A DNA stretch of 56,828 bases from Chloroflexota bacterium (GCA_029778615.1 JAKOPZ010000308.1:1-56828); one strand, 5' to 3'; counted from the stretch's first letter, positions 1 to 56,828 are shown. The notes: a model not told the origin generated them from the letters alone. Made by a program: numbers and translations.

Positions 1-3000
1 AACCACAACTAAAAGTTGGTCTGTCAAGCTGCGCTCATCTCTCCGTGGTCTAAACAAGTCATGGTCTGGCACTCTGTTGCGAAACGCGGTTCGCTGTGGC
101 TCTTGATAACTCAAGAAATAATTCTGTTCGGCATAATCGGGAAAAATACTTGCGACGGTGGCATTTGGTGGCAGCGTGATGTCAAGCACGGGAAGCATTG
201 TGCCACAATCTCCAAAATCGCGATAGTTCTCCCAACTCGTGCGAATGGTATTGTTCCCGCCGAAATGTTCGATGAGGTAAAAGGGAAATAGGACAGAATA
301 TGGAATCCCTGTCCCACCCAAGATGGGGCGTGTATCCATGTGTGCCCATGCTTCGTTCAGATGAGCAGTGATAAAGTCTGTATAGCTTGTGTCCACTCCA
401 ATCGCTTCATGCTGCGCCCACTGCGCTGTCGCCTCCATCCACCAGCGCAAGTCTTCGTTGTCGTACCAAGCCCACGTTACCTGCAATTCGTCAAATTGCG
501 GGCATGCTTCTTGGTACACCCACTGTGCAGCATGAAAGAATTCGTGTGCGGCAAGTGGTTGCCCATCTGCCCGAAATTCATTTGTTATAAAAGTATATTG
601 TGGTGAGAAGGTGATTCCGCCTCCCAACGCACCCATAGGTACAACATAGACTTGATAGGGTAGTTCGGTTGGGAGTTGATACCCCATTGCTTGATACTGA
701 TAAAAGGCAGCCTCGAGCCCACTCCCAATGTTGGCCAAATACTCAACGGAACTCCCACCTGCAATGCGGCAATCAAACCGATCTTGATTGAAATTTGCCT
801 GATACCAGATGACAAAATGGGTCAGCACAATTTGCGTATCTAGATCGCACGGTCCTATCAGAACGCGAGGAATTCCACCCGCATTCGGCGTCACGGTTGG
901 CGTAATCGTCGGCGTTGGCGAATGCGTTGAGGTCGGTGTGCTCGTCGGAGTTACCGTCGCGGTGGGCGTTGCTGTTGGTATGGCTGTGCCAAGAGTGGAG
1001 TAATAGATCTGCCCACTTGCGCCTTCCCATACCAAATGCCCCTGTTGCGAGGCGTCCACAATCAGCGAACCCCACCGCATACTAATGCCGGTCATATCTG
1101 AAGAAAAGGTTTGCGGATTGCCCCAGGTGCCATCATTATGGGCGAGGCGCAATTCGTACGGTGTCGCGTAAAAATGATTCCATCCAAGATACACATTGTT
1201 CACCCCGCCCGCGCCAACAACCGGAACGGGCGAGAAATCACCGCCTGACGACTCTTGGTCAAACACGGTGACGTCACTCCAACCACCGCTTTGCAGATTG
1301 GCGCGATGCAAAATGCCATAGCCACTCACAAGTGGAGGTCCCTGCCAAGCCAGATGCGCATTCCCAGTTGTATCAAAAGTGAGTGAAGGACTATTCGCGT
1401 CCGCACTTGCAATTTCGGCTCCGCTCCAGCCCCCTTCCGCGCAATTCCCGTTCGCCGCAGTCAGCGAACATTCTTGATATTTCAATTCCGCACAGTGTTC
1501 GCCATTGCCATCACATTCGAGCGCGATGTAGCCGACTCCGACGTAGGGAACACTCGCTCTGGACGTTCCGCTGGTCAACTCCAAATACGCAGAGGTTGAA
1601 AACAATTCGAGCGCGCCGCCAAACACCCCTGTTGCGGCATCGCCTTGTGCGTACATCACGCGCGAGGTACTGGTGAACTCGTCAACCTGATCTACTTGAA
1701 CCCAAGTGGCATGAATCTGATTCGTCCCATTCCCTTGCGTCGCGCCGATGCTTCCATTATAGCCAAAGCTGCCCGATGCGAGCGACTGCGGCGAGCCCCA
1801 ATTCACGCTCGTACCCGTCTCATCCCATGTGCCTAGCACATAACGAATTTCGAGAGTATTCCCGACACTCTCTTCCCATACCAAATGGACCGCGCCCGCG
1901 CTGTCTGTCGCAAGCGAAGGCAGCCACGATGCACTGGAGGTAAAGCCGATATGCGGGGCTGAACTCCATGTACTGCTACCCACCGATTTGGTTCGCATCC
2001 ATAGCCCAGCCGGTGCGCCGTCAGAATACCACACCACTGTCACATTCCCCACATCATCAACGGCGACGGCAGGAACTTGGGACCATCCCAAGCCATCCGC
2101 GAGATTTGCAAAACTACCTCCAGGATCATTATGGGATTCTTGCTCGGGCAAAGAGAGGCGCGCGGGATCTCCTTCTTTCACCAGATTGAGGCGAATGGCT
2201 TGGGCTTGAGACTTGGCATTGATTCGTACCAATCCATCCATTATTGCCCCCGGTTTGAAATCCCCTTTTTCTGCAAGCCCTTTCGTCGAGCGCAAGTAAC
2301 TTTTCGCCGTCACCCGAATCCTGAGCATCCCGCGCGCAGTCTTGACAATTAGGCGTGACTTGTCCACACGTTGAATAACGCCGCGAATGTGATAGATGCC
2401 TTTGGTCAAAGCGCGCGGCGGAGCAACCGCAGAAGATTTTTTGGGCGTCTGTGTTGGAACCGGTGTTGCGGTTCGCGTGTTCTTGCGCGAACGCGGCGTC
2501 GCGTTATTTTCTTGTTGTGGCGCAGGCACCGTACCGGTGATTTGTCTCGGGGTTAGGTAATCTGCAATCGTTTGTCGCGTTTCGGGTGACAATTGCTCCC
2601 AATCTTTGAGCGCATACAAGAGCGCCGCTGTACCTTCATCAGGAATGAGTGTTGTAGAATAGTACTCCGAAGGCAGCTGTGGGTCGCCAAAGAGCGCATA
2701 CACTTTGTACAGCGTAGCCGTATCGAGCGTGAGCGCGCTTTCTGCCACCGCCTGTTCGATCAATGTGAAACTATCCGGAGGTGTCGGTATCACGGTCGCG
2801 GTATCCGTAGGCGTCGCGGTAAAGCTTGGAGTAACTGTTGTTGTTTCTGTTGGTGTATCCGTCGCCGTTTCCGTTGCCACTTCTGTTGGCGTTGGCGTTG
2901 CCGTAGCAACATTACCCCCATCGCGAAACGCGACATAGAAATACGTACAAGGACCCGAACACCCATTCCCCGAATTAACCAGCGTATCCGTACCTACCTG

Positions 3001-3918
3001 AAATCCGTCGGCGTTCAATTGCTGAATCGAATCGCCGAGCGGGTCATTCCCGATAAATTCCAACGCCGCATCTCCCGTCACAGCGGCAGAGCGATGCAGG
3101 GGGCGGCTCGCGCTCCCGCCCTCCTTACGCACCAAAACCCAATCGGGCTGAAATCCGACGCCCGTGATATTTCGATTATCCACCGGATTCCCACCCGTGC
3201 TGTTGCCCAGATACGACCCAACCTTGATACTGCCCGCCGTATTTTTCCACGCGAGATAGTGATACAGCGTTCCATTGCGATTCACATTCGCATTGCCGCC
3301 CACCTTGAACCCATCTCCATTCAATGCTGTAATGCCGTGCGCGCCTTGCTGGTTGCCGTTAAAAAAATAACTGGTCGTTCCGCTTGTCGCAGAAGAGCGC
3401 TGCAGGGGATTGTGTCCGCCTTGTGACGACAACACAATCACATAATCCGGGGCAAATCCAACGCCGCTGACGGTTTGGGTGTCGCCATTGCCCGTCTACG
3501 TTCCGAGCGCCATTTGTCCGGGCGCGGCTTGAAATGCAATCCAGTAATAGGTATTCGGCGGAGTCGCTTTATTGACGCGCACGTTCGTTCCAAGCGTAAA
3601 ACCATCCGCATCGAGCGTTTTGATCGCGCCCGTTTGATTCGACCCACTCTCGATCTCTTTGCTCAAATCATCGGGCATCGTCGCGGTGTGAATGACGGCT
3701 TGTTCGTTGTTCGTCCCTTTGACCAAAACGACATCGGGCTGAAAGCCAATGGCGCTAATCGCGCGATTGTCAATTCCATTTCCAACATACGAACCTGTCG
3801 CGACGCGCATGTTCGCGACTTGTTCCGTGCGAGTTGAAGGAGACGACGCGTCTGCGCTTCTAAATCCAACCAATGCCAAAACGAACAATGCAAATACCAA
3901 AGAGCGCAATGTACGCAT
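1..3918 (-). pseudogene. Large secreted repeat/metalloprotease-like protein, in-frame amber stop, runs off left edge
   Basis: The reading frame starts at ATG 3918 behind a GGAGG ribosome site and stays open to base 1 (about 1,306 codons, C-terminus outside the window) except for one TAG at 3496-3498. It begins with a signal peptide. Three ~95-residue repeats follow (pattern GSYVGNG...GFQPDxVLV...LNADGFxVG), down to about 2930. Next come a T/P-rich linker, a helical and basic stretch, BNR/propeller-like segments rich in 'HLVWE'-type motifs, and a second T/P linker (about 897-1000). The last part has the zinc-protease motif HEFFH (532-546), with a WWMEATAQW stretch downstream that could give the third ligand. 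The amber codon replaces a Tyr that is present in the two sister repeats (GSY/GTY context), so it looks like a point mutation or a sequence error in an otherwise intact gene. Substrate and function are unknown. An extracellular protease-like protein is an inference from the motif. Confidence 0.75.
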
Positions 3919-3925
3919 GATGTTG

Positions 3926-3968
3926 CCTCCGTTTGTCGAACCAGATAGAAAAGCATAAACCGATTATA
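3926..3968 (-). promoter_or_regulatory. Likely -10 box and ribosome site for the secreted protein
   Basis: On the minus strand a perfect TATAAT lies at 3968-3963, and a GGAGG ribosome site sits just before the ATG at 3918. I see no convincing -35 at the expected distance, so the promoter call rests on the -10 alone. Confidence 0.4.
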
Positions 3969-4027
3969 AAGAAAATACAGACGCGCGGCAAGGGGGCGCG
4001 CCGTTCGCACATCGCGCAAAATTTTAA

Positions 4028-4071
4028 TATAATGCGTTTGCATGGACCCATGCAAAGGAAATTTCCACGTG
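4028..4071 (+). promoter_or_regulatory. -10 box and start-deciding ribosome site of the CNB-phosphatase gene
   Basis: TATAAT at 4028-4033 would place the transcription start near 4040. Two starts are possible: ATG 4042, which would be almost leaderless, or GTG 4069, which has AAGGAA at 4055-4060 with an 8-nt spacer. I prefer GTG 4069 because of the ribosome site, and because the conserved cyclic-nucleotide domain begins only a few residues later. Confidence 0.45.
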
Positions 4072-5331
4072 ACCGAAACCGAGTACACCCTCTTACGCAT
4101 TCCACTGTTTCACAGCTTGCCTGAAAGTGAGATTCAGCATCTGGCGGAAGCGCTCACCATGCGCGAGGTGCCGCACGACACCGTGTTGTTTTACGAGGGC
4201 GACGCGGGACAGCATTTTTATATTGTGCGCGAAGGACAAATCGAGGTCGTCAAAAGCATCGGCACGCCCGACGAACGCGTGGTCAATGTGCGCCGTCCGG
4301 GCGAATTCGTCGGCGAGATGAGTTTGTTCAATCTTGACGGCAGACGCACCGCCAGCGTGCGGGCGCGCGGCACCGCGAAATTGTGGGAAATGACGCGTGC
4401 CGATTTCGACGCGCTGCTCGCGCGGAATCCCTATATCGCGTATGAAATGGTGCGCGTGTTGTCGAACCGCCTCACCGACGCGCACAACAACGCGATGGAA
4501 AGTTTGATTGCAAAAAATCGCGCGCTGGAACAAGCCAACACCGAACTGGCGGAAGCGTATGCGGAATTAAAAGCGGCGCAAGCGCAAATCATTGAAAAGG
4601 AAAAATTGGAACGCGAGCTGCAGCTCGCAGCGGAAATCCAAATGAGCATTCTGCCGCGCACCCTGCCCAAACTGCACGGCTTTTCCTTTGGCGCAAAAAT
4701 TGTGCCCGCGCGCGCGGTCGGCGGCGATTTGTACGATTTCATTCCGTTGAATGAGCAAGCGCTCGCCGTCGTCATCGGCGATGTAAGCGACAAGGGCGTC
4801 CCCGCCGCGATTTTCATGGCGCAAACGCACGCGCTCATTCGTTCCGAAGCGCGTCAAAATCGTTCCCCGCGCGAAACGCTGGAACGTGTGAACCAATATC
4901 TTTTGGAAATGAACGCGTCCGGATTGTTTGTGACGGTCTTGTACGGGATTCTCAATCGTCACACGCGCGAGTTTCAATACGCGCGCGCGGGACACGAACT
5001 GCCGTTGGTGCGCGAACCGCACGGCGAAATTTTCACCCCCCCCCAGGGGCAGGGCGCGCCGCTCGGCATTTTTGATTTTGTCGTATTGGATGAGGGAACG
5101 CTTTCACTGCCGCCGCACAGCACCATGCTCTTGATTACCGACGGCGTGACGGAAGCATACAATCCCGAACGCGAACAATTTGGCATGGAACGCATTCAAG
5201 CTCTGCTCGCACAAGATGTACAGGCAGACGCGCAAAAATTGTGCGACGATTTTCTGGACTCGATTGCGGCGTTTCGCGGCGACGCGCCGGTGCATGATGA
5301 TATTACGGTCGTGGCGATTCACGCCGCCTGA
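4069..5331 (+). CDS. Cyclic-nucleotide-binding domain fused to RsbU/SpoIIE-type PP2C phosphatase
   Basis: About 420 residues. The N-terminal ~120 residues form a cAMP/CRP-type binding domain (IPLFHSL...; GEFVGEMSLF; RRTASVRA phosphate cassette). A coiled-coil linker follows (about 140-185, rich in A/E/L). The C-terminal half is a SpoIIE/RsbU phosphatase with its metal-binding acidic motifs intact: AVGGDLYD, IGDVSDKG, LLITDGVTEA and the terminal DDITVVAI. The family dephosphorylates anti-sigma-factor antagonists. Here activity would be gated by a cyclic nucleotide, which is an inference from the fusion. A class III cyclase is encoded nearby (7782-9320, opposite strand), so a local cyclic-nucleotide link is possible but unproven. 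A run of nine C residues (5036-5044) lies inside the phosphatase coding region. Confidence 0.9.
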   Translation: MTETEYTLLRIPLFHSLPESEIQHLAEALTMREVPHDTVLFYEGDAGQHFYIVREGQIEVVKSIGTPDERVVNVRRPGEFVGEMSLFNLDGRRTASVRARGTAKLWEMTRADFDALLARNPYIAYEMVRVLSNRLTDAHNNAMESLIAKNRALEQANTELAEAYAELKAAQAQIIEKEKLERELQLAAEIQMSILPRTLPKLHGFSFGAKIVPARAVGGDLYDFIPLNEQALAVVIGDVSDKGVPAAIFMAQTHALIRSEARQNRSPRETLERVNQYLLEMNASGLFVTVLYGILNRHTREFQYARAGHELPLVREPHGEIFTPPQGQGAPLGIFDFVVLDEGTLSLPPHSTMLLITDGVTEAYNPEREQFGMERIQALLAQDVQADAQKLCDDFLDSIAAFRGDAPVHDDITVVAIHAA

Positions 5332-5336
5332 AAAAA

Positions 5337-5455
5337 GACCTGACTCGTTTTTCCACCCTACGCGCAACACAACGCGAACGCGCACAACAACGCGAACGCG
5401 CACAACAACGCGTTTGCTCTGCGTGATGCGAATGGTTTAGAAACCCGTCAGGTCT
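5337..5455. repeat. Short inverted repeat enclosing an 18-bp tandem repeat
   Basis: AGACCTGAC (5337-5345) is repeated inverted as GTCAGGTCT (5447-5455). Between them an 18-bp unit, aacgcgaacgcgcacaac, occurs 2.3 times without mismatch (5371-5412). It fills the spacer between two convergent genes and may act as a transcription barrier or be a small dispersed element. No other copy is visible in the window. Confidence 0.55.
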
Positions 5456-5463
5456 CTACGCGT

Positions 5464-7785
5464 TTATGGGCACACCGAAAAGTTGAGCCAATAGTCGCGT
5501 CCGTCCGATTGGAAAAAGGGCACCTGCGCTTTTTGTTGGTCAACGAAAACCGCTTTTGCGAGAAAGGGCGTGCATTGCCCGATTTGGCGCAGCTCGTAAC
5601 GCGCGCCGGCAAGTTCCGTTTGTCCTTCCGGAATCAATTGACGTTGACACGACGTTTGCCCGATTGACTTTTTCAAATCATTCGTGTTGTAAATCACCAC
5701 GCACCAATCGTACGTTTGCGCGCGTCCGCTGGTGTTCAGAAACTGCACGGCAAACTCCATTCCGTCGCCCGCGCGCGGCTCGGGCGGACTGACGCGTATA
5801 CTGCCAACATAGATGCCCGGCGGCGCATTGATGGTAGGAGTCGCGGCGGGGGTCGGCGTGAGCGGGATGCGCGTCGCGGTGGGCGGCGGCGGCGTTGCGG
5901 TGGCGGGTTCGAGCGTCGCGGTCGCTGGAACGGGTGTTGCGCTTGGCGGAACACTCGTGGCGGTCGGTTGAACAATCGTGATGGTCACTTGGCGCGTAAT
6001 CGTTCCACCGCAACCCGTCGCGGTTAGCGTGTACGTTTTGGTTTCGGCATTTTGCACCACTTGCGAACCGGAGAGTCCGACAATTCCTAAACCCGGTTCA
6101 ATGGAAACGTCCGAAACGCGTTGTGGATTGTCCCACTGCAAAAATACCGGGTCGTTGGGCGCAACGCTGTTTTGCGACGCGCGAAACGAAATCTCCGGCG
6201 CGCCTTGACAGGTCACGGCGGCGGCGCTCGTGCCAACTGCCGCCGCCGTCGCGCGCAAAGAGACGAGCGTAGCCGGGACCGTGACCGAACCCGTCGGCTG
6301 CGGCGCGGTCAAAATCGCTTGCGACAAATCTTGTGCCTCTTGCGCTTTTTGATTGAGTTGTTGTTGACTGCGCTGCAAGTTCAACAACAACACGCCAATA
6401 ATCAAGAGAACGCCTAACGCTGCCGCACCGATGCCAAAAAACAGCAAACGGTTGCGGCGCTGTTGTAAATAGCGCCTGCGCCAATCCAACATTGCCGGTG
6501 CGAGCACGTCATGAAAAATTTCGTACCGCGTGGGCGCGTCGAGTTGGTCGGGGGGGGGGGCAACGGGGCGCAAAATGCGAATGCCCGACGCAGACATTTT
6601 TTCCAAAACGGGCGTCAGTTGTTTTTCCTGCGTGTGTGTATATTCCGCGAGGTCGCGCGCCGTGTGCGCGATTTTGGTGCCGGAGGGTGTAACGAGATAG
6701 TGAAACATTCCCGCCGCCGCTTGGCGTTCCACTGCCGGCAACGCGCCCAGCGTTTTATCCAAATGGGTCCGCACAATGCGTTCCGCGCCGCCCAACCGCT
6801 GAAGCGTTTCAAGCCGCAGGGTATGTGACCCGTTCCGCAGTTCTTCATCCCACAGACGCGTCATCACCAATTGCAGAAACGGCGTTTCGATGCGTTCCAC
6901 ACCGGGGTCGTGTCCGTTCGCGCCGTTATCATTTTTGATTGCGCCAACGCCGGTGTCCGTGAGCGAGACGCGTCCAGTTTTCACTTGGTCGAGCACCGCG
7001 TCCACGAGCGCAGGTTCGATGCTCACTTTCATTCCCGCGTCGCCAACGGCTTTGTTGTATTGCTCAATCGGTTTAATCATCGCCTCGCGCGCGGCAGCGC
7101 GGTCGAGATGGTCAATCCGAATGTAATTGTCAAACAGCGTGGGAATGCGTCCTTCAAAACGGTCCAGTTTGGCGACGGCATCTTCGCGAATCGAAATGAC
7201 AAAATTGACGCGCGCTTCGCGGTCGGTGACCACGCGCGGAAATTCTTCGACAAAGGTGCCCGGTCCGTCTTCGTTGGGGTGATACAAAAAATAATCTTCG
7301 AATTGGTCGAGCAGAATCAACAAATCGCCGCCGACGCGTTCCACCCACATTTTTAATTGTTCGTCCAACGTTTTAAAGCGCGTCGTCTGCGGGTCTTCAA
7401 ACGTTTGCCCCAACAACGTTTCCACTTGTTCGCGCACGGCGCGCAGCAAACCCGCCACCGGGTCATCGCGCCATTGATTAAAATAAACCACCGCGAATTC
7501 CGGTGTGCCGCGTTTTGCTAAATTTTGTTTGGCGCGCTCGCGCAAAAAATGCACCACGCCCGCGCCGACGACGGAACTTTTGCCAACGCCGCTCGGTCCA
7601 TACAACAACGTAAAGCGCGACGAACGCAAATTGGCGACGATGATGGAGCGTTCCGCGTCGCGCCCAAAAAAGAGCGCGGCATCGTCGTCCGTATACGGGA
7701 CCAACCCTTTGTAGGGCGCGGGCGGAACTTTGGGCGCGCGCGCAATGGGGCTGTGCGACGGTGCGCCGTTTGGGGAATTGCTCAT
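5464..7785 (-). CDS. Membrane-anchored STAND (nSTAND1-type) ATPase with extracytoplasmic C-terminus
   Basis: 773 residues. It begins with the nSTAND1 hallmark YKGLVPYTDDDAALFFGR (about 25-42). The Walker A is GPSGVGKSS (63-71) and the Walker B is LLILLDQFED (155-164). The arginine-rich YEIFHDVLAPAMLDWRRRY block (421-439) typically ends this ATPase class. One transmembrane helix follows (about 447-470), then a short coiled stretch, an Ig-like segment, a T/P-rich spacer and a CARDB-like domain predicted outside the membrane. The start ATG overlaps the stop of the upstream cyclase-SIR2 gene (ATGA, 7782-7785), so the two are probably translationally coupled. STAND ATPases act as signal-dependent oligomerising switches; the ligand is unknown here. 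An 11-nt homopolymer (6550-6560, C tract on the coding strand, encoding PPP) lies just before the YEIFHD block and is a plausible slippage site. Confidence 0.9.
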   Translation of the reverse strand: MSNSPNGAPSHSPIARAPKVPPAPYKGLVPYTDDDAALFFGRDAERSIIVANLRSSRFTLLYGPSGVGKSSVVGAGVVHFLRERAKQNLAKRGTPEFAVVYFNQWRDDPVAGLLRAVREQVETLLGQTFEDPQTTRFKTLDEQLKMWVERVGGDLLILLDQFEDYFLYHPNEDGPGTFVEEFPRVVTDREARVNFVISIREDAVAKLDRFEGRIPTLFDNYIRIDHLDRAAAREAMIKPIEQYNKAVGDAGMKVSIEPALVDAVLDQVKTGRVSLTDTGVGAIKNDNGANGHDPGVERIETPFLQLVMTRLWDEELRNGSHTLRLETLQRLGGAERIVRTHLDKTLGALPAVERQAAAGMFHYLVTPSGTKIAHTARDLAEYTHTQEKQLTPVLEKMSASGIRILRPVAPPPDQLDAPTRYEIFHDVLAPAMLDWRRRYLQQRRNRLLFFGIGAAALGVLLIIGVLLLNLQRSQQQLNQKAQEAQDLSQAILTAPQPTGSVTVPATLVSLRATAAAVGTSAAAVTCQGAPEISFRASQNSVAPNDPVFLQWDNPQRVSDVSIEPGLGIVGLSGSQVVQNAETKTYTLTATGCGGTITRQVTITIVQPTATSVPPSATPVPATATLEPATATPPPPTATRIPLTPTPAATPTINAPPGIYVGSIRVSPPEPRAGDGMEFAVQFLNTSGRAQTYDWCVVIYNTNDLKKSIGQTSCQRQLIPEGQTELAGARYELRQIGQCTPFLAKAVFVDQQKAQVPFFQSDGRDYWLNFSVCP

Positions 7786-9320
7786 GCGCTGCTGCCCTCC
7801 GCCGTCAATCGCTCGATATGTTCTTGCAGCGCCTCTACGTAATCATCCAACGGCATTTTGATAATGTCCACGTCGCGCAAGCGCCAAAACTCCTGTTCGA
7901 GCGGCTGTGGTTTTTCGGTGAGCACATTCGTTTCGGTGACCGCCCACGCTTTGTATTTAAATTTTTGTTCGCCCCAGATGCGGTGCAAAATAACGCGCAG
8001 ATTCCAGTCGCGCAGGGAATAGCCGAGAAACAGAAAATGACTCCAGCTCATGCGTTCCAGCAGTTGCGCGGGCAGCTGTTGGGCAATGTCCTTGTGCGCG
8101 AGATATTCGATATAGTGGTCTTCGGTGATGACGTAACTGTCGCGCGCGCGATTGTTGCGGTCTACCACGCCGTGAATTTTCAAAATCGTCGTGCGTTCTT
8201 CGGGCGCGAGTCCGAGATATTTGTTGGGCTTGTCAATCGGACGCACTTTGCCGTCCGGCGCGGTGTGCAAAAATTTTCCGCGCGCGTCGCCTTCGGCAAT
8301 GTACGTGACCAAATCAAACGGCTCGTTCATTTGATGAAACGCGCGTTCCAACGCGTCGTCGTAATTGGTGGTCACGACCATCAATTCGGGCGCAATCCCG
8401 CGTTCGCGCAAAAGACGCGGCAGCATCGCAAAAAACAAATGCAGGGGCGTTGGCTGATAATCGGCGCGAAAAATTTTTCGCAGCTCGTCGTACAGCGGAC
8501 CGATGCCCGCTTTCACGGCAGCGTACTGTGAGACGCGCACCAGGTCGCGCGGTTCACTCGACGGATAATCAAACACGCGCGCGAGATGGTCGGCGAGTTC
8601 ACTGCCGATGGGCAAAAAGTCGGACTGTCCAAATTGCCACGGTTTGTCCACGGGGCGTCCGACGAGATTGACGCTCGACCCCAAAAAGGGCACGACGCGA
8701 TTTTCACTCAACGAACGCGCGACCGTTTCAAAATGCGCGTCGTACGAATCCAACACGTTGAGCGGTGGAAATTCAGCGGGCAGGTCGGGGACGACCAGTT
8801 GAAAAATATGTTCGGGAATTTTCAAACCCTTGAGCCGATGTTTGCCCAAATCCCGCAGCTGTGCGCCGCTCGGCAATGAGCCATCGGCGTTTTCGACGGT
8901 ATCGTTCGAGAGCAAAATTTCGCCGCCGTGCCCCGCCGACATGATGCGCGCGACGCGGTTCAATGTGTGACTCACCGCGTAATCGGTGCCGAGCCATTCT
9001 TCGGGACCGGTGTGGATGCCCATTCGCACGCGCAAGGGACCTGTTTCGCCCCATCGGGCATCTCGCAGAGCGCGCTGGGCATCGAGCGCGGCAAGGACAG
9101 CATCGCCAGGTGCGACGAACGCGGCTTGAAACGCATCGCCAATTTGCTTGAACGCATAACCGTCATGTTTCGCAATGGCAAAATGCAAAATCTGGTCATG
9201 CTGCGCGAGCGCGCGTTTCATCGCTTCGGGCATGCGTTCCCAAAGCGCGGTACTGCCTTCAATATCGGTAAACAAAAAGGTAACGACCCCGCTGGGCGGG
9301 ACCCCGTTCGATGAATTCAT
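7782..9320 (-). CDS. Class III nucleotidyl cyclase fused to a SIR2-like NAD-binding domain
   Basis: 512 residues. Residues 10-175 are a class III cyclase: FLFTDIEGST carries the first metal Asp (D19), QIGDAF the second (D62), and NRVAR (121-125) the transition-state Asn/Arg pair. K59 suggests ATP as substrate. Residues 205-460 are a SIR2_2-type domain: FLGSS (213-217) in the NAD pocket, TTNYDD (317-322), KIHG with H383, and FLGYSLRDWN (431-440). All expected catalytic positions look intact. SIR2 domains of this type often act as NAD hydrolases in phage defence. A cyclase on the same chain could produce or sense the signal; this combination is inferred from domains only. It is followed directly by the STAND ATPase through an ATGA overlap. 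No good ribosome site precedes ATG 9320, so the start is somewhat uncertain. Alternatively it is a housekeeping signalling protein. Confidence 0.9.
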   Translation of the reverse strand: MNSSNGVPPSGVVTFLFTDIEGSTALWERMPEAMKRALAQHDQILHFAIAKHDGYAFKQIGDAFQAAFVAPGDAVLAALDAQRALRDARWGETGPLRVRMGIHTGPEEWLGTDYAVSHTLNRVARIMSAGHGGEILLSNDTVENADGSLPSGAQLRDLGKHRLKGLKIPEHIFQLVVPDLPAEFPPLNVLDSYDAHFETVARSLSENRVVPFLGSSVNLVGRPVDKPWQFGQSDFLPIGSELADHLARVFDYPSSEPRDLVRVSQYAAVKAGIGPLYDELRKIFRADYQPTPLHLFFAMLPRLLRERGIAPELMVVTTNYDDALERAFHQMNEPFDLVTYIAEGDARGKFLHTAPDGKVRPIDKPNKYLGLAPEERTTILKIHGVVDRNNRARDSYVITEDHYIEYLAHKDIAQQLPAQLLERMSWSHFLFLGYSLRDWNLRVILHRIWGEQKFKYKAWAVTETNVLTEKPQPLEQEFWRLRDVDIIKMPLDDYVEALQEHIERLTAEGSSA

Positions 9321-9371
9321 GGCATGGACTGTTTGGTGCGTTGTGATGCCGGAGCAACGTGTTCAAACTCG

Positions 9372-9471
9372 GTGCATCATTACCCAACTTGTTGTGAGTG
9401 CGTATTGCCGTTAGACCAGTTTCTAACCGAGTTCTTGCGCTTGACGCAAAAGAGCTTGTTCAATGATGCAC
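9372..9471. repeat. ~100-bp inverted-repeat element, copy 1
   Basis: It begins GTGCATCATT and ends AATGATGCAC (10-bp perfect terminal inverted repeat), with CTTGTTGTGAG near the left end and AAAAGAGCTTG near the right. Copy 2 lies at 11881-11985. An internal hairpin, TTGCG-CTTGA-CGCAA, corresponds to TTGCA-CTTG-TGCAA in copy 2, so one base pair changes on both sides. No clear target duplication flanks this copy. It sits upstream of the cyclase-SIR2 gene, between divergent genes. Confidence 0.75.
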
Positions 9472-9589
9472 GCGCGTCGCAATTGTGAGCGGCGGAGAAA
9501 CCCGAGAGGTGAATTGCCGGGCGCAATTCGATTTGGCACAAATTGTAACCGATTCGTAATGTTGCGTATTTTTTCACGCGCGCCCAAAT

Positions 9590-9634
9590 TTGTCAAATGC
9601 CGCGCGTGCTATAATGGGCGAAATTTTTTGGAGG
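9590..9634 (+). promoter_or_regulatory. Extended -10 promoter and ribosome site of the broken PqqD-like gene
   Basis: TGC-TATAAT (9607-9615) is an extended -10. TTGTCA at 9590-9595 is only 14 nt upstream, too close for a standard -35, so the promoter probably relies on the extended -10. GGAGG at 9630-9634 lies 8 nt before ATG 9643. Confidence 0.5.
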
Positions 9635-9687
9635 CAACCTCTATGTTGGCAGAACGGTATCAAGTCGCGAGCGACAATATCATACTC

Positions 9688-9801
9688 AATGTGCAACTCT
9701 TTCGCGAGACAAATGTCATTTCGAGCCGTCTTTGCGAGAAATCTCATTCGCGCCTTGCGAGATTTCTCGCTCCGCTCGAAATGACAAAAGTGTTGCACAT
9801 T
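9688..9801. repeat. 114-bp inverted-repeat element inside the PqqD-like gene
   Basis: Ends AATGTGCAAC / GTTGCACATT form a perfect 10-bp terminal inverted repeat. A second inner pair, TGTCATTTCGAGC / GCTCGAAATGACA, frames a GAGAAATCTC...GAGATTTCTC core. The inner part resembles the 123-bp MITE at 9873-9995, so the two are probably related families. No target duplication is evident. Confidence 0.6.
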
Positions 9802-9872
9802 AGGTTATCATTTATGACACCATCGAAGGGCAGGTCATTTTGCTGAATCTGGACACGGGAACGTGTTATCAA

Positions 9873-9995
9873 TTCACCTTACGCATGTCATTTCGAACCC
9901 CTCAATCCTTCGGGGTAAACTCTGTGAGAAATCTCAGTTTTTTCCACCGAGATTTCTCGCCAGACCGCTCGAAATGACAATTCTGCGTAACATGA
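9873..9995. mobile_element. 123-bp MITE, copy 1, with 8-bp target duplication
   Basis: The element runs from TTCACCTTACGCA to TGCGTAACATGA with imperfect terminal inverted repeats of ~25 bp containing TGTCATTTCGA. It is flanked by direct repeats GTTATCAA (9865-9872 and 9996-10003). A second copy at 51037-51159, in the opposite orientation, is also 123 bp long and differs at only 3 positions by my manual alignment. It has no coding capacity, so mobilisation would need a transposase elsewhere. Confidence 0.85.
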
Positions 9996-10063
9996 GTTAT
10001 CAACTCAAGGACAGTGCGGTCTCCATCTGGAATGAATTGGTGAACGGCGCAACTGCATCGGAG

Positions 10064-10465
10064 GTTGTAAGCGCGTCGGATAAACGCGCAATGGAGCGGC
10101 GCTGCGCGACGGGACAAACTATCGTCGTCGAGAATGGTGTGAATCCCGAATCCTATCCACTGCTCGCGCGTCCGCGCGAGGGCGGGCTCTTGTTTGCGGG
10201 CGCGTTCGATTATTTTCCCAACCTGGACGCCGCGCAATTTTTGGTGCGCGACATTTTGCTGCATGTGTGGCGCGCCGCGCCGGCGACGGAGGTTTTCCTC
10301 GCGGGCAGCAATGACCGCGCGCAGGTGAATGAACATTTTCTCAAGGCGCTGGGCAAATCGTTAACGCGTCGCGCCGCGCGCGGAAAGGTCGAGCTGCATG
10401 ACCTGACGGAATTGCCTACACCGGAAACGCTGCAAAACATCGCGCGCGGAGAGAATGAGCCATGA
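10064..10465 (+). pseudogene. Family 4 glycosyltransferase remnant (middle part only)
   Basis: From VVSASDKRAMER through TIVVENGVN, LLFAGAFDYFPNLDAAQFLV and VFLAGSN, the translation matches the central part of GT4 glycosyltransferases (ENGVD, 'LFVGxFdy.PN.dA'). The N-terminal acceptor domain and the C-terminal nucleotide-sugar EX7E region are missing. The left end is fused to the PqqD-like remnant near 10064. The right end continues into an unrelated-looking tail (VELHDLTELPTPETL...) and ends at TGA 10463-10465, overlapping the next fragment's ATG. The open frame beginning at 9863 inside the MITE is a chimera, not a gene. Confidence 0.65.
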
Positions 10466-10827
10466 GCGCGCAACCGTTTGTGAGCGTCATTATTCCCGTG
10501 TACAACGGCGCGGATTTTTTGCTCGACGCGTTAACAAGTATTCGCGCGCAGAATGATGCGCCGCTCGAAATTTTGGTGAGGGCCGATGGTTCGACGGATA
10601 ATACGGGCGCGCTGGCGAAACAACAAAACGATGTGGTGTATCACGTGTTGGACCATCGCGGTTTGCCCGCGACGCGGCAGCGCGGCGTGGACGCGGCGCG
10701 CGGGGAACTCGTCGCGGTTTTGGATGTAGATGATATATGGAGCAAAAATAAATTGGCGCGGCGCGAGGCACATTCTGAATCAACCGACATGTCGCTGCCC
10801 GCGCCGGATATTCGCGCGGCAACGTAG
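10462..10827 (+). pseudogene. Family 2 glycosyltransferase, N-terminal fragment
   Basis: 121 codons starting MSAQPFVSVIIPVYNG, the classic GT-A family 2 opening, with ADGSTDNT and VLDVDDIW (the DxD-type metal site). In the family the first motif normally reads DDGS; here the first Asp is Ala. Similarity stops after about residue 98, and the last ~23 residues look like out-of-frame sequence. A full GT2 is usually 250-350 residues, so this is a truncated remnant left next to ctaA. Confidence 0.7.
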
Positions 10828-10841
10828 GCAGGAATATGGAT

Positions 10842-11798
10842 ATGACGCTCAATCGTTTTGCAAAATACGCGTGGTTCGTCGTCGCGTACAATATTGTGGT
10901 GATTTTGTGGGGCGCGTTCGTGCGCGCGAGCGGTTCGGGTGCGGGCTGCGGCAGTCATTGGCCCCTGTGCAACGGCGAAGTGGTGCCACTGAATCCGTCC
11001 ATCGAACGCGTGATTGAATTCACGCATCGCGGCATGTCGGGCGTTGCGCTCTTGCTCGTGCTCGGGCTGGTGGTGTGGGCGCTGCGCGCGTACCCGCGCG
11101 GACGCGTGCGTTACGGCGCGTTCGCGTCGGCATTTTTCATTTTGGTCGAAGCGTTGATTGGCGCCGCGCTCGTGTTGTTTGGCTGGGTCGGGATGGACCA
11201 ATCCACCGCGCGCGTGATTTCCATTTCGCTGCATCTCGTTAACACTTTCATCTTGCTCGCCGTTCTCACCTTGACGGCGTGGTGGGCGTCGGGCGGCAGC
11301 GCGCTCGATTTGCGCGCGCGTCCGCTCCAAACCTTTGCGCTCGCGCTCGCGCTGCTCGGTCTCGTCATCACCGGCGCGGCAGGCGCGTTGACCGCGTTGG
11401 GTGATACGCTATTCCCCGCGTCGTCGCTCGCACAGGGCATTCAACAGGACTTGAATCCCACCGCGCATTTCCTCGTCCAGCTGCGCGTGCTGCATCCTTT
11501 GATTGCAACGTTTGTCGGAACGTACTTGTTATATTTGTCCGTGATGCTGAACGGCGGCGAGAAAACGATGGCGCGCAAATTCAGCATCGCACTGCGTTTC
11601 TTGGTCGTCGCGCAAATTGTCGCGGGCGGTGTGAATATTCTCTTGCTCGCGCCGACGTGGATGCAGTTGGCGCATTTGCTGCTCGCGGATATGGTGTGGA
11701 TTACGTTGGTGCTGTATTCGGCAGCGCTGCTGGGCAAAGCACGCGATGCAACGCGCGCACCGAACGCCGCTCCGCGCGCAATTGTGGAATCGGCGTAG
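10842..11798 (+). CDS. ctaA: Heme A synthase (COX15/CtaA family)
   Basis: 318 residues, about eight transmembrane helices. The conserved extracytoplasmic Cys pair region GSGAGCGSHWPLCNGE follows helix 1. Heme-ligand histidines appear in FTHRG, HLVNT, LHPLIA and LAHLLLADM. The enzyme oxidises the heme O methyl group to formyl to make heme A for aa3-type oxidases, pointing to aerobic respiration. ATG 10842 is preferred over ATG 10836: GCAGGA (10828-10833) is 8 nt from the former and only 2 nt from the latter. Upstream is a glycosyltransferase fragment; no cox genes are in the window. Confidence 0.93.
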   Translation: MTLNRFAKYAWFVVAYNIVVILWGAFVRASGSGAGCGSHWPLCNGEVVPLNPSIERVIEFTHRGMSGVALLLVLGLVVWALRAYPRGRVRYGAFASAFFILVEALIGAALVLFGWVGMDQSTARVISISLHLVNTFILLAVLTLTAWWASGGSALDLRARPLQTFALALALLGLVITGAAGALTALGDTLFPASSLAQGIQQDLNPTAHFLVQLRVLHPLIATFVGTYLLYLSVMLNGGEKTMARKFSIALRFLVVAQIVAGGVNILLLAPTWMQLAHLLLADMVWITLVLYSAALLGKARDATRAPNAAPRAIVESA

Positions 11799-11880
11799 AG
11801 CCAATCCGCGCGTTATGCTTTGAGCGTTGAAGCGGTCCAAAACCATGTTCATCCAATTCGTCTGCGCGCGCTTGACCATT

Positions 11881-11985
11881 CTAGTGCATCATTAACCAAC
11901 TTGTTGTGAGTGCGCATTGAGGCAAGACCGATTTCTAAACGAGTTCTTGCACTTGTGCAAAAGAGCTTGTTTAATGATGCACTAG
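11881..11985. repeat. ~100-bp inverted-repeat element, copy 2
   Basis: Ends CTAGTGCATCATTAA / TTAATGATGCACTAG are perfectly inverted over 15 bp; the palindromic CTAG at each end may instead be a target duplication. The interior matches copy 1 at 9372-9471 at roughly 85-88% (manual alignment). It contains the hairpin TTGCA-CTTG-TGCAA. It lies between ctaA and the fpg-type gene, ending 22 bp before the GTG start. Confidence 0.78.
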
Positions 11986-12006
11986 GGATGTATTGAAAAT
12001 ACAGCT

Positions 12007-12831
12007 GTGCCTGAACTCCCCGAACTGGAAGTGGTGCGCGAGGTATTGCAGGCGCGCGTCGTCGGCAAAAAAATTGCGCGCGTGGAATTGCTTCAACCTG
12101 CGGCGGCAATTGTCGTACGCGACTTTACCGGACGCGGTTTTGTGGAAACGCTCACGCACGCGACGTTCACCGCTATTACGCGGCGCGGCAAATTCCTCGT
12201 TTTCGCTTTTGATATTTCCCCCAAACTGGTGCTCAATCCTAAACTCACGGGACGGTTGCAGCGGGCGACCGCGCGCGACAAACGTCACAAAAAAACAGCG
12301 GTTGTGTTTACGCTTGCGGATGAAACGGAACTGCGTTATTTTGACGACAAGACGATGGGACAGTTGTATCTCACCGATGCGCTCGAACGCGTGCCCGATT
12401 TCGCGCAGCTCGGACCCGAACCGTTCGATATTTCGCGCGAACAATTCCGCGAACGTTTGCGCCCCTATCGCGGTGAAATCAAAGGCATTCTCACGCGCGG
12501 CGAATTTCTTGCCGGCATCGGCAACGCGTATGCTGATGAAATTTTGTGGCACGCAAAACTGCACCCGTTTCGCAAACGCACGCAATTGACCGCCGAAGAA
12601 ACCAATCGTCTGTACGACGCGCTTCAAACGACGCTGCGCGAAGCGATTGCTTTGGTGCGCGCGGAAATGAGTGAAACCATTCAGCGCGAGCCGCGCAATT
12701 TTCTCAAGGTGCATCTGCGGACGGGCGAAGCGTGTCCGCGCTGTGGCACGACCATTTCGGAAATTCGCGCGCAGCAGCGCATCACCAATTTTTGCCGCGC
12801 GTGTCAGCCCGGCGGATTGATACGAAATTGA
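12007..12831 (+). CDS. mutM: Formamidopyrimidine-DNA glycosylase
   Basis: 274 residues. The protein opens with MPELPELE, where Pro2 is the Schiff-base nucleophile and Glu3 the catalytic acid. RRGKFL carries the conserved Lys. The H2TH region (GIGNAYADEILW) is present, and the C-terminal zinc finger is CPRCG...FCRAC with all four Cys. It excises 8-oxoguanine and formamidopyrimidines. The start is GTG at 12007; there is no strong ribosome site because the repeat element ends just upstream. The next gene begins 1 nt after the stop, suggesting an operon. Confidence 0.96.
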   Translation: MPELPELEVVREVLQARVVGKKIARVELLQPAAAIVVRDFTGRGFVETLTHATFTAITRRGKFLVFAFDISPKLVLNPKLTGRLQRATARDKRHKKTAVVFTLADETELRYFDDKTMGQLYLTDALERVPDFAQLGPEPFDISREQFRERLRPYRGEIKGILTRGEFLAGIGNAYADEILWHAKLHPFRKRTQLTAEETNRLYDALQTTLREAIALVRAEMSETIQREPRNFLKVHLRTGEACPRCGTTISEIRAQQRITNFCRACQPGGLIRN

Positions 12832-12832
12832 A

Positions 12833-13834
12833 ATGCGGACGGAACGCGAACGGACCTTGACCGTCACTGCCGAAGCCGGCATGTCCAATCGGCTGCGCGT
12901 GCTGCTGTCGGGCAAAGCGCTTGCCGAAGCGAGCGGACGCGCGTTTGCCATGTTGTGGCAGCCGACGCGCGCGTGCGGGTGCGCGTTCGACGATTTGTTT
13001 GAAAACAAGTGGAACGTGCGCGCAGATGTTTTTTTTGACCGACGGCGCGCGTTCGATGCCAGTACGACGGCGTGGGATGCGTTTCCCGATTGGCTCGCGG
13101 TGACCGAACCTCATTTGTTTGTGTTTCATCACGGCTGGCTCATTCAGCCCGCGCGGTTTGCGCGGCATCGCGCATTGGAAACGCGCTGTGCGGAATGGAT
13201 GCAAATGCTCCAGCCGGTCAAAGCGCTCGCGGCGCGGCTGGCGGAATTTCAGGAAAAATTTTTTCGTTCGCGGATGATTGGCGCGCATTTGCGGCGCGGC
13301 GATATGCGCGTCGTGCGCCCCGATACGACGGATAACCTCGCGCTCGCGCTGCGCCAAGTGGACGCGTGGCTGGAGCAAGCGCCCGACGCGGGAATTTTGT
13401 TGTGTACCGACGACGGCGCGCGCGACCCGTACACCGGACATAGTGTTCCCGCAGAAAACATTCGCGCACAGTTCAAGCAGCGTTATGGCGCGCGGGTTGT
13501 GCATACCGAGCCGTCGAGTTTGGACCGACGCGCACCTCAAGCGATTCAAGACGCGCTGGTGGATTTGTGGCTGCTGCGCGCGACGGATTTTTTTGTCGGC
13601 ACCGAAGGCAGTTCATTTTCACAGCTCGCAGTGTTCGGGCGAACGATTCCGTACGCGCTCACCGGCGCAAGCACGCCGCTGTATCAAAAGCGCGCGCGAT
13701 GGTTGAAACGGGTCGGTCTGTATGAACGCCTCGCGCAAATGGGACGCCGCGAATTTGGCAAACAAGTGCCGTACACGTACCTCTCTGCGCGCTATTTGCG
13801 GCGCCTGCGCATTTTTCTCACACGAAGAATTTGA
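12833..13834 (+). CDS. Fucosyltransferase-like (GT-B, HxRRGD) glycosyltransferase
   Basis: 333 residues. The motif AHLRRGD (about 150) matches the HxRRxD signature of alpha-1,2/alpha-1,6 and protein-O-fucosyltransferases that binds GDP-fucose. Near the C-terminus EGSSFSQLA is typical of the same fold. There is no signal peptide or membrane helix. It starts 1 nt after mutM and is followed 15 nt later by a transthyretin-like gene, so it is probably co-transcribed with a DNA repair gene without obvious functional connection. Donor and acceptor cannot be told from sequence. Confidence 0.65.
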   Translation: MRTERERTLTVTAEAGMSNRLRVLLSGKALAEASGRAFAMLWQPTRACGCAFDDLFENKWNVRADVFFDRRRAFDASTTAWDAFPDWLAVTEPHLFVFHHGWLIQPARFARHRALETRCAEWMQMLQPVKALAARLAEFQEKFFRSRMIGAHLRRGDMRVVRPDTTDNLALALRQVDAWLEQAPDAGILLCTDDGARDPYTGHSVPAENIRAQFKQRYGARVVHTEPSSLDRRAPQAIQDALVDLWLLRATDFFVGTEGSSFSQLAVFGRTIPYALTGASTPLYQKRARWLKRVGLYERLAQMGRREFGKQVPYTYLSARYLRRLRIFLTRRI

Positions 13835-13849
13835 ACCGGGAGGAGCAGA

Positions 13850-14218
13850 ATGAAACTGATGCTGCGAGTGCAGTTGGTGGTGAGTGAGGAACCCAAACGC
13901 GGTGTGCCGAATGCGCGTGTTTCGTTGTATGACCGCGATTGGCAAAGTCAAGACGATTTGCTTGGCACGGCGGTAACGGATGGCAAAGGCGAAATTGTTT
14001 TCGAGTTTGACGAGAAAAAATACAAAGACGCCGAAGACAGTCCCGATTGGCGCATCGAATCGCTGCCGGATTTGTACGTCAACGTCTACGACGCACAAGG
14101 CAATGTGGTGTACTCGACGCGCGAGGTCGTCGAACGCGACAAATTTCCAAAATTGCTCGTGGTGCCGATTCCGCGCGTTGTTATAGAGAAACACAAACTA
14201 TCCGCCCACATTGATTGA
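13850..14218 (+). CDS. Transthyretin-like / carboxypeptidase-regulatory-like beta protein
   Basis: 122 residues behind a strong GGAGGAG ribosome site. The pattern NARVSLYDRD...DDLLGTAVTDGKGEIVFEF resembles transthyretin-like (TTR-52-type) beta-sandwich domains, with a later LYVNVYDAQGNVVYSTRE strand pair. No signal peptide is seen, so it is probably cytoplasmic. It is the third gene of the mutM group. Function unknown. Confidence 0.6.
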   Translation: MKLMLRVQLVVSEEPKRGVPNARVSLYDRDWQSQDDLLGTAVTDGKGEIVFEFDEKKYKDAEDSPDWRIESLPDLYVNVYDAQGNVVYSTREVVERDKFPKLLVVPIPRVVIEKHKLSAHID

Positions 14219-14243
14219 CGCCCAATGTATTCTGCGGTACGAT
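14215..14243 (+). promoter_or_regulatory. Promoter of the toxin-antitoxin pair
   Basis: TTGACG (14215-14220), a 17-nt spacer and TACGAT (14238-14243) form a good housekeeping-type promoter. It overlaps the stop codon of the preceding gene, giving the TA pair its own transcription. Confidence 0.6.
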
Positions 14244-14269
14244 GCAAAGGCATGAACGGAGTGAGTAAA

Positions 14270-14524
14270 ATGCAAAATCAAATTCCCGATTCAGAAATAC
14301 TGCTCGAACGCATTACAATTGACCCTGAAATCGCGCACGGAAAACCTGTTTTGCGCGGCATGAGATATCCGGTCGAATTGATTCTCGAATTGTTGAGCGC
14401 CGGGATGTCGCACCAAGAAATTTTGCAAGACTATGATGACCTTGAAGAGGAAGATATTTTTGCTGCCCTTGCCTATGGCGCGCGCGTGACCAAAGTCAAA
14501 CAGATCCTGCCGCTTGCACTATGA
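14270..14524 (+). CDS. DUF433 antitoxin (VapB45-like)
   Basis: 84 residues: ITIDPEIAHGKPVLRGMRYPVELILELLSAGMSHQEILQ is the DUF433 helix-turn-helix signature. The start at ATG 14270 is chosen over in-frame ATGs at 14225 and 14252 because GGAG (14258-14261) is 8 nt upstream. The stop overlaps the start of the toxin gene (ATGA, 14521-14524). DUF433 proteins are DNA-binding antitoxins paired with DUF5615 nucleases. Confidence 0.85.
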   Translation: MQNQIPDSEILLERITIDPEIAHGKPVLRGMRYPVELILELLSAGMSHQEILQDYDDLEEEDIFAALAYGARVTKVKQILPLAL

Positions 14525-14874
14525 AATTTCTCATCAATGCACACTTGCCGCGTGATCTTGTACAGCGGTTGAAAGACAAAGGGCACGACGCGATTCACAC
14601 GCGTGATTTACCACAGGCGAATCGCACCCTCGACTCTGAAATCCGCGCGATTTCACTTCGAGAGCAAAGAATTCTCATTACCATAGACGCCGACTTTTCT
14701 GATTCCTTTCGGTTGAAACGCGGACCATACAAATTGCTGCTGATAACGACAGGCAACATCACTAACAAAGAACTATTTGAGATTTTCTTTCGCAATTTTG
14801 AGCAAATTGAAACCGCATTTGAACAATATAGCTTTCTGGAGCTCAACCGCAAAGCACTGATTTTTCATGAATGA
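14521..14874 (+). CDS. DUF5615 PIN-like toxin (VapC45-like)
   Basis: 117 residues: MKFLINAHLPRDLVQRLKDKGHDA...TRDLP, RILITIDADFSD and KLLLITTGN are the conserved PIN-like motifs of DUF5615. The usual first acidic residue (LLD) is replaced here by LIN, while later acidic residues (TIDADF) remain. The predicted role is an RNase toxin neutralised by the upstream protein. It is followed at once by a terminator, so the pair forms a closed module. Confidence 0.85.
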   Translation: MKFLINAHLPRDLVQRLKDKGHDAIHTRDLPQANRTLDSEIRAISLREQRILITIDADFSDSFRLKRGPYKLLLITTGNITNKELFEIFFRNFEQIETAFEQYSFLELNRKALIFHE

Positions 14875-14901
14875 TGCGACGCAAACGCGTCGCATTTTTT
14901 T
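14874..14901 (+). terminator. Rho-independent terminator after the TA pair
   Basis: ATGCGACGC (14874-14882), AAAC loop, GCGTCGCAT (14887-14895), then six T. The 9-bp stem is perfect. Confidence 0.85.
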
Positions 14902-14923
14902 GCGCGGCAGCTTTTGGATTTAC

Positions 14924-14937
14924 CTACCGTTCGGTAG
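14924..14937. promoter_or_regulatory. Palindromic operator at the fad promoter
   Basis: CTACCG-TT-CGGTAG is a perfect 6+6 palindrome overlapping the -35 box of the fadN promoter. The CCGTTCGG-type core resembles operators of TetR-family regulators, including acyl-CoA-responsive FadR-type repressors. The regulator gene is not in the window, so its identity is an inference. Confidence 0.55.
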
Positions 14938-14963
14938 ACACACGATTGCCTTTATGCTACAAT
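14935..14963 (+). promoter_or_regulatory. fadN-fadA promoter
   Basis: TAGACA (14935-14940), 17-nt spacer, TACAAT (14958-14963) preceded by TGC (extended -10). The leader to ATG 15061 is about 90 nt. Confidence 0.65.
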
Positions 14964-15060
14964 AACCATGATTTATGACGCACTGCGTCATAACGGCACC
15001 TTGCGTGCTGCAATCTGTCATCAGCCCTTTGCTATTTCTCTCCACGAAGGAGTATTTACA

Positions 15061-17463
15061 ATGTCGTACGATATTCGCCGCGTCGCCGTCATCGGTTCGG
15101 GAACGATGGGTGGCGCGCTTGCCGCCCATTCCGCCAACGCGGGTCTCCAGGTTACGCTCCTCGATATTGTTCCGCAAAAACTCACCGCAGACGAAGAAAA
15201 GAAAAAATTATCGCTCGAACATCCCGCCGTTCGCAATCGCATCGTCAACGCGGGCATGCAGGCGATTGTCAAATCCAAACCCGCCGCGTTGTTTGCGCTG
15301 CAATTGGCAGAACAGATTCGCGTCGGCAACCTCGAAGACAATTTTGAATGGGTCGCCGACGCCGATTGGATTTTAGAAGTCATTGTCGAAAATCTGAATG
15401 TCAAGCGCGCGCTCATGGAACGCATTGACGCCGCGCGCAAGCCAAACAGCATTATTACCACCAACACCTCCGGCATTCCCATTCACGCGATTGCCGAGGG
15501 GCGCAGCGAGTCGTTCAAGCAGCATTTTCTCGGCACCCATTTTTTCAATCCGCCGCGCTATCTCAAACTCCTCGAAGTCATCCCGTCGCCGGATACGCTG
15601 CCCAAAGTGGTCGCGTACATGAAACAATTTGGCGAAACTGTTTTGGGCAAAGGCGTTGTCGTTTGCAAGGACCGCCCGAACTTTATTGCGAATCGGCTCG
15701 GCTCGTTTCTCGGCACCTATGCGATGCGTTATACGCTCGAAAACAAGTATCGCGTAGACGAAGTGGACGAATTTACCGGCACCGCGATTGGGCATCCGAA
15801 ATCGGCGACCTATCGTCTGGGCGATTTGGTTGGCGTGGACATCATGTATCACGTCGCCGAGAATTTATACAATGCCGTTCCGGAAGACGAGGCGCGCGCC
15901 GATTTAAAGCCGCCCGAATTTTTGAAAACGATGGTCGAGCGCGGAATGCTCGGCAACAAAACGGGACACGGTTTTTACAAAGAAATCAAAGATGAGCGCG
16001 GCAAGAAAAAGTTTTACGCGTTGAATCTCGAAACCCTCGAGTATGAAAAACCCGAAAAATTTTTCTTTGACTCGATTACGAATTCCGAAATGTATGACAC
16101 GCTCGCGGAGAAATTGCGTTATATTATTTCGTGCGCGGCTGACGCGGCGCTCGCCGACCGCGCGGCGAAATTTATTTGGGACACCACCGCGCATTATCTC
16201 GCGTATGCGTCGCATCGCGTCCCCGAAATCGCCGACGATATTGTTTCGATTGACAACGCGATGAAATGGGGCTTTGCGCATGAAGCCGGTCCGTTTGAAA
16301 CGTGGGACATGCTGGGCGTCGCGGAAACGGTTGAAAAAATGGACGCGCAAGATATTGCCGTCGCGCCGTGGGTCAAGGAAATGCTCTCGAGTGGACACGC
16401 GTCGTTCTATCAGAACGGTTCGTACTATGACCCCGCCACACGCCAATACATCGTCAAGCCGCAAGCGCCAAACGTAGTTCATCTCAAAAACACAAACGTC
16501 ATTACTGAAAACGACAGCGCGTCGCTGCGCGATTTGGGCGATGGCGTCGCACTCTTGGAATTTCATACCAAGATGAACGCGCTCGACGACAGTATCATCG
16601 AGGTCGCGCGCACGGCGATGGACGAGGTGGAAAAGAATTTTGTCGGCATGGTCGTCGGCAATCAAGGCGAACATTTCAGCGCGGGCGCGAACATCGTCGG
16701 CATTTGGATGCTGGCGGAAAACGGCGAATGGGACAAAATTGATGCGGTTGCCAAGCAGCTGCAAGATTTCACCATGCAGCTGCGTTACTCGCGCAAACCG
16801 ATTGTGACCGCGCCGTTCGGTTACACGCTGGGCGGCGGCTGCGAAGTGACGATGGCAGGTTCACGCATCGTCGCGCACGCGGAAAGTTATGTCGGTCTTG
16901 TCGAAGTCGGCATCGGCGTCATTCCCGCCGGCGGCGGCTGCAAAGAAATGCTGCGCCGCGTCGTAACGCCCGCGATGCAAACGCCGAACACGGATGTCTT
17001 GCCCTTTCTCCAACGCGTCTTTGAAACCATCGGCACCGCCAAAGTGGCGACGAGCGCGGAGGAAGCGAAACAGCTGGGCTTTTTTGGAAGCGATACGCGC
17101 ATTGTCATGAACCGCGACCATCTCATTGCCGAAGCAAAAAAGACTGTGCTGAATATGGTCGCGGAAAATTATCAAGCCCCGCCGCGCGCAAAAATTTATG
17201 CGGCAGGCGAACGCGCGCGCGCGGCAATTCGTATTGCCATTTATTCGATGGTGTCGGGAAAATACATTTCCGAATACGACGCGAAAATTGGCGAACAACT
17301 CGCGTATGTTTTGTGCGGCGGCAATCTCACCGCGCCCGCGTGGGTGGACGAGCAGTACATCCTCGACCTCGAGCGTGAAGCATTCCTCTCGCTCTGCGGT
17401 CAAGAAAAAACGCGCGAACGCATTGGGCATTTCTTGAACACGGGGAAACCGTTGCGAAATTAG
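15061..17463 (+). CDS. fadN: 3-hydroxyacyl-CoA dehydrogenase / enoyl-CoA hydratase fusion (FadN type)
   Basis: 800 residues, close to Bacillus FadN and in the same order: dehydrogenase first, hydratase second. GSGTMGGALAAHSANAG is the NAD site and GTHFFNPPRYLKLLEV carries the catalytic His. The crotonase half (about 500-690) has HFSAGAN (oxyanion hole), GGGCEVTMAG and GLVEVGIGVIPAGGG with both catalytic Glu. ATG 15061 is chosen because GAAGGAG precedes it; in-frame codons upstream to 14968 lack such a site. Together with the thiolase downstream it carries out the last three beta-oxidation steps. Confidence 0.95.
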   Translation: MSYDIRRVAVIGSGTMGGALAAHSANAGLQVTLLDIVPQKLTADEEKKKLSLEHPAVRNRIVNAGMQAIVKSKPAALFALQLAEQIRVGNLEDNFEWVADADWILEVIVENLNVKRALMERIDAARKPNSIITTNTSGIPIHAIAEGRSESFKQHFLGTHFFNPPRYLKLLEVIPSPDTLPKVVAYMKQFGETVLGKGVVVCKDRPNFIANRLGSFLGTYAMRYTLENKYRVDEVDEFTGTAIGHPKSATYRLGDLVGVDIMYHVAENLYNAVPEDEARADLKPPEFLKTMVERGMLGNKTGHGFYKEIKDERGKKKFYALNLETLEYEKPEKFFFDSITNSEMYDTLAEKLRYIISCAADAALADRAAKFIWDTTAHYLAYASHRVPEIADDIVSIDNAMKWGFAHEAGPFETWDMLGVAETVEKMDAQDIAVAPWVKEMLSSGHASFYQNGSYYDPATRQYIVKPQAPNVVHLKNTNVITENDSASLRDLGDGVALLEFHTKMNALDDSIIEVARTAMDEVEKNFVGMVVGNQGEHFSAGANIVGIWMLAENGEWDKIDAVAKQLQDFTMQLRYSRKPIVTAPFGYTLGGGCEVTMAGSRIVAHAESYVGLVEVGIGVIPAGGGCKEMLRRVVTPAMQTPNTDVLPFLQRVFETIGTAKVATSAEEAKQLGFFGSDTRIVMNRDHLIAEAKKTVLNMVAENYQAPPRAKIYAAGERARAAIRIAIYSMVSGKYISEYDAKIGEQLAYVLCGGNLTAPAWVDEQYILDLEREAFLSLCGQEKTRERIGHFLNTGKPLRN

Positions 17464-17545
17464 AGACCAGAGACTAGAGATTGGAGACTAGAGATTTCTT
17501 GCGAATGGGGCGAGCAATTCAGTCTCCAGTCTCCAGTCTCCACTT
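17464..17545. repeat. Self-complementary 'GGAGACT' array in the fadN-fadA spacer
   Basis: The left part repeats GAGACTAGAGA-type words. The right part repeats CAGTCTCCAGTCTCC, the inverse complement, so the spacer RNA can fold into a hairpin. The same word family occurs at 21190-21237 and 26800-26833. Confidence 0.7.
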
Positions 17546-17557
17546 GAGGAGAACAGC

Positions 17558-18736
17558 ATGCGTGAAGCAGTAATCGTATCCGGCGTCCGCACCGCCGTCG
17601 GCAAAGCGCCGCGCGGGAAATTGCGCACGACGCGACCCGACGACCTCGCGGGCATTGTGGTGAAAGAAGCATTCGAACGCGCGGGCGGATTGAAACCCGA
17701 AGATGTGGACGATGTGATTATCGGCTGCGCGATGCCCGAAGGCGAACAAGGGTTGAATATGGGTCGTATCGCCGCGCTGCGCGCAGGTTTGCCGAATATC
17801 GTGACGGGCATGACGGTGAATCGTTTTTGCGCGTCGGGCGTGCAAACCATCGCGCTTGCCGCGCAGCAAATTCGCGCGGGCTGGGGCGACTGCATTATCG
17901 CGGGCGGCGCGGAATCCATGAGCATGGTGCCGATGACGGGTTTTCATTTCGCGCCGAATCCGTATCTCGCGTTGGAATATCCCGCCGTGTATTTGGGCAT
18001 GGGCTTGACCGCCGAAAATGTCGCGGAGCAATATCAAATTTCCCGCGAGGCGCAAGACCAATTCGCGTTTCGTTCACACAAGAACGCGATTGCGGCGATT
18101 GAAGCAGGCAGATTCAAAGAGCAAGTTGTGCCGTTGAACGTGCAATTGGTCGAAACCGAAAACGGCGGTACGAAAGAACAAAAATATATTTTCGATACAG
18201 ACGAAGGTCCGCGCCGCGACACCACGCTCGAAGCATTGGCGAATTTGAAACCGGTGTTTCGCAATGGCGGCAGTGTCACGGCGGGCAATTCGTCGCAAAC
18301 GAGCGACGGCGCGGGTGCCGTCGTCGTCATGTCGGATGAAAAAGCGCGCGCGTTGGGAATGAAACCGCTCGTGCGGATGGTCTCGTTCGCGGTCGGCGGC
18401 GTCGGTCCCGAAGTGATGGGCATCGGTCCCGTCGTCGCGATTCCGAAAGCATTGAAACTCGCGGGCTTGGAATTAAAAGACATTGACGTTATCGAATTGA
18501 ACGAAGCGTTCGCCGCGCAAGCCGTCGCGGTGATTCGCCAACTCGAAATAGATGAAGAAAAAGTGAACGTCAACGGCGGCGCGGTCGCGCTCGGTCATCC
18601 GCTCGGCGCAACGGGCGCGAAACTTACCGTGCAGCTCATTCACGAATTAAAACGCCGCAAGGCGCGCTATGGCATGGTCACCATGTGCATCGGCGGCGGC
18701 ATGGGCGCGGCGGGAATTTTTGAAAATATCGGGTAA
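17558..18736 (+). CDS. fadA: Acetyl-CoA acyltransferase (3-ketoacyl-CoA thiolase)
   Basis: 392 residues, full family length. The nucleophilic Cys is in NRFCASG, the His in [15 protein letters not shown] and the second Cys in [15 protein letters not shown] is also present. It lies 95 nt after fadN behind a GAGGAGAAC ribosome site. It cleaves 3-ketoacyl-CoA to acetyl-CoA and a shortened acyl-CoA. Confidence 0.95.
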
Positions 18737-18795
18737 GTGGGAAAGCGACAATGTGCGTCTTGTGAACGCGCGTTGTGCATGAAACTGGCAAAGAA

Positions 18796-18829
18796 AAATT
18801 ACGTCCCCCAATTCGGGACGTAATTTTTT
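18796..18829 (+). terminator. Rho-independent terminator after fadA
   Basis: AAATTACGTCCC (18796-18807), 7-nt loop, GGGACGTAATTT (18815-18826), ending in a run of six T. The 12-bp stem is perfect. Confidence 0.85.
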
Positions 18830-18840
18830 GTTTCGAAATC

Positions 18841-18940
18841 GTCTCACCCTACTCCGCGCTCTTGGGGGGAAAGAGAGCGAGTGGACCACACTGCCAATCC
18901 ACGCCCGGCTCGACATGGATTGATTGCGTAGGGGTGAGAC
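18841..18940. repeat. 100-bp unit with terminal inverted repeats
   Basis: GTCTCACCCTAC at the left end is matched by GTAGGGGTGAGAC at the right (12 bp plus one bulge). The interior has a GCGCTCTTGG...GAGAGCG pairing. It is possibly another miniature element; only this copy is visible. It fills part of the 355-bp gap between fadA and the E1 gene, which otherwise holds the terminator and the hairpin at 18994-19049. Confidence 0.45.
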
Positions 18941-18993
18941 GCCATTATTTTACATGGATGTTCCATTTTTGAAAACAACGCGCGCGTAGGGAT

Positions 18994-19049
18994 AAAGCAT
19001 TCACCTCCACAATTGCTTTTAGCGCCGCGCGCGCGATGGTGAATGCTTT
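18994..19049 (+). promoter_or_regulatory. Leader hairpin before the E1 gene
   Basis: AAAGCATTCACC (18994-19005) and GGTGAATGCTTT (19038-19049) form a perfect 12-bp inverted repeat with a 32-nt loop, 42 nt before the start. It could be an operator or an RNA structure; there is no T run, so not a typical terminator. Confidence 0.4.
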
Positions 19050-19091
19050 CCTCTACTTGCCAAGCATCAAAATTTCAACAGAATACAGCGT

Positions 19092-21170
19092 ATGCAAAAT
19101 CTCGACTGGCGCAGTGTGGCGCGGCATGTTCTCCTCGCGCGAGAACTCGACCAACTCGAAGAGCGTGAACTCGTCGCGGGAAAAATGAACGACCCGCGCA
19201 AAATGGTGAAATATCAATTCAGCGCGGGCGGACATGAACTCGTCCAGGTGCTGCTCGCGGGAGCGCTCGACCATCCCCACGACGCGGCGGGCGTGTATTA
19301 TCGTTCGCGTCCGTTCATGTTGAGCATCGGTCTCACGTTGCGCGAAGCGTTGGCGGCGGGCATGGCGCGCATGGGTTCGCCGAGCGACGGACGCGATGTT
19401 GGCGTCGTGTTCAACTTGCCCTCGCGCGGGCGCGCCACCGCGCTGCCGAGTGCGGGCGATGTCGGTTCGCAGTATTCGCCGTCGGCGGGTTGGGCGCATG
19501 CGATTCGTTACCGCGCGCGCGTTTTGCAAGAACGCGAATGGGAAGGTGCGATTGCGGTGGCGATGGGCGGCGACGCGAGCGTGGCGTCGAATGGGTTTTG
19601 GGCGGCGCTCAATATCGCGACGACGCAAAATTTGCCGCTGCTGTTTTGGATTGAAGATAACGGTTACGGCATTTCCGTTCCCGCACACCTGCAGAATCCG
19701 AATGGCAACATCGCGGCGAATCTCGCCTCGTACGGCAATCTGAAAATTTTTGAATGTGACGGCACCAGTCCGCGCGACGCCGCGCAGACGATTTATGACG
19801 CAGTGCGTTATACGCGTGAGCACGGCACCGCGCTCGCGCGTTTGCGCGTGCCGCGTTTGCAAGGACACACCTACGGCGAAGACCAGCGCGCGTACAAAAG
19901 CGAGGGCCAAATCGCGCGCGAATTTGAAAGCGACCCCGTTTTGCGTTTGCGCGAATTTGTTTTGCAAAATGGAATGTCCGCGCGGGAATGGGACGCATTG
20001 GTGGACAACGTGCGCGCCGCGTTGCGCGACGCGTTGACCGAAGCGGAAGCGCTGCCCGACCCGGACCCCGCGCAAGCGACGCGTTTTGTTTTTTTTGACG
20101 GTACGGCGAATGCACAAGGCGGTTTGCGGCAGGAAAACGCGAATGTGGAAATCAGCGCGCCCGCGACACCACAACGCGACGGTGTTCGCATGAACATGCT
20201 CGACGCGATTCGCAAAACGCTCGAACATGAATTACGCGTGAACCCGCGTATGCTCTTGTTTGGCGAAGATGTGGGACCGCGCGGCGGCGTACATCGCGCC
20301 ACCGTCGGCTTGCAAAAAGAATTTGGCGACGCGCGCGTGTTTGATACATCGTTGAACGAAGAAGGCATCCTGGGGCGCGCGCTCGGACTCGCATGGGCGG
20401 GACTCTTGCCCGTGCCCGAAATTCAATTTCGCCAGTACGCCGACCCCGCGCAAAATCAACTCGACGACATTGGCACGACGCGCTGGCGCACCGCAAACAA
20501 ATTTGCCAACCCGATGGTGGTGCGCATGCCGCTCGGCTTTACGTTCAAACAATTCGGCGCGCTCGGCGACCCGTGGCACAGTCCAACCGCCGAAGTGATT
20601 TACGCGCACATGCCCGGTTGGCGCGTCGCGTTTCCGAGCAATGCGGAGGACGCGGTTGGACTTTTGCGAACCGCACTGCGTGGCGATGACCCAACAATTT
20701 TCCTCGAACATCGCGCGCTGCTCGACACAAACAACGCGCGGCGTTTGTATCCGGGCGACGAATTTTGTCTGCCCTTCGGCACTGCCTCGCGGATTGCGCA
20801 AGGCGACGAACTCACGGTGATTACATGGGGTGAATGCGTGTATCGCTGCCTTCACGCTGCCAGAACCTTCGAGGGGCGCGTCGAAATTTTGGATTTGCGA
20901 ACGATTGTGCCGTGGGACAAGGAAGCGGTTTTGGCTTCGGTGAAAAAAACAGGCAAGGCAATGGTGGTGCATGAAGATTTGCACACGGCTGGATTCGCGG
21001 GTGAAATTATTGCGACGCTTGCGCGTGACGCGTTTCTCGATTTGGACGCGCCCATCGAACGGATTGCCACTGCCGACGCGCCGATTCCTTTTAGCGTAGA
21101 ATTGTTGAACGCGGTGATTCCATCTGTGGAAAAAATCCGCGCGACGATGGAAAGACTATTGAAATTTTAG
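19092..21170 (+). CDS. 2-oxoacid (branched-chain) dehydrogenase E1, fused alpha and beta subunits
   Basis: 692 residues. Residues 1-330 are the alpha part, with the thiamine-diphosphate motif running from GGDASVASNGFWAALN to EDNGYGIS. Residues ~355-690 are the beta part (MNMLDAIRKTLEHELR, LLFGEDVG, GVHRATVGLQKEFG, EIQFRQYADPA, HSPTAEVIYAHMPGW, VHEDLHTAGFAGEI). The N-terminal YRSRP and HPHD pattern fits branched-chain E1. Fused E1 of this kind usually works with separate E2 and E3, which are not in the window. The neighbouring fad genes support an acyl-CoA catabolism context. The ribosome site before ATG 19092 is weak. Confidence 0.9.
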   Translation: MQNLDWRSVARHVLLARELDQLEERELVAGKMNDPRKMVKYQFSAGGHELVQVLLAGALDHPHDAAGVYYRSRPFMLSIGLTLREALAAGMARMGSPSDGRDVGVVFNLPSRGRATALPSAGDVGSQYSPSAGWAHAIRYRARVLQEREWEGAIAVAMGGDASVASNGFWAALNIATTQNLPLLFWIEDNGYGISVPAHLQNPNGNIAANLASYGNLKIFECDGTSPRDAAQTIYDAVRYTREHGTALARLRVPRLQGHTYGEDQRAYKSEGQIAREFESDPVLRLREFVLQNGMSAREWDALVDNVRAALRDALTEAEALPDPDPAQATRFVFFDGTANAQGGLRQENANVEISAPATPQRDGVRMNMLDAIRKTLEHELRVNPRMLLFGEDVGPRGGVHRATVGLQKEFGDARVFDTSLNEEGILGRALGLAWAGLLPVPEIQFRQYADPAQNQLDDIGTTRWRTANKFANPMVVRMPLGFTFKQFGALGDPWHSPTAEVIYAHMPGWRVAFPSNAEDAVGLLRTALRGDDPTIFLEHRALLDTNNARRLYPGDEFCLPFGTASRIAQGDELTVITWGECVYRCLHAARTFEGRVEILDLRTIVPWDKEAVLASVKKTGKAMVVHEDLHTAGFAGEIIATLARDAFLDLDAPIERIATADAPIPFSVELLNAVIPSVEKIRATMERLLKF

Positions 21171-21189
21171 TTGTGAGGTATGGAGGTTG

Positions 21190-21237
21190 GAGACTAGAGA
21201 CTAGCGATTGAGTCTTCGGTCTCCAGTCTCTAGTCTT
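21190..21237. repeat. Self-complementary 'GAGACTAG' array
   Basis: GACTAGAGACT on the left pairs perfectly (11 bp) with AGTCTCTAGTC on the right. It is the same word family as the fadN-fadA spacer. It occupies the spacer between the E1 gene and the next phosphatase gene and abuts its start codon. Confidence 0.7.
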
Positions 21238-21242
21238 TTCTC

Positions 21243-23396
21243 TTGCTCGACCTCAACGCCTTTCATCACCTCCCTCAACTCGATTCGCTCTTTGACGACA
21301 TCGCGCGCGAGGACGCGGGCTTGGTCGTTGTGGCGGGTTTGGACGCGCGCCCGCATTTGGAAAACGAAGCACAGGCGAGCGGGCGCGGCGTTGTCTTTGG
21401 CATCCTGGCGCGCAAAATATTTGCCGCACATCCCCACACGCGCGCGGCGATTGTGAGCGAGCATAAAGACGCACAACTGCGATTGTCGTCGCGCACGCGC
21501 GGGCGCGCGAAGACTTTTTATCCGGGCGGAGAAGAAGATTTTGGAACGGCGCTGGGACGCGCGATGGAGCGCGGGTATCCGCTGGTGTTTTCTGAAAAAT
21601 TTTCGCGTGAATGCATTGAACCCGCGTTACAAGCCGCGCAGCGCGGACGCCGCATTGTTACGCAAATGGACACGCCGCTCGCGGGCGCGTGGGTTGTGCG
21701 CGAATTGCGTAACGAAATCGAGAGCGACGCGCTGTTAAAACAAGTGCGCGCGGTCATTGCGGTGCAGCGCATGCAGACTTTGTGTGAGGATTGCAAAATC
21801 CGCGACGGCGAATTTTTTCGCGCGGGCGGCTGTCCAAAATGCGGCAACACGGGACGGCGCGGTGAAATTAGCATTTTTGATGTGTGGCGCGCGGACGCGC
21901 GTAAAAATCCGTTGGAAACACCGAGTGTCTTGTCCTTTGAAACGTACGCGCAAGAATTGGCGCAACAGGGATTTCTAGCGCGCGAGGACGTACGCGATTT
22001 GAATGCGGCGCAGTTGCATCGTCTCTTTCATTTGCTCACGGCGAGCGAACGCCATGCCCTGCGCGCAACCCAATCCTTGCGCACCGAAGTTCTCGATTTG
22101 CGTACCAAAGCGCACACGTACGAACAACAATACTATGTTTCAATGGCGCTGCAGCAGGTCGGATATAAATTGCTAGAGGTGGAATCGGTGCGCGAGTTGG
22201 GCGAACATATTTTTCGGCGCGCGCAAGATTTGTGCGGCGCCGACCGCGCGGTGTTGTATCTATTGCATCCCGACCAAACGGCAGAATTGGTCGCGCTGCA
22301 TGGCTGGGACGCGCGCTGGCTGAATGTGCGTGTGTCGTACGAAGAATTGTTTCGCTCAAAGGATGCGGGCGAGGGACATTTGCCGTTTGTGGGGTACCCG
22401 CCGGGAATTCCAAAGCGCACGGCAGACCAAGAAGGCGCGTATGTGCGCGCGGGACTGCGCGTGCCGCTCGTCGCCCAGCGCGAAGTCGTCGGGGCAATGC
22501 TTTTTCACAGCACGGCGCGCGCGAGTTTTACCCCCGGCGAAGCTGCATTGCTGCACGCGTTGGCGAACGCGGGCGCGGCGGCGATTCAGCGCGCGGACCT
22601 GATTGGAAATTTGCGCGACAAAATTTTGCAGCTCGAAGCGGCGCAAGCGCAAATCGCTCAAAAGGAGCGGCTCGAACGCGAATTGGAATTGGCGCGCACG
22701 GTGCAGCAAAATATGCTGCCGCATCAATTTCCGCTCGTCGCAGGCGCGCGCTTTTATGCGCGTAATGAACCGGCGCGTCAGGTGGGCGGGGATTTTTATG
22801 ATGTCTTTTTGTTGGACGAGAATCGCGTGGGGGTGGTGATTGCGGATGTTTCGGACAAAGGGATGCCTGCCGCGTTGTTTATGGCGTTAACGCGCAGTCT
22901 TGTACGCGCCGAAGCGCAGCGCGAGGTTTCGCCCGAAAAAGTTTTGCGCCGCGTGCATCGGCTCTTGCTCGATTTGGCAGAGCCGACACAATTCGTCACG
23001 TTATTTTACGGCGTGCTGGACATCACCCAACGCTATTTGAATTTTGTGCGCGCGGGGCATGATTATCCGTTGCTGGTGCGCGGCGACCAAGTTATCATTT
23101 TGCGCGGGGCGGGAACGATGTTGGGATTGTTGGATGAAAGCGAAGTGATTTTGCAAGAGCAGCAAATTGCGTTGCAGCGCGGCGACCGCCTCGTGTTGTA
23201 CACGGACGGGATGACGGATGCTATCAATCGCGCCCAAGCCCCGTTCGGTCGCGACCAACTGGAGCAAGCGGCGCTGAAAAATTTTATGCTGTCGCTTGAA
23301 AAAATGGGGGACGCGTTGTTCAACACTGTCGCGCGGCATCAAGGCGACGCGGAGCGGTTTGATGATATGACATTGCTGCTTGTAGAGTTGAAATAA
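21243..23396 (+). CDS. Degenerate GspE/PilB-like domain + GAF + RsbU-type PP2C phosphatase
   Basis: 717 residues. The first ~240 look like the C-terminal half of a type II secretion/pilus ATPase that has lost its P-loop: AGLVVVAGLDARPHLE stands where GLVLVTGPTGSGKTTTL would be. MDTPLAGAWVVREL and the family's tetracysteine zinc site (C181, C184, C197, C200: LCEDC...GCPKCGNTGRRGE) follow. A GAF domain occupies about 310-460, a coiled linker 465-500, and a SpoIIE/RsbU phosphatase 510-717 with QVGGDFYD, IADVSDKG, LYTDGMTDA and FDDMTLLLVE. It is probably a phosphatase regulated by the GAF domain; the secretion-ATPase-like domain may dock on a pilus or secretion machine. The start is TTG 21243, with no ribosome site because the repeat precedes it. 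Confidence 0.85.
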   Translation: MLDLNAFHHLPQLDSLFDDIAREDAGLVVVAGLDARPHLENEAQASGRGVVFGILARKIFAAHPHTRAAIVSEHKDAQLRLSSRTRGRAKTFYPGGEEDFGTALGRAMERGYPLVFSEKFSRECIEPALQAAQRGRRIVTQMDTPLAGAWVVRELRNEIESDALLKQVRAVIAVQRMQTLCEDCKIRDGEFFRAGGCPKCGNTGRRGEISIFDVWRADARKNPLETPSVLSFETYAQELAQQGFLAREDVRDLNAAQLHRLFHLLTASERHALRATQSLRTEVLDLRTKAHTYEQQYYVSMALQQVGYKLLEVESVRELGEHIFRRAQDLCGADRAVLYLLHPDQTAELVALHGWDARWLNVRVSYEELFRSKDAGEGHLPFVGYPPGIPKRTADQEGAYVRAGLRVPLVAQREVVGAMLFHSTARASFTPGEAALLHALANAGAAAIQRADLIGNLRDKILQLEAAQAQIAQKERLERELELARTVQQNMLPHQFPLVAGARFYARNEPARQVGGDFYDVFLLDENRVGVVIADVSDKGMPAALFMALTRSLVRAEAQREVSPEKVLRRVHRLLLDLAEPTQFVTLFYGVLDITQRYLNFVRAGHDYPLLVRGDQVIILRGAGTMLGLLDESEVILQEQQIALQRGDRLVLYTDGMTDAINRAQAPFGRDQLEQAALKNFMLSLEKMGDALFNTVARHQGDAERFDDMTLLLVELK

Positions 23397-23423
23397 AAAT
23401 CGTCCTCATCGGACGATTTTTTT
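23395..23423. terminator. Bidirectional terminator between convergent genes
   Basis: AAAAATCGTCC (23395-23405), TCATC loop, GGACGATTTTT (23411-23421). There are T runs on both strands, serving the phosphatase gene and the minus-strand dha operon. Confidence 0.85.
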
Positions 23424-25863
23424 ATTCCATCGCGCGCTGCGCGTCGGTCTGCGCGTCCGCGAAATGTACTTCGCGGATCATTTCTTTCGCTTGAGGAATG
23501 AGCGAGGCGGACATGGAGAGTTCATCTATGCCGAGACCGACGAGGAGAGGAATCGCGCGCGGGTCGCCGCCCATTTCGCCGCACACGCCGACGCGTTTGC
23601 TGTGCGCGTGCGCGGCTTGTACGACATTGGCAATCAATTTTAGAACGGCGGGATGAAATGAATCGGCAAGTCCCGCGACATTTGGATTGCCGCGTTCGGC
23701 GGCGAGTGTGTATTGGGTTAAATCGTTCGTGCCGATGGAAAAGAAATCTATCTCGCGCGCGAATGCGTTCGCGTGCAATGCCGCGCTCGGAACCTCGACC
23801 ATGATGCCGGTCTCGATATGTTCGGGGACGGGGATGTTTTGGGTGCGCAATTCCGCGCGACATTCGTTCAGCAACGTTTTTGCATCGCGAAATTCCTTTA
23901 AGGTTGATACCATCGGAAACATGACGCGCACGGGAAATTCCTCTGCAACACGAAGAATCGCGCGCAGCTGCGTTTTGAATAATTCGGGCTGCGCGAGTGA
24001 GAGACGCAAACCGCGCATTCCCAAAAACGGATTCGCTTCGAGCGGCATATCCACGTAGGGCAGCGGTTTGTCGCCGCCAATGTCGAGCGTGCGAATCACC
24101 AGCGCGCGATTTTGCAGCGCGACGGCGACGGCGCGATACGTTTCAAATTGCTCTTGTTCACCCGGCGCGTCGCGGCGATTCAAAAATAAAAATTCGGTAC
24201 GGAACAAACCAATTGCTTCCGCGCCCATTTCCACAGCCCGGCGCGCATCATTGACGGAACCGATGTTCGCCGCGATTTCGACGCGGTGTCCGTCACGTGT
24301 GAGCGCGGGCGCATGACGCGCGACGTTTGCGTTTTGTGCCACGCGGTCTGCTTGCCCTCGATTTTTTTCGTAGTCGGTTAACTGTTCGGCGGAAGGATTC
24401 ACCCACACGCGCCCGCGCGTGCCGTCCACAATCAACGTATCGCCATCGTTCACGCGCAAAATTTTTTCACCCAAAGCGACAACGGCGGGAATGCCCAAAC
24501 TTTTGGCGAGAATCGCGCTGTGCCCTGTCGGGGCGCCGTAAGCGGTGCAAATGGCGTGTACGCTTTGCGGGTCGAGCTGTGCGGTCTCGGCAGGCGTAAG
24601 GTCGGGCGCGACGAGAATGTCTTGATCAGAAAAAATGGTTTGCGTGACACCGAGCAGGTTTATCAACACTTGATGGGAAACTGCGCGCACGTCCGCCGCG
24701 CGTGCGCGCAGATATTCGTCCTCTAACGCATCGTACTGCGAGGCAATTTGAGCGGCGGCCATTTCGAACGCGCGGGCGGCGTTGATTTTATGTTCAAAAA
24801 TCGCGCGGCGCGCGGGTTCTTGCAGCGCTTCGTCTTGGAGCATCAACATTTGCGCGACAAAAATTTCGGCTGGGTCAGAGTTGCCGCCTTCCATCAGCGC
24901 GCGGTGCGCTTGCTGCAATTGGATTTGCGCGGCGCGAATCGCTCGGTTCAAACGCGCCCACTCGCGCGGCGGGTCGTCAATTGTATTGTGTGGAATGGCG
25001 GGAAGAATTGGGCGATAGAGGCGCGCGCTGCCAAGCGCATAGCCGGGGGACGCCGCATGTCCGACAATTTCATTTTCAACGCGCGCGGATGTCTGTGGAA
25101 TTTTTTGCGCGGGCGGGGATAATGTTTCGTGGTCGCCAAAATTTTCGCGCGCCAATTCTTGCAATGCGTCGAGCGCGTCTTGCGCGTCCGCGCCGCGCGC
25201 GAGAATTTTGATTTGATGTCCTTGCAGAACGCCGAGCGTGGTAACGGCATTGATGCTTTTCGCGTTCACGGGTCCGCGTGCGTTGGTCAAATCTTGGACG
25301 CGCACAGCGGCATTGAAACGCGCGGCGGTGCGGACAAATTTCGCGGCGGGGCGCGCGTGCAAACCCAAACGGTTTGTGACGAGCAAGGTAGTTTCCAAAA
25401 CAGGTTCGTCAGCAAACTGTTGTGCGTCGGACGCAAGCGGCACATCGAAAGTGATGTGTTCGAGTTGCGCGAGTTTGGCTCGGAGCGCGTTGCGCGCTTG
25501 ATTGACCACTGTCTCGAGCGGACTGCCCAACCGCGCCTGAACGGCGGCGGCGAGTCCGCCTTCGACGAGCGGCGCGGGCGCGATGACAATGTGCGCGCGT
25601 TGCGCGGGCGGAAACATTTCGATGGCGAGTTCGGTCGAAAGAATCGCACTACCTAAATCAACCAGCACGACAACGCCCTCATCGGAATAGACTTGGACAA
25701 TCGCGCGGTGAATGAGATTGGCGTCAGTGCCAAGTGGTTGGTTGTCCAAGTCTATGCCTCCCGCCAGCGCGATTTGCACATCGCTGCCTGCCATGCCGCG
25801 CATGAGTTCGGCAACGCCTTGCGCCAATTTCGCGCTGTGAGAGACAATAACCAGTCCAACCAT
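23422..25863 (-). CDS. dhaM: DhaM: EIIA(Man-like)-HPr-Enzyme I phosphoryl donor for DHA kinase
   Basis: 813 residues. The DhaM EIIA domain (1-130) has H9 in IVSHSAKLA. The HPr domain (~155-245) has H169 in GLHARPA. Enzyme I (~265-800) has the active His H448 in GAPTGHSAILA, with LFRTEFLFL, the FSIGTNDLTQYTLA loop and VCGEMGGDP carrying the conserved Cys. All three phosphorylation sites are present, so the protein can pass phosphate from PEP to DhaL-ADP without a separate PTS. It is the last gene of the operon that starts with dhaK. The fused complete Enzyme I is longer than the E. coli DhaM, whose EI part is truncated. Confidence 0.95.
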   Translation of the reverse strand: MVGLVIVSHSAKLAQGVAELMRGMAGSDVQIALAGGIDLDNQPLGTDANLIHRAIVQVYSDEGVVVLVDLGSAILSTELAIEMFPPAQRAHIVIAPAPLVEGGLAAAVQARLGSPLETVVNQARNALRAKLAQLEHITFDVPLASDAQQFADEPVLETTLLVTNRLGLHARPAAKFVRTAARFNAAVRVQDLTNARGPVNAKSINAVTTLGVLQGHQIKILARGADAQDALDALQELARENFGDHETLSPPAQKIPQTSARVENEIVGHAASPGYALGSARLYRPILPAIPHNTIDDPPREWARLNRAIRAAQIQLQQAHRALMEGGNSDPAEIFVAQMLMLQDEALQEPARRAIFEHKINAARAFEMAAAQIASQYDALEDEYLRARAADVRAVSHQVLINLLGVTQTIFSDQDILVAPDLTPAETAQLDPQSVHAICTAYGAPTGHSAILAKSLGIPAVVALGEKILRVNDGDTLIVDGTRGRVWVNPSAEQLTDYEKNRGQADRVAQNANVARHAPALTRDGHRVEIAANIGSVNDARRAVEMGAEAIGLFRTEFLFLNRRDAPGEQEQFETYRAVAVALQNRALVIRTLDIGGDKPLPYVDMPLEANPFLGMRGLRLSLAQPELFKTQLRAILRVAEEFPVRVMFPMVSTLKEFRDAKTLLNECRAELRTQNIPVPEHIETGIMVEVPSAALHANAFAREIDFFSIGTNDLTQYTLAAERGNPNVAGLADSFHPAVLKLIANVVQAAHAHSKRVGVCGEMGGDPRAIPLLVGLGIDELSMSASLIPQAKEMIREVHFADAQTDAQRAME

Positions 25864-25911
25864 TTTATGATTTGAGGTGTGGTGATTTTGAGTTGCGCGC
25901 GCGCCAAAATT

Positions 25912-26289
25912 TCAAGGAAACAAAAATGCGGTGGGCGCGCTGCCTTGCGCGAGAATGGTGTACGTCAACCAAAATCCGTACAACACGGTCAACCCACCAA
26001 CGACAATGCTCGCTTGCGTGACGAAACGTTCCATCCGCGCGCTCAGTCCCAAATCAAAGAGAATCGAACGCATCCCCAACATGGCGTGAACGGTGACGCT
26101 GATGAGAAACGCGAGTTCGGCGACAATGATGACGGGATTGCTCAAATACTCGATGACCTGCTTGAAATCGCGCAAGCCGCCTTCCGCGACAAAGTGATGC
26201 GCGACCATGTGCAAGCCGACGAGCAAGATGAGCAAGATGCCCGTGACCGCTTGCCAGAACCAACCCCAACTTGATTTTTTGTTTGGCAT
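25912..26289 (-). CDS. SdhD-like membrane anchor subunit
   Basis: 125 residues from ATG 26289 (TTG 26319 is an alternative start). Three hydrophobic helices: VTGILLILLVGLHMVAHHF, IIVAELAFLISVTVHAMLGMRSIL and ASIVVGGLTVLYGFWL. Histidines in GLHMVAHHF and VHAMLG are placed like heme-b ligands of complex II anchors. It lies downstream of the SdhC-like and SdhB-like genes in the glycerol operon. Likely role: quinone-site membrane subunit of the same complex. Confidence 0.75.
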   Translation of the reverse strand: MPNKKSSWGWFWQAVTGILLILLVGLHMVAHHFVAEGGLRDFKQVIEYLSNPVIIVAELAFLISVTVHAMLGMRSILFDLGLSARMERFVTQASIVVGGLTVLYGFWLTYTILAQGSAPTAFLFP

Positions 26290-26400
26290 TTTGATTTGGG
26301 CGAATGGAATTCGCAGCAACTCATTGCCAAGCCAACCTTTGTTGGCTGAAATTCGACGCAGGTCGAATTTGCTCTGCGTTGCCGCGATTTTAATCGCCCG

Positions 26401-26793
26401 CTAACCAGTAAAAATCTTGATTGCGCCAATGAGCAACGCAATCGCCGCGAAAAGCATCAACGCGACAAATAACGGTTTCTGTGCGCGCACGCCGCATCCA
26501 AATCCCGTCAGCGCGACGCGCAAACCATTTAATCCGTGAATGAGCAAGCCCGCGAGCAAAATTACGTCGAGCGCGAGAAAAAACGGTGAACGCACAATCG
26601 CCACAAATGGGTCCCAAGATTTCGGTCCCGCCGCGAGCATGGTCAGTACGACGAGATGAATGTACAAATACAAAACGAGTCCGAGCGCGGTGACGCGATT
26701 CAAAATGTACGCGAGCATTCCCAAACGCCAGGTGCGAAAGTCGAACCAGCGGAGGAAACGGAAACGAGAGAGTTCGGGACGATAGAGGTTCAT
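26401..26793 (-). CDS. SdhC-like membrane anchor subunit
   Basis: 130 residues from ATG 26793. ILNRVTALGLVLYLYIHLVVLT is the SdhC helix with the Arg/Ser-like quinone-site region and a heme-ligand His. Two further helices contain LLIHGLNGLRVAL and a Leu-rich C-terminus. The frame is open further upstream (to 27105), but that part overlaps sdhB in another frame. Upstream, in the spacer, is a GAGACTGG array. Confidence 0.75.
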   Translation of the reverse strand: MNLYRPELSRFRFLRWFDFRTWRLGMLAYILNRVTALGLVLYLYIHLVVLTMLAAGPKSWDPFVAIVRSPFFLALDVILLAGLLIHGLNGLRVALTGFGCGVRAQKPLFVALMLFAAIALLIGAIKIFTG

Positions 26794-26796
26794 GTT

Positions 26797-26833
26797 TGGA
26801 GAGTGAGACTGGAGACTGGAGATTGGAGATTTT
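26797..26833. repeat. 'GAGACTGGAGACTGG' tandem word array
   Basis: About four copies of a 7-8 nt GAGACTG/GGAGATT word in the sdhB-sdhC spacer, with only one arm present. Same family as 17464-17545 and 21190-21237. Confidence 0.6.
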
Positions 26834-26875
26834 TGATTCGCGAAATGCGATATGCCGTTCACCCTGTGCCAATGT

Positions 26876-27622
26876 TCAACGGCGGAAAAAATTTTTGAAA
26901 CGCTGTGCGGTGATTTCTTGGCGTAACGCCATGATGGATTCGGCGGGGAAAACATTTTGCGGACATGCTTCGGTACATTCCCACGCGCTGTGACAACGCC
27001 ACACGCCTTGTTCATCATCGGCAAGCTGTAAAAGTTTCGCGCGTTCGTTCGCGTCGGTTGTTTTATCGAGTTGGCGTTTGACGGCGGCGAGGGCGGCGGG
27101 TCCAAAAAATTTGTGGTCGGCTGCCATCGTCGGACACGCGCTCAGGCAGATGCCGCACTCGATGCAATTTTCAAAACGATTGAACGGAACGATGGCAGCA
27201 GATTCGGAGTCAAGTCCGTCGGTGTGTGCAATCGGTCTGCCATCCAATTCGTTTTCCGTTGGACGCGTGATGGTGAAATCGCTCGCCTCTTGCTTTTGAA
27301 AAAAGGATGCGACATCCACAACCAAGTCGCCGACAATCGGAAAATTTTTTAATGGCTCGATTTTGATTTCGAGCCCGATGTACTCACGCACGGGCGCGAT
27401 GCACGGCAGTTTTTCCGCGCCGTTAATTCGCACCGCGCACGTGCCGCACGACGCGTGATGACACGCGTGGCGAAACATCAAATCGCGGTCATGCTGCGCC
27501 CACGCTTGCTCAATCGCATCCAACACATTCGCCGCGTCGGGAACATTCACGTTGAATGTTTCGTACCGCTGCGCTTGATGTGGACGCGAGCGCAAAATTT
27601 TTAGCGTAACATTGAGAGACAT
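26876..27622 (-). CDS. SdhB/FrdB-like iron-sulphur subunit
   Basis: 248 residues. The N-terminal plant-ferredoxin domain has the [2Fe-2S] Cys set CHHASCGTC...C (about 55-75). The C-terminal domain has CIECGICLSACP ([4Fe-4S]) and CHSAWECTEACP ([3Fe-4S] type). Length and cluster order match complex II SdhB. No SdhA is encoded in the window; the gene immediately upstream in the operon is the GlpA-type flavoprotein. The simplest reading is an electron-transfer subunit that takes electrons from GlpA to the membrane quinone pool, but it could also serve a distant SdhA. Confidence 0.85.
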   Translation of the reverse strand: MSLNVTLKILRSRPHQAQRYETFNVNVPDAANVLDAIEQAWAQHDRDLMFRHACHHASCGTCAVRINGAEKLPCIAPVREYIGLEIKIEPLKNFPIVGDLVVDVASFFQKQEASDFTITRPTENELDGRPIAHTDGLDSESAAIVPFNRFENCIECGICLSACPTMAADHKFFGPAALAAVKRQLDKTTDANERAKLLQLADDEQGVWRCHSAWECTEACPQNVFPAESIMALRQEITAQRFKNFFRR

Positions 27623-27630
27623 GCATTCGG

Positions 27631-27702
27631 AACCGCGAATCTTTGCGAATCTCCGCGAATAAAATCTTTGGGTTCGCGTAGATTCGTGTGGATTCGCGGT
27701 TT
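27631..27702. repeat. Inverted 10-bp-period array ('CGCGAATCT'), empty form
   Basis: The left arm has three 10-bp units (CCGCGAATCT, TTGCGAATCT, CCGCGAATAA). A short loop follows, and the right arm is the inverse complement, ending GATTCGCGGTT. The outer 11 bp (AACCGCGAATC) match perfectly. The same arms bracket the GxxExxY gene at 56241-56741. Here they enclose only about 9 nt, in the glpA-sdhB spacer. Confidence 0.8.
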
Positions 27703-28865
27703 CAGTTATAAAAATCGCGATAGGAAACTAACGGCGTTGTTTTCGTTTTACATTCGGCGTTGATGCCGAGTTCGGCGCAGACGACATCGGAAACTTTTTC
27801 TGCCATGCCGCGCGCAGTGGTCGTTTTGCCGCCCGAAATGGTGATGATGCCCGCCGCGCCGCCTTGCTTGCGATGATTGAATGCTTCGAACGTGCGCGAA
27901 AAATCGCGCGCGTCTATATTCGCGCTGGCGATGAGGGGACGCGCGACTGCCATCACGCCGCGTTGTCTTGCTTGCCTCAAAATCGGCATCAGCAATTCGC
28001 CCGCGCACATCATGGTATCAATTTGGTCTTGGGGAATTTCAATCGCATCGGGAGACGTAACGCGCCATGACGTTGTGCCAATAATGGACGTGTTGCGAAT
28101 GGGAACCACAATATCGCCGTCGTGCGGTCTGTGCATTCGATTGATGACCATGTTGTTGAAACGTTTGCCAAGCGTCACCATCACACCCGCCGTTGGCGCG
28201 ACGGGGACATCTACGTTCGCCATCGCCGCCAACATGCCCGCCCACGCGCCTGTTGCGTTCACCACCAAGTCCGCGCCGAGTGTTTCCGTTTTGCCCGTGC
28301 GGTGGTCGAAAACTCGAACGCCCGCGACAGAATTTCCTTGAAATACCAAATCGCTCACTTCGGTAAAGTTGCGAATCGTCGCGCCGTTTTTTTTCGCGGT
28401 CGCAAGAAAGGATGTACAAAAACGCCACGGCTCGAATACGCCATCGGGAACTTGGACAGCGCCTTTGATATTGGGATTCAAGAATGGTTCGATTCGCAAT
28501 GCTTGTTCCACAGGAATTTCGCGCGCGGGGATGTGACATTCTTGGCAGCCCGCGAGAAATTTTTCTTGGAACGCGTAATCCTCATCATCGAGCGCGACAA
28601 ACAAGCCATCGTTCAGTTCGAGCGCGTGCGGCATGATGCGGCGCAAAATCAAATTCTCTTGAATGCACTCTATCGCGCCCTCTTGGTCGTTCACGCAATA
28701 GCGTCCGCCCGAATGCAGCAAACAATGATTGCGCCCCGTCGTCCCCGAAGCAATCTCGCCGCGTTCGATGACGGTCACGCGCAAGCCGCGCAGTGCGAGG
28801 TCATGCGCGGTCGCGGAACCTGTTGAACCCGCGCCGATGATGAGGACGTGAGGTTTGCTGCTCAT
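27702..28865 (-). CDS. glpA: FAD-dependent glycerol-3-phosphate dehydrogenase (GlpA type)
   Basis: 387 residues. VLIIGAGSTGSATAHDLALRG is the FAD Rossmann motif. ASGTTGRNHCLLHSGGRYCVND matches the GlpA/GlpD flavin region, and ISGGKTTTARGMAEKV the C-terminal FAD contact. It lacks the C-terminal [2Fe-2S] BFD domain found in E. coli GlpA. ATG 28865 is chosen because glpK ends at 28873; the ribosome-like AGGA is very close to the start. It oxidises glycerol-3-phosphate to DHAP. The natural acceptor would be the SdhB/C/D-like subunits encoded immediately downstream, an inference from gene order. Confidence 0.9.
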   Translation of the reverse strand: MSSKPHVLIIGAGSTGSATAHDLALRGLRVTVIERGEIASGTTGRNHCLLHSGGRYCVNDQEGAIECIQENLILRRIMPHALELNDGLFVALDDEDYAFQEKFLAGCQECHIPAREIPVEQALRIEPFLNPNIKGAVQVPDGVFEPWRFCTSFLATAKKNGATIRNFTEVSDLVFQGNSVAGVRVFDHRTGKTETLGADLVVNATGAWAGMLAAMANVDVPVAPTAGVMVTLGKRFNNMVINRMHRPHDGDIVVPIRNTSIIGTTSWRVTSPDAIEIPQDQIDTMMCAGELLMPILRQARQRGVMAVARPLIASANIDARDFSRTFEAFNHRKQGGAAGIITISGGKTTTARGMAEKVSDVVCAELGINAECKTKTTPLVSYRDFYN

Positions 28866-28872
28866 TCCTGTT

Positions 28873-30366
28873 CTACACCCAATCAAACGTGCGCGTGACC
28901 GCTTTCTTCCAACCCGCGTACAATTCATCGCGTTTGGTCGCATCCATCGTGGGCTGCCATTCTTTGTCCTTGCCCCAGTTCTCGCGCAGAGATTGTAGAT
29001 TGTCCCAAAACCCTACCGCGAGTCCTGCCGCGTATGCCGCGCCGAGTGAGGTCGTTTCGGCAACGGTCGGACGAATCACCGGCACGCCGAGAATGTCCGC
29101 CTGAAATTGCATGAGCAAATTATTTCTCACCATGCCGCCGTCCACTTTTAACGCGGTGAGTGGCACGCCCGAATCCGCGTTCATCGCGTCCAACACCTCG
29201 CGCGTTTGATACGCGGTCGCTTCGAGCGCGGCGCGTGCGATGTGATTGCGATTGATGAACCGCGTGAGCCCGACGAATACGCCGCGCGCATCACTGCGCC
29301 AGTACGGGGCGAACAATCCCGAAAACGCGGGGACGATGTACATGCCGCCCGCATCGGGAACGGACGCGGCGTAATCTTCGACATGCTTGGAATAATCGAA
29401 CATGCGGAGATTGTCGCGCAGCCACTGCACCAGCGCGCCCGCAATCGCAATCGAACCTTCAAGACAATACACTGCCGGTTGATTGCCGATTTTGTAACCG
29501 AGCGTAGTGAGGAGACCGCTTTTACTCGGAACAATTTTGGTTCCGGTGTTCAAGAGCATAAAGCAGCCGGTGCCGTATGTGTTTTTTGCTTCGCCGACAT
29601 CGAAACAAGTCTGTCCAAACAACGCGGCTTGCTGGTCGCCCAAGTCGCCCGCGATAGGAATGCCCGCGAGTGCGCCGGTTGCATTGCCATACACGTCCGA
29701 TGACGCGCGGATGGTCGGAAGCATCGAACGCGGAATGCCTATCACGTTGAGCATGTCCGCGTCCCAATCCAGCGTTTCGAGATTCATCAACATGGTGCGC
29801 GACGCGTTGGAAACATCGGTGACGTGAATGCCGCCATTCGTGCCGCCCGTCATGTTCCAAATGAGCCACGTGTCAATGTTGCCGAATGCGAGCGCGCCCG
29901 CTTCGGCTGCCGCGCGCGCGCCGTCCACGTTGTCGAGAATCCATTTGATTTTGGGTCCCGAAAAGTATGTGGCGAGAGGCAAACCGACTTGGCGGCGAAA
30001 ACGGTCTTGTCCGCCGTCTTGCGCGAGCTCGCTGCAAAATTGGTCGGTGCGCGTGTCTTGCCACACAATCGCGTTGTAGACAGGTCGCCCCGTTTTGCGA
30101 TTCCACACCACCGTCGTTTCGCGTTGGTTGGTGATACCGACGGCGGCAATCTCTTTCAGTTCAATCGCGCCTTTTGCCAACGCGCCCGCGATGACGGCTT
30201 GCACCGCGCCCCAAATTTCGATCGGGTCATGTTCCACCCAACCGGGTTTGGGATAAATTTGTTCGTGTTCTTTTTGGTCGTACGCAACCACTTGCCCGCT
30301 GTGGTCAAAAATCATACAGCGCGAACTGGTCGTACCTTGGTCTACTGCGGCGACAAATTTGGACAT
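28873..30366 (-). CDS. glpK: Glycerol kinase
   Basis: 497 residues, standard length. [16 protein letters not shown] is the phosphate-1 motif and [15 protein letters not shown] the glycerol-site region. [21 protein letters not shown] and [20 protein letters not shown] complete the FGGY family pattern. It supplies glycerol-3-phosphate to the flavoprotein encoded next. It is third in the operon after dhaK and dhaL, separated from dhaL by a self-complementary spacer. Confidence 0.97.
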
Positions 30367-30379
30367 GTTTTGTCTCGTT

Positions 30380-30452
30380 GCAAAAAAGGTAGAAGGTATC
30401 AGGTAGTAGGTAGTAGGACACAGGTCACCTGCTACTTGCTACCTACTACTTG
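30380..30452. repeat. Self-complementary 'GGTAGTA' array in the dhaL-glpK spacer
   Basis: CAGGTAGTAGGTAGTAGG on one side and GCTACCTACTACTTGC on the other can pair over about 10-12 nt, with an ACAGGTCACCTG palindrome in between. Word sequence differs from the other spacer arrays, but the design is the same. Confidence 0.6.
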
Positions 30453-31091
30453 CTATCTGGCCTTTCCCCACGTCTCCGCTGCCGTTCGCATCAGGTACCA
30501 CGATGAAGTTGCGCCGGGGTCTTGATGTCCGACACTGCGCTCGCCAAGATAACTCGCGCGTCCTTTGCGCGCAATGAGCGGGATGGTTGCTTCCATACCC
30601 TGTTTAGTTGCGTCCGCCGCCGCGCGCAATGCGTCTGAAATGAAAGCGCCCGCGTCGCGTTGTGTTTTGAGTGCGGTCAACGCAGGACTGAGCGCGTCCA
30701 CCATCGTCTTGTCGCCAATTTGCGCTTTGCCGCGCATCACCACACCATCGTAACCTGCCTGCATCGCCGCAATCCAATCGTCGAGTGTCAATTCCATTTT
30801 GTCGGCAGTTGCATTGCCCATTTGCATAAAGAACGTTCCGTACAACGGACCACTCGCGCCGCCAACGGTCGAAACCAACTTCATGCCAACCGTTTTGAAA
30901 ATGGAACCGATGTCTTTATCGGCAACCCCGGGCAAGATGGTCAACACCGCTTGCATGCCGCGATTCATATTCGCGCCATGGTCGCCGTCGCCAATATCGG
31001 AATCGAGCTGCGTGAGATACGCGGCATTTTCGTTAATCGCCGCTGCAAATGCTTCGAGCCAATCGAGAACCGCGTCGCGTGAAATGGTCAT
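30453..31091 (-). CDS. dhaL: DHA kinase ADP-binding subunit DhaL
   Basis: 212 residues. LDSDIGDGDHGANMNRGMQA contains the Asp cluster that holds two Mg and ADP. GGASGPLYGTFFMQMG, GYDGVVMRGKAQIGDKTMVDAL and GRASYLGERSVGHQDPGATS are the conserved glycine-rich and base-contact loops. In the PTS-dependent enzyme ADP stays bound and is rephosphorylated by DhaM, which is encoded at the operon end. It follows dhaK with a 73-nt spacer. Confidence 0.96.
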   Translation of the reverse strand: MTISRDAVLDWLEAFAAAINENAAYLTQLDSDIGDGDHGANMNRGMQAVLTILPGVADKDIGSIFKTVGMKLVSTVGGASGPLYGTFFMQMGNATADKMELTLDDWIAAMQAGYDGVVMRGKAQIGDKTMVDALSPALTALKTQRDAGAFISDALRAAADATKQGMEATIPLIARKGRASYLGERSVGHQDPGATSSWYLMRTAAETWGKAR

Positions 31092-31092
31092 C

Positions 31093-31162
31093 TGACGAAG
31101 GACAAAGGACGAAGGACCAACAACGCACTTGCGTTCGTCTTTGGTCGTTCGTCGTCTGTCAG
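31093..31162. repeat. Self-complementary 'GACGAAGGAC' array in the dhaK-dhaL spacer
   Basis: GACGAAGGACAAAGGACGAAGGACC on the left and GTCTTTGGTCGTTCGTCGTC on the right are approximate inverse complements. Another member of the operon-spacer hairpin class. Confidence 0.55.
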
Positions 31163-31164
31163 TC

Positions 31165-32166
31165 TTATGCGCCCCACCGCAGTCCCGGCGTTTTCACCGG
31201 CGCATCCCACAGTTGTTTCAGTTCGTCATCCAGTTTCAACAGCGTAATCGAACAGCCCGCCATCTCGAGCGAAGTGATGTACGAGCCAATGAGATTGCGC
31301 GCGATGGTGATGCCGCGCGCGGTGAGGAAAGTGTTCAGCTCGTTGTATACCACGTAAAGTTCGATTAACGGTGTGCCGCCCATGCCGTTTACAAATGCCA
31401 GCACCTCTTCGCCGGAAGAGTACGGCAAATCGTCCACGATTGCTGTCGCCATCATTTCCACAATTTCGTGCGCGGATTTCATTTTCATCCGCTCGCGTCC
31501 GGGCTCGCCGTGAATGCCAATGCCGATTTCCATTTCGTCATCGCCGATTTCAAAAGTGGGTCTGCCCGCGTGCGGCACGGTACAGCTTGTGAGTGCCATG
31601 CCCATCGAGCGCCCGTTCTCGTTCACCTTGTTGGCGATGGCGGTCACTTGAGAAAGCGAATCTCCGCGCTCTGCCGCCGCGCCCGCGATTTTTTCCAACA
31701 GAACCGTAACACCCACCCCGCGCCGTCCTGCCGTGTACAGCGAATCCTTGACTGCCACATCGTCATTCGTGACAACGGCAGCGACTTGAATGCCTTGACC
31801 GCGCGCGAGGTCGGCTGCCATTTCAAAATTCATCACGTCGCCCGTGTAATTTTTGATAATGTGCAAAACGCCCGCGCCGCCGTTGACGGTTTTGGTCGCT
31901 TCGAGCACTTGGTCCGGCGTGGGCGAAGTGAACACTGCGCCAGGGCACGCGGCGTCGAGCATCCCTTTGCCGACGAAACCACCGTGCATCGGCTCGTGTC
32001 CCGAACCGCCGCCCGAAACGAGCGCGACTTTGCCATTGACCGGCGCGTCCGCGCGTACGATAAAGTTCGGGTCAAAATGAACCTTGACCAAATCGGGATG
32101 CGCGGCGGCGATGCCTTGCAATTCTTCCGTCACCAATGTCTCGGACGAGTTGATTAGTTTTTTCAT
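31165..32166 (-). CDS. dhaK: DHA kinase substrate-binding subunit DhaK
   Basis: 333 residues from ATG 32166. [20 protein letters not shown] and [12 protein letters not shown] are conserved loops. H219 in GIGIHGEPG forms the covalent hemiaminal with dihydroxyacetone. [18 protein letters not shown] closes the domain. It phosphorylates dihydroxyacetone using DhaL and DhaM. First gene of the eight-gene minus-strand operon. The frame is open upstream to 32202, but that extension is unlike the family. Confidence 0.97.
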
Positions 32167-32253
32167 TGAGCAGCTTTTCCGTTCTTGGTTTTGGAGGACC
32201 AAAGGTTTGTGAATAATCGAGTCGGCTTGGCAAAATCCAATGTGCTCGGGGGT

Positions 32254-32314
32254 AAAAAGACCTTTCGTAGTTTTGTGCGAACGGCGTTCACAAGAAACCC
32301 GAAAGGCCTTTTTT
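32254..32314. terminator. Long imperfect hairpin downstream of katG
   Basis: Arms of 29 nt (32254-32282 and 32286-32314) pair with a few mismatches around a GGC loop, with A/T runs on both sides (AAAAAGACCTTTCG...CGAAAGGCCTTTTTT). On the minus strand it follows katG and would terminate it. It also lies upstream of dhaK. Confidence 0.7.
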
Positions 32315-32336
32315 CCCCAAAGCCAAGTCGTTTGCG

Positions 32337-34580
<2,244 letters not shown>

Positions 34581-34954
34581 ATACGTTGATTTTCAAAAAT
34601 CAGTGAGGTAGTGATTCAGCATCCATATCATAAGTTACTATTGCTGAAAGTCAACTGACTTGCAAATCCGCGCGCCCGTACGATGCCCTTTAATGTATTC
34701 CGAAACAAGAGCTCGGGGCGTGGTGTATCGGACGCGCGATTATGGAGCGCGATTACATCGGCGCAGTTGAAAATTTTCTCGCTGTCGCGCATCGCGACGG
34801 TGTTGTTTGCTAACGCCGTAGCGGAGGGAGGTGGACTTGTGCAAAGCGGATTGAACGCGCAGACAAGTGGAATATATTCGCCGCGTGACAATAGAGTCTT
34901 TCGTACCAGGTCACCGCCGCACGTCTGGCACGCGCGCGGCGTTTATGGATTTGG
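34581..34954. other. Stretch without a recognised gene
   Basis: Open frames on both strands (plus 34683-34982; minus 34628-34891) encode sequences I do not recognise, without ribosome sites or conserved motifs. The GC pattern is less GCGC-rich than the neighbours, so the DNA could be a remnant of something inserted. Confidence 0.4.
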
Positions 34955-36030
34955 TTATGGCAGCTCCGCTGTTACAAAATAGCATTTCTGCAGCGCCAAC
35001 GCGACATTCACCAACGCAATCATAACGGGCACCTCGATGAGCGGTCCAATCACAGCCGCAAACGCTTCGCCGGATTGAATTCCAAAGACGGCAACCGCTA
35101 CGGCGATCGCCAATTCAAAATTATTGCTCGCCGCTGTGAACGCAATCGTCGTCGTCTTGGAATAGTCCGCGCCAAGCCGATGCCCCATCCAAAAGCTGAC
35201 CAAGAACATAGTGACGAAATAGAGGCGAGCGGTATCGCAATCCGCACAACGTCCAGCGGGATTTGGACAATGAGTTCGCCTTTCAAACTGAACATGACAA
35301 TGATCGTGAACAAGAGCGCCAGCAACGTAATCGGGCTGATACGCGGGACGAACACGTGGTCGTACCAAGCGCGTCCTTTAACACGCACGACCCAAAACCG
35401 CGTCAAGAATCCGGCGAGCATCGGAATGCCCAAATAAAGAAACACACTCTGCGCGATGTCGCCGATGCCAATTTGGACGATGTTCCCTTGCAACCCAATC
35501 AGACCCGGAAGTACCGTGATAAAAACGTACGCGTACATGCTGTAAAAGAGTACTTGAAAGACGCTGTTGAAGGCGACCAATCCGGCCGCATATTCTGTAT
35601 CGCCCTTTGCCAATTCATTCCATACAATCACCATCGCGATACAGCGCGCCAAACCAATCAAAATCAATCCCACCATGTACGAAGGATACTCGCGCAAAAA
35701 AACCACCGCGAGCACAAACATCAGCACCGGACCGATGACCCAATTTTGCAAAAGCGAGATTCCGAGAATTCTCGTATTGCGAAAGACCTTGCCAAGTTCT
35801 TCATATTTCACTTTGGCAAACGGTGGATACATCATCAGAATCAGACCAACGGCAATCGGCAAATTTGTCGTTCCAATCTGAAACTGGTTGATAAAGCTTT
35901 CAACACCGGGAATGAGCGAACCGAGCGCGACGCCAAGCCCCATTGCTGCGAATATCCATACGGTCAGATAACGGTCGAGCGTTGATAAACGCCGCACCGG
36001 TTTTGTATTAACGGAAAAGGTTGAAGCCAT
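34955..36030 (-). pseudogene. ACR3-type arsenite efflux transporter with a frameshift
   Basis: Two frames add up to one full ACR3 protein (~355 residues, 10 membrane helices). The upstream frame reads [20 protein letters not shown]..., with the substrate Cys in [12 protein letters not shown], down to [10 protein letters not shown]. The downstream frame continues [27 protein letters not shown] and [17 protein letters not shown]. The switch lies at about 35222-35229, where one base appears missing in a CGCCTC context. Either a true recent mutation or a sequencing error. No arsR or arsC is visible. ATG 36030 is assumed; TTG 36048 is possible. Confidence 0.85.
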
Positions 36031-36049
36031 AATGGCTATGTCAGTCAAG

Positions 36050-36080
36050 CCCCCTCATTGCATCGTGTGCAATGAGGGGG
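36050..36080. other. 12-bp perfect hairpin between the ACR3 and UroD-like genes
   Basis: CCCCCTCATTGC (36050-36061), 7-nt loop, GCAATGAGGGGG (36069-36080). There is no clear T run on the minus strand. It could end the upstream UroD-like transcript or act as an operator for the transporter gene. Confidence 0.5.
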
Positions 36081-36211
36081 TTTGTGCGCCAAGAAATGAA
36101 TCGCTTGGTAATTCGCAACAAAGCGTAAAGCGCGCCGGTTGCGGACAGGACAATAAAGTGTCCTAATTTGGTGTGCGGTTTAGGAAATGCTGTTTCAAAT
36201 AGAGCGCGCTG

Positions 36212-37252
36212 TCAAGAGTAATCATCGCTGCACGCGGCGACGAGCGCGCGTACATTTTCTGCCGGAGTTTGTAAATACAAATCACAGCCGGGCATCACTG
36301 CATCAACGCCCGCGTCTCTGGCGTTTTGAACGGCGGCGCGAATCGTTTCCGCATCTCCGTGCGCAATCACGCGCACGGGGTCGAGATTGCCAAACAAGAG
36401 CGCGTCGCGTCCCAGAATTTCGCGTGAACGCGCAAGGTCGTTGGAATGTTCGACGTGCAGCGCGGACGCGCCCGCACGCGCGAGCAGTTCCATCGCCCGG
36501 TTTGTGTTCCCGCATACGCTCAAAATCGTCGGCGCGGGAATGGCGGCGATGACGCGCTGTAAACGCGGCAAGAGCAATTCCCCAAACGCGCGCGGACCCA
36601 GCACGCCCGGCGAGCCGCCCATTTCGTGAATGGTAATGAAATCCGCGCCCGCGTCATGATACGCGTTCGCGACGGTGATTAACGCGTCGCAAAAAATATC
36701 GAGCGCGTGCGCAACTGCACGCGGCGAACGTTTCACATCGAGTAGCAGTGTTTCAAAATCTATCGTGTACATGCCGAGTGTGAACGGTCCCGCCATCCAC
36801 GCGCCGACGACAATGTTTTCGCCGACGCGTTGTTTCAAATGACGCAGCGCGTCACAAATGAGCGGAACGCGCCCGCGCCGCGCGAAATCGCCGCGCGGCA
36901 TTTTCACATCTGCCGGTGAAGCAAACAGCGGCTGCGCGGGAATTGCCCACATTGCCTGGGGCATCTCTGCGCGAAAATCTATTGGCGCGCCGAACGCTTC
37001 TGCTTCCGTAATCAAATCGGCGGGCAGCGTCGCGGACTGCCAGCCGTACAGCTCGTACGCCGACGCGGCGGCAGTGACCAATCTTTGCGCGTCGTGATGA
37101 ATTTCGTCAAATTTCAGTCCGCGCGTTTCGAGCGCGGGTTCGGTGATTGTCGAGAGCGCGCTGAAACACGGAACTGTTGCAGAGCGTTGTCCGCGCAGTA
37201 AATTGAGAATCGCCGCGCGTGACGATTCAAGAGGATTCGCCAAGGATGACAA
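36212..37252 (-). CDS. Uroporphyrinogen decarboxylase/MtaA-CmuA family protein
   Basis: About 346 residues. HEMGGSPGVLGPRAFGELLLP, LFGNLDPVRVIAHGDAETIR and VMPGCDLYLQTPAENVRALV are characteristic of corrinoid methyltransferase-type (MtaA/CmuA) members rather than of true HemE. Family methyltransferases use an HxC...C zinc site. Here the first part reads SVCGNT, so the His is Ser, while both Cys remain. Zinc binding or activity may differ. The start is uncertain: TTG 37252 or TTG 37243, both overlapping the end of the upstream gene. No corrinoid protein or partner methyltransferase is nearby, so the substrate is unknown. Confidence 0.75.
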   Translation of the reverse strand: MSSLANPLESSRAAILNLLRGQRSATVPCFSALSTITEPALETRGLKFDEIHHDAQRLVTAAASAYELYGWQSATLPADLITEAEAFGAPIDFRAEMPQAMWAIPAQPLFASPADVKMPRGDFARRGRVPLICDALRHLKQRVGENIVVGAWMAGPFTLGMYTIDFETLLLDVKRSPRAVAHALDIFCDALITVANAYHDAGADFITIHEMGGSPGVLGPRAFGELLLPRLQRVIAAIPAPTILSVCGNTNRAMELLARAGASALHVEHSNDLARSREILGRDALLFGNLDPVRVIAHGDAETIRAAVQNARDAGVDAVMPGCDLYLQTPAENVRALVAACSDDYS

Positions 37253-38060
37253 AATAGTGCGTGGGGAAACGAAAGTTGATTTGGATACGGTCGCCGCAGC
37301 TGGGCGCGGGCGGCGTTGTTCCCACCGCGCACGGTTGGACGAAATGCGCGCCGTTTCGCACAGTGAGCGCGGTGTACGCGTTCGGCGGGACGGTTTCTTG
37401 GAATTGATTGTCAACAAAAAAATCTTGCGGCGACTGGGCGCGATTCAGCACGAGCAGAACACTGTTTGCGCCGGTGACGAGAGGATGGTTCGAGTCAAAC
37501 ATTTCCCAAACATCCGGATTGGGCGCGGCGGAATAGTTTTTAGCGAAACAGTTTTCCGGCGCGTTGTAATCACTGCCCAAAACACATTGCTTGAATTCGT
37601 GCGTACCTGGCGTAATACGCAGGGGCTGATACGCGCCGCTATTGATGGTGGTGAGCGACTGACCGTCCACAAAAAACTCCATCGCACGCGGCAAATTGTT
37701 AATGAGCAGCAGCGTGATGACATTGCTGCGCGTCGGCGAGGGCGGAAGCGGCGTCGCGCTCGCGGCACGCAATTCCGTTGGCGGCGAAAATGGGGTTTCG
37801 GTTGCAGTGGGTGCGAGAGTGTTGGGCAACGTCGTAGCTGTTGGCGCAGCACTCGTTTCCGTCGGCACAACATTGTTCGCTTGCGCGCCGAAAGTCTGCG
37901 GCGGTGTGGCGGTGATGATGATAGGCGTCGGCGTCGGTTGGGAACGATTCATCAAATTGGGCAGCTGTGAAATGAGCGCGGCAAGAATCGTAGCGGTGGC
38001 GCCGACGATGGCGATGTAAAGCGGCGTGCGGTCGCGCGGCGCGGATTTATTTTCACTCAT
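37227..38060 (-). CDS. Membrane-anchored protein with two ~75-residue beta repeats
   Basis: 277 residues from ATG 38060. A cytoplasmic N-terminus, one transmembrane helix (about 16-36, YIAIVGATATILAALISQL) and a long T/P/A linker are followed by two related domains. Both have 'hhLLVLN...hhFFVD...hTVPPNAYxxLxVxxGxHxFxxC' patterns, so probably a tandem duplication. Cys pairs in each suggest disulphides outside the cell. No family recognised. Confidence 0.6.
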   Translation of the reverse strand: MSENKSAPRDRTPLYIAIVGATATILAALISQLPNLMNRSQPTPTPIIITATPPQTFGAQANNVVPTETSAAPTATTLPNTLAPTATETPFSPPTELRAASATPLPPSPTRSNVITLLLINNLPRAMEFFVDGQSLTTINSGAYQPLRITPGTHEFKQCVLGSDYNAPENCFAKNYSAAPNPDVWEMFDSNHPLVTGANSVLLVLNRAQSPQDFFVDNQFQETVPPNAYTALTVRNGAHFVQPCAVGTTPPAPSCGDRIQINFRFPTHYFVILGESS

Positions 38061-38096
38061 GCTCGTCAAACAAGTCTTTTTATGTGCGTGCGGCGA

Positions 38097-39032
38097 TTAT
38101 GGATTTCCGCCCAGCAATTTTGCAATATCGTCCGCGCGCGGCAGGGAGGGAATGACGCCGAGTTTGGTGCACGCGAGCGCGCCGGCGGCAACCGCGTGAC
38201 GCACGGCAGGTTCCAGCGGCATTCCACTGGCGAGATACGTTGCTAACGTTCCGTTGAACGCGTCACCCGCGCCGGTGGTGTCCACGACCTGTACATCAAA
38301 CGCGGGCACGTTAAGATAGCCATCGCGCGTGACAATCATTGCGCCGCGCGCGCCGCGCGTGAGAATGATGCGCTGGACGCCCATCTGGAGCAGCTCATCG
38401 CACAAGTCAATCACGTTCACGTTCGCGTCCGGCGCGCGTCCGAGCAAAATACGCAGCTCGGTTTCGTTCGGCGTCACAATGTCCGCGTTTTTCAAAATGT
38501 CCGGCGCCACGCGCTGCGCCGGCGCGGGATTCAAAATGCTGATGACGTTTGCATCACGTGCGAGTTTCAACGCATGTCCCGCCGTCGGCACGGGAATTTC
38601 CAACTGCGTGATGACGACGTGACCGGTTTGAATGTGTCCGCGCGCGCGTTCCACATCGGCGGGCGAAAACAAACTGTTCGCGCCGGGGTCGAGCACAATG
38701 AAATTATCACCGTGCGCGTCGAGGACGATAAAACCAACGCCCGTGTTACGTTCGGGCGATTCAATCAAAAACGTGGTGCCCACGCCTTCGTCCGCATACA
38801 ATTTTTTTCCGATGGCGCCGAAATTGTCTTGTCCCAAACGCGCGACAAATTCCACTTGCGCGCCGAGCCGCGCGGCTTGGACAGCTTGATTACTGCCTTT
38901 GCCGCCGGGACCCATATCAAAATCGCGTCCGAGCAGCGTTTCGCCTTTCACGGGAAAACGTTCGGCGCGCAGGGTGAGTCCGACGGCGAAACTGCCGACG
39001 ACGGTGACGGAGGGTTTGGGTGCGGACATCAT
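38097..39032 (-). CDS. rbsK: Ribokinase (PfkB family)
   Basis: 311 residues. GGKGSNQAVQAARLG is the ribokinase sugar-binding signature, NPAPA and TPNETE follow, and DTTGAGDAFNGTLA carries the catalytic Asp and anion hole. The usual NMD near the N-terminus is replaced by AVGL. It sits at the end of a minus-strand operon with a nucleoside hydrolase, so it probably phosphorylates released ribose. Its start overlaps the stop of the DUF6941 gene. Confidence 0.88.
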   Translation of the reverse strand: MMSAPKPSVTVVGSFAVGLTLRAERFPVKGETLLGRDFDMGPGGKGSNQAVQAARLGAQVEFVARLGQDNFGAIGKKLYADEGVGTTFLIESPERNTGVGFIVLDAHGDNFIVLDPGANSLFSPADVERARGHIQTGHVVITQLEIPVPTAGHALKLARDANVISILNPAPAQRVAPDILKNADIVTPNETELRILLGRAPDANVNVIDLCDELLQMGVQRIILTRGARGAMIVTRDGYLNVPAFDVQVVDTTGAGDAFNGTLATYLASGMPLEPAVRHAVAAGALACTKLGVIPSLPRADDIAKLLGGNP

Positions 39033-39436
39033 GGGGCGGGGGCGCGGACTTGGAGAATATCCACCGGCACGTACGCGGGAATGATTTCTCCATCCACTTG
39101 AATCACAAATTCATAACTGCCGAAATTTGGAAAGGTGACATTTTGTAGGACCACGATTTGATTCACGACAATGGGGTCGGGCGTGGTAGGTTGCGCGAGT
39201 TGAAGCGTTCCTTCCATGGCGAGCAGTTCGTGCGCGTCCGCGTCCTGAAGCACAATGCGAATGGTTTTCTCTCCCGCTTCCAGCGGCTCAAACGCAAACT
39301 GCAACACGAGCTGCATCTGCGCGTGCGTCGCGGGCACATGCTCGGCATGAATTTGCGAAAAGATGCCGAGAATGTTGAGTTTGCCGTTGTCGGTAATGTT
39401 GGTGTAATCGGCGAGCGCGGCAATGCGGAGCTGCAT
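39029..39436 (-). CDS. DUF6941-type small protein
   Basis: 135 residues. The opening MQLRIAALADYTNITDNGKLNILGIFSQI is typical of this uncharacterised family. The rest is predicted beta-rich with a conserved GSYEFVIQVDGEII near the end. No signal peptide. It sits between nucleoside hydrolase and ribokinase, overlapping the latter, which suggests co-expression. Function unknown. Confidence 0.65.
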   Translation of the reverse strand: MQLRIAALADYTNITDNGKLNILGIFSQIHAEHVPATHAQMQLVLQFAFEPLEAGEKTIRIVLQDADAHELLAMEGTLQLAQPTTPDPIVVNQIVVLQNVTFPNFGSYEFVIQVDGEIIPAYVPVDILQVRAPAP

Positions 39437-39450
39437 ACGCGTTCAGAAAT

Positions 39451-40383
39451 TCAGACCAGCCACTTGCGCCACGATTCCAAAATGTATGCGTAAAATTTAT
39501 TCAAATCCACCGTGTCGAGCGCGCGAATTTTTCTGCCGCCCGCTTTCACCAAGGTGCGCCCCTGACTTTTTCCGGTGGTGATGATTTCGGTCTCGTATTC
39601 TTTCAACGTGAAATATTCGGGATGCCCGATGTATGCCGTCGTCAACACGTCCCAGAAAAAATAATCTTGATGCACGACCAGCGCGTAACATTGTCCTGCA
39701 AAATCGGAAAGCGGATATTTGTATTGGCGCGCGAGTTGTTTCATAAAGTCCGACGTGACGGGAACATGATTGGTAAGGTCAAGCGGGCAAATGATGATGG
39801 GAATTTTCGTTGCCCACACGCGCGCGGCAGCGAACGGGTCCCAGTACACATTCCATTCGGCGGTGCGGTCCTGTCCACCTTCCATAATCGGGTCAACGTT
39901 GCCCATTACATTGAGCGCGCCGCCCATCCAAACGAGCTCTTTAATTTTGGATTCAATATCGGGGGCGAGGTCGAGCGCGGCGGCAACGGTGGTGAGCGGA
40001 CCCGTTTCCAAAATCGTCACGGGTTCATTTTCCGCGCGCAAAACGTCGGCGATAAATTGCGGCGCGTCTTGTTTCGCGAGCGGCGTGCGAATTTCTTCGC
40101 GCTGATTCAAAATCGGTAGATGGTCTATCGTAAACGCGTCGCGGCGAAAAATGCGCGGAAACGGATTCACACCGCGCACGTTACTGCGCGCGACCGTGAC
40201 CCCTTGAACGCCCATCAAGTCCAAAATTTTTCGCGTGGCGCTGACCGCCGGTTCGATATAACAATCGGCGGGCGTAACGGCAATACCCAACACGCGGACA
40301 TGCTGCATTGTGAATAAAAGGACGGTGGACAGATAGTCGTCTACACCGCCATCGTGCACCATCAAGACAGGTTGTTTTGCCAT
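39451..40383 (-). CDS. Inosine/uridine-preferring nucleoside hydrolase family protein
   Basis: 310 residues from ATG 40383. The calcium/ribose site reads VHDGGVDDYLS, in which the first Asp of the usual DxDxxxDD is replaced by His-Asp spacing. Later conserved parts include TGPLTTVAAAL, WMGGALNVMGN and EWNVYWDPFAA. TSDFMKQLA and VWDVLT-type positions (FFWDVLTTAYIG) complete the fold. It would release the base and ribose, matching the downstream ribokinase. It has a near-consensus promoter at 40442-40470. Confidence 0.88.
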   Translation of the reverse strand: MAKQPVLMVHDGGVDDYLSTVLLFTMQHVRVLGIAVTPADCYIEPAVSATRKILDLMGVQGVTVARSNVRGVNPFPRIFRRDAFTIDHLPILNQREEIRTPLAKQDAPQFIADVLRAENEPVTILETGPLTTVAAALDLAPDIESKIKELVWMGGALNVMGNVDPIMEGGQDRTAEWNVYWDPFAAARVWATKIPIIICPLDLTNHVPVTSDFMKQLARQYKYPLSDFAGQCYALVVHQDYFFWDVLTTAYIGHPEYFTLKEYETEIITTGKSQGRTLVKAGGRKIRALDTVDLNKFYAYILESWRKWLV

Positions 40384-40441
40384 TGCGAAAATTTTCTCCG
40401 GGGCGGATAGAATGCGTGGGGTGGTGGGACCGCCGGGTTCG

Positions 40442-40470
40442 AGTATAACAAAGCCGAAAAATCGTGTCAA
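40442..40470 (-). promoter_or_regulatory. Promoter of the nucleoside salvage operon
   Basis: On the minus strand TTGACA (40470-40465), exactly 17 nt, TATACT (40447-40442). The best sigma-70-like promoter in the window. The leader is about 50 nt. Confidence 0.75.
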
Positions 40471-40495
40471 TGAATTCGCGCCTAAAAAAGCTCGG

Positions 40496-40524
40496 TTGCT
40501 CACGCGATGGCGATAGGGTAAAAT
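40496..40524 (+). promoter_or_regulatory. Promoter of the STAND regulator gene
   Basis: TTGCTC (40496-40501), 17 nt, TAAAAT (40519-40524), divergent from the nucleoside hydrolase promoter. GGAGG at 40581-40585 is 9 nt before ATG 40595. Confidence 0.6.
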
Positions 40525-40594
40525 ACGCACCACACGCGTTGAACATTTCCATTCAGCAACCGCCCAACAATTCAAGGGGGGGAGGAAAGAAATT

Positions 40595-42733
40595 ATGCGC
40601 GCACGTTTAGCCGACCGTCTTGCTTTGGCGCGGCGCAATCGTTTTGTCGGACGCAGCGGCGAAATCGAATTGTTTCAGTCCGCGCTGGGTAATCCCGAAC
40701 CTCCGTTTCAAATTTTATACATTTATGGTCCCGGCGGCATCGGCAAAACAACTCTGCTGCGCGAGTTTGCCGCGCGCGCGGTCGAGTCGCGCGTGCCCGC
40801 GTATTATGTGGACGGACGCAATTTGGAGCCAACGCCCGACGCGCTCTTGCGCGCCGTCGCGCTCGCGCTGGGCGCCGCGCCCGACGCGGACGTATTCCAA
40901 ATTTTTTCCAAGCTGACCCAACGGCATGTCTTGCTGTTGGATACGTACGAAACATGGAGCGCGCTGGACGCGTGGCTCCGCGACGAATTTTTGCCGCAGC
41001 TGCCCGAAAGCACGCTGGTAGTCATGGCGGGACGCGAACCGCTCGCGGCGGGCTGGCAGTCCGACCCCGGCTGGCAAACGCTGGTGCATTCGATTGCGCT
41101 CCGCAATCTTTCTCCGGACGAAGGACGCGAATTCCTTACACGGCGCGCGATTCCCAGCGCACAGCATCGGGACGTTTTGGATTTTACGCACGGCTATCCG
41201 CTCGCGTTATCGCTCGTCGCCGATTTGTTTGACCAACGTCACGATTTGAGTTTCCAACCCGAAACGGAACCGGACGTTATCAAAATTTTGCTCGAACGCT
41301 TTGTGCAAAAAGTGCCGGGTCCCGCGCACCGCGCCGCGTTTGAAGCGAGCGCGATGGTGCGGATGTTGAACGAGTCGCTGCTCGCGGCGATGTTGAAACT
41401 GCCCGACCCGCTGGCGGACTTGAAACCGGAAGAGCAAATGGGCGCGCAAACGGCGCACGAATTGTTTGAATGGCTGCGCGGGCTGTCGTTCATCGAAGCC
41501 GGGCGTGACGGACTTTTTCCTCACGATGTCGCGCGCGAAGCCGTGATTGCGGATGTGCGTTGGCGCAATCCCGATTGGTACAAGGAATTGCACGCGCGCG
41601 CGCGGCGCTACTATGTCGCGCGCTTGCCGATGGTTTCTCCCGCCGAGCAGCAGCGCGTGATTCACGATTTTGTTTTTTTGCATCGCGACAATCCAATCAT
41701 GCGCGCGATGTTTGATTTTCATTCCGACGTCGTAATCCATGCGGGGGCGATGCGCGCGGAGGACGAAACGGCGCTGCTCAAAATGATTGAACAACACGAA
41801 GGCAAGGAATCCGCGCAATGGGCGAAAAAATGGTTCGCGCGCCAACCCGATAAAGTGACCGTGTATCGCAATGAGCATCAAGAAGTTATCGGCATCTTTG
41901 CCGTCGTAGAAATGCAAAACGCGAGCCAAGCCGAGTTGAACGCTGACCCCGCGACGCGCGCGACGTGGAATTTTTTGACCAAGCACGCGCCGCTGCGTCC
42001 CGGCGAAGTGGCGGCGCACTATCGCTTTTGGATGGCGCGCGATACCTATCAAAATGTTTCGCCTGTGCAAACGCAAATTCTCTTGACGACGGTGCGGTAT
42101 CAATTGCTCACACCGAAACTGGCATATCATTTTCTGCCCTGCGCGGACCCGGACTTTTGGGCGCCCGCGTTGTTGTATGGCGATTTGACGCGGCTGCCCG
42201 AAGCGGATTACACGGTGGGCGGCAAAACTTACGGTGTGTTCGGGCACGATTGGCGCGTGCGTTCTCCGGCGGCGTGGTTGGATTTGCTCGCGCAGCGCGA
42301 AGTGGCGCCCGACGCGGAACAGGTTGTCCCGCCGCCCGAGACGCCGCTGATTGTTTTGAGTCAAGTGGAATTTGCGAGCGCGGTGCATGACGCGCTGCGC
42401 GATTTCGCGCGTCCGATGCAGCTGCGCGACAATCCGCTCAACTGTGCGCGCATGGTAGTCGAGCAAGTTGGTCCCGGCGCGTCGGCGGACGAACGGATGA
42501 AGACGCTGCAGGAATTGTTGAAACAAACCATCGCGTCGCCCCAAGTTTCACCGCGCGAAGCAAAACTGTATCGCGCCGTCGAGTACACCTACCTCAAACC
42601 TGCGATGACGCAGGAACAAGCTGCCGAAGCGATGGACTTGCCGTTCAGCACGTATCGGCGTCATTTGAAAGCGGGCTTGCTGCGCGTGACCGACGCGTTG
42701 TGGCAAAAAGAGATTGGCGCGGGGACGCGCTAA
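40595..42733 (+). CDS. STAND ATPase with GNAT-like middle and C-terminal sigma-4-like HTH
   Basis: 712 residues. The N-terminal ATPase has Walker A GPGGIGKTT (45-53) and HVLLLDTYETW as a Walker B-type strand, then helical STAND regions to about 380. The segment ~400-560 (VTVYRNEHQEVIGIFAVVE, GEVAAHYRFWMARDTYQ) resembles an acetyltransferase (GNAT) fold. The C-terminus MTQEQAAEAMDLPFSTYRRHLKAGLLRVTDAL is a sigma-70 region 4-like helix-turn-helix. It is probably a signal-responsive transcription regulator. The lipase gene follows 13 nt later, so both share a transcript, and it is a candidate activator for the two conserved promoters downstream (44783, 47816). That link is speculative. Confidence 0.8.
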   Translation: MRARLADRLALARRNRFVGRSGEIELFQSALGNPEPPFQILYIYGPGGIGKTTLLREFAARAVESRVPAYYVDGRNLEPTPDALLRAVALALGAAPDADVFQIFSKLTQRHVLLLDTYETWSALDAWLRDEFLPQLPESTLVVMAGREPLAAGWQSDPGWQTLVHSIALRNLSPDEGREFLTRRAIPSAQHRDVLDFTHGYPLALSLVADLFDQRHDLSFQPETEPDVIKILLERFVQKVPGPAHRAAFEASAMVRMLNESLLAAMLKLPDPLADLKPEEQMGAQTAHELFEWLRGLSFIEAGRDGLFPHDVAREAVIADVRWRNPDWYKELHARARRYYVARLPMVSPAEQQRVIHDFVFLHRDNPIMRAMFDFHSDVVIHAGAMRAEDETALLKMIEQHEGKESAQWAKKWFARQPDKVTVYRNEHQEVIGIFAVVEMQNASQAELNADPATRATWNFLTKHAPLRPGEVAAHYRFWMARDTYQNVSPVQTQILLTTVRYQLLTPKLAYHFLPCADPDFWAPALLYGDLTRLPEADYTVGGKTYGVFGHDWRVRSPAAWLDLLAQREVAPDAEQVVPPPETPLIVLSQVEFASAVHDALRDFARPMQLRDNPLNCARMVVEQVGPGASADERMKTLQELLKQTIASPQVSPREAKLYRAVEYTYLKPAMTQEQAAEAMDLPFSTYRRHLKAGLLRVTDALWQKEIGAGTR

Positions 42734-42746
42734 CCGGAGGATTTTG

Positions 42747-44753
42747 ATGAAACGTTTGTTTTCGATTCACCTTTTGATTTTGCTCGTCGCGCTTGCGGCG
42801 CTTTCGTTCAGTACTGCGCGCTCTGCGCGCGCGGATACGCCAAACGCTGCAAGCATTCCCGTCGTGTTTGTTCCCGGCATCGGCGGCACGCGGCTCGCAG
42901 ACGCAGAGAATGTGGAATATTGGACGGCGGCGGGCTATACGGGACATGATTTGTTGACACTGTATCCGAGCCAATTGCATCCGACGTTATATCCGACGAA
43001 CGCGATTACCCAAGCGACATTTTTGGGGATTCATATTCCGAGCGAAGATTGGCAAACGTACGGACCCGTGTTTGCTTTTTTCGCCTCGCAAGGTTTTGTC
43101 CAATACAACACGTATCAGAATCCGAGTTACCAAACGAGCGCGGGCTGTGATTTAACCCAAGCGCCGAATCATCCGAACCTATTTGTGTTTGCGTACGATT
43201 GGCGCATCAGCAACGCGCAGAATGCCACATTGCTTGCCGATTACATCGCGTGTGTGCAAAAATTTTATCCAAACACCAACGTCAATATTGTCGCGCACAG
43301 CATGGGCGGACTCGTCGCGCGGCGATACATTATTGACCATCTCGGCACGCACCATGTCAACGCGTTCATCTCGGTCGGTTCGCCGTTTCTCGGCGCGAGC
43401 AAAGTGGTGTGGGTGGAAGAAACAGGGGAATATGTTTTCTTTGTGTGGGCTTCGACACTGTTGAATGTGGTTGGTTCGTTCAACGGCGCGAGCGAATTGC
43501 TGAATTCGCAAGCGTGGTACGACATTGGCGGGCTGCCTGCGCTGGTGGAAAACGGACAGGACTTGAACGGCAACGGCAAAACGAACGAACAATTTTCATA
43601 TCCCATGTTGGTCAGTTACATGGACACGGCAAAAGGCAAAGAAGGATTTTTGCCGGGCACGCAGAACCAAACGTTTCATTCGTACAGCAACGGGGGCAAC
43701 AATCAGGACGATTGGCGCAACGACACAACGGGTGTGAAATATTTTCATATCGTCGGCGAAGGACTTGTGCCCGATACCATCAATCAAGTTGTCGCCGCGT
43801 CATTATGGAATTGCCTCAAGAATTATTCCATCTGTGACCTTTCGACATGGATGTATCCGAAATACACACAGGGCGACCAAACCGTGCCGCTGCTTTCCTC
43901 GTCGCGCATCGGCAACCTCAATTTGAACGCGCCCAACGCGACGGTGTACGAATGTCAAGCGTTCGGCGCAAACAATCAAAACGTGGACCATACGGGCATG
44001 TTGAGCAATCCCGTTGTGCAAAATTTGTTGGTCGGCTATCTCGCGCAGGCGAACGGTGGAGCAGTCGTTGACCCACCGCCTTCGCTCGCGTGCGGGCAGG
44101 GACAAAATTCGCTCGCCGCGCCGCAAGGGAGTGAGGACAAATATCATCAAGTGGTTATTCATGGCGCCAAAGAGATAGAGATTACGGATGGCACCGCCGA
44201 CCAATTTCCCGATACAGTCTCGCGCTTTGACGGGGGTAGAGACGGTTCCGCGTTTGTGTTTGGCACAGGCAAAGCGTACACGCTGACGTTTCGCGCGACG
44301 AACACCCCGCTCTATTTGGAGTGGACGTACCGCGACGCGCAGGGCGTCACGCGCGCGGTGCGGTATCGCGATGTGGCACTGCCGCCGAACGCGTTGGCGC
44401 GCATCAACTTGAGCGATGGGCTTGTTTCACCGCTCGCGTATGATTCCGACAACGACGACACGGTTGATACGAGCGTGGCGGCGAGCGCGAATTTAAAGGG
44501 CGCCGATGCGCGCGATACGCGTCCGCCAAAAATTAAGGTTTTGAGCAAGACAGTCGGCGCGAAAAAACACATCACGCTTTCCGTCAAAGAAAGAGGTTCG
44601 GGCTTGGCGGTGCTCGTCTATTCGCTCGACGGAAAACATTTTCAACCTTACACTGCGCCGTTCAGTGTGGACGCGTCGGTCAAGACGATTTATGCCATTG
44701 CCGATGACAATGCGGGCAATCGCTCGCGCGCGGTGAAATTTCGGGTGAAATGA
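42747..44753 (+). CDS. Secreted LCAT-like lipase/acyltransferase
   Basis: 668 residues behind CGGAGG. The signal peptide ends near ARSARA (29). PVVFVPGIGGTRL opens an alpha/beta hydrolase of the lecithin:cholesterol acyltransferase type. Ser185 sits in the elbow AHSMGG, YTQGDQTVPLL gives the acid region (GD.TVP), and VDHTGM the His. The C-terminal ~230 residues form two beta domains, the last ending NAGNRSRAVKFRVK. Predicted outside the cell; likely acts on lipid esters. Co-transcribed with the regulator. Confidence 0.85.
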   Translation: MKRLFSIHLLILLVALAALSFSTARSARADTPNAASIPVVFVPGIGGTRLADAENVEYWTAAGYTGHDLLTLYPSQLHPTLYPTNAITQATFLGIHIPSEDWQTYGPVFAFFASQGFVQYNTYQNPSYQTSAGCDLTQAPNHPNLFVFAYDWRISNAQNATLLADYIACVQKFYPNTNVNIVAHSMGGLVARRYIIDHLGTHHVNAFISVGSPFLGASKVVWVEETGEYVFFVWASTLLNVVGSFNGASELLNSQAWYDIGGLPALVENGQDLNGNGKTNEQFSYPMLVSYMDTAKGKEGFLPGTQNQTFHSYSNGGNNQDDWRNDTTGVKYFHIVGEGLVPDTINQVVAASLWNCLKNYSICDLSTWMYPKYTQGDQTVPLLSSSRIGNLNLNAPNATVYECQAFGANNQNVDHTGMLSNPVVQNLLVGYLAQANGGAVVDPPPSLACGQGQNSLAAPQGSEDKYHQVVIHGAKEIEITDGTADQFPDTVSRFDGGRDGSAFVFGTGKAYTLTFRATNTPLYLEWTYRDAQGVTRAVRYRDVALPPNALARINLSDGLVSPLAYDSDNDDTVDTSVAASANLKGADARDTRPPKIKVLSKTVGAKKHITLSVKERGSGLAVLVYSLDGKHFQPYTAPFSVDASVKTIYAIADDNAGNRSRAVKFRVK

Positions 44754-44782
44754 AGTGCTACATTATTTCGGTGCGCGAAAAA

Positions 44783-44841
44783 AAGTGAACAAAAAGTGAG
44801 CAGTCAATAGTCTGGAGCGCGCTCCTCTTTTGTCGAATAAT
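44783..44841 (+). promoter_or_regulatory. Conserved activator-type promoter, copy 1
   Basis: AAGTGAACAA and AAAGTGAGCA (44783-44802) are direct repeats at 11-bp spacing. After 5 nt comes TAGTCTGGAGC (44808-44818), then -10-like AATAAT (44836-44841). Copy 2 at 47816-47874 has the same elements at the same distances. The -35 region is poor (TGGAGC), as expected for an activator-dependent promoter of the OmpR/SARP-site type. Confidence 0.65.
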
Positions 44842-44872
44842 GGGACTGTCCAAAGCGGACAGTCCCTTTTTA
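44842..44872 (+). terminator. Rho-independent terminator after the lipase gene
   Basis: GGGACTGTCC (44842-44851), AAAGC, GGACAGTCCC (44857-44866), then TTTTTATT. It starts one base after the -10 box of the next gene's promoter, so only read-through transcripts from upstream contain the whole hairpin. Confidence 0.85.
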
Positions 44873-44894
44873 TTGGCTCAGGAGGTCAGACAAA

Positions 44895-47759
44895 ATGTTT
44901 TCACGTGCCAAACCTTTCGCACAGATTTTCGCCGCGCTGTTGATTGCATTCGGCATTTTCATTGGCGCAGTCACCACCTCGCGCGCGGACGGCGATTATC
45001 ATTGGCTGGACACCTTTAGCATTTATTCAAACAGCCCGGGCAGTGCGGTAGACGCGTTTGCGTTTTCGCCGAGCGGCAAGCTGTACATTGGCGGTTCATT
45101 CATTGATGCGGGCGGCGTCATCGTGAACGGGACGGCAATGTGGGACGGGTCAGAGTGGCACGCGTTGGGCGGCGGTTTTGGCGTCAACTATGGAGTGAAT
45201 CCGGGCGTGTCAAAAATCATTGCCGTCTCGGATACCGAAGTGTACTATGCGGGCTTTTTTGCCACGCTGACCAATGCGCCCGAAAACAATTGCGCGGAGG
45301 AAACGGTTTATCTTTACAACATTGCGTTGTGGGACGGCACATGCTGGCATGGCTTGGGACCCGACGCGAATCATTTGGGCGTGCGCGTGCCGACCTATTC
45401 CGACGTTGGCGACATGGAATTTTTTGATGGCAAATTGTTTGTCACGGGACTCTTTGAATTTGCAGGCGATGTCCAAGCGCACGGCATTGCTGTATGGAAC
45501 GGTTCGACGTGGCAAGCGCTCGACGGCGAACCCAATTACGGAATGTCGGGCAATGGGTATGGCACCGCGCTCGCGACGGACGGGACAACATTGTACATTG
45601 GCGGAAGTTTTGACGCGATTGGCGGCGTTCCGGCAGCGAATGTTGCTGCGTATCACGATGGCGCGTTCTTTGCGGTGGGAAGCGGTTTGCCCGGATTAAA
45701 TGTAATCGCCTTGTTGTACGCGAACAATGTGTTGTACGCGGGCGGCAACGCACGAGACAGCGTGAGTCCATCGCTCTGGGAATATACAACCGAGAATGAT
45801 TGGAACGTTTTGGGCGGCGGCGTTGCGGCGGGCGGCGGAAGCGGTCAAGTGAGTGCGTTAGCGTACCAAAACAATCAATTGTATGTGGCGGGATATTTTG
45901 GCAGCGCGGGACAAATCACTGCGCTCAATCTCGCGATTTGGGATACGCAAGCGCAGAGCTGGTCAGAATTTGGAAATCCCATCGGCTATCCGAGTGGCGG
46001 CGTAAGCGACATTCTCTTTCACAATTCGATGGTCTATCTCGCGGGCGGCTTTACACAGGTTGGCGGCAAGCAATCTCTGCATCTCGCCATCTATGACCCG
46101 AACGCGACTCCGCCCCCACCCGAAACGAATTTGAATCTCGCGCTTGACCTCTCGGACAATCCCGTCAATTCAGGTGACGCGTTGAGTTTTTGCGTGAGCG
46201 TGGACAATTACGGTCCCGACGCGGTAACGGGCGTCACCCTAACGAGCAGTGTGCCGAACGGCGCGACCTTTGATGCGATTTCTTTCGATGGCTGTTATGG
46301 CGGTGGTGGGGGCTCGACGTTCAACGCGAAACGCGTAAATGGTTTGGCATTTCCAATGCTCTCGCCAGATTGTCAAACGCCGAACGTTGGCGAAGCAGGC
46401 GCGATTCAATGCGCGCTGGACGATATGCAAGCCTACGATTCCGTACAAATTCGCGTGGACGTGACCATCAGCGCCGCGCCGGGTTCGCAAATTCAATTCG
46501 ACGCATCCGTTTCGGGCAACGAGCCGGATACAAATGAAAACAACAACGCGGACACGGAAACGCTCAACGTGCGTCCGAATGTGATTTACACTTCGCCGAA
46601 TGCGGACTGCGGCGCAAACTCGCCGTGTGTGGACAATTTGAATGATGCGGTGAGCAATGTTGCGGATGGCGGAACAGTCAATGTCTTGGCGGGAACGTAC
46701 AACGAATCGCTCTACTATAGCAAAGATGTGACAGTGAATCTGAGCGGCGATGTGAATATTCGCTATGACCTTTACATTGGCGCGGGAACGTTCCATTCAA
46801 CAAGTGGTGTATTGTCCGTTGGCGGCTCTTTTACGTTGGACAACGCGACGTTCAACCATAACAGCGGCACCGTGCGTTTCAATGGCAGTTATACGCAGTA
46901 CGTGGGTGGAGCTTTTACGTTCAATCATTTCGCCGTCTCGAACGGCGCGACGGTGCGGCTGCAAAATGTGATGAACATTGTGGGCATGTTGAATAATCAA
47001 GGGACATTGTTCTATCCCAATGACTCGCGCGATGTTTCTGCAAACACGCCGACTGTTTTTGTGGACGGCTTTAATCAACCGGCAGTCCAAATGGATGCGA
47101 GCGGTGATTTGGGAACTACAACCGTTGCCGTGATGCCCGGACAAACACCGGATTGTTATGGCACTCCCCTTCCCGCGAACGTGACGCCGTTGTTGCGCCA
47201 ATTTGAAATCACGCCATCCAATGAGGGAATCGCCACGACGGTGCGTTTCTATTACGACAATTCAGAATTGAATAACGTGGACGAACAAACCATTGGCATT
47301 TATCACTGTGGATACAATGCGGAAACGGGGCAGTATGAATGGACGCTCCTGACGAACAGTACACCGCACGGCGCGGAAAATTATGCAGAGGTGAGCGGCG
47401 TTGACGATTTTTCACCGTTCGCGCTCGGCGGTGAGCAAGCGGCGCCCACATCCGTAACGCTCGTTTCGGTGAATGCGCGCGTAGACAAAAAAGGTGGTGT
47501 GCGGATGAAATGGGAAACGGGCAGTGAGCTGGATGTGATGGGCTTTAATGTGTATCGCAGCGTTCAACGCAACGGTGAATACAAACCGGTGAACAAGAAA
47601 TTGAAAAACGCCAAGACGCCGGGCGAAATGACAGGAAACAAATATGCCCTGCGCGACAAACAAGCCGCTGCGGGCAAAACATATTTTTATAAAATTCAAG
47701 TGGTCAAGGCGAACGGGAAATTTGAATGGAGTGAGCCGATAAAAATCCGCGTGCCATAA
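44895..47759 (+). CDS. Large secreted repeat protein (propeller-like, DUF11-like, beta-helix-like, FN3-like)
   Basis: 954 residues behind AGGAGG. Signal peptide (1-31). Residues 35-405 contain about six 'LYIGGSFxxxGGxxxxxxAxWDGxxWxxLGGG' repeats, a propeller-like array. 415-560 is a DUF11-type domain (NPVNSGDALSFCVSVDNYGPDAVTGV). 570-720 resembles a parallel beta-helix with short strand repeats, and 860-954 an FN3-like end (MKWETGSELDVMGFNVYR). Such proteins are usually cell-surface or secreted structural/adhesive proteins; no enzyme motif seen. Own promoter with the conserved 36-bp block. Confidence 0.8.
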   Translation: MFSRAKPFAQIFAALLIAFGIFIGAVTTSRADGDYHWLDTFSIYSNSPGSAVDAFAFSPSGKLYIGGSFIDAGGVIVNGTAMWDGSEWHALGGGFGVNYGVNPGVSKIIAVSDTEVYYAGFFATLTNAPENNCAEETVYLYNIALWDGTCWHGLGPDANHLGVRVPTYSDVGDMEFFDGKLFVTGLFEFAGDVQAHGIAVWNGSTWQALDGEPNYGMSGNGYGTALATDGTTLYIGGSFDAIGGVPAANVAAYHDGAFFAVGSGLPGLNVIALLYANNVLYAGGNARDSVSPSLWEYTTENDWNVLGGGVAAGGGSGQVSALAYQNNQLYVAGYFGSAGQITALNLAIWDTQAQSWSEFGNPIGYPSGGVSDILFHNSMVYLAGGFTQVGGKQSLHLAIYDPNATPPPPETNLNLALDLSDNPVNSGDALSFCVSVDNYGPDAVTGVTLTSSVPNGATFDAISFDGCYGGGGGSTFNAKRVNGLAFPMLSPDCQTPNVGEAGAIQCALDDMQAYDSVQIRVDVTISAAPGSQIQFDASVSGNEPDTNENNNADTETLNVRPNVIYTSPNADCGANSPCVDNLNDAVSNVADGGTVNVLAGTYNESLYYSKDVTVNLSGDVNIRYDLYIGAGTFHSTSGVLSVGGSFTLDNATFNHNSGTVRFNGSYTQYVGGAFTFNHFAVSNGATVRLQNVMNIVGMLNNQGTLFYPNDSRDVSANTPTVFVDGFNQPAVQMDASGDLGTTTVAVMPGQTPDCYGTPLPANVTPLLRQFEITPSNEGIATTVRFYYDNSELNNVDEQTIGIYHCGYNAETGQYEWTLLTNSTPHGAENYAEVSGVDDFSPFALGGEQAAPTSVTLVSVNARVDKKGGVRMKWETGSELDVMGFNVYRSVQRNGEYKPVNKKLKNAKTPGEMTGNKYALRDKQAAAGKTYFYKIQVVKANGKFEWSEPIKIRVP

Positions 47760-47794
47760 CACGACGGGTGACTGTTTCCGAGTCACCCGTCGTG
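47760..47794 (+). terminator. 14-bp perfect hairpin directly after the secreted protein stop
   Basis: CACGACGGGTGACT (47760-47773), 7-nt loop, AGTCACCCGTCGTG (47781-47794). There is no T run, so it may end transcription weakly or protect the mRNA 3' end. Confidence 0.6.
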
Positions 47795-47815
47795 CATTCG
47801 CAATGTGCGGCGTCC

Positions 47816-47874
47816 AAGTGAACAGAAAGTGAGCAAGTTCTAGTCTGGAGCAGCGCTCACATTTTTGCTACACT
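47816..47874 (+). promoter_or_regulatory. Conserved activator-type promoter, copy 2
   Basis: AAGTGAACAG and AAAGTGAGCA (47816-47835), a 5-nt gap, TAGTCTGGAGC (47841-47851) and TACACT (47869-47874). Against copy 1, the two conserved blocks match at 30 of 31 positions and all spacings are equal. The 5-nt gap differs. Confidence 0.65.
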
Positions 47875-47905
47875 CGCCGCATCACTCGTCAGCACGAGGC
47901 ATTCT

Positions 47906-48391
47906 ATGAGTACAGAGCAAGCAGAAACAATGAACATTATTCAACACTTGTTCACGATGTGGAACACGCACAACCCCGGGCTTGTCACCGAAATCTATGC
48001 CGCGAATTATTTTGGTATAGACATGACGCAGCGCGCGCAGGTGAACGGACCCGCCGAAGTGGCGCGGCAGTTTGAACGCTTTTTGCGCGCGTTTCCCGAC
48101 TTGGAGTTTCAAAACGTCGAAACGATTTTTGACAACGACCGCGTCGCGTTGTACTGGTGCGCGCGCGGCACGCATCGCGGCACGCTGCTCAACATTCCGC
48201 CGACGGGACGCGCAATTCAAGTGAACGGCGTCAGTATGTTGCGCTTTGCCGATGGCAAAATCGCGCAGGGCATTCATTTGTGGGACATGGCGGGCTTGCT
48301 CCGCGAGGTGGGACTCTTGCCCGAACTTGCATCGCGCGTTCAAAATGACGCGTTGAGTTGGCAAGACGCGTTCGCGGTTGCGGCGCGCTAG
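47906..48391 (+). CDS. SnoaL-like ester cyclase family protein
   Basis: 161 residues, with GAGG 6 nt before ATG 47906. The pattern of a helix followed by YFGIDM...GPAEVARQFERFLRAFPDLEFQ...DRVALYWCARGTHRG...VNGVSMLRFADGKIAQGIHLWDMAGLLREVGL is the SnoaL/polyketide-cyclase-like cone fold. Many members are small-molecule isomerases or have no known activity. It shares its promoter type with the secreted repeat protein. Its stop overlaps that of the convergent dehydrogenase gene by 4 bp. Confidence 0.8.
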   Translation: MSTEQAETMNIIQHLFTMWNTHNPGLVTEIYAANYFGIDMTQRAQVNGPAEVARQFERFLRAFPDLEFQNVETIFDNDRVALYWCARGTHRGTLLNIPPTGRAIQVNGVSMLRFADGKIAQGIHLWDMAGLLREVGLLPELASRVQNDALSWQDAFAVAAR

Positions 48392-49464
48392 TCGGGATGA
48401 ATTTCGATGGTCGTCTTGACGCCCTGCCGTTTGAACAAATCGCTTGAAAAATCGCGCAGCGCGACGCGTAGAGTCAACATCCGTTCCAAGATTCCCGGAA
48501 ACCGCTCGGAGAAATCCTCGAACGCTTGCACGCCCATTTCAAAATATTTGCGGTTCGCGTTCACCACGCCGACGGCGAGCATATTGCCCAACACCATCCG
48601 CATATTCAGAGCGTCGGAATCGAGCGTAACGGGATGCGACGCGGAGGTCACCGAATTGAGCAGCACGATGCCGTTCGTCGTTACGAGCTCCAGCGTTTTG
48701 AGCGCGGTGGGTCCGTGTCCCGTCGCTTCAAATATTACGTCCACGCGATTTCCGAGCAACTTGGAAATTTCGTCGAGCGGTGTGTCTTGAAGCGAAACAT
48801 ACGTCGCACCCATTTCTTGGGCGAGCATCGAATTCAACGTTCCCTTTTTGGAACGCGCGCAAATGACCACTTGTAGACCGCGTGCGCGCAGTGCGAGCGC
48901 CGCGAGCAGACCAATCGTGCCCGCGCCCGTGACCAACGCGGTCTGCGGCTGCCACACCATGCGTTCTTGAATTTTCCACGCTTGCCACATTGCTTTGGCG
49001 ACGATGCTGTACGGTTCGAGCAGCACGGCGACATCGCGCAGCGGCGCGGGGATTGCTATCAAAAAATCTTCGGTGTCGACGTAATACTCGGCGAGAAATC
49101 CATGTTGGCGGCGAATCCCGCGTTCGGTGAATTGGTCCTTGAGACACATGTCCGATTCGCCTGCAGCACAATTCAAACAATCACACGGACGGCGCACGGT
49201 GGCGACGACGTAATCGCCTTTTTTGAAACGCGAGGTACGCGAACCCACGCGTTCCACTTGTCCAAAATTTTCGTGTCCCAAAATTAAATATTCGAATCCG
49301 GGCGGCGCCGCGCCGAACGCCCCCGAATTGATTTCCGCATCCGTCCCGCAAATCCCCGCGCGAATCATTCGTACCAACACTTGGTCATTCGTCACTTTCG
49401 GTTCGGGAACATCCACCACCCGCGCGGAATTGGGAACGCGCGGTGTAATCGCAATGGCTTTCAT
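48388..49464 (-). CDS. Zinc-dependent medium-chain dehydrogenase, glucose 1-dehydrogenase type
   Basis: 358 residues. Catalytic zinc ligands in GICGTDAE and LGHENFG. Structural-zinc Cys in RPCDCLNCAAGESDMC. LLEPYSIVAKAM and GAGTIGLLAALALRARG (NAD(P) site) match the archaeal-type glucose dehydrogenase subgroup. A GAGG ribosome site precedes ATG 49464. Divergent from a fructokinase gene, suggesting sugar metabolism; substrate not certain. Confidence 0.82.
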   Translation of the reverse strand: MKAIAITPRVPNSARVVDVPEPKVTNDQVLVRMIRAGICGTDAEINSGAFGAAPPGFEYLILGHENFGQVERVGSRTSRFKKGDYVVATVRRPCDCLNCAAGESDMCLKDQFTERGIRRQHGFLAEYYVDTEDFLIAIPAPLRDVAVLLEPYSIVAKAMWQAWKIQERMVWQPQTALVTGAGTIGLLAALALRARGLQVVICARSKKGTLNSMLAQEMGATYVSLQDTPLDEISKLLGNRVDVIFEATGHGPTALKTLELVTTNGIVLLNSVTSASHPVTLDSDALNMRMVLGNMLAVGVVNANRKYFEMGVQAFEDFSERFPGILERMLTLRVALRDFSSDLFKRQGVKTTIEIHPD

Positions 49465-49528
49465 AGATACCTCACAACCACAAGTCTGTGCCTCAGTCTA
49501 AATCAATCACGTCAACCCTGCAAGCACA

Positions 49529-49554
49529 TGCTATAATTTCAAAAACGCGACAAG
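49529..49554 (+). promoter_or_regulatory. Promoter and ribosome site of the fructokinase gene
   Basis: TGC-TATAAT (49529-49537) is an extended -10. AAGGA (49550-49554) is 9 nt before ATG 49564. The -35 is weak. Confidence 0.6.
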
Positions 49555-49563
49555 GATTTTCAT

Positions 49564-50547
49564 ATGGATATTGTCACACTGGGCGAAATTCTCATTGATA
49601 TGTTACCTGCCGAAACGGGAAAACGTCTGACCCAAGTTTCCGCGTTCATTCCCAAACCCGGCGGCGCGCCCGCGAACGTGGCGGTGGCGGCGGCGCGACT
49701 GGGCGCGTCCACCGCGTTCCTTGGCAAAGTGGGGCGCGATTTCTTTGGTGAATTTTTACGCGAGGTGTTGCAGCGCGAGCATGTGGACACGCGCGGACTG
49801 CGTTTTGACGACGCTGCGCGCACGACGCTTGCGCTCATCGCGCAGCCGACGGCGGACAACAACGAATACATTTTTTATCGCAACCCCGGCGCCGACCAAC
49901 GCTTGCGTCCCGACGAATTGGAGCGCGACCTATTGAGCACGACGCGCGCGTTGCACATCGGTTCCATCTCGTTGACCGACGAACCCGCGCGCAGCGCCAC
50001 CTTCGAAGCGGTGCGTTTGGCGCGACAACACAACGCCCTCGTCTCGTTCGATGTAAATTATCGTCCCGCGCTGTGGCGTTCGCCTGCCGACGCGCTCGCA
50101 CAAATTTCTGCGATGCTTCCGAACGCGGATGTGGTCAAACTGAATGAAAGCGAATTGGAATTGTTGACCCAAACACGCGAGGTGGAAAAGGGCTGTACGG
50201 CGTTGTTGGCGCGCGGACCGCAATGGATTGTGGTGACACTCGGCGCGCAAGGCAGTTATTTTCACAGCGCGCAAAAACGCGGCTATGCGCGCGGATTTCA
50301 AGTGGACGCGCTCGATTCGACGGGCTGTGGCGATGCGTTTGTCGGCGCGCTGCTCACGCAGCTCGTAAAATTCGGGATGAACGAGCTGGACGCGCATTTG
50401 GAAGCGGCGCTTGAATACGCGAATGCGGCGGGCGCGCTGACGGCAACGCGGCGCGGCGCGATTCCCGCACTGCCCACCGAGGCAGAGGTCAAAGATTTTT
50501 TGAGACAAGTATTGCCCAAAATTGGCGTGCTGGGCGCAGAGACGTAA
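49564..50547 (+). CDS. Fructokinase (PfkB family)
   Basis: 327 residues. VTLGEILIDMLP, GGAPANVAVAAARLG and FYRNPGADQRL are fructokinase-like. The active-site loop reads STGCGDAFVGALL: the catalytic Asp is kept, but the usual GAGD is GCGD. KDG kinase is an alternative. Ends at a bidirectional terminator. Confidence 0.85.
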   Translation: MDIVTLGEILIDMLPAETGKRLTQVSAFIPKPGGAPANVAVAAARLGASTAFLGKVGRDFFGEFLREVLQREHVDTRGLRFDDAARTTLALIAQPTADNNEYIFYRNPGADQRLRPDELERDLLSTTRALHIGSISLTDEPARSATFEAVRLARQHNALVSFDVNYRPALWRSPADALAQISAMLPNADVVKLNESELELLTQTREVEKGCTALLARGPQWIVVTLGAQGSYFHSAQKRGYARGFQVDALDSTGCGDAFVGALLTQLVKFGMNELDAHLEAALEYANAAGALTATRRGAIPALPTEAEVKDFLRQVLPKIGVLGAET

Positions 50548-50578
50548 AAAAAGCGGCGAGTGGTTCGCCGCTTTTTTT
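50546..50578. terminator. Bidirectional terminator
   Basis: AAAAAAAGCGGCGA (50546-50559), GTGGT loop, TCGCCGCTTTTTTT (50565-50578), between the fructokinase gene and the convergent aminotransferase remnant. Confidence 0.9.
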
Positions 50579-51230
50579 ATAGATTCAAAATTGTTGTCCG
50601 TGCCAGCGTCAGTTCGTCCACCTCCGCGCGCGAATTGTACGGCTGCACTGACACGCGCACAAATTGTTTTTCATTCCCTGTCAGAATGGGAACCTCGATG
50701 CGGAACGCGTCGTACAGTCGCGTTTTCAACGCGGCTGCGTCGCAAGGCGGCAGCGGAAGGGAAACCATTTGCGCGAACCATGTTTCGTCCGAGAGCGGTA
50801 CAAGATTCGTCTGTGGGGAAATTTTTTCTTGCGCGTACCGAGCGAGCGTGTGACATTCCGCGCGGCGGCGCGCCCAATCGTTTTCGTGCAAAAACTGAAT
50901 CGCGCGCGGGGTTGCCAAATAGGCGGCAATGTCGCGTGTGCCTTGCCATTCCTGTTCCTGCACAAAACGCGTCCCCGTAATTTTTTCGGGATGCCACCCC
51001 CAACTCACCACTAACGGTTCGATTTGATTTTGTCACTCATGTTACGCAGAATTGTCATTTCGAGCGGTCTCGCGAGAAATCTCGGTGGAAAAAACTGCGA
51101 TTTCTCACAGAGTTTACCCCGAAGGATTGAGGAGTTCGAAATGACATGCGTAAGGTGAATTTGTCATTCGCGCCGCACATACAAAAACGCGCTGCCTTTG
51201 GGCGCGCAGAGCCATTTGTGACAGTTACCT
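50577..51230 (-). pseudogene. Class V aminotransferase copy: N-terminus lost, MITE inserted
   Basis: On the minus strand, GNCHKWLCAPKGSAFLYVRR (about 51168-51228, with the PLP-binding Lys in HKW) is followed, across the MITE, by IEPLVVSWGWHPEKI...RDIAAYLATP and on to the C-terminus ending at 50577. It is a paralogue of the intact gene at 51293-52468 and lies just downstream in tandem. Everything upstream of the PLP Lys region is missing. Even with the MITE removed, an in-frame TGA remains at the insertion site. A dead partial duplicate. Confidence 0.8.
51037..51159. mobile_element. 123-bp MITE, copy 2, with near-perfect 8-bp target duplication
   Basis: Reverse complement of the copy at 9873-9995 with 3 differences in 123. 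Flanks are TTTGTCAC (51029-51036) and TTTGTCAT (51160-51167), 7 of 8 identical. Alignment with the intact paralogue downstream shows that removing element plus one duplication restores the paralogue's spacing exactly. Confidence 0.85.
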
Positions 51231-51292
51231 TGCGCCTAAAGGATTGGTCGTTACCGCGCGGTTAAACATTGAACCTCTCGCGACAAGTTAGT

Positions 51293-52468
51293 TCATTCGG
51301 CTTTGACTTGTGGCAGCAACTCTTTCAACGCGACAATCAAAGCGTCCACATCCTCTCTCGTGTTGTAACCCTGAATCGAAACACGAATCAAGTGCCGATT
51401 ATTCCACGTAAGAATCGGCACTTCGATTTTGTATTCGTCATAAAGTCGCTGCTTTAGCAATTCAGGATTGCATTCTGGCAGCGGCAACGAGACCATTTGC
51501 GAGTACCATTCTGGAGAGTCTGGACTTGGTGGCTCGAATCCGGTCAATTCCGAAATTGCAGTCCTTCCATAGCGCGCTAATTCATGACACTGTACCCGTA
51601 CTTGCTCCCAATTGTTTTCCCGCATGAATTGAATTGCGACAGGAACCGAAAGAAATGCGGCAATATCGCGCGTTCCCTGCCACTCTTGTTCTTGAACGAA
51701 TTTGGAATGTCCCGGTTTCTTTGGTCGCCAGCCCCAACTTACAACTAATGGCTCGACGGCGAATTGCATTCCGCGTCGCGCATACAGAAATGCGCTGCCC
51801 TTGGCGCTCATCATCCACTTGTGTCCATTACTACTATAGAAATCCGCGTCCAGTGTAGTTAGGTCTAGTGGAATTTGTCCAACCGCATGAGCGCCATCAA
51901 TGATGGTAGTTATTCCCGCCTCTCGCGCGCGGCGACAAATTTCCTGTACGGGAAAAATGAGGGCTGTCGGTGAAGTGATGTGACTGAGAAAGATAACGCG
52001 TGTGCGGGGAGTGACTCCAGACCAAAAGGTTTCTACAAATTTATCCTTTGTTGACAGGGGAACGGGAATCGGTTGTCTCTTAAAGATGGCTCCGGATTTT
52101 TCGGTGAGAAATGTCCAAGTTCGGTCCAACGCACCATATTCGTGGTCAGTGGAAAGGATTTCCTCTCCAGCTTCAAGTTTGAGCGAGCGCGCAACGATAT
52201 TCAAACCCGTCGTCGCGTTCGGCACATACACCAAGTCGTCCACGTCGCAATGGACGTACTGCGCGAGCGGTTGGCGCGCGGCGTACATCAAATCGTCAAA
52301 GCGGCGTCCGAGAAATTCGACCGGCTGCATTTCGAGCTCGCGCTGCCAGCGTTGGTACTCTTCAAACACCGGACGCGGACACGCGCCGAACGAGCCGTGA
52401 TTCAGAAAGATGATGTCGGAACGGAGGAGAAACTGTGCGCGCAGATAGTCTCCCGGCAGTAGATTCAT
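51293..52468 (-). CDS. Class V PLP aminotransferase (isopenicillin-N epimerase-like)
   Basis: 391 residues. FLNHGSFGACPRPVFEEYQ is the opening of the CefD-like subgroup. ATTGLNIVARSL and DHEYGALDRTW follow, then IIDGAHAVGQIPLDL with the PLP-contacting Asp. SSNGHKWMMSAKGSAFLY contains the PLP Lys. VQEQEWQGTRD and IRVSIQGYNTREDVDAL end the fold. Likely a desulfurase/epimerase-type enzyme; true substrate unknown. A damaged duplicate lies downstream. Confidence 0.88.
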   Translation of the reverse strand: MNLLPGDYLRAQFLLRSDIIFLNHGSFGACPRPVFEEYQRWQRELEMQPVEFLGRRFDDLMYAARQPLAQYVHCDVDDLVYVPNATTGLNIVARSLKLEAGEEILSTDHEYGALDRTWTFLTEKSGAIFKRQPIPVPLSTKDKFVETFWSGVTPRTRVIFLSHITSPTALIFPVQEICRRAREAGITTIIDGAHAVGQIPLDLTTLDADFYSSNGHKWMMSAKGSAFLYARRGMQFAVEPLVVSWGWRPKKPGHSKFVQEQEWQGTRDIAAFLSVPVAIQFMRENNWEQVRVQCHELARYGRTAISELTGFEPPSPDSPEWYSQMVSLPLPECNPELLKQRLYDEYKIEVPILTWNNRHLIRVSIQGYNTREDVDALIVALKELLPQVKAE

Positions 52469-52505
52469 GCTCAGTGGCTTGATCCGTTGCTCGTTTTACC
52501 AGCCT

Positions 52506-52733
52506 CTAAATACACCAGGCGTTGCAGCGACGAGAAATGTGGCACGGCAATTTCTCTTTACGAATGATAGTCCGAAGCCCAAACGCGATATTGCCACAAA
52601 TATCATTGTGCCTCACACTGCTGCCCGACATGTCGAAAATCTCACCATTCACAAACTCGTGGCGAATCTCGGAACGCTCTTCCATCTTGAGATATTCTTC
52701 TGGCGTATAAATCTTTTTCCGCGCAGCAGCCAT
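52506..52733 (-). pseudogene. Uma2-family nuclease, N-terminal fragment
   Basis: 75 codons from ATG 52733: [49 protein letters not shown] is the Uma2 (DUF820) N-terminus, closely resembling the intact gene at 54280-54885. The PD-(D/E)xK core is absent; the frame ends at TGA after an unrelated CHISRRCNAWCI tail. GGAGG lies 8 nt upstream. Confidence 0.75.
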
Positions 52734-52736
52734 TTT

Positions 52737-52934
52737 CATTCCTCCAAAAATTTCCATGCCTCCCGCGCCTCATCTTCAATCGCGGCTCCAAACACTTTTA
52801 CCACGCGAGCGCCGTACACCATGTTCATCCACGAACACCGCGCCGAACGGATGATTGCTTTTGTCGCGTGCGGGTTGTGCGACGCGAATGGCTTGGCGGA
52901 GAAATTGCAAATCGGTATCGTTCATGTTGCCCAT
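52737..52934 (-). pseudogene. Nucleoside deaminase remnant with internal deletion
   Basis: Reading from ATG 52934 (or 52925): NDTDLQFLRQAIRVAQPARDK then SNHPFGAVFVDEHG is the N-terminus of guanine/cytidine-type nucleoside deaminases. The zinc-binding HAE and PCxxC motifs are missing. In another frame the sequence resumes as VYGARVVKVFGAAIEDEAREAWKFLEE, the family's C-terminal end, stopping at 52737. An internal deletion of roughly two thirds of the gene explains both parts. The stop overlaps an ATG of the Uma2 fragment. Confidence 0.65.
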
Positions 52935-53032
52935 TGTTGAATCGGCACGCGTGAGGAGACGTTTCAGGCGATGTAAATCATCACACGAAACGTCTCTACA
53001 TCACCCGTTCACCCGTTCACCCCCTCACCTCT

Positions 53033-54283
53033 TCACCCCACCACCGTCTCCCCGCTTTTCACACCCTCTTTCGGAAACACGCTCGCGGGCAAATTCGCAA
53101 AAATTTCCACATTGCGTCCGATGGAAATATTCGCGGGAATTTGTGTGCGTTTGCCGATGACGGTGATGCCTGTGTTCAAACGCGTCGGCGATTGATGATT
53201 CGGTGTGTTGTCACCGTCCGCGCCGACATGCGCGCCCGCGCCGATATTCACGCGCTTGTCCGTAATCACCCTGTCAACGATGGCGCCTTCGCCAACGTAC
53301 GTATCTTTCATCAAAATCGAATCGCGCACAATCGCGTTCGGCGCAATGTAAACGCCCGCTCCAATCACCGAACGCGTCACCGTACCATCCACGCGGCAGC
53401 CGTCGCACAAAAGATTTCCATCCACGCGCGCGTTCGCGCCGACGTACACTGCAGGTCGTTCTTCACTCCGCGTATGAATCACCCAATCGGGGTCGTATAA
53501 ATCAAGCGCGGGCGTTTCGCCCAAGAGCGCCATGTTCGCTTCAAAGTATGCCTGAATCGTTCCCACATCGGCCCAATAGCCCTGATACGTGTAACTGTAC
53601 ACGTTCGCGCGCGCCACCAACGCAGGCAAGACATCGCGTCCAAAATCATGCTGCGAAGTTTCCGCATGAAGCCAGTTCAAAAGAAAATCGCGCTTGAACG
53701 CATAAATGCCCATGGATGCTTGCGAACTGCGCGTGCGTTTTGGCTTTTCTTCAAAATGCGTGACGCGCCCATCGGAATCCAGCGTCACCATGCCAAAGCG
53801 CTGCGCGTCGTGCGGATTCACCGAGCGCACGCCAATCGTCACATCCGCGTTCGTGTCCGCGTGTACGCGCAGCAGCATGTTGTAATCCATTTTGTAAATG
53901 TGGTCGCCCGCGAGAATCAAAACATACTCTGCATCACTCTCGGTAATGAATTCCGAATTAAAGCGCACCGCGTCCGCCGTTCCTTCTTGCCATGAACCAA
54001 TCGCCCCCCGCGCGCGTTGATACGGCTGCAACAATCGCACCCCCCCCCGCGCGCGGTCCAAGTCCCACGGCTTGCCGATGGCGATATGTTCGTTCAAAGA
54101 ACGCGGTTGATATTGTGTGAGTACACCGACGTTGTAGATTCCCGAATTGACGCAGTTCGACAACGAAAAATCAATCAGCCGATATTTTCCGCCGAACGGG
54201 ACAGCGGCTTCCGCGCGATGTGATGTGAGAACGCCGAGCCCGCGTCCTTCGCCGCCTGCGAGAATCATTGCCAGAGTATTCAT
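53033..54283 (-). CDS. GlgC-like protein lacking catalytic signature residues (GlgD-type)
   Basis: 416 residues. The full ADP-glucose pyrophosphorylase architecture is present: a nucleotidyltransferase domain and a left-handed beta-helix at 290-416. The signature that should read GGxGTRLxPLTxxRAKPAVP is [20 protein letters not shown] here. The Arg of GTRL is displaced and the Lys of KPA is Glu. Other elements are intact ([15 protein letters not shown]). This is the pattern of non-catalytic GlgD-type or plant large subunits that regulate a catalytic partner; the neighbour at 54950-56218 has the intact signature. Its ATG overlaps the Uma2 stop (54280-54283). A nine-C run lies at 54040-54048. 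Confidence 0.85.
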
Positions 54284-54885
54284 TTTCGCCTCACAATTTT
54301 GAGTTGGGGTCTAAAGTTGATTTGCGCGTATATCGCGCGCAAGGGAATTCCCACGCCCAAGCAATCCAACCTGAGAGTTTGTTTCAATGAATCATACACT
54401 TGGACAATCCATTGTCCGCTTTCATCTTTTTGAAAACATTCCGCAAACACGCTGCGTTGGTCAACCATCACGTATGCTTGAAGAGATGGAATTTGGCGAT
54501 ATGCCGCGAATTTTTTTGTGTGGTCAAATCGTTCCGTAGAATCGGACATCACTTCAACAATGACGATGGGATTCAAAACTACATCGCGGCGCTTGGCGTA
54601 ATATTCGAGTTCGCCACAAATGACCATCCCATCAGGAAAACTGAATACATTTGCTTTTTCAATTCGCAAACGCAAATCGGTTGCATACACGGTACAGGGT
54701 GCTTTGCGTCGCGCGAGTACGCGGTCCAACGCTCCAGTAAGATTCAACGTAATGCGATTGTGCGCGGGTGTGCTACCCGATATCATGTACATTTCGCCGT
54801 TCCAGTATTCGTGTCGCGTGTCCGATTTTTCATCGAGCGCAAGATATTCTTCAGGCGTATAAATTTCTTGGCGCGCAATTGCCAT
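54280..54885 (-). CDS. Uma2-family PD-(D/E)xK endonuclease
   Basis: 201 residues from ATG 54885. [31 protein letters not shown] is the Uma2 N-terminus. [21 protein letters not shown] and [10 protein letters not shown] form the PD...E...K active-site set. The family is abundant in Chloroflexota and cyanobacteria and poorly understood. It is embedded between the two GlgC-type genes and overlaps the start of the downstream one by 4 bp. A truncated relative lies at 52506-52733. Confidence 0.85.
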
Positions 54886-54949
54886 TTCCAATTCCTCTCG
54901 TTTGAATCAGCGCATTTCCGCGCAAAAGGAACGTTACAGCGAACGTTCC

Positions 54950-56218
54950 CTACCGCGTTCCCACAGTCGCGCCGCTCGGCACCAAATCTCCAAACGCTTC
55001 AAAATCTTTTTCTTCCGCTTTGGTCACCACCACAACATTGCGTCCGACGCGCACGCCTTGCGGAATGTGCGCGCCTTTACCGACGACGCTGATGCCCGTA
55101 TTGATTTTGTCCGATTCTTGTTCGTTCGGTTTGTTGTCATCGCCGAAACCAACATGCGCGCCCGCGCCAATTACCACTTGTTTGTCCACAATCACGCGGT
55201 CCAACATCGCGCCCGGTCCAATCCAAACATCATTCATCACCACCGCATCGCGCACCACCGCACCTTCCGAAACATACACGCCCGGCGACAGCACAGAATT
55301 TTCCACGCGCCCGCGAATGTTGGAACCGTTCGCCACCATGCTCGTACGAATTTGTCCTTGCAAGCCCACTTTGACCGGCGGACGTTCGGAACTTTTGGTG
55401 TGAATCACCCACGTTGGGTCATCCAAATTCAACGGCGGCTTGGGCGCGAGAAAAGCGAGATTCGTTTCCCAATACGATTGAATCGTGCCCACGTCCACCC
55501 AATAGCCCTCGAACGGATACGCATACACGCGCCCCGTCTCAATCATGCCCGGAATCACGTGCTTGCCAAAATCCAAATCAATATGATTCTTGCTCTCGCG
55601 CTCCAATTGCACCGCGAGATTTTGCGCGTCAAAAACATAAATACCCATCGAAGCGAGCGTACCTTTGTCGCGCTTTTTCGGTTTCTCGTGGAACGCAGTG
55701 ATTTTCATATTTTCGTCCACGCTCATAATCCCAAAGCGGTCTGTTTCTTCCAGCGGCACGTTCATCACTGCCACTGTCAAGTCCGCATTTTTTTCTTGAT
55801 GAAAACGCAGCATCGGGCGATAGTCCATTTTGTAAATGTGGTCGCCCGATAAAATCAAAACGTGGTCGGCGCGCTGTTCGCGCACGTCATCCAAATTTTG
55901 ATACACCGCGTCCGCCGTGCCGCCGTACCATTGTTCGCGTCCGCGCGCTTGGTACGGTTGCAAGAGACGAATGCCGCCGCGCGCACGGTCCAAATCCCAC
56001 GGCTTGCCGACGCCGATGTGGTCATTCAACGAACGCGGGCGATATTGTGTGAGCACGGCGATATTGTAAATGCCCGAGTTCACACAATTCGACAGCGTAA
56101 AATCAATAATCCGATACCGCGCTGCGAACGGGACAGCTGGTTTCGAACGTTCTTCCGACAACACCGACAAACGCGTTCCCGCGCCGCCTGCCATAATAAT
56201 TGCAAGTACGTTGGACAT
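54950..56218 (-). CDS. glgC: Glucose-1-phosphate adenylyltransferase (catalytic)
   Basis: 422 residues. The signature [25 protein letters not shown] is intact (Arg of GTRL, Lys of KPA). [14 protein letters not shown] carries the metal Asp, FHEKPK binds glucose-1-phosphate, and [16 protein letters not shown] precedes the C-terminal beta-helix. It makes ADP-glucose for glycogen. GAGGTGA lies 5 nt before ATG 56218. In one operon with Uma2 and the GlgD-like gene. Confidence 0.95.
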
Positions 56219-56240
56219 TGTTTCACCTCGTTGGGCTAGA

Positions 56241-56273
56241 AACCGCGAATCTACGCGAATCTACGCGAATAAA
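56241..56273. repeat. Left 33-bp arm bracketing the GxxExxY gene
   Basis: AACCGCGAAT-CTACGCGAAT-CTACGCGAAT-AAA: three units of a 10-bp word. It is the inverse complement of the arm at 56709-56741 with two mismatches. Confidence 0.85.
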
Positions 56274-56274
56274 A

Positions 56275-56697
56275 TCAAAGACGTGGAGAGTATCTGTTTT
56301 TCTTGCCAATGCGCGCTTCGGTGTAGGCAATACGTTTGTATTCAAGATTATCTTGCGCGCCAAAGTTGATAAGGAGTCCGAGTTGATATTTGGTTCCATT
56401 CAAATAATTGTGCAATTGTGCATGGTCATTTGCCGTGAGCCGTTCAATTGCTTTAAGGTCAACCACAATTTTTTCATAGCATAACAAATCCGGAGTGTAT
56501 TTTTTCTTGAGTGGTCGCCCTTTGTAATAAATCACCAATTCCTGCTGCGATGAAAAAGGAATCCCACGCAAGCCCAACTCAATTTCCATCGCTTCTTGAT
56601 AGACTGCCTCTAAAAATCCGGGTCCCAATTCATTATAAACTTCCATCGCCGCACCAACGATTGCATACGCCTCTTCTCTATAAATGAGCTCTGCCAT
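56275..56697 (-). CDS. GxxExxY-family PD-(D/E)xK-like protein
   Basis: 140 residues from ATG 56697, with GGAG 7-8 nt upstream. The name-giving motif [12 protein letters not shown] (GxxExxY) is at about 26-37. [18 protein letters not shown] resembles the PD-(D/E)xK core with Asp instead of the usual Glu (VDLK). [18 protein letters not shown] is the conserved C-terminal part. Function unknown; a nuclease role is suggested by fold only. The gene is enclosed by 33-bp inverted arrays whose inner ends touch both gene ends. Confidence 0.85.
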
Positions 56698-56708
56698 TTG
56701 CAATCTCC

Positions 56709-56741
56709 TTTATTCGCGCAGATTCGCGCAGATTCGCGGTT
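56709..56741. repeat. Right 33-bp arm bracketing the GxxExxY gene
   Basis: TTTATTCGCG-CAGATTCGCG-CAGATTCGCG-GTT, inverted relative to 56241-56273. The ribosome site of the gene starts directly inside it. Confidence 0.85.
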
Positions 56742-56808
56742 CCTAAGAATTCCCTTTGTAACTAATTTGACTCCCTCTCCAACTGCGGCGCAGCATTGTT
56801 CGTAAATC

Positions 56809-56828
56809 AAATTCGCGTAGATTCGCGC
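56809..56828. repeat. Start of another CGCGAATCTA-type arm at the window edge
   Basis: AATTCGCGTAGATTCGCG belongs to the same 10-bp word family and continues outside the window. The bases 56742-56808 hold nothing I recognise. Confidence 0.6.

Follow-up and report, generated by a model that had tools for sequence, protein, structure and literature searches.

The window analysed here is a stretch of 56,828 nt from an uncultured Chloroflexota bacterium (GCA_029778615.1 JAKOPZ010000308.1:1-56828) whose genus relatives have been deposited as Anaerolineae or Chloroflexi MAGs. Positions 5464-9320 hold two overlapping genes (Table 1): gene 1, for a chain that joins a class III cyclase to a SIR2_2 domain, and gene 2, for a membrane nSTAND1 ATPase. 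A sequence-only reading had proposed this two-gene module, and both open reading frames and the ATGA overlap between them were found as it described. The overlap, which is kept in five of the six genomes examined of the genus and also in CHAT and BTAD relatives, is a predicted translational coupling of the two genes. Proteins of the SIR2 and STAND kinds have a central place in the immunity and cell death of bacteria, and the pair represents an unusual form of their self-destruct or stress-signalling machinery.

Table 1. Positions of the gene pair, its domains and the adjoining phosphatase gene in the window
Feature	Position	Strand	Basis
Convergent CNB - SpoIIE/RsbU-type phosphatase, candidate cyclic-nucleotide reader	4042..5331	+	domain match; genus comparison
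Gene 2: membrane nSTAND1 ATPase, 773 aa	5464..7785	-	ORF, Pfam, AlphaFold
C-terminal beta-sandwich, about residues 658-772, after Pro/Thr linker	5470..5814	-	AlphaFold, comparison
Extracytoplasmic Ig-like beta-sandwich, about residues 531-604	5974..6195	-	AlphaFold secondary structure
Single predicted transmembrane helix, about residues 450-468, positive side cytosolic	6382..6438	-	hydrophobicity / charge
nSTAND1 NTPase module, residues 24-435; Walker A 63-71, DQFED 160-164	6481..7716	-	Pfam, AlphaFold, fold matches
ATGA overlap, gene 1 stop / gene 2 start	7782..7785	-	ORF coordinates; comparison of relatives
Gene 1: class III cyclase - SIR2_2 fusion, 512 aa	7782..9320	-	ORF, Pfam, AlphaFold/Foldseek
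SIR2_2 NADase-like domain, about residues 190-505; N319 (TTNYD), H383 (KIHG)	7806..8753	-	Pfam, alignment, AlphaFold/Foldseek
Cyclase homology domain, about residues 10-180; D19, K58, D62, D113, N121, R125	8781..9293	-	Pfam, alignment, AlphaFold/Foldseek

Domains of the two proteins

The N-terminal domain of the gene 1 protein matches the Guanylate_cyc profile of Pfam over residues 10-168 (E 9e-14, 51.9 bits against a cut-off of 21.9), and alignment to the trypanosome cyclase GRESAG4.3 (1fx4) assigns D19 and D62 to metal binding, K58 and D113 to the adenine and N121 and R125 to the transition state, with a one-residue insertion before N121. The profile, the two metal-binding aspartates, the Lys/Asp purine pair and the Asn/Arg transition-state pair that characterise class III nucleotide cyclases are thus all present, and the substrate predicted from K58/D113 is ATP, not UTP or CTP. 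The SIR2_2 profile (PF13289) matches residues 314-479 (E 6e-23, 82 bits against a curated cut-off of 24.5), with the Asn of TTNYD and the His of xHG in place. In the AlphaFold model of the whole chain (mean pLDDT 83, from a 22-row alignment), Foldseek matches the cyclase half to the adenylyl cyclases Ma1120 and GRESAG4 and the SIR2 half to the NADases KomC, DSR2 and ThsA. The predicted activities of the protein are synthesis of a cyclic-nucleotide signal and destruction of NAD+.

The partner protein matches nSTAND1 (PF20703) over residues 24-430 (E 3e-44, 152.8 bits against a cut-off of 27.1) and has the Walker A motif GPSGVGKSS and the Walker B motif ILLDQFED. Its AlphaFold model runs from the nSTAND module through a long helix containing the membrane segment to the Ig-like sandwich, the Pro/Thr linker and the second sandwich; the membrane helix is strongly hydrophobic, with a K/R-rich cytosolic side. 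The single membrane helix and outside domain that had been claimed are accordingly predicted here too, the outside part as two beta-sandwiches. The C-terminal outer domain is only 40-50% identical across the genus, even to the closest relative, whose nSTAND module is 90% identical, and such quick divergence is as expected for a changing sensor. Domains homologous to this beta-sandwich occur elsewhere in the window genome. Among the partner STANDs, 17 of 19 have a membrane helix of the same polarity, and their outer domains vary (Ig-like, WD40, FGE-sulfatase).

Conservation and spread of the pair

All six genomes examined of the genus possess the pair, at a syntenic locus, and dN/dS values of about 0.05-0.19 for the cyclase, SIR2 and nSTAND regions indicate strong purifying selection. 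Every one of these genomes keeps the six cyclase residues together with the Asn and His of SIR2, which upholds the earlier claim of intact catalytic residues in both domains and extends it to the genus. The fusion is not an assembly artefact, since it recurs at 80-88% SIR2 identity in the five other genomes of the genus and is found as well in one genome of another class. Nor is it unique to the locus, as it is also carried by a diverged paralogue pair and by a relative in another Chloroflexota class. A set of 400 genomes from across the phylum yielded one further cyclase-SIR2-STAND locus, that of the other-class genome (G166). A scan with a single-protein query reached close relatives only, which whole-genome searches in two further phyla partly made up for. 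Open-licence papers yielded no account of an nSTAND1 partner to a cyclase-SIR2 fusion, which is weak evidence for novelty.

The two catalytic centres have fared differently in these relatives. G166 has lost both SIR2 catalytic residues (Asn to S, His to Q), and its cyclase Lys is replaced by Arg; NADase and cyclase activities therefore need not go together. In the paralogue pair of the window genome (on contig C117) the fold of the cyclase is retained, but K58, D113 and N121 are gone, and its cyclase is probably dead; an S23/bAvd-like gene sits between its SIR2 and STAND genes. A pair of the same type is carried by genome G005, on a contig that stops inside the STAND gene. The single-chain cyclase-STAND paralogues of the window genome have lost K and N. 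Intact cyclases are not exceptional in the phylum: when 29 close relatives of the cyclase were examined in other genomes, 13 had all six residues. The G166 locus (L058 3704-7943) encodes a STAND with several membrane helices and no WD40, and a lone CNB-domain gene ends beside the STAND stop. The C117 locus (L021 4840-10904) consists of the degenerate cyclase-SIR2 gene, the S23/bAvd-like four-helix gene, an nSTAND1-TM-WD40 gene and an S8 subtilase gene, with a GAF protein encoded just upstream.

SIR2 and STAND genes are adjacent in every relative examined closely, mostly with an ATGA overlap, so the conservation as neighbours for which a check had been suggested was borne out. CHAT-SIR2 and BTAD-SIR2 versions also directly precede an nSTAND1 gene, SIR2 alone stands beside STAND-WD40 in Myxococcales, Acidimicrobiaceae and an Acidobacteria MAG, and a distant SIR2 + nSTAND1 pair is present in Nonomuraea. 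Because the N-terminal module of the SIR2 chain may be a cyclase, CHAT, BTAD or nothing, the constant unit is SIR2 + nSTAND1, with the N-terminal module exchangeable. CHAT-SIR2 + nSTAND1 pairs were seen at three loci (L045 3374-12110, L046 5152-10259 and L047), the second with an FGE-sulfatase-like outer STAND domain and the first with a DUF4062 (TIR-like NADase family) gene upstream. At L069 7097-12117, BTAD/Trans_reg_C is fused to a SIR2 domain that lacks both the catalytic Asn and His, directly before an nSTAND1-TM-WD40 gene. The suggestion of a self-contained signal/effector device is too strong for a family whose members may have CHAT, BTAD or no module in place of the cyclase, and in which the paralogue of the same genome has a degenerate one. 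The losses in the C117 type and the pairs that have no cyclase indicate that the core device can do without cyclase activity.

CNB neighbours and genomic setting

Each of the six genomes of the genus has the CNB-SpoIIE phosphatase gene next to the pair, to which it is convergent and with which it is not co-transcribed. At loci that the earlier reading had not covered, a different CNB gene lies immediately convergent to the G166 pair, and at C117-type loci an MFS-CNB gene is found about 2 kb away, with a Crp-like gene further on. With lineages rather than genomes as units, CNB genes flank all three cyclase-bearing lineages (window genus, G166, C117 type) versus none of ten cyclase-free loci (CHAT, BTAD, bare SIR2), for which Fisher's p, calculated by hand, is 1/286 in a small set whose ten controls include related loci and whose locus lengths differ. 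The window genome and G166 each have 17-18 CNB genes, and the chance of an adjacent one is about 0.5-0.7% per locus. This association favours a real cyclic-nucleotide output. Against it count the probably dead cyclase of the C117 type and a single-chain cyclase-STAND gene of G166 that also has a CNB gene nearby, encoding a CNB-protein kinase fusion (L100 2952-4664), so that CNB genes may go with this cyclase subfamily as a whole; five single-chain cyclase-STAND genes of the window genome lie on contigs that carry no CNB gene. Of the earlier proposal that the phosphatase reads a cyclic nucleotide, the conserved proximity is confirmed, and the reading itself is a prediction.

In the five sister genomes the CNB-SpoIIE gene stands beside STAS genes of the RsbV/RsbW-like partner-switch type, and a HATPase-STAS gene was confirmed in one of them (L039), with likely counterparts in others. 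The STAS, HATPase-STAS and CNB-SpoIIE genes are the components of an RsbU/V/W-type switch. The window genome has its RsbV/W-like block on another contig (C114), and the phosphatase stays beside the pair; DUF7483-type secreted-protein genes (window 1-3918) stand where the sister genomes have RsbV/W-like genes.

Enrichment in defence islands, for which a check had been suggested, was not found: the flanking genes encode COX15, Fpg, 3HCDH/ECH and thiolase, and PADLOC gave no match at the window locus beyond generic CNB similarity. The upstream flanks vary more, COX15 being near in only three of the six genomes of the genus. Mobility on phages or plasmids was likewise not borne out. Relatives of the pair were matched neither in a phage collection nor in viral contigs, and the plasmid matches were distant SIR2 proteins, an S. 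meliloti example having no STAND neighbour. Upstream of the pair, a repeated hairpin-like intergenic element (GAGATTTCTCGCTC..CGCTCGAAATGAC), probably a dispersed repeat, occurs at 9715-9790 and about 9880-9960. Elsewhere in the window, DUF433 and DUF5615 genes with an ATGA overlap (14225-14874) are probably a toxin-antitoxin pair.

Possible functions and comparison with known systems

The membrane-anchored nSTAND1 ATPase probably controls the cyclase-SIR2 protein, and the simplest view of the core is of a membrane-located NADase gated by a STAND. Our leading reading, still tentative, is of a membrane STAND switch that gates an NADase/cyclase chain with two outputs and serves in stress response or cell death. 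The nSTAND1 protein would sense a stimulus through its extracytoplasmic beta-sandwich domains, load or exchange ATP and oligomerise, and would then assemble and activate the cyclase-SIR2 chain by direct contact, as the invariant adjacency and the ATGA overlap suggest. The SIR2 domain would hydrolyse NAD+, lowering metabolism or killing the cell, and paired cyclase domains would make cAMP or another cNMP. This cNMP might be read by the adjacent CNB-SpoIIE phosphatase which, with the RsbV/RsbW-like genes of the sister genomes, could switch a stress sigma factor.

Possibly, though this is somewhat doubtful, the device is a STAND-gated NADase in which the cyclase domain serves only as an adaptor or nucleotide-binding regulator (homotypic docking) and makes no second messenger. 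The swapping of the N-terminal module with CHAT or BTAD, its absence from some relatives, the commonness of degenerate cyclases (C117 type, single-chain paralogues) and the several inactive cNMP cyclases reported in related conflict systems (Kaur et al. 2020, PMC7159879) all agree with such a role, but the retention of all six catalytic residues in all six orthologues at a dN/dS of about 0.1 and the association of CNB genes with cyclase-bearing loci speak against it. Also doubtful, and a little more so, is the full scheme of one chain with two outputs, cyclic nucleotide and NAD+ destruction, both switched by an outside-reading membrane STAND, which would give a stress-sigma response through the CNB phosphatase plus, above a threshold, metabolic shutdown. 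The characterised SIR2/STAND examples, to our knowledge, sense intracellular cues and have a single output.

It is unlikely that the pair acts in the manner of Avs5, as a SIR2/STAND system of abortive infection against phage. The resemblance of the SIR2 half to the ThsA, DSR2 and KomC NADases, the defence against phage by a STAND with SIR2 in Avs5 (PMC12931631), the fast-diverging outer STAND domain and the patchy distribution of the wider family across phyla would suit such a system; however, the window version is present throughout the genus at a conserved position among housekeeping genes and outside defence islands, relatives are missing from the phage and viral collections, and the variable part of the STAND is predicted to lie outside the cytoplasm. 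Its genus-wide conservation in a housekeeping setting points to a stress or developmental cell-fate role rather than a mobile anti-phage cassette, although both may apply. It is improbable that the SIR2 domain is an NAD+/ADP-ribose sensor or regulator and the cyclase the true output, as the loss of both SIR2 catalytic residues in G166 (cyclase-SIR2) and G728 (BTAD-SIR2) and the CNB genes alongside cyclase versions might suggest, because the window genus, the C117 type and most other members have kept the SIR2 Asn and His.

The family combines a STAND that is anchored in the membrane and has outer domains open to exchange with a SIR2 chain on which cyclase, CHAT protease and BTAD modules replace one another. 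This exchange makes the wiring of second-messenger and NADase outputs testable, and the family links NAD+-depleting conflict systems to CNB/partner-switch stress signalling.

Several known systems share components with the pair. Thoeris (ThsB TIR + SIR2-SLOG ThsA) is ruled out, since the likeness is limited to partial similarity to the ThsA SIR2 domain and neither a SLOG nor a TIR domain was found. Pycsar (PycC cyclase with a CNB-TIR or CNB-TM effector) likewise has a class III-type cyclase near a CNB protein and an NAD+-consuming domain in the system, and the CNB of the window phosphatase resembles that of PycTIR; here, in contrast, cyclase and NADase are on one chain, the CNB is fused to SpoIIE rather than TIR or TM, the cyclase chain has no PycC match at E 0.01 and K58/D113 is an adenine-type pair, so that membership is ruled out. 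Kaur et al. 2020 (PMC7159879) describe EACC1 systems in which a cNMP cyclase takes the N-terminal place of the caspase, and a parallel to this among VMAP systems; nSTAND1 is sometimes present in EACC1 systems (PMC8195603). The replacement of an N-terminal caspase-like peptidase by a cyclase, the interchangeable effector domains, the membrane-proximal setting and the occurrence in Chloroflexota and other lineages of multicellular habit are shared; the window operon, however, has only two genes, with neither a separate EACC1 nor a vWA/MoxR/VMAP gene and with flanking genes of other kinds, and SIR2 is absent from the main text of Kaur et al. 2020 (PMC7159879). Avs5, a SIR2 + STAND phage defence that forms foci at the poles and membrane (PMC12931631), also has a SIR2 NADase under STAND ATPase control, and the folds that the STAND model matched include a helical Avs5 structure. 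Avs5 is a single chain with no cyclase; in the window, two separate genes with an ATGA overlap rule out membership, the nSTAND1 protein carries a membrane helix followed by outer domains, and the SIR2 chain bears a cyclase. Although the single-chain cyclase-STAND proteins of Chloroflexota have the STAND on the cyclase chain and no SIR2 after the cyclase, they are the closest relatives of the window cyclase domain, and many have the same six catalytic residues.
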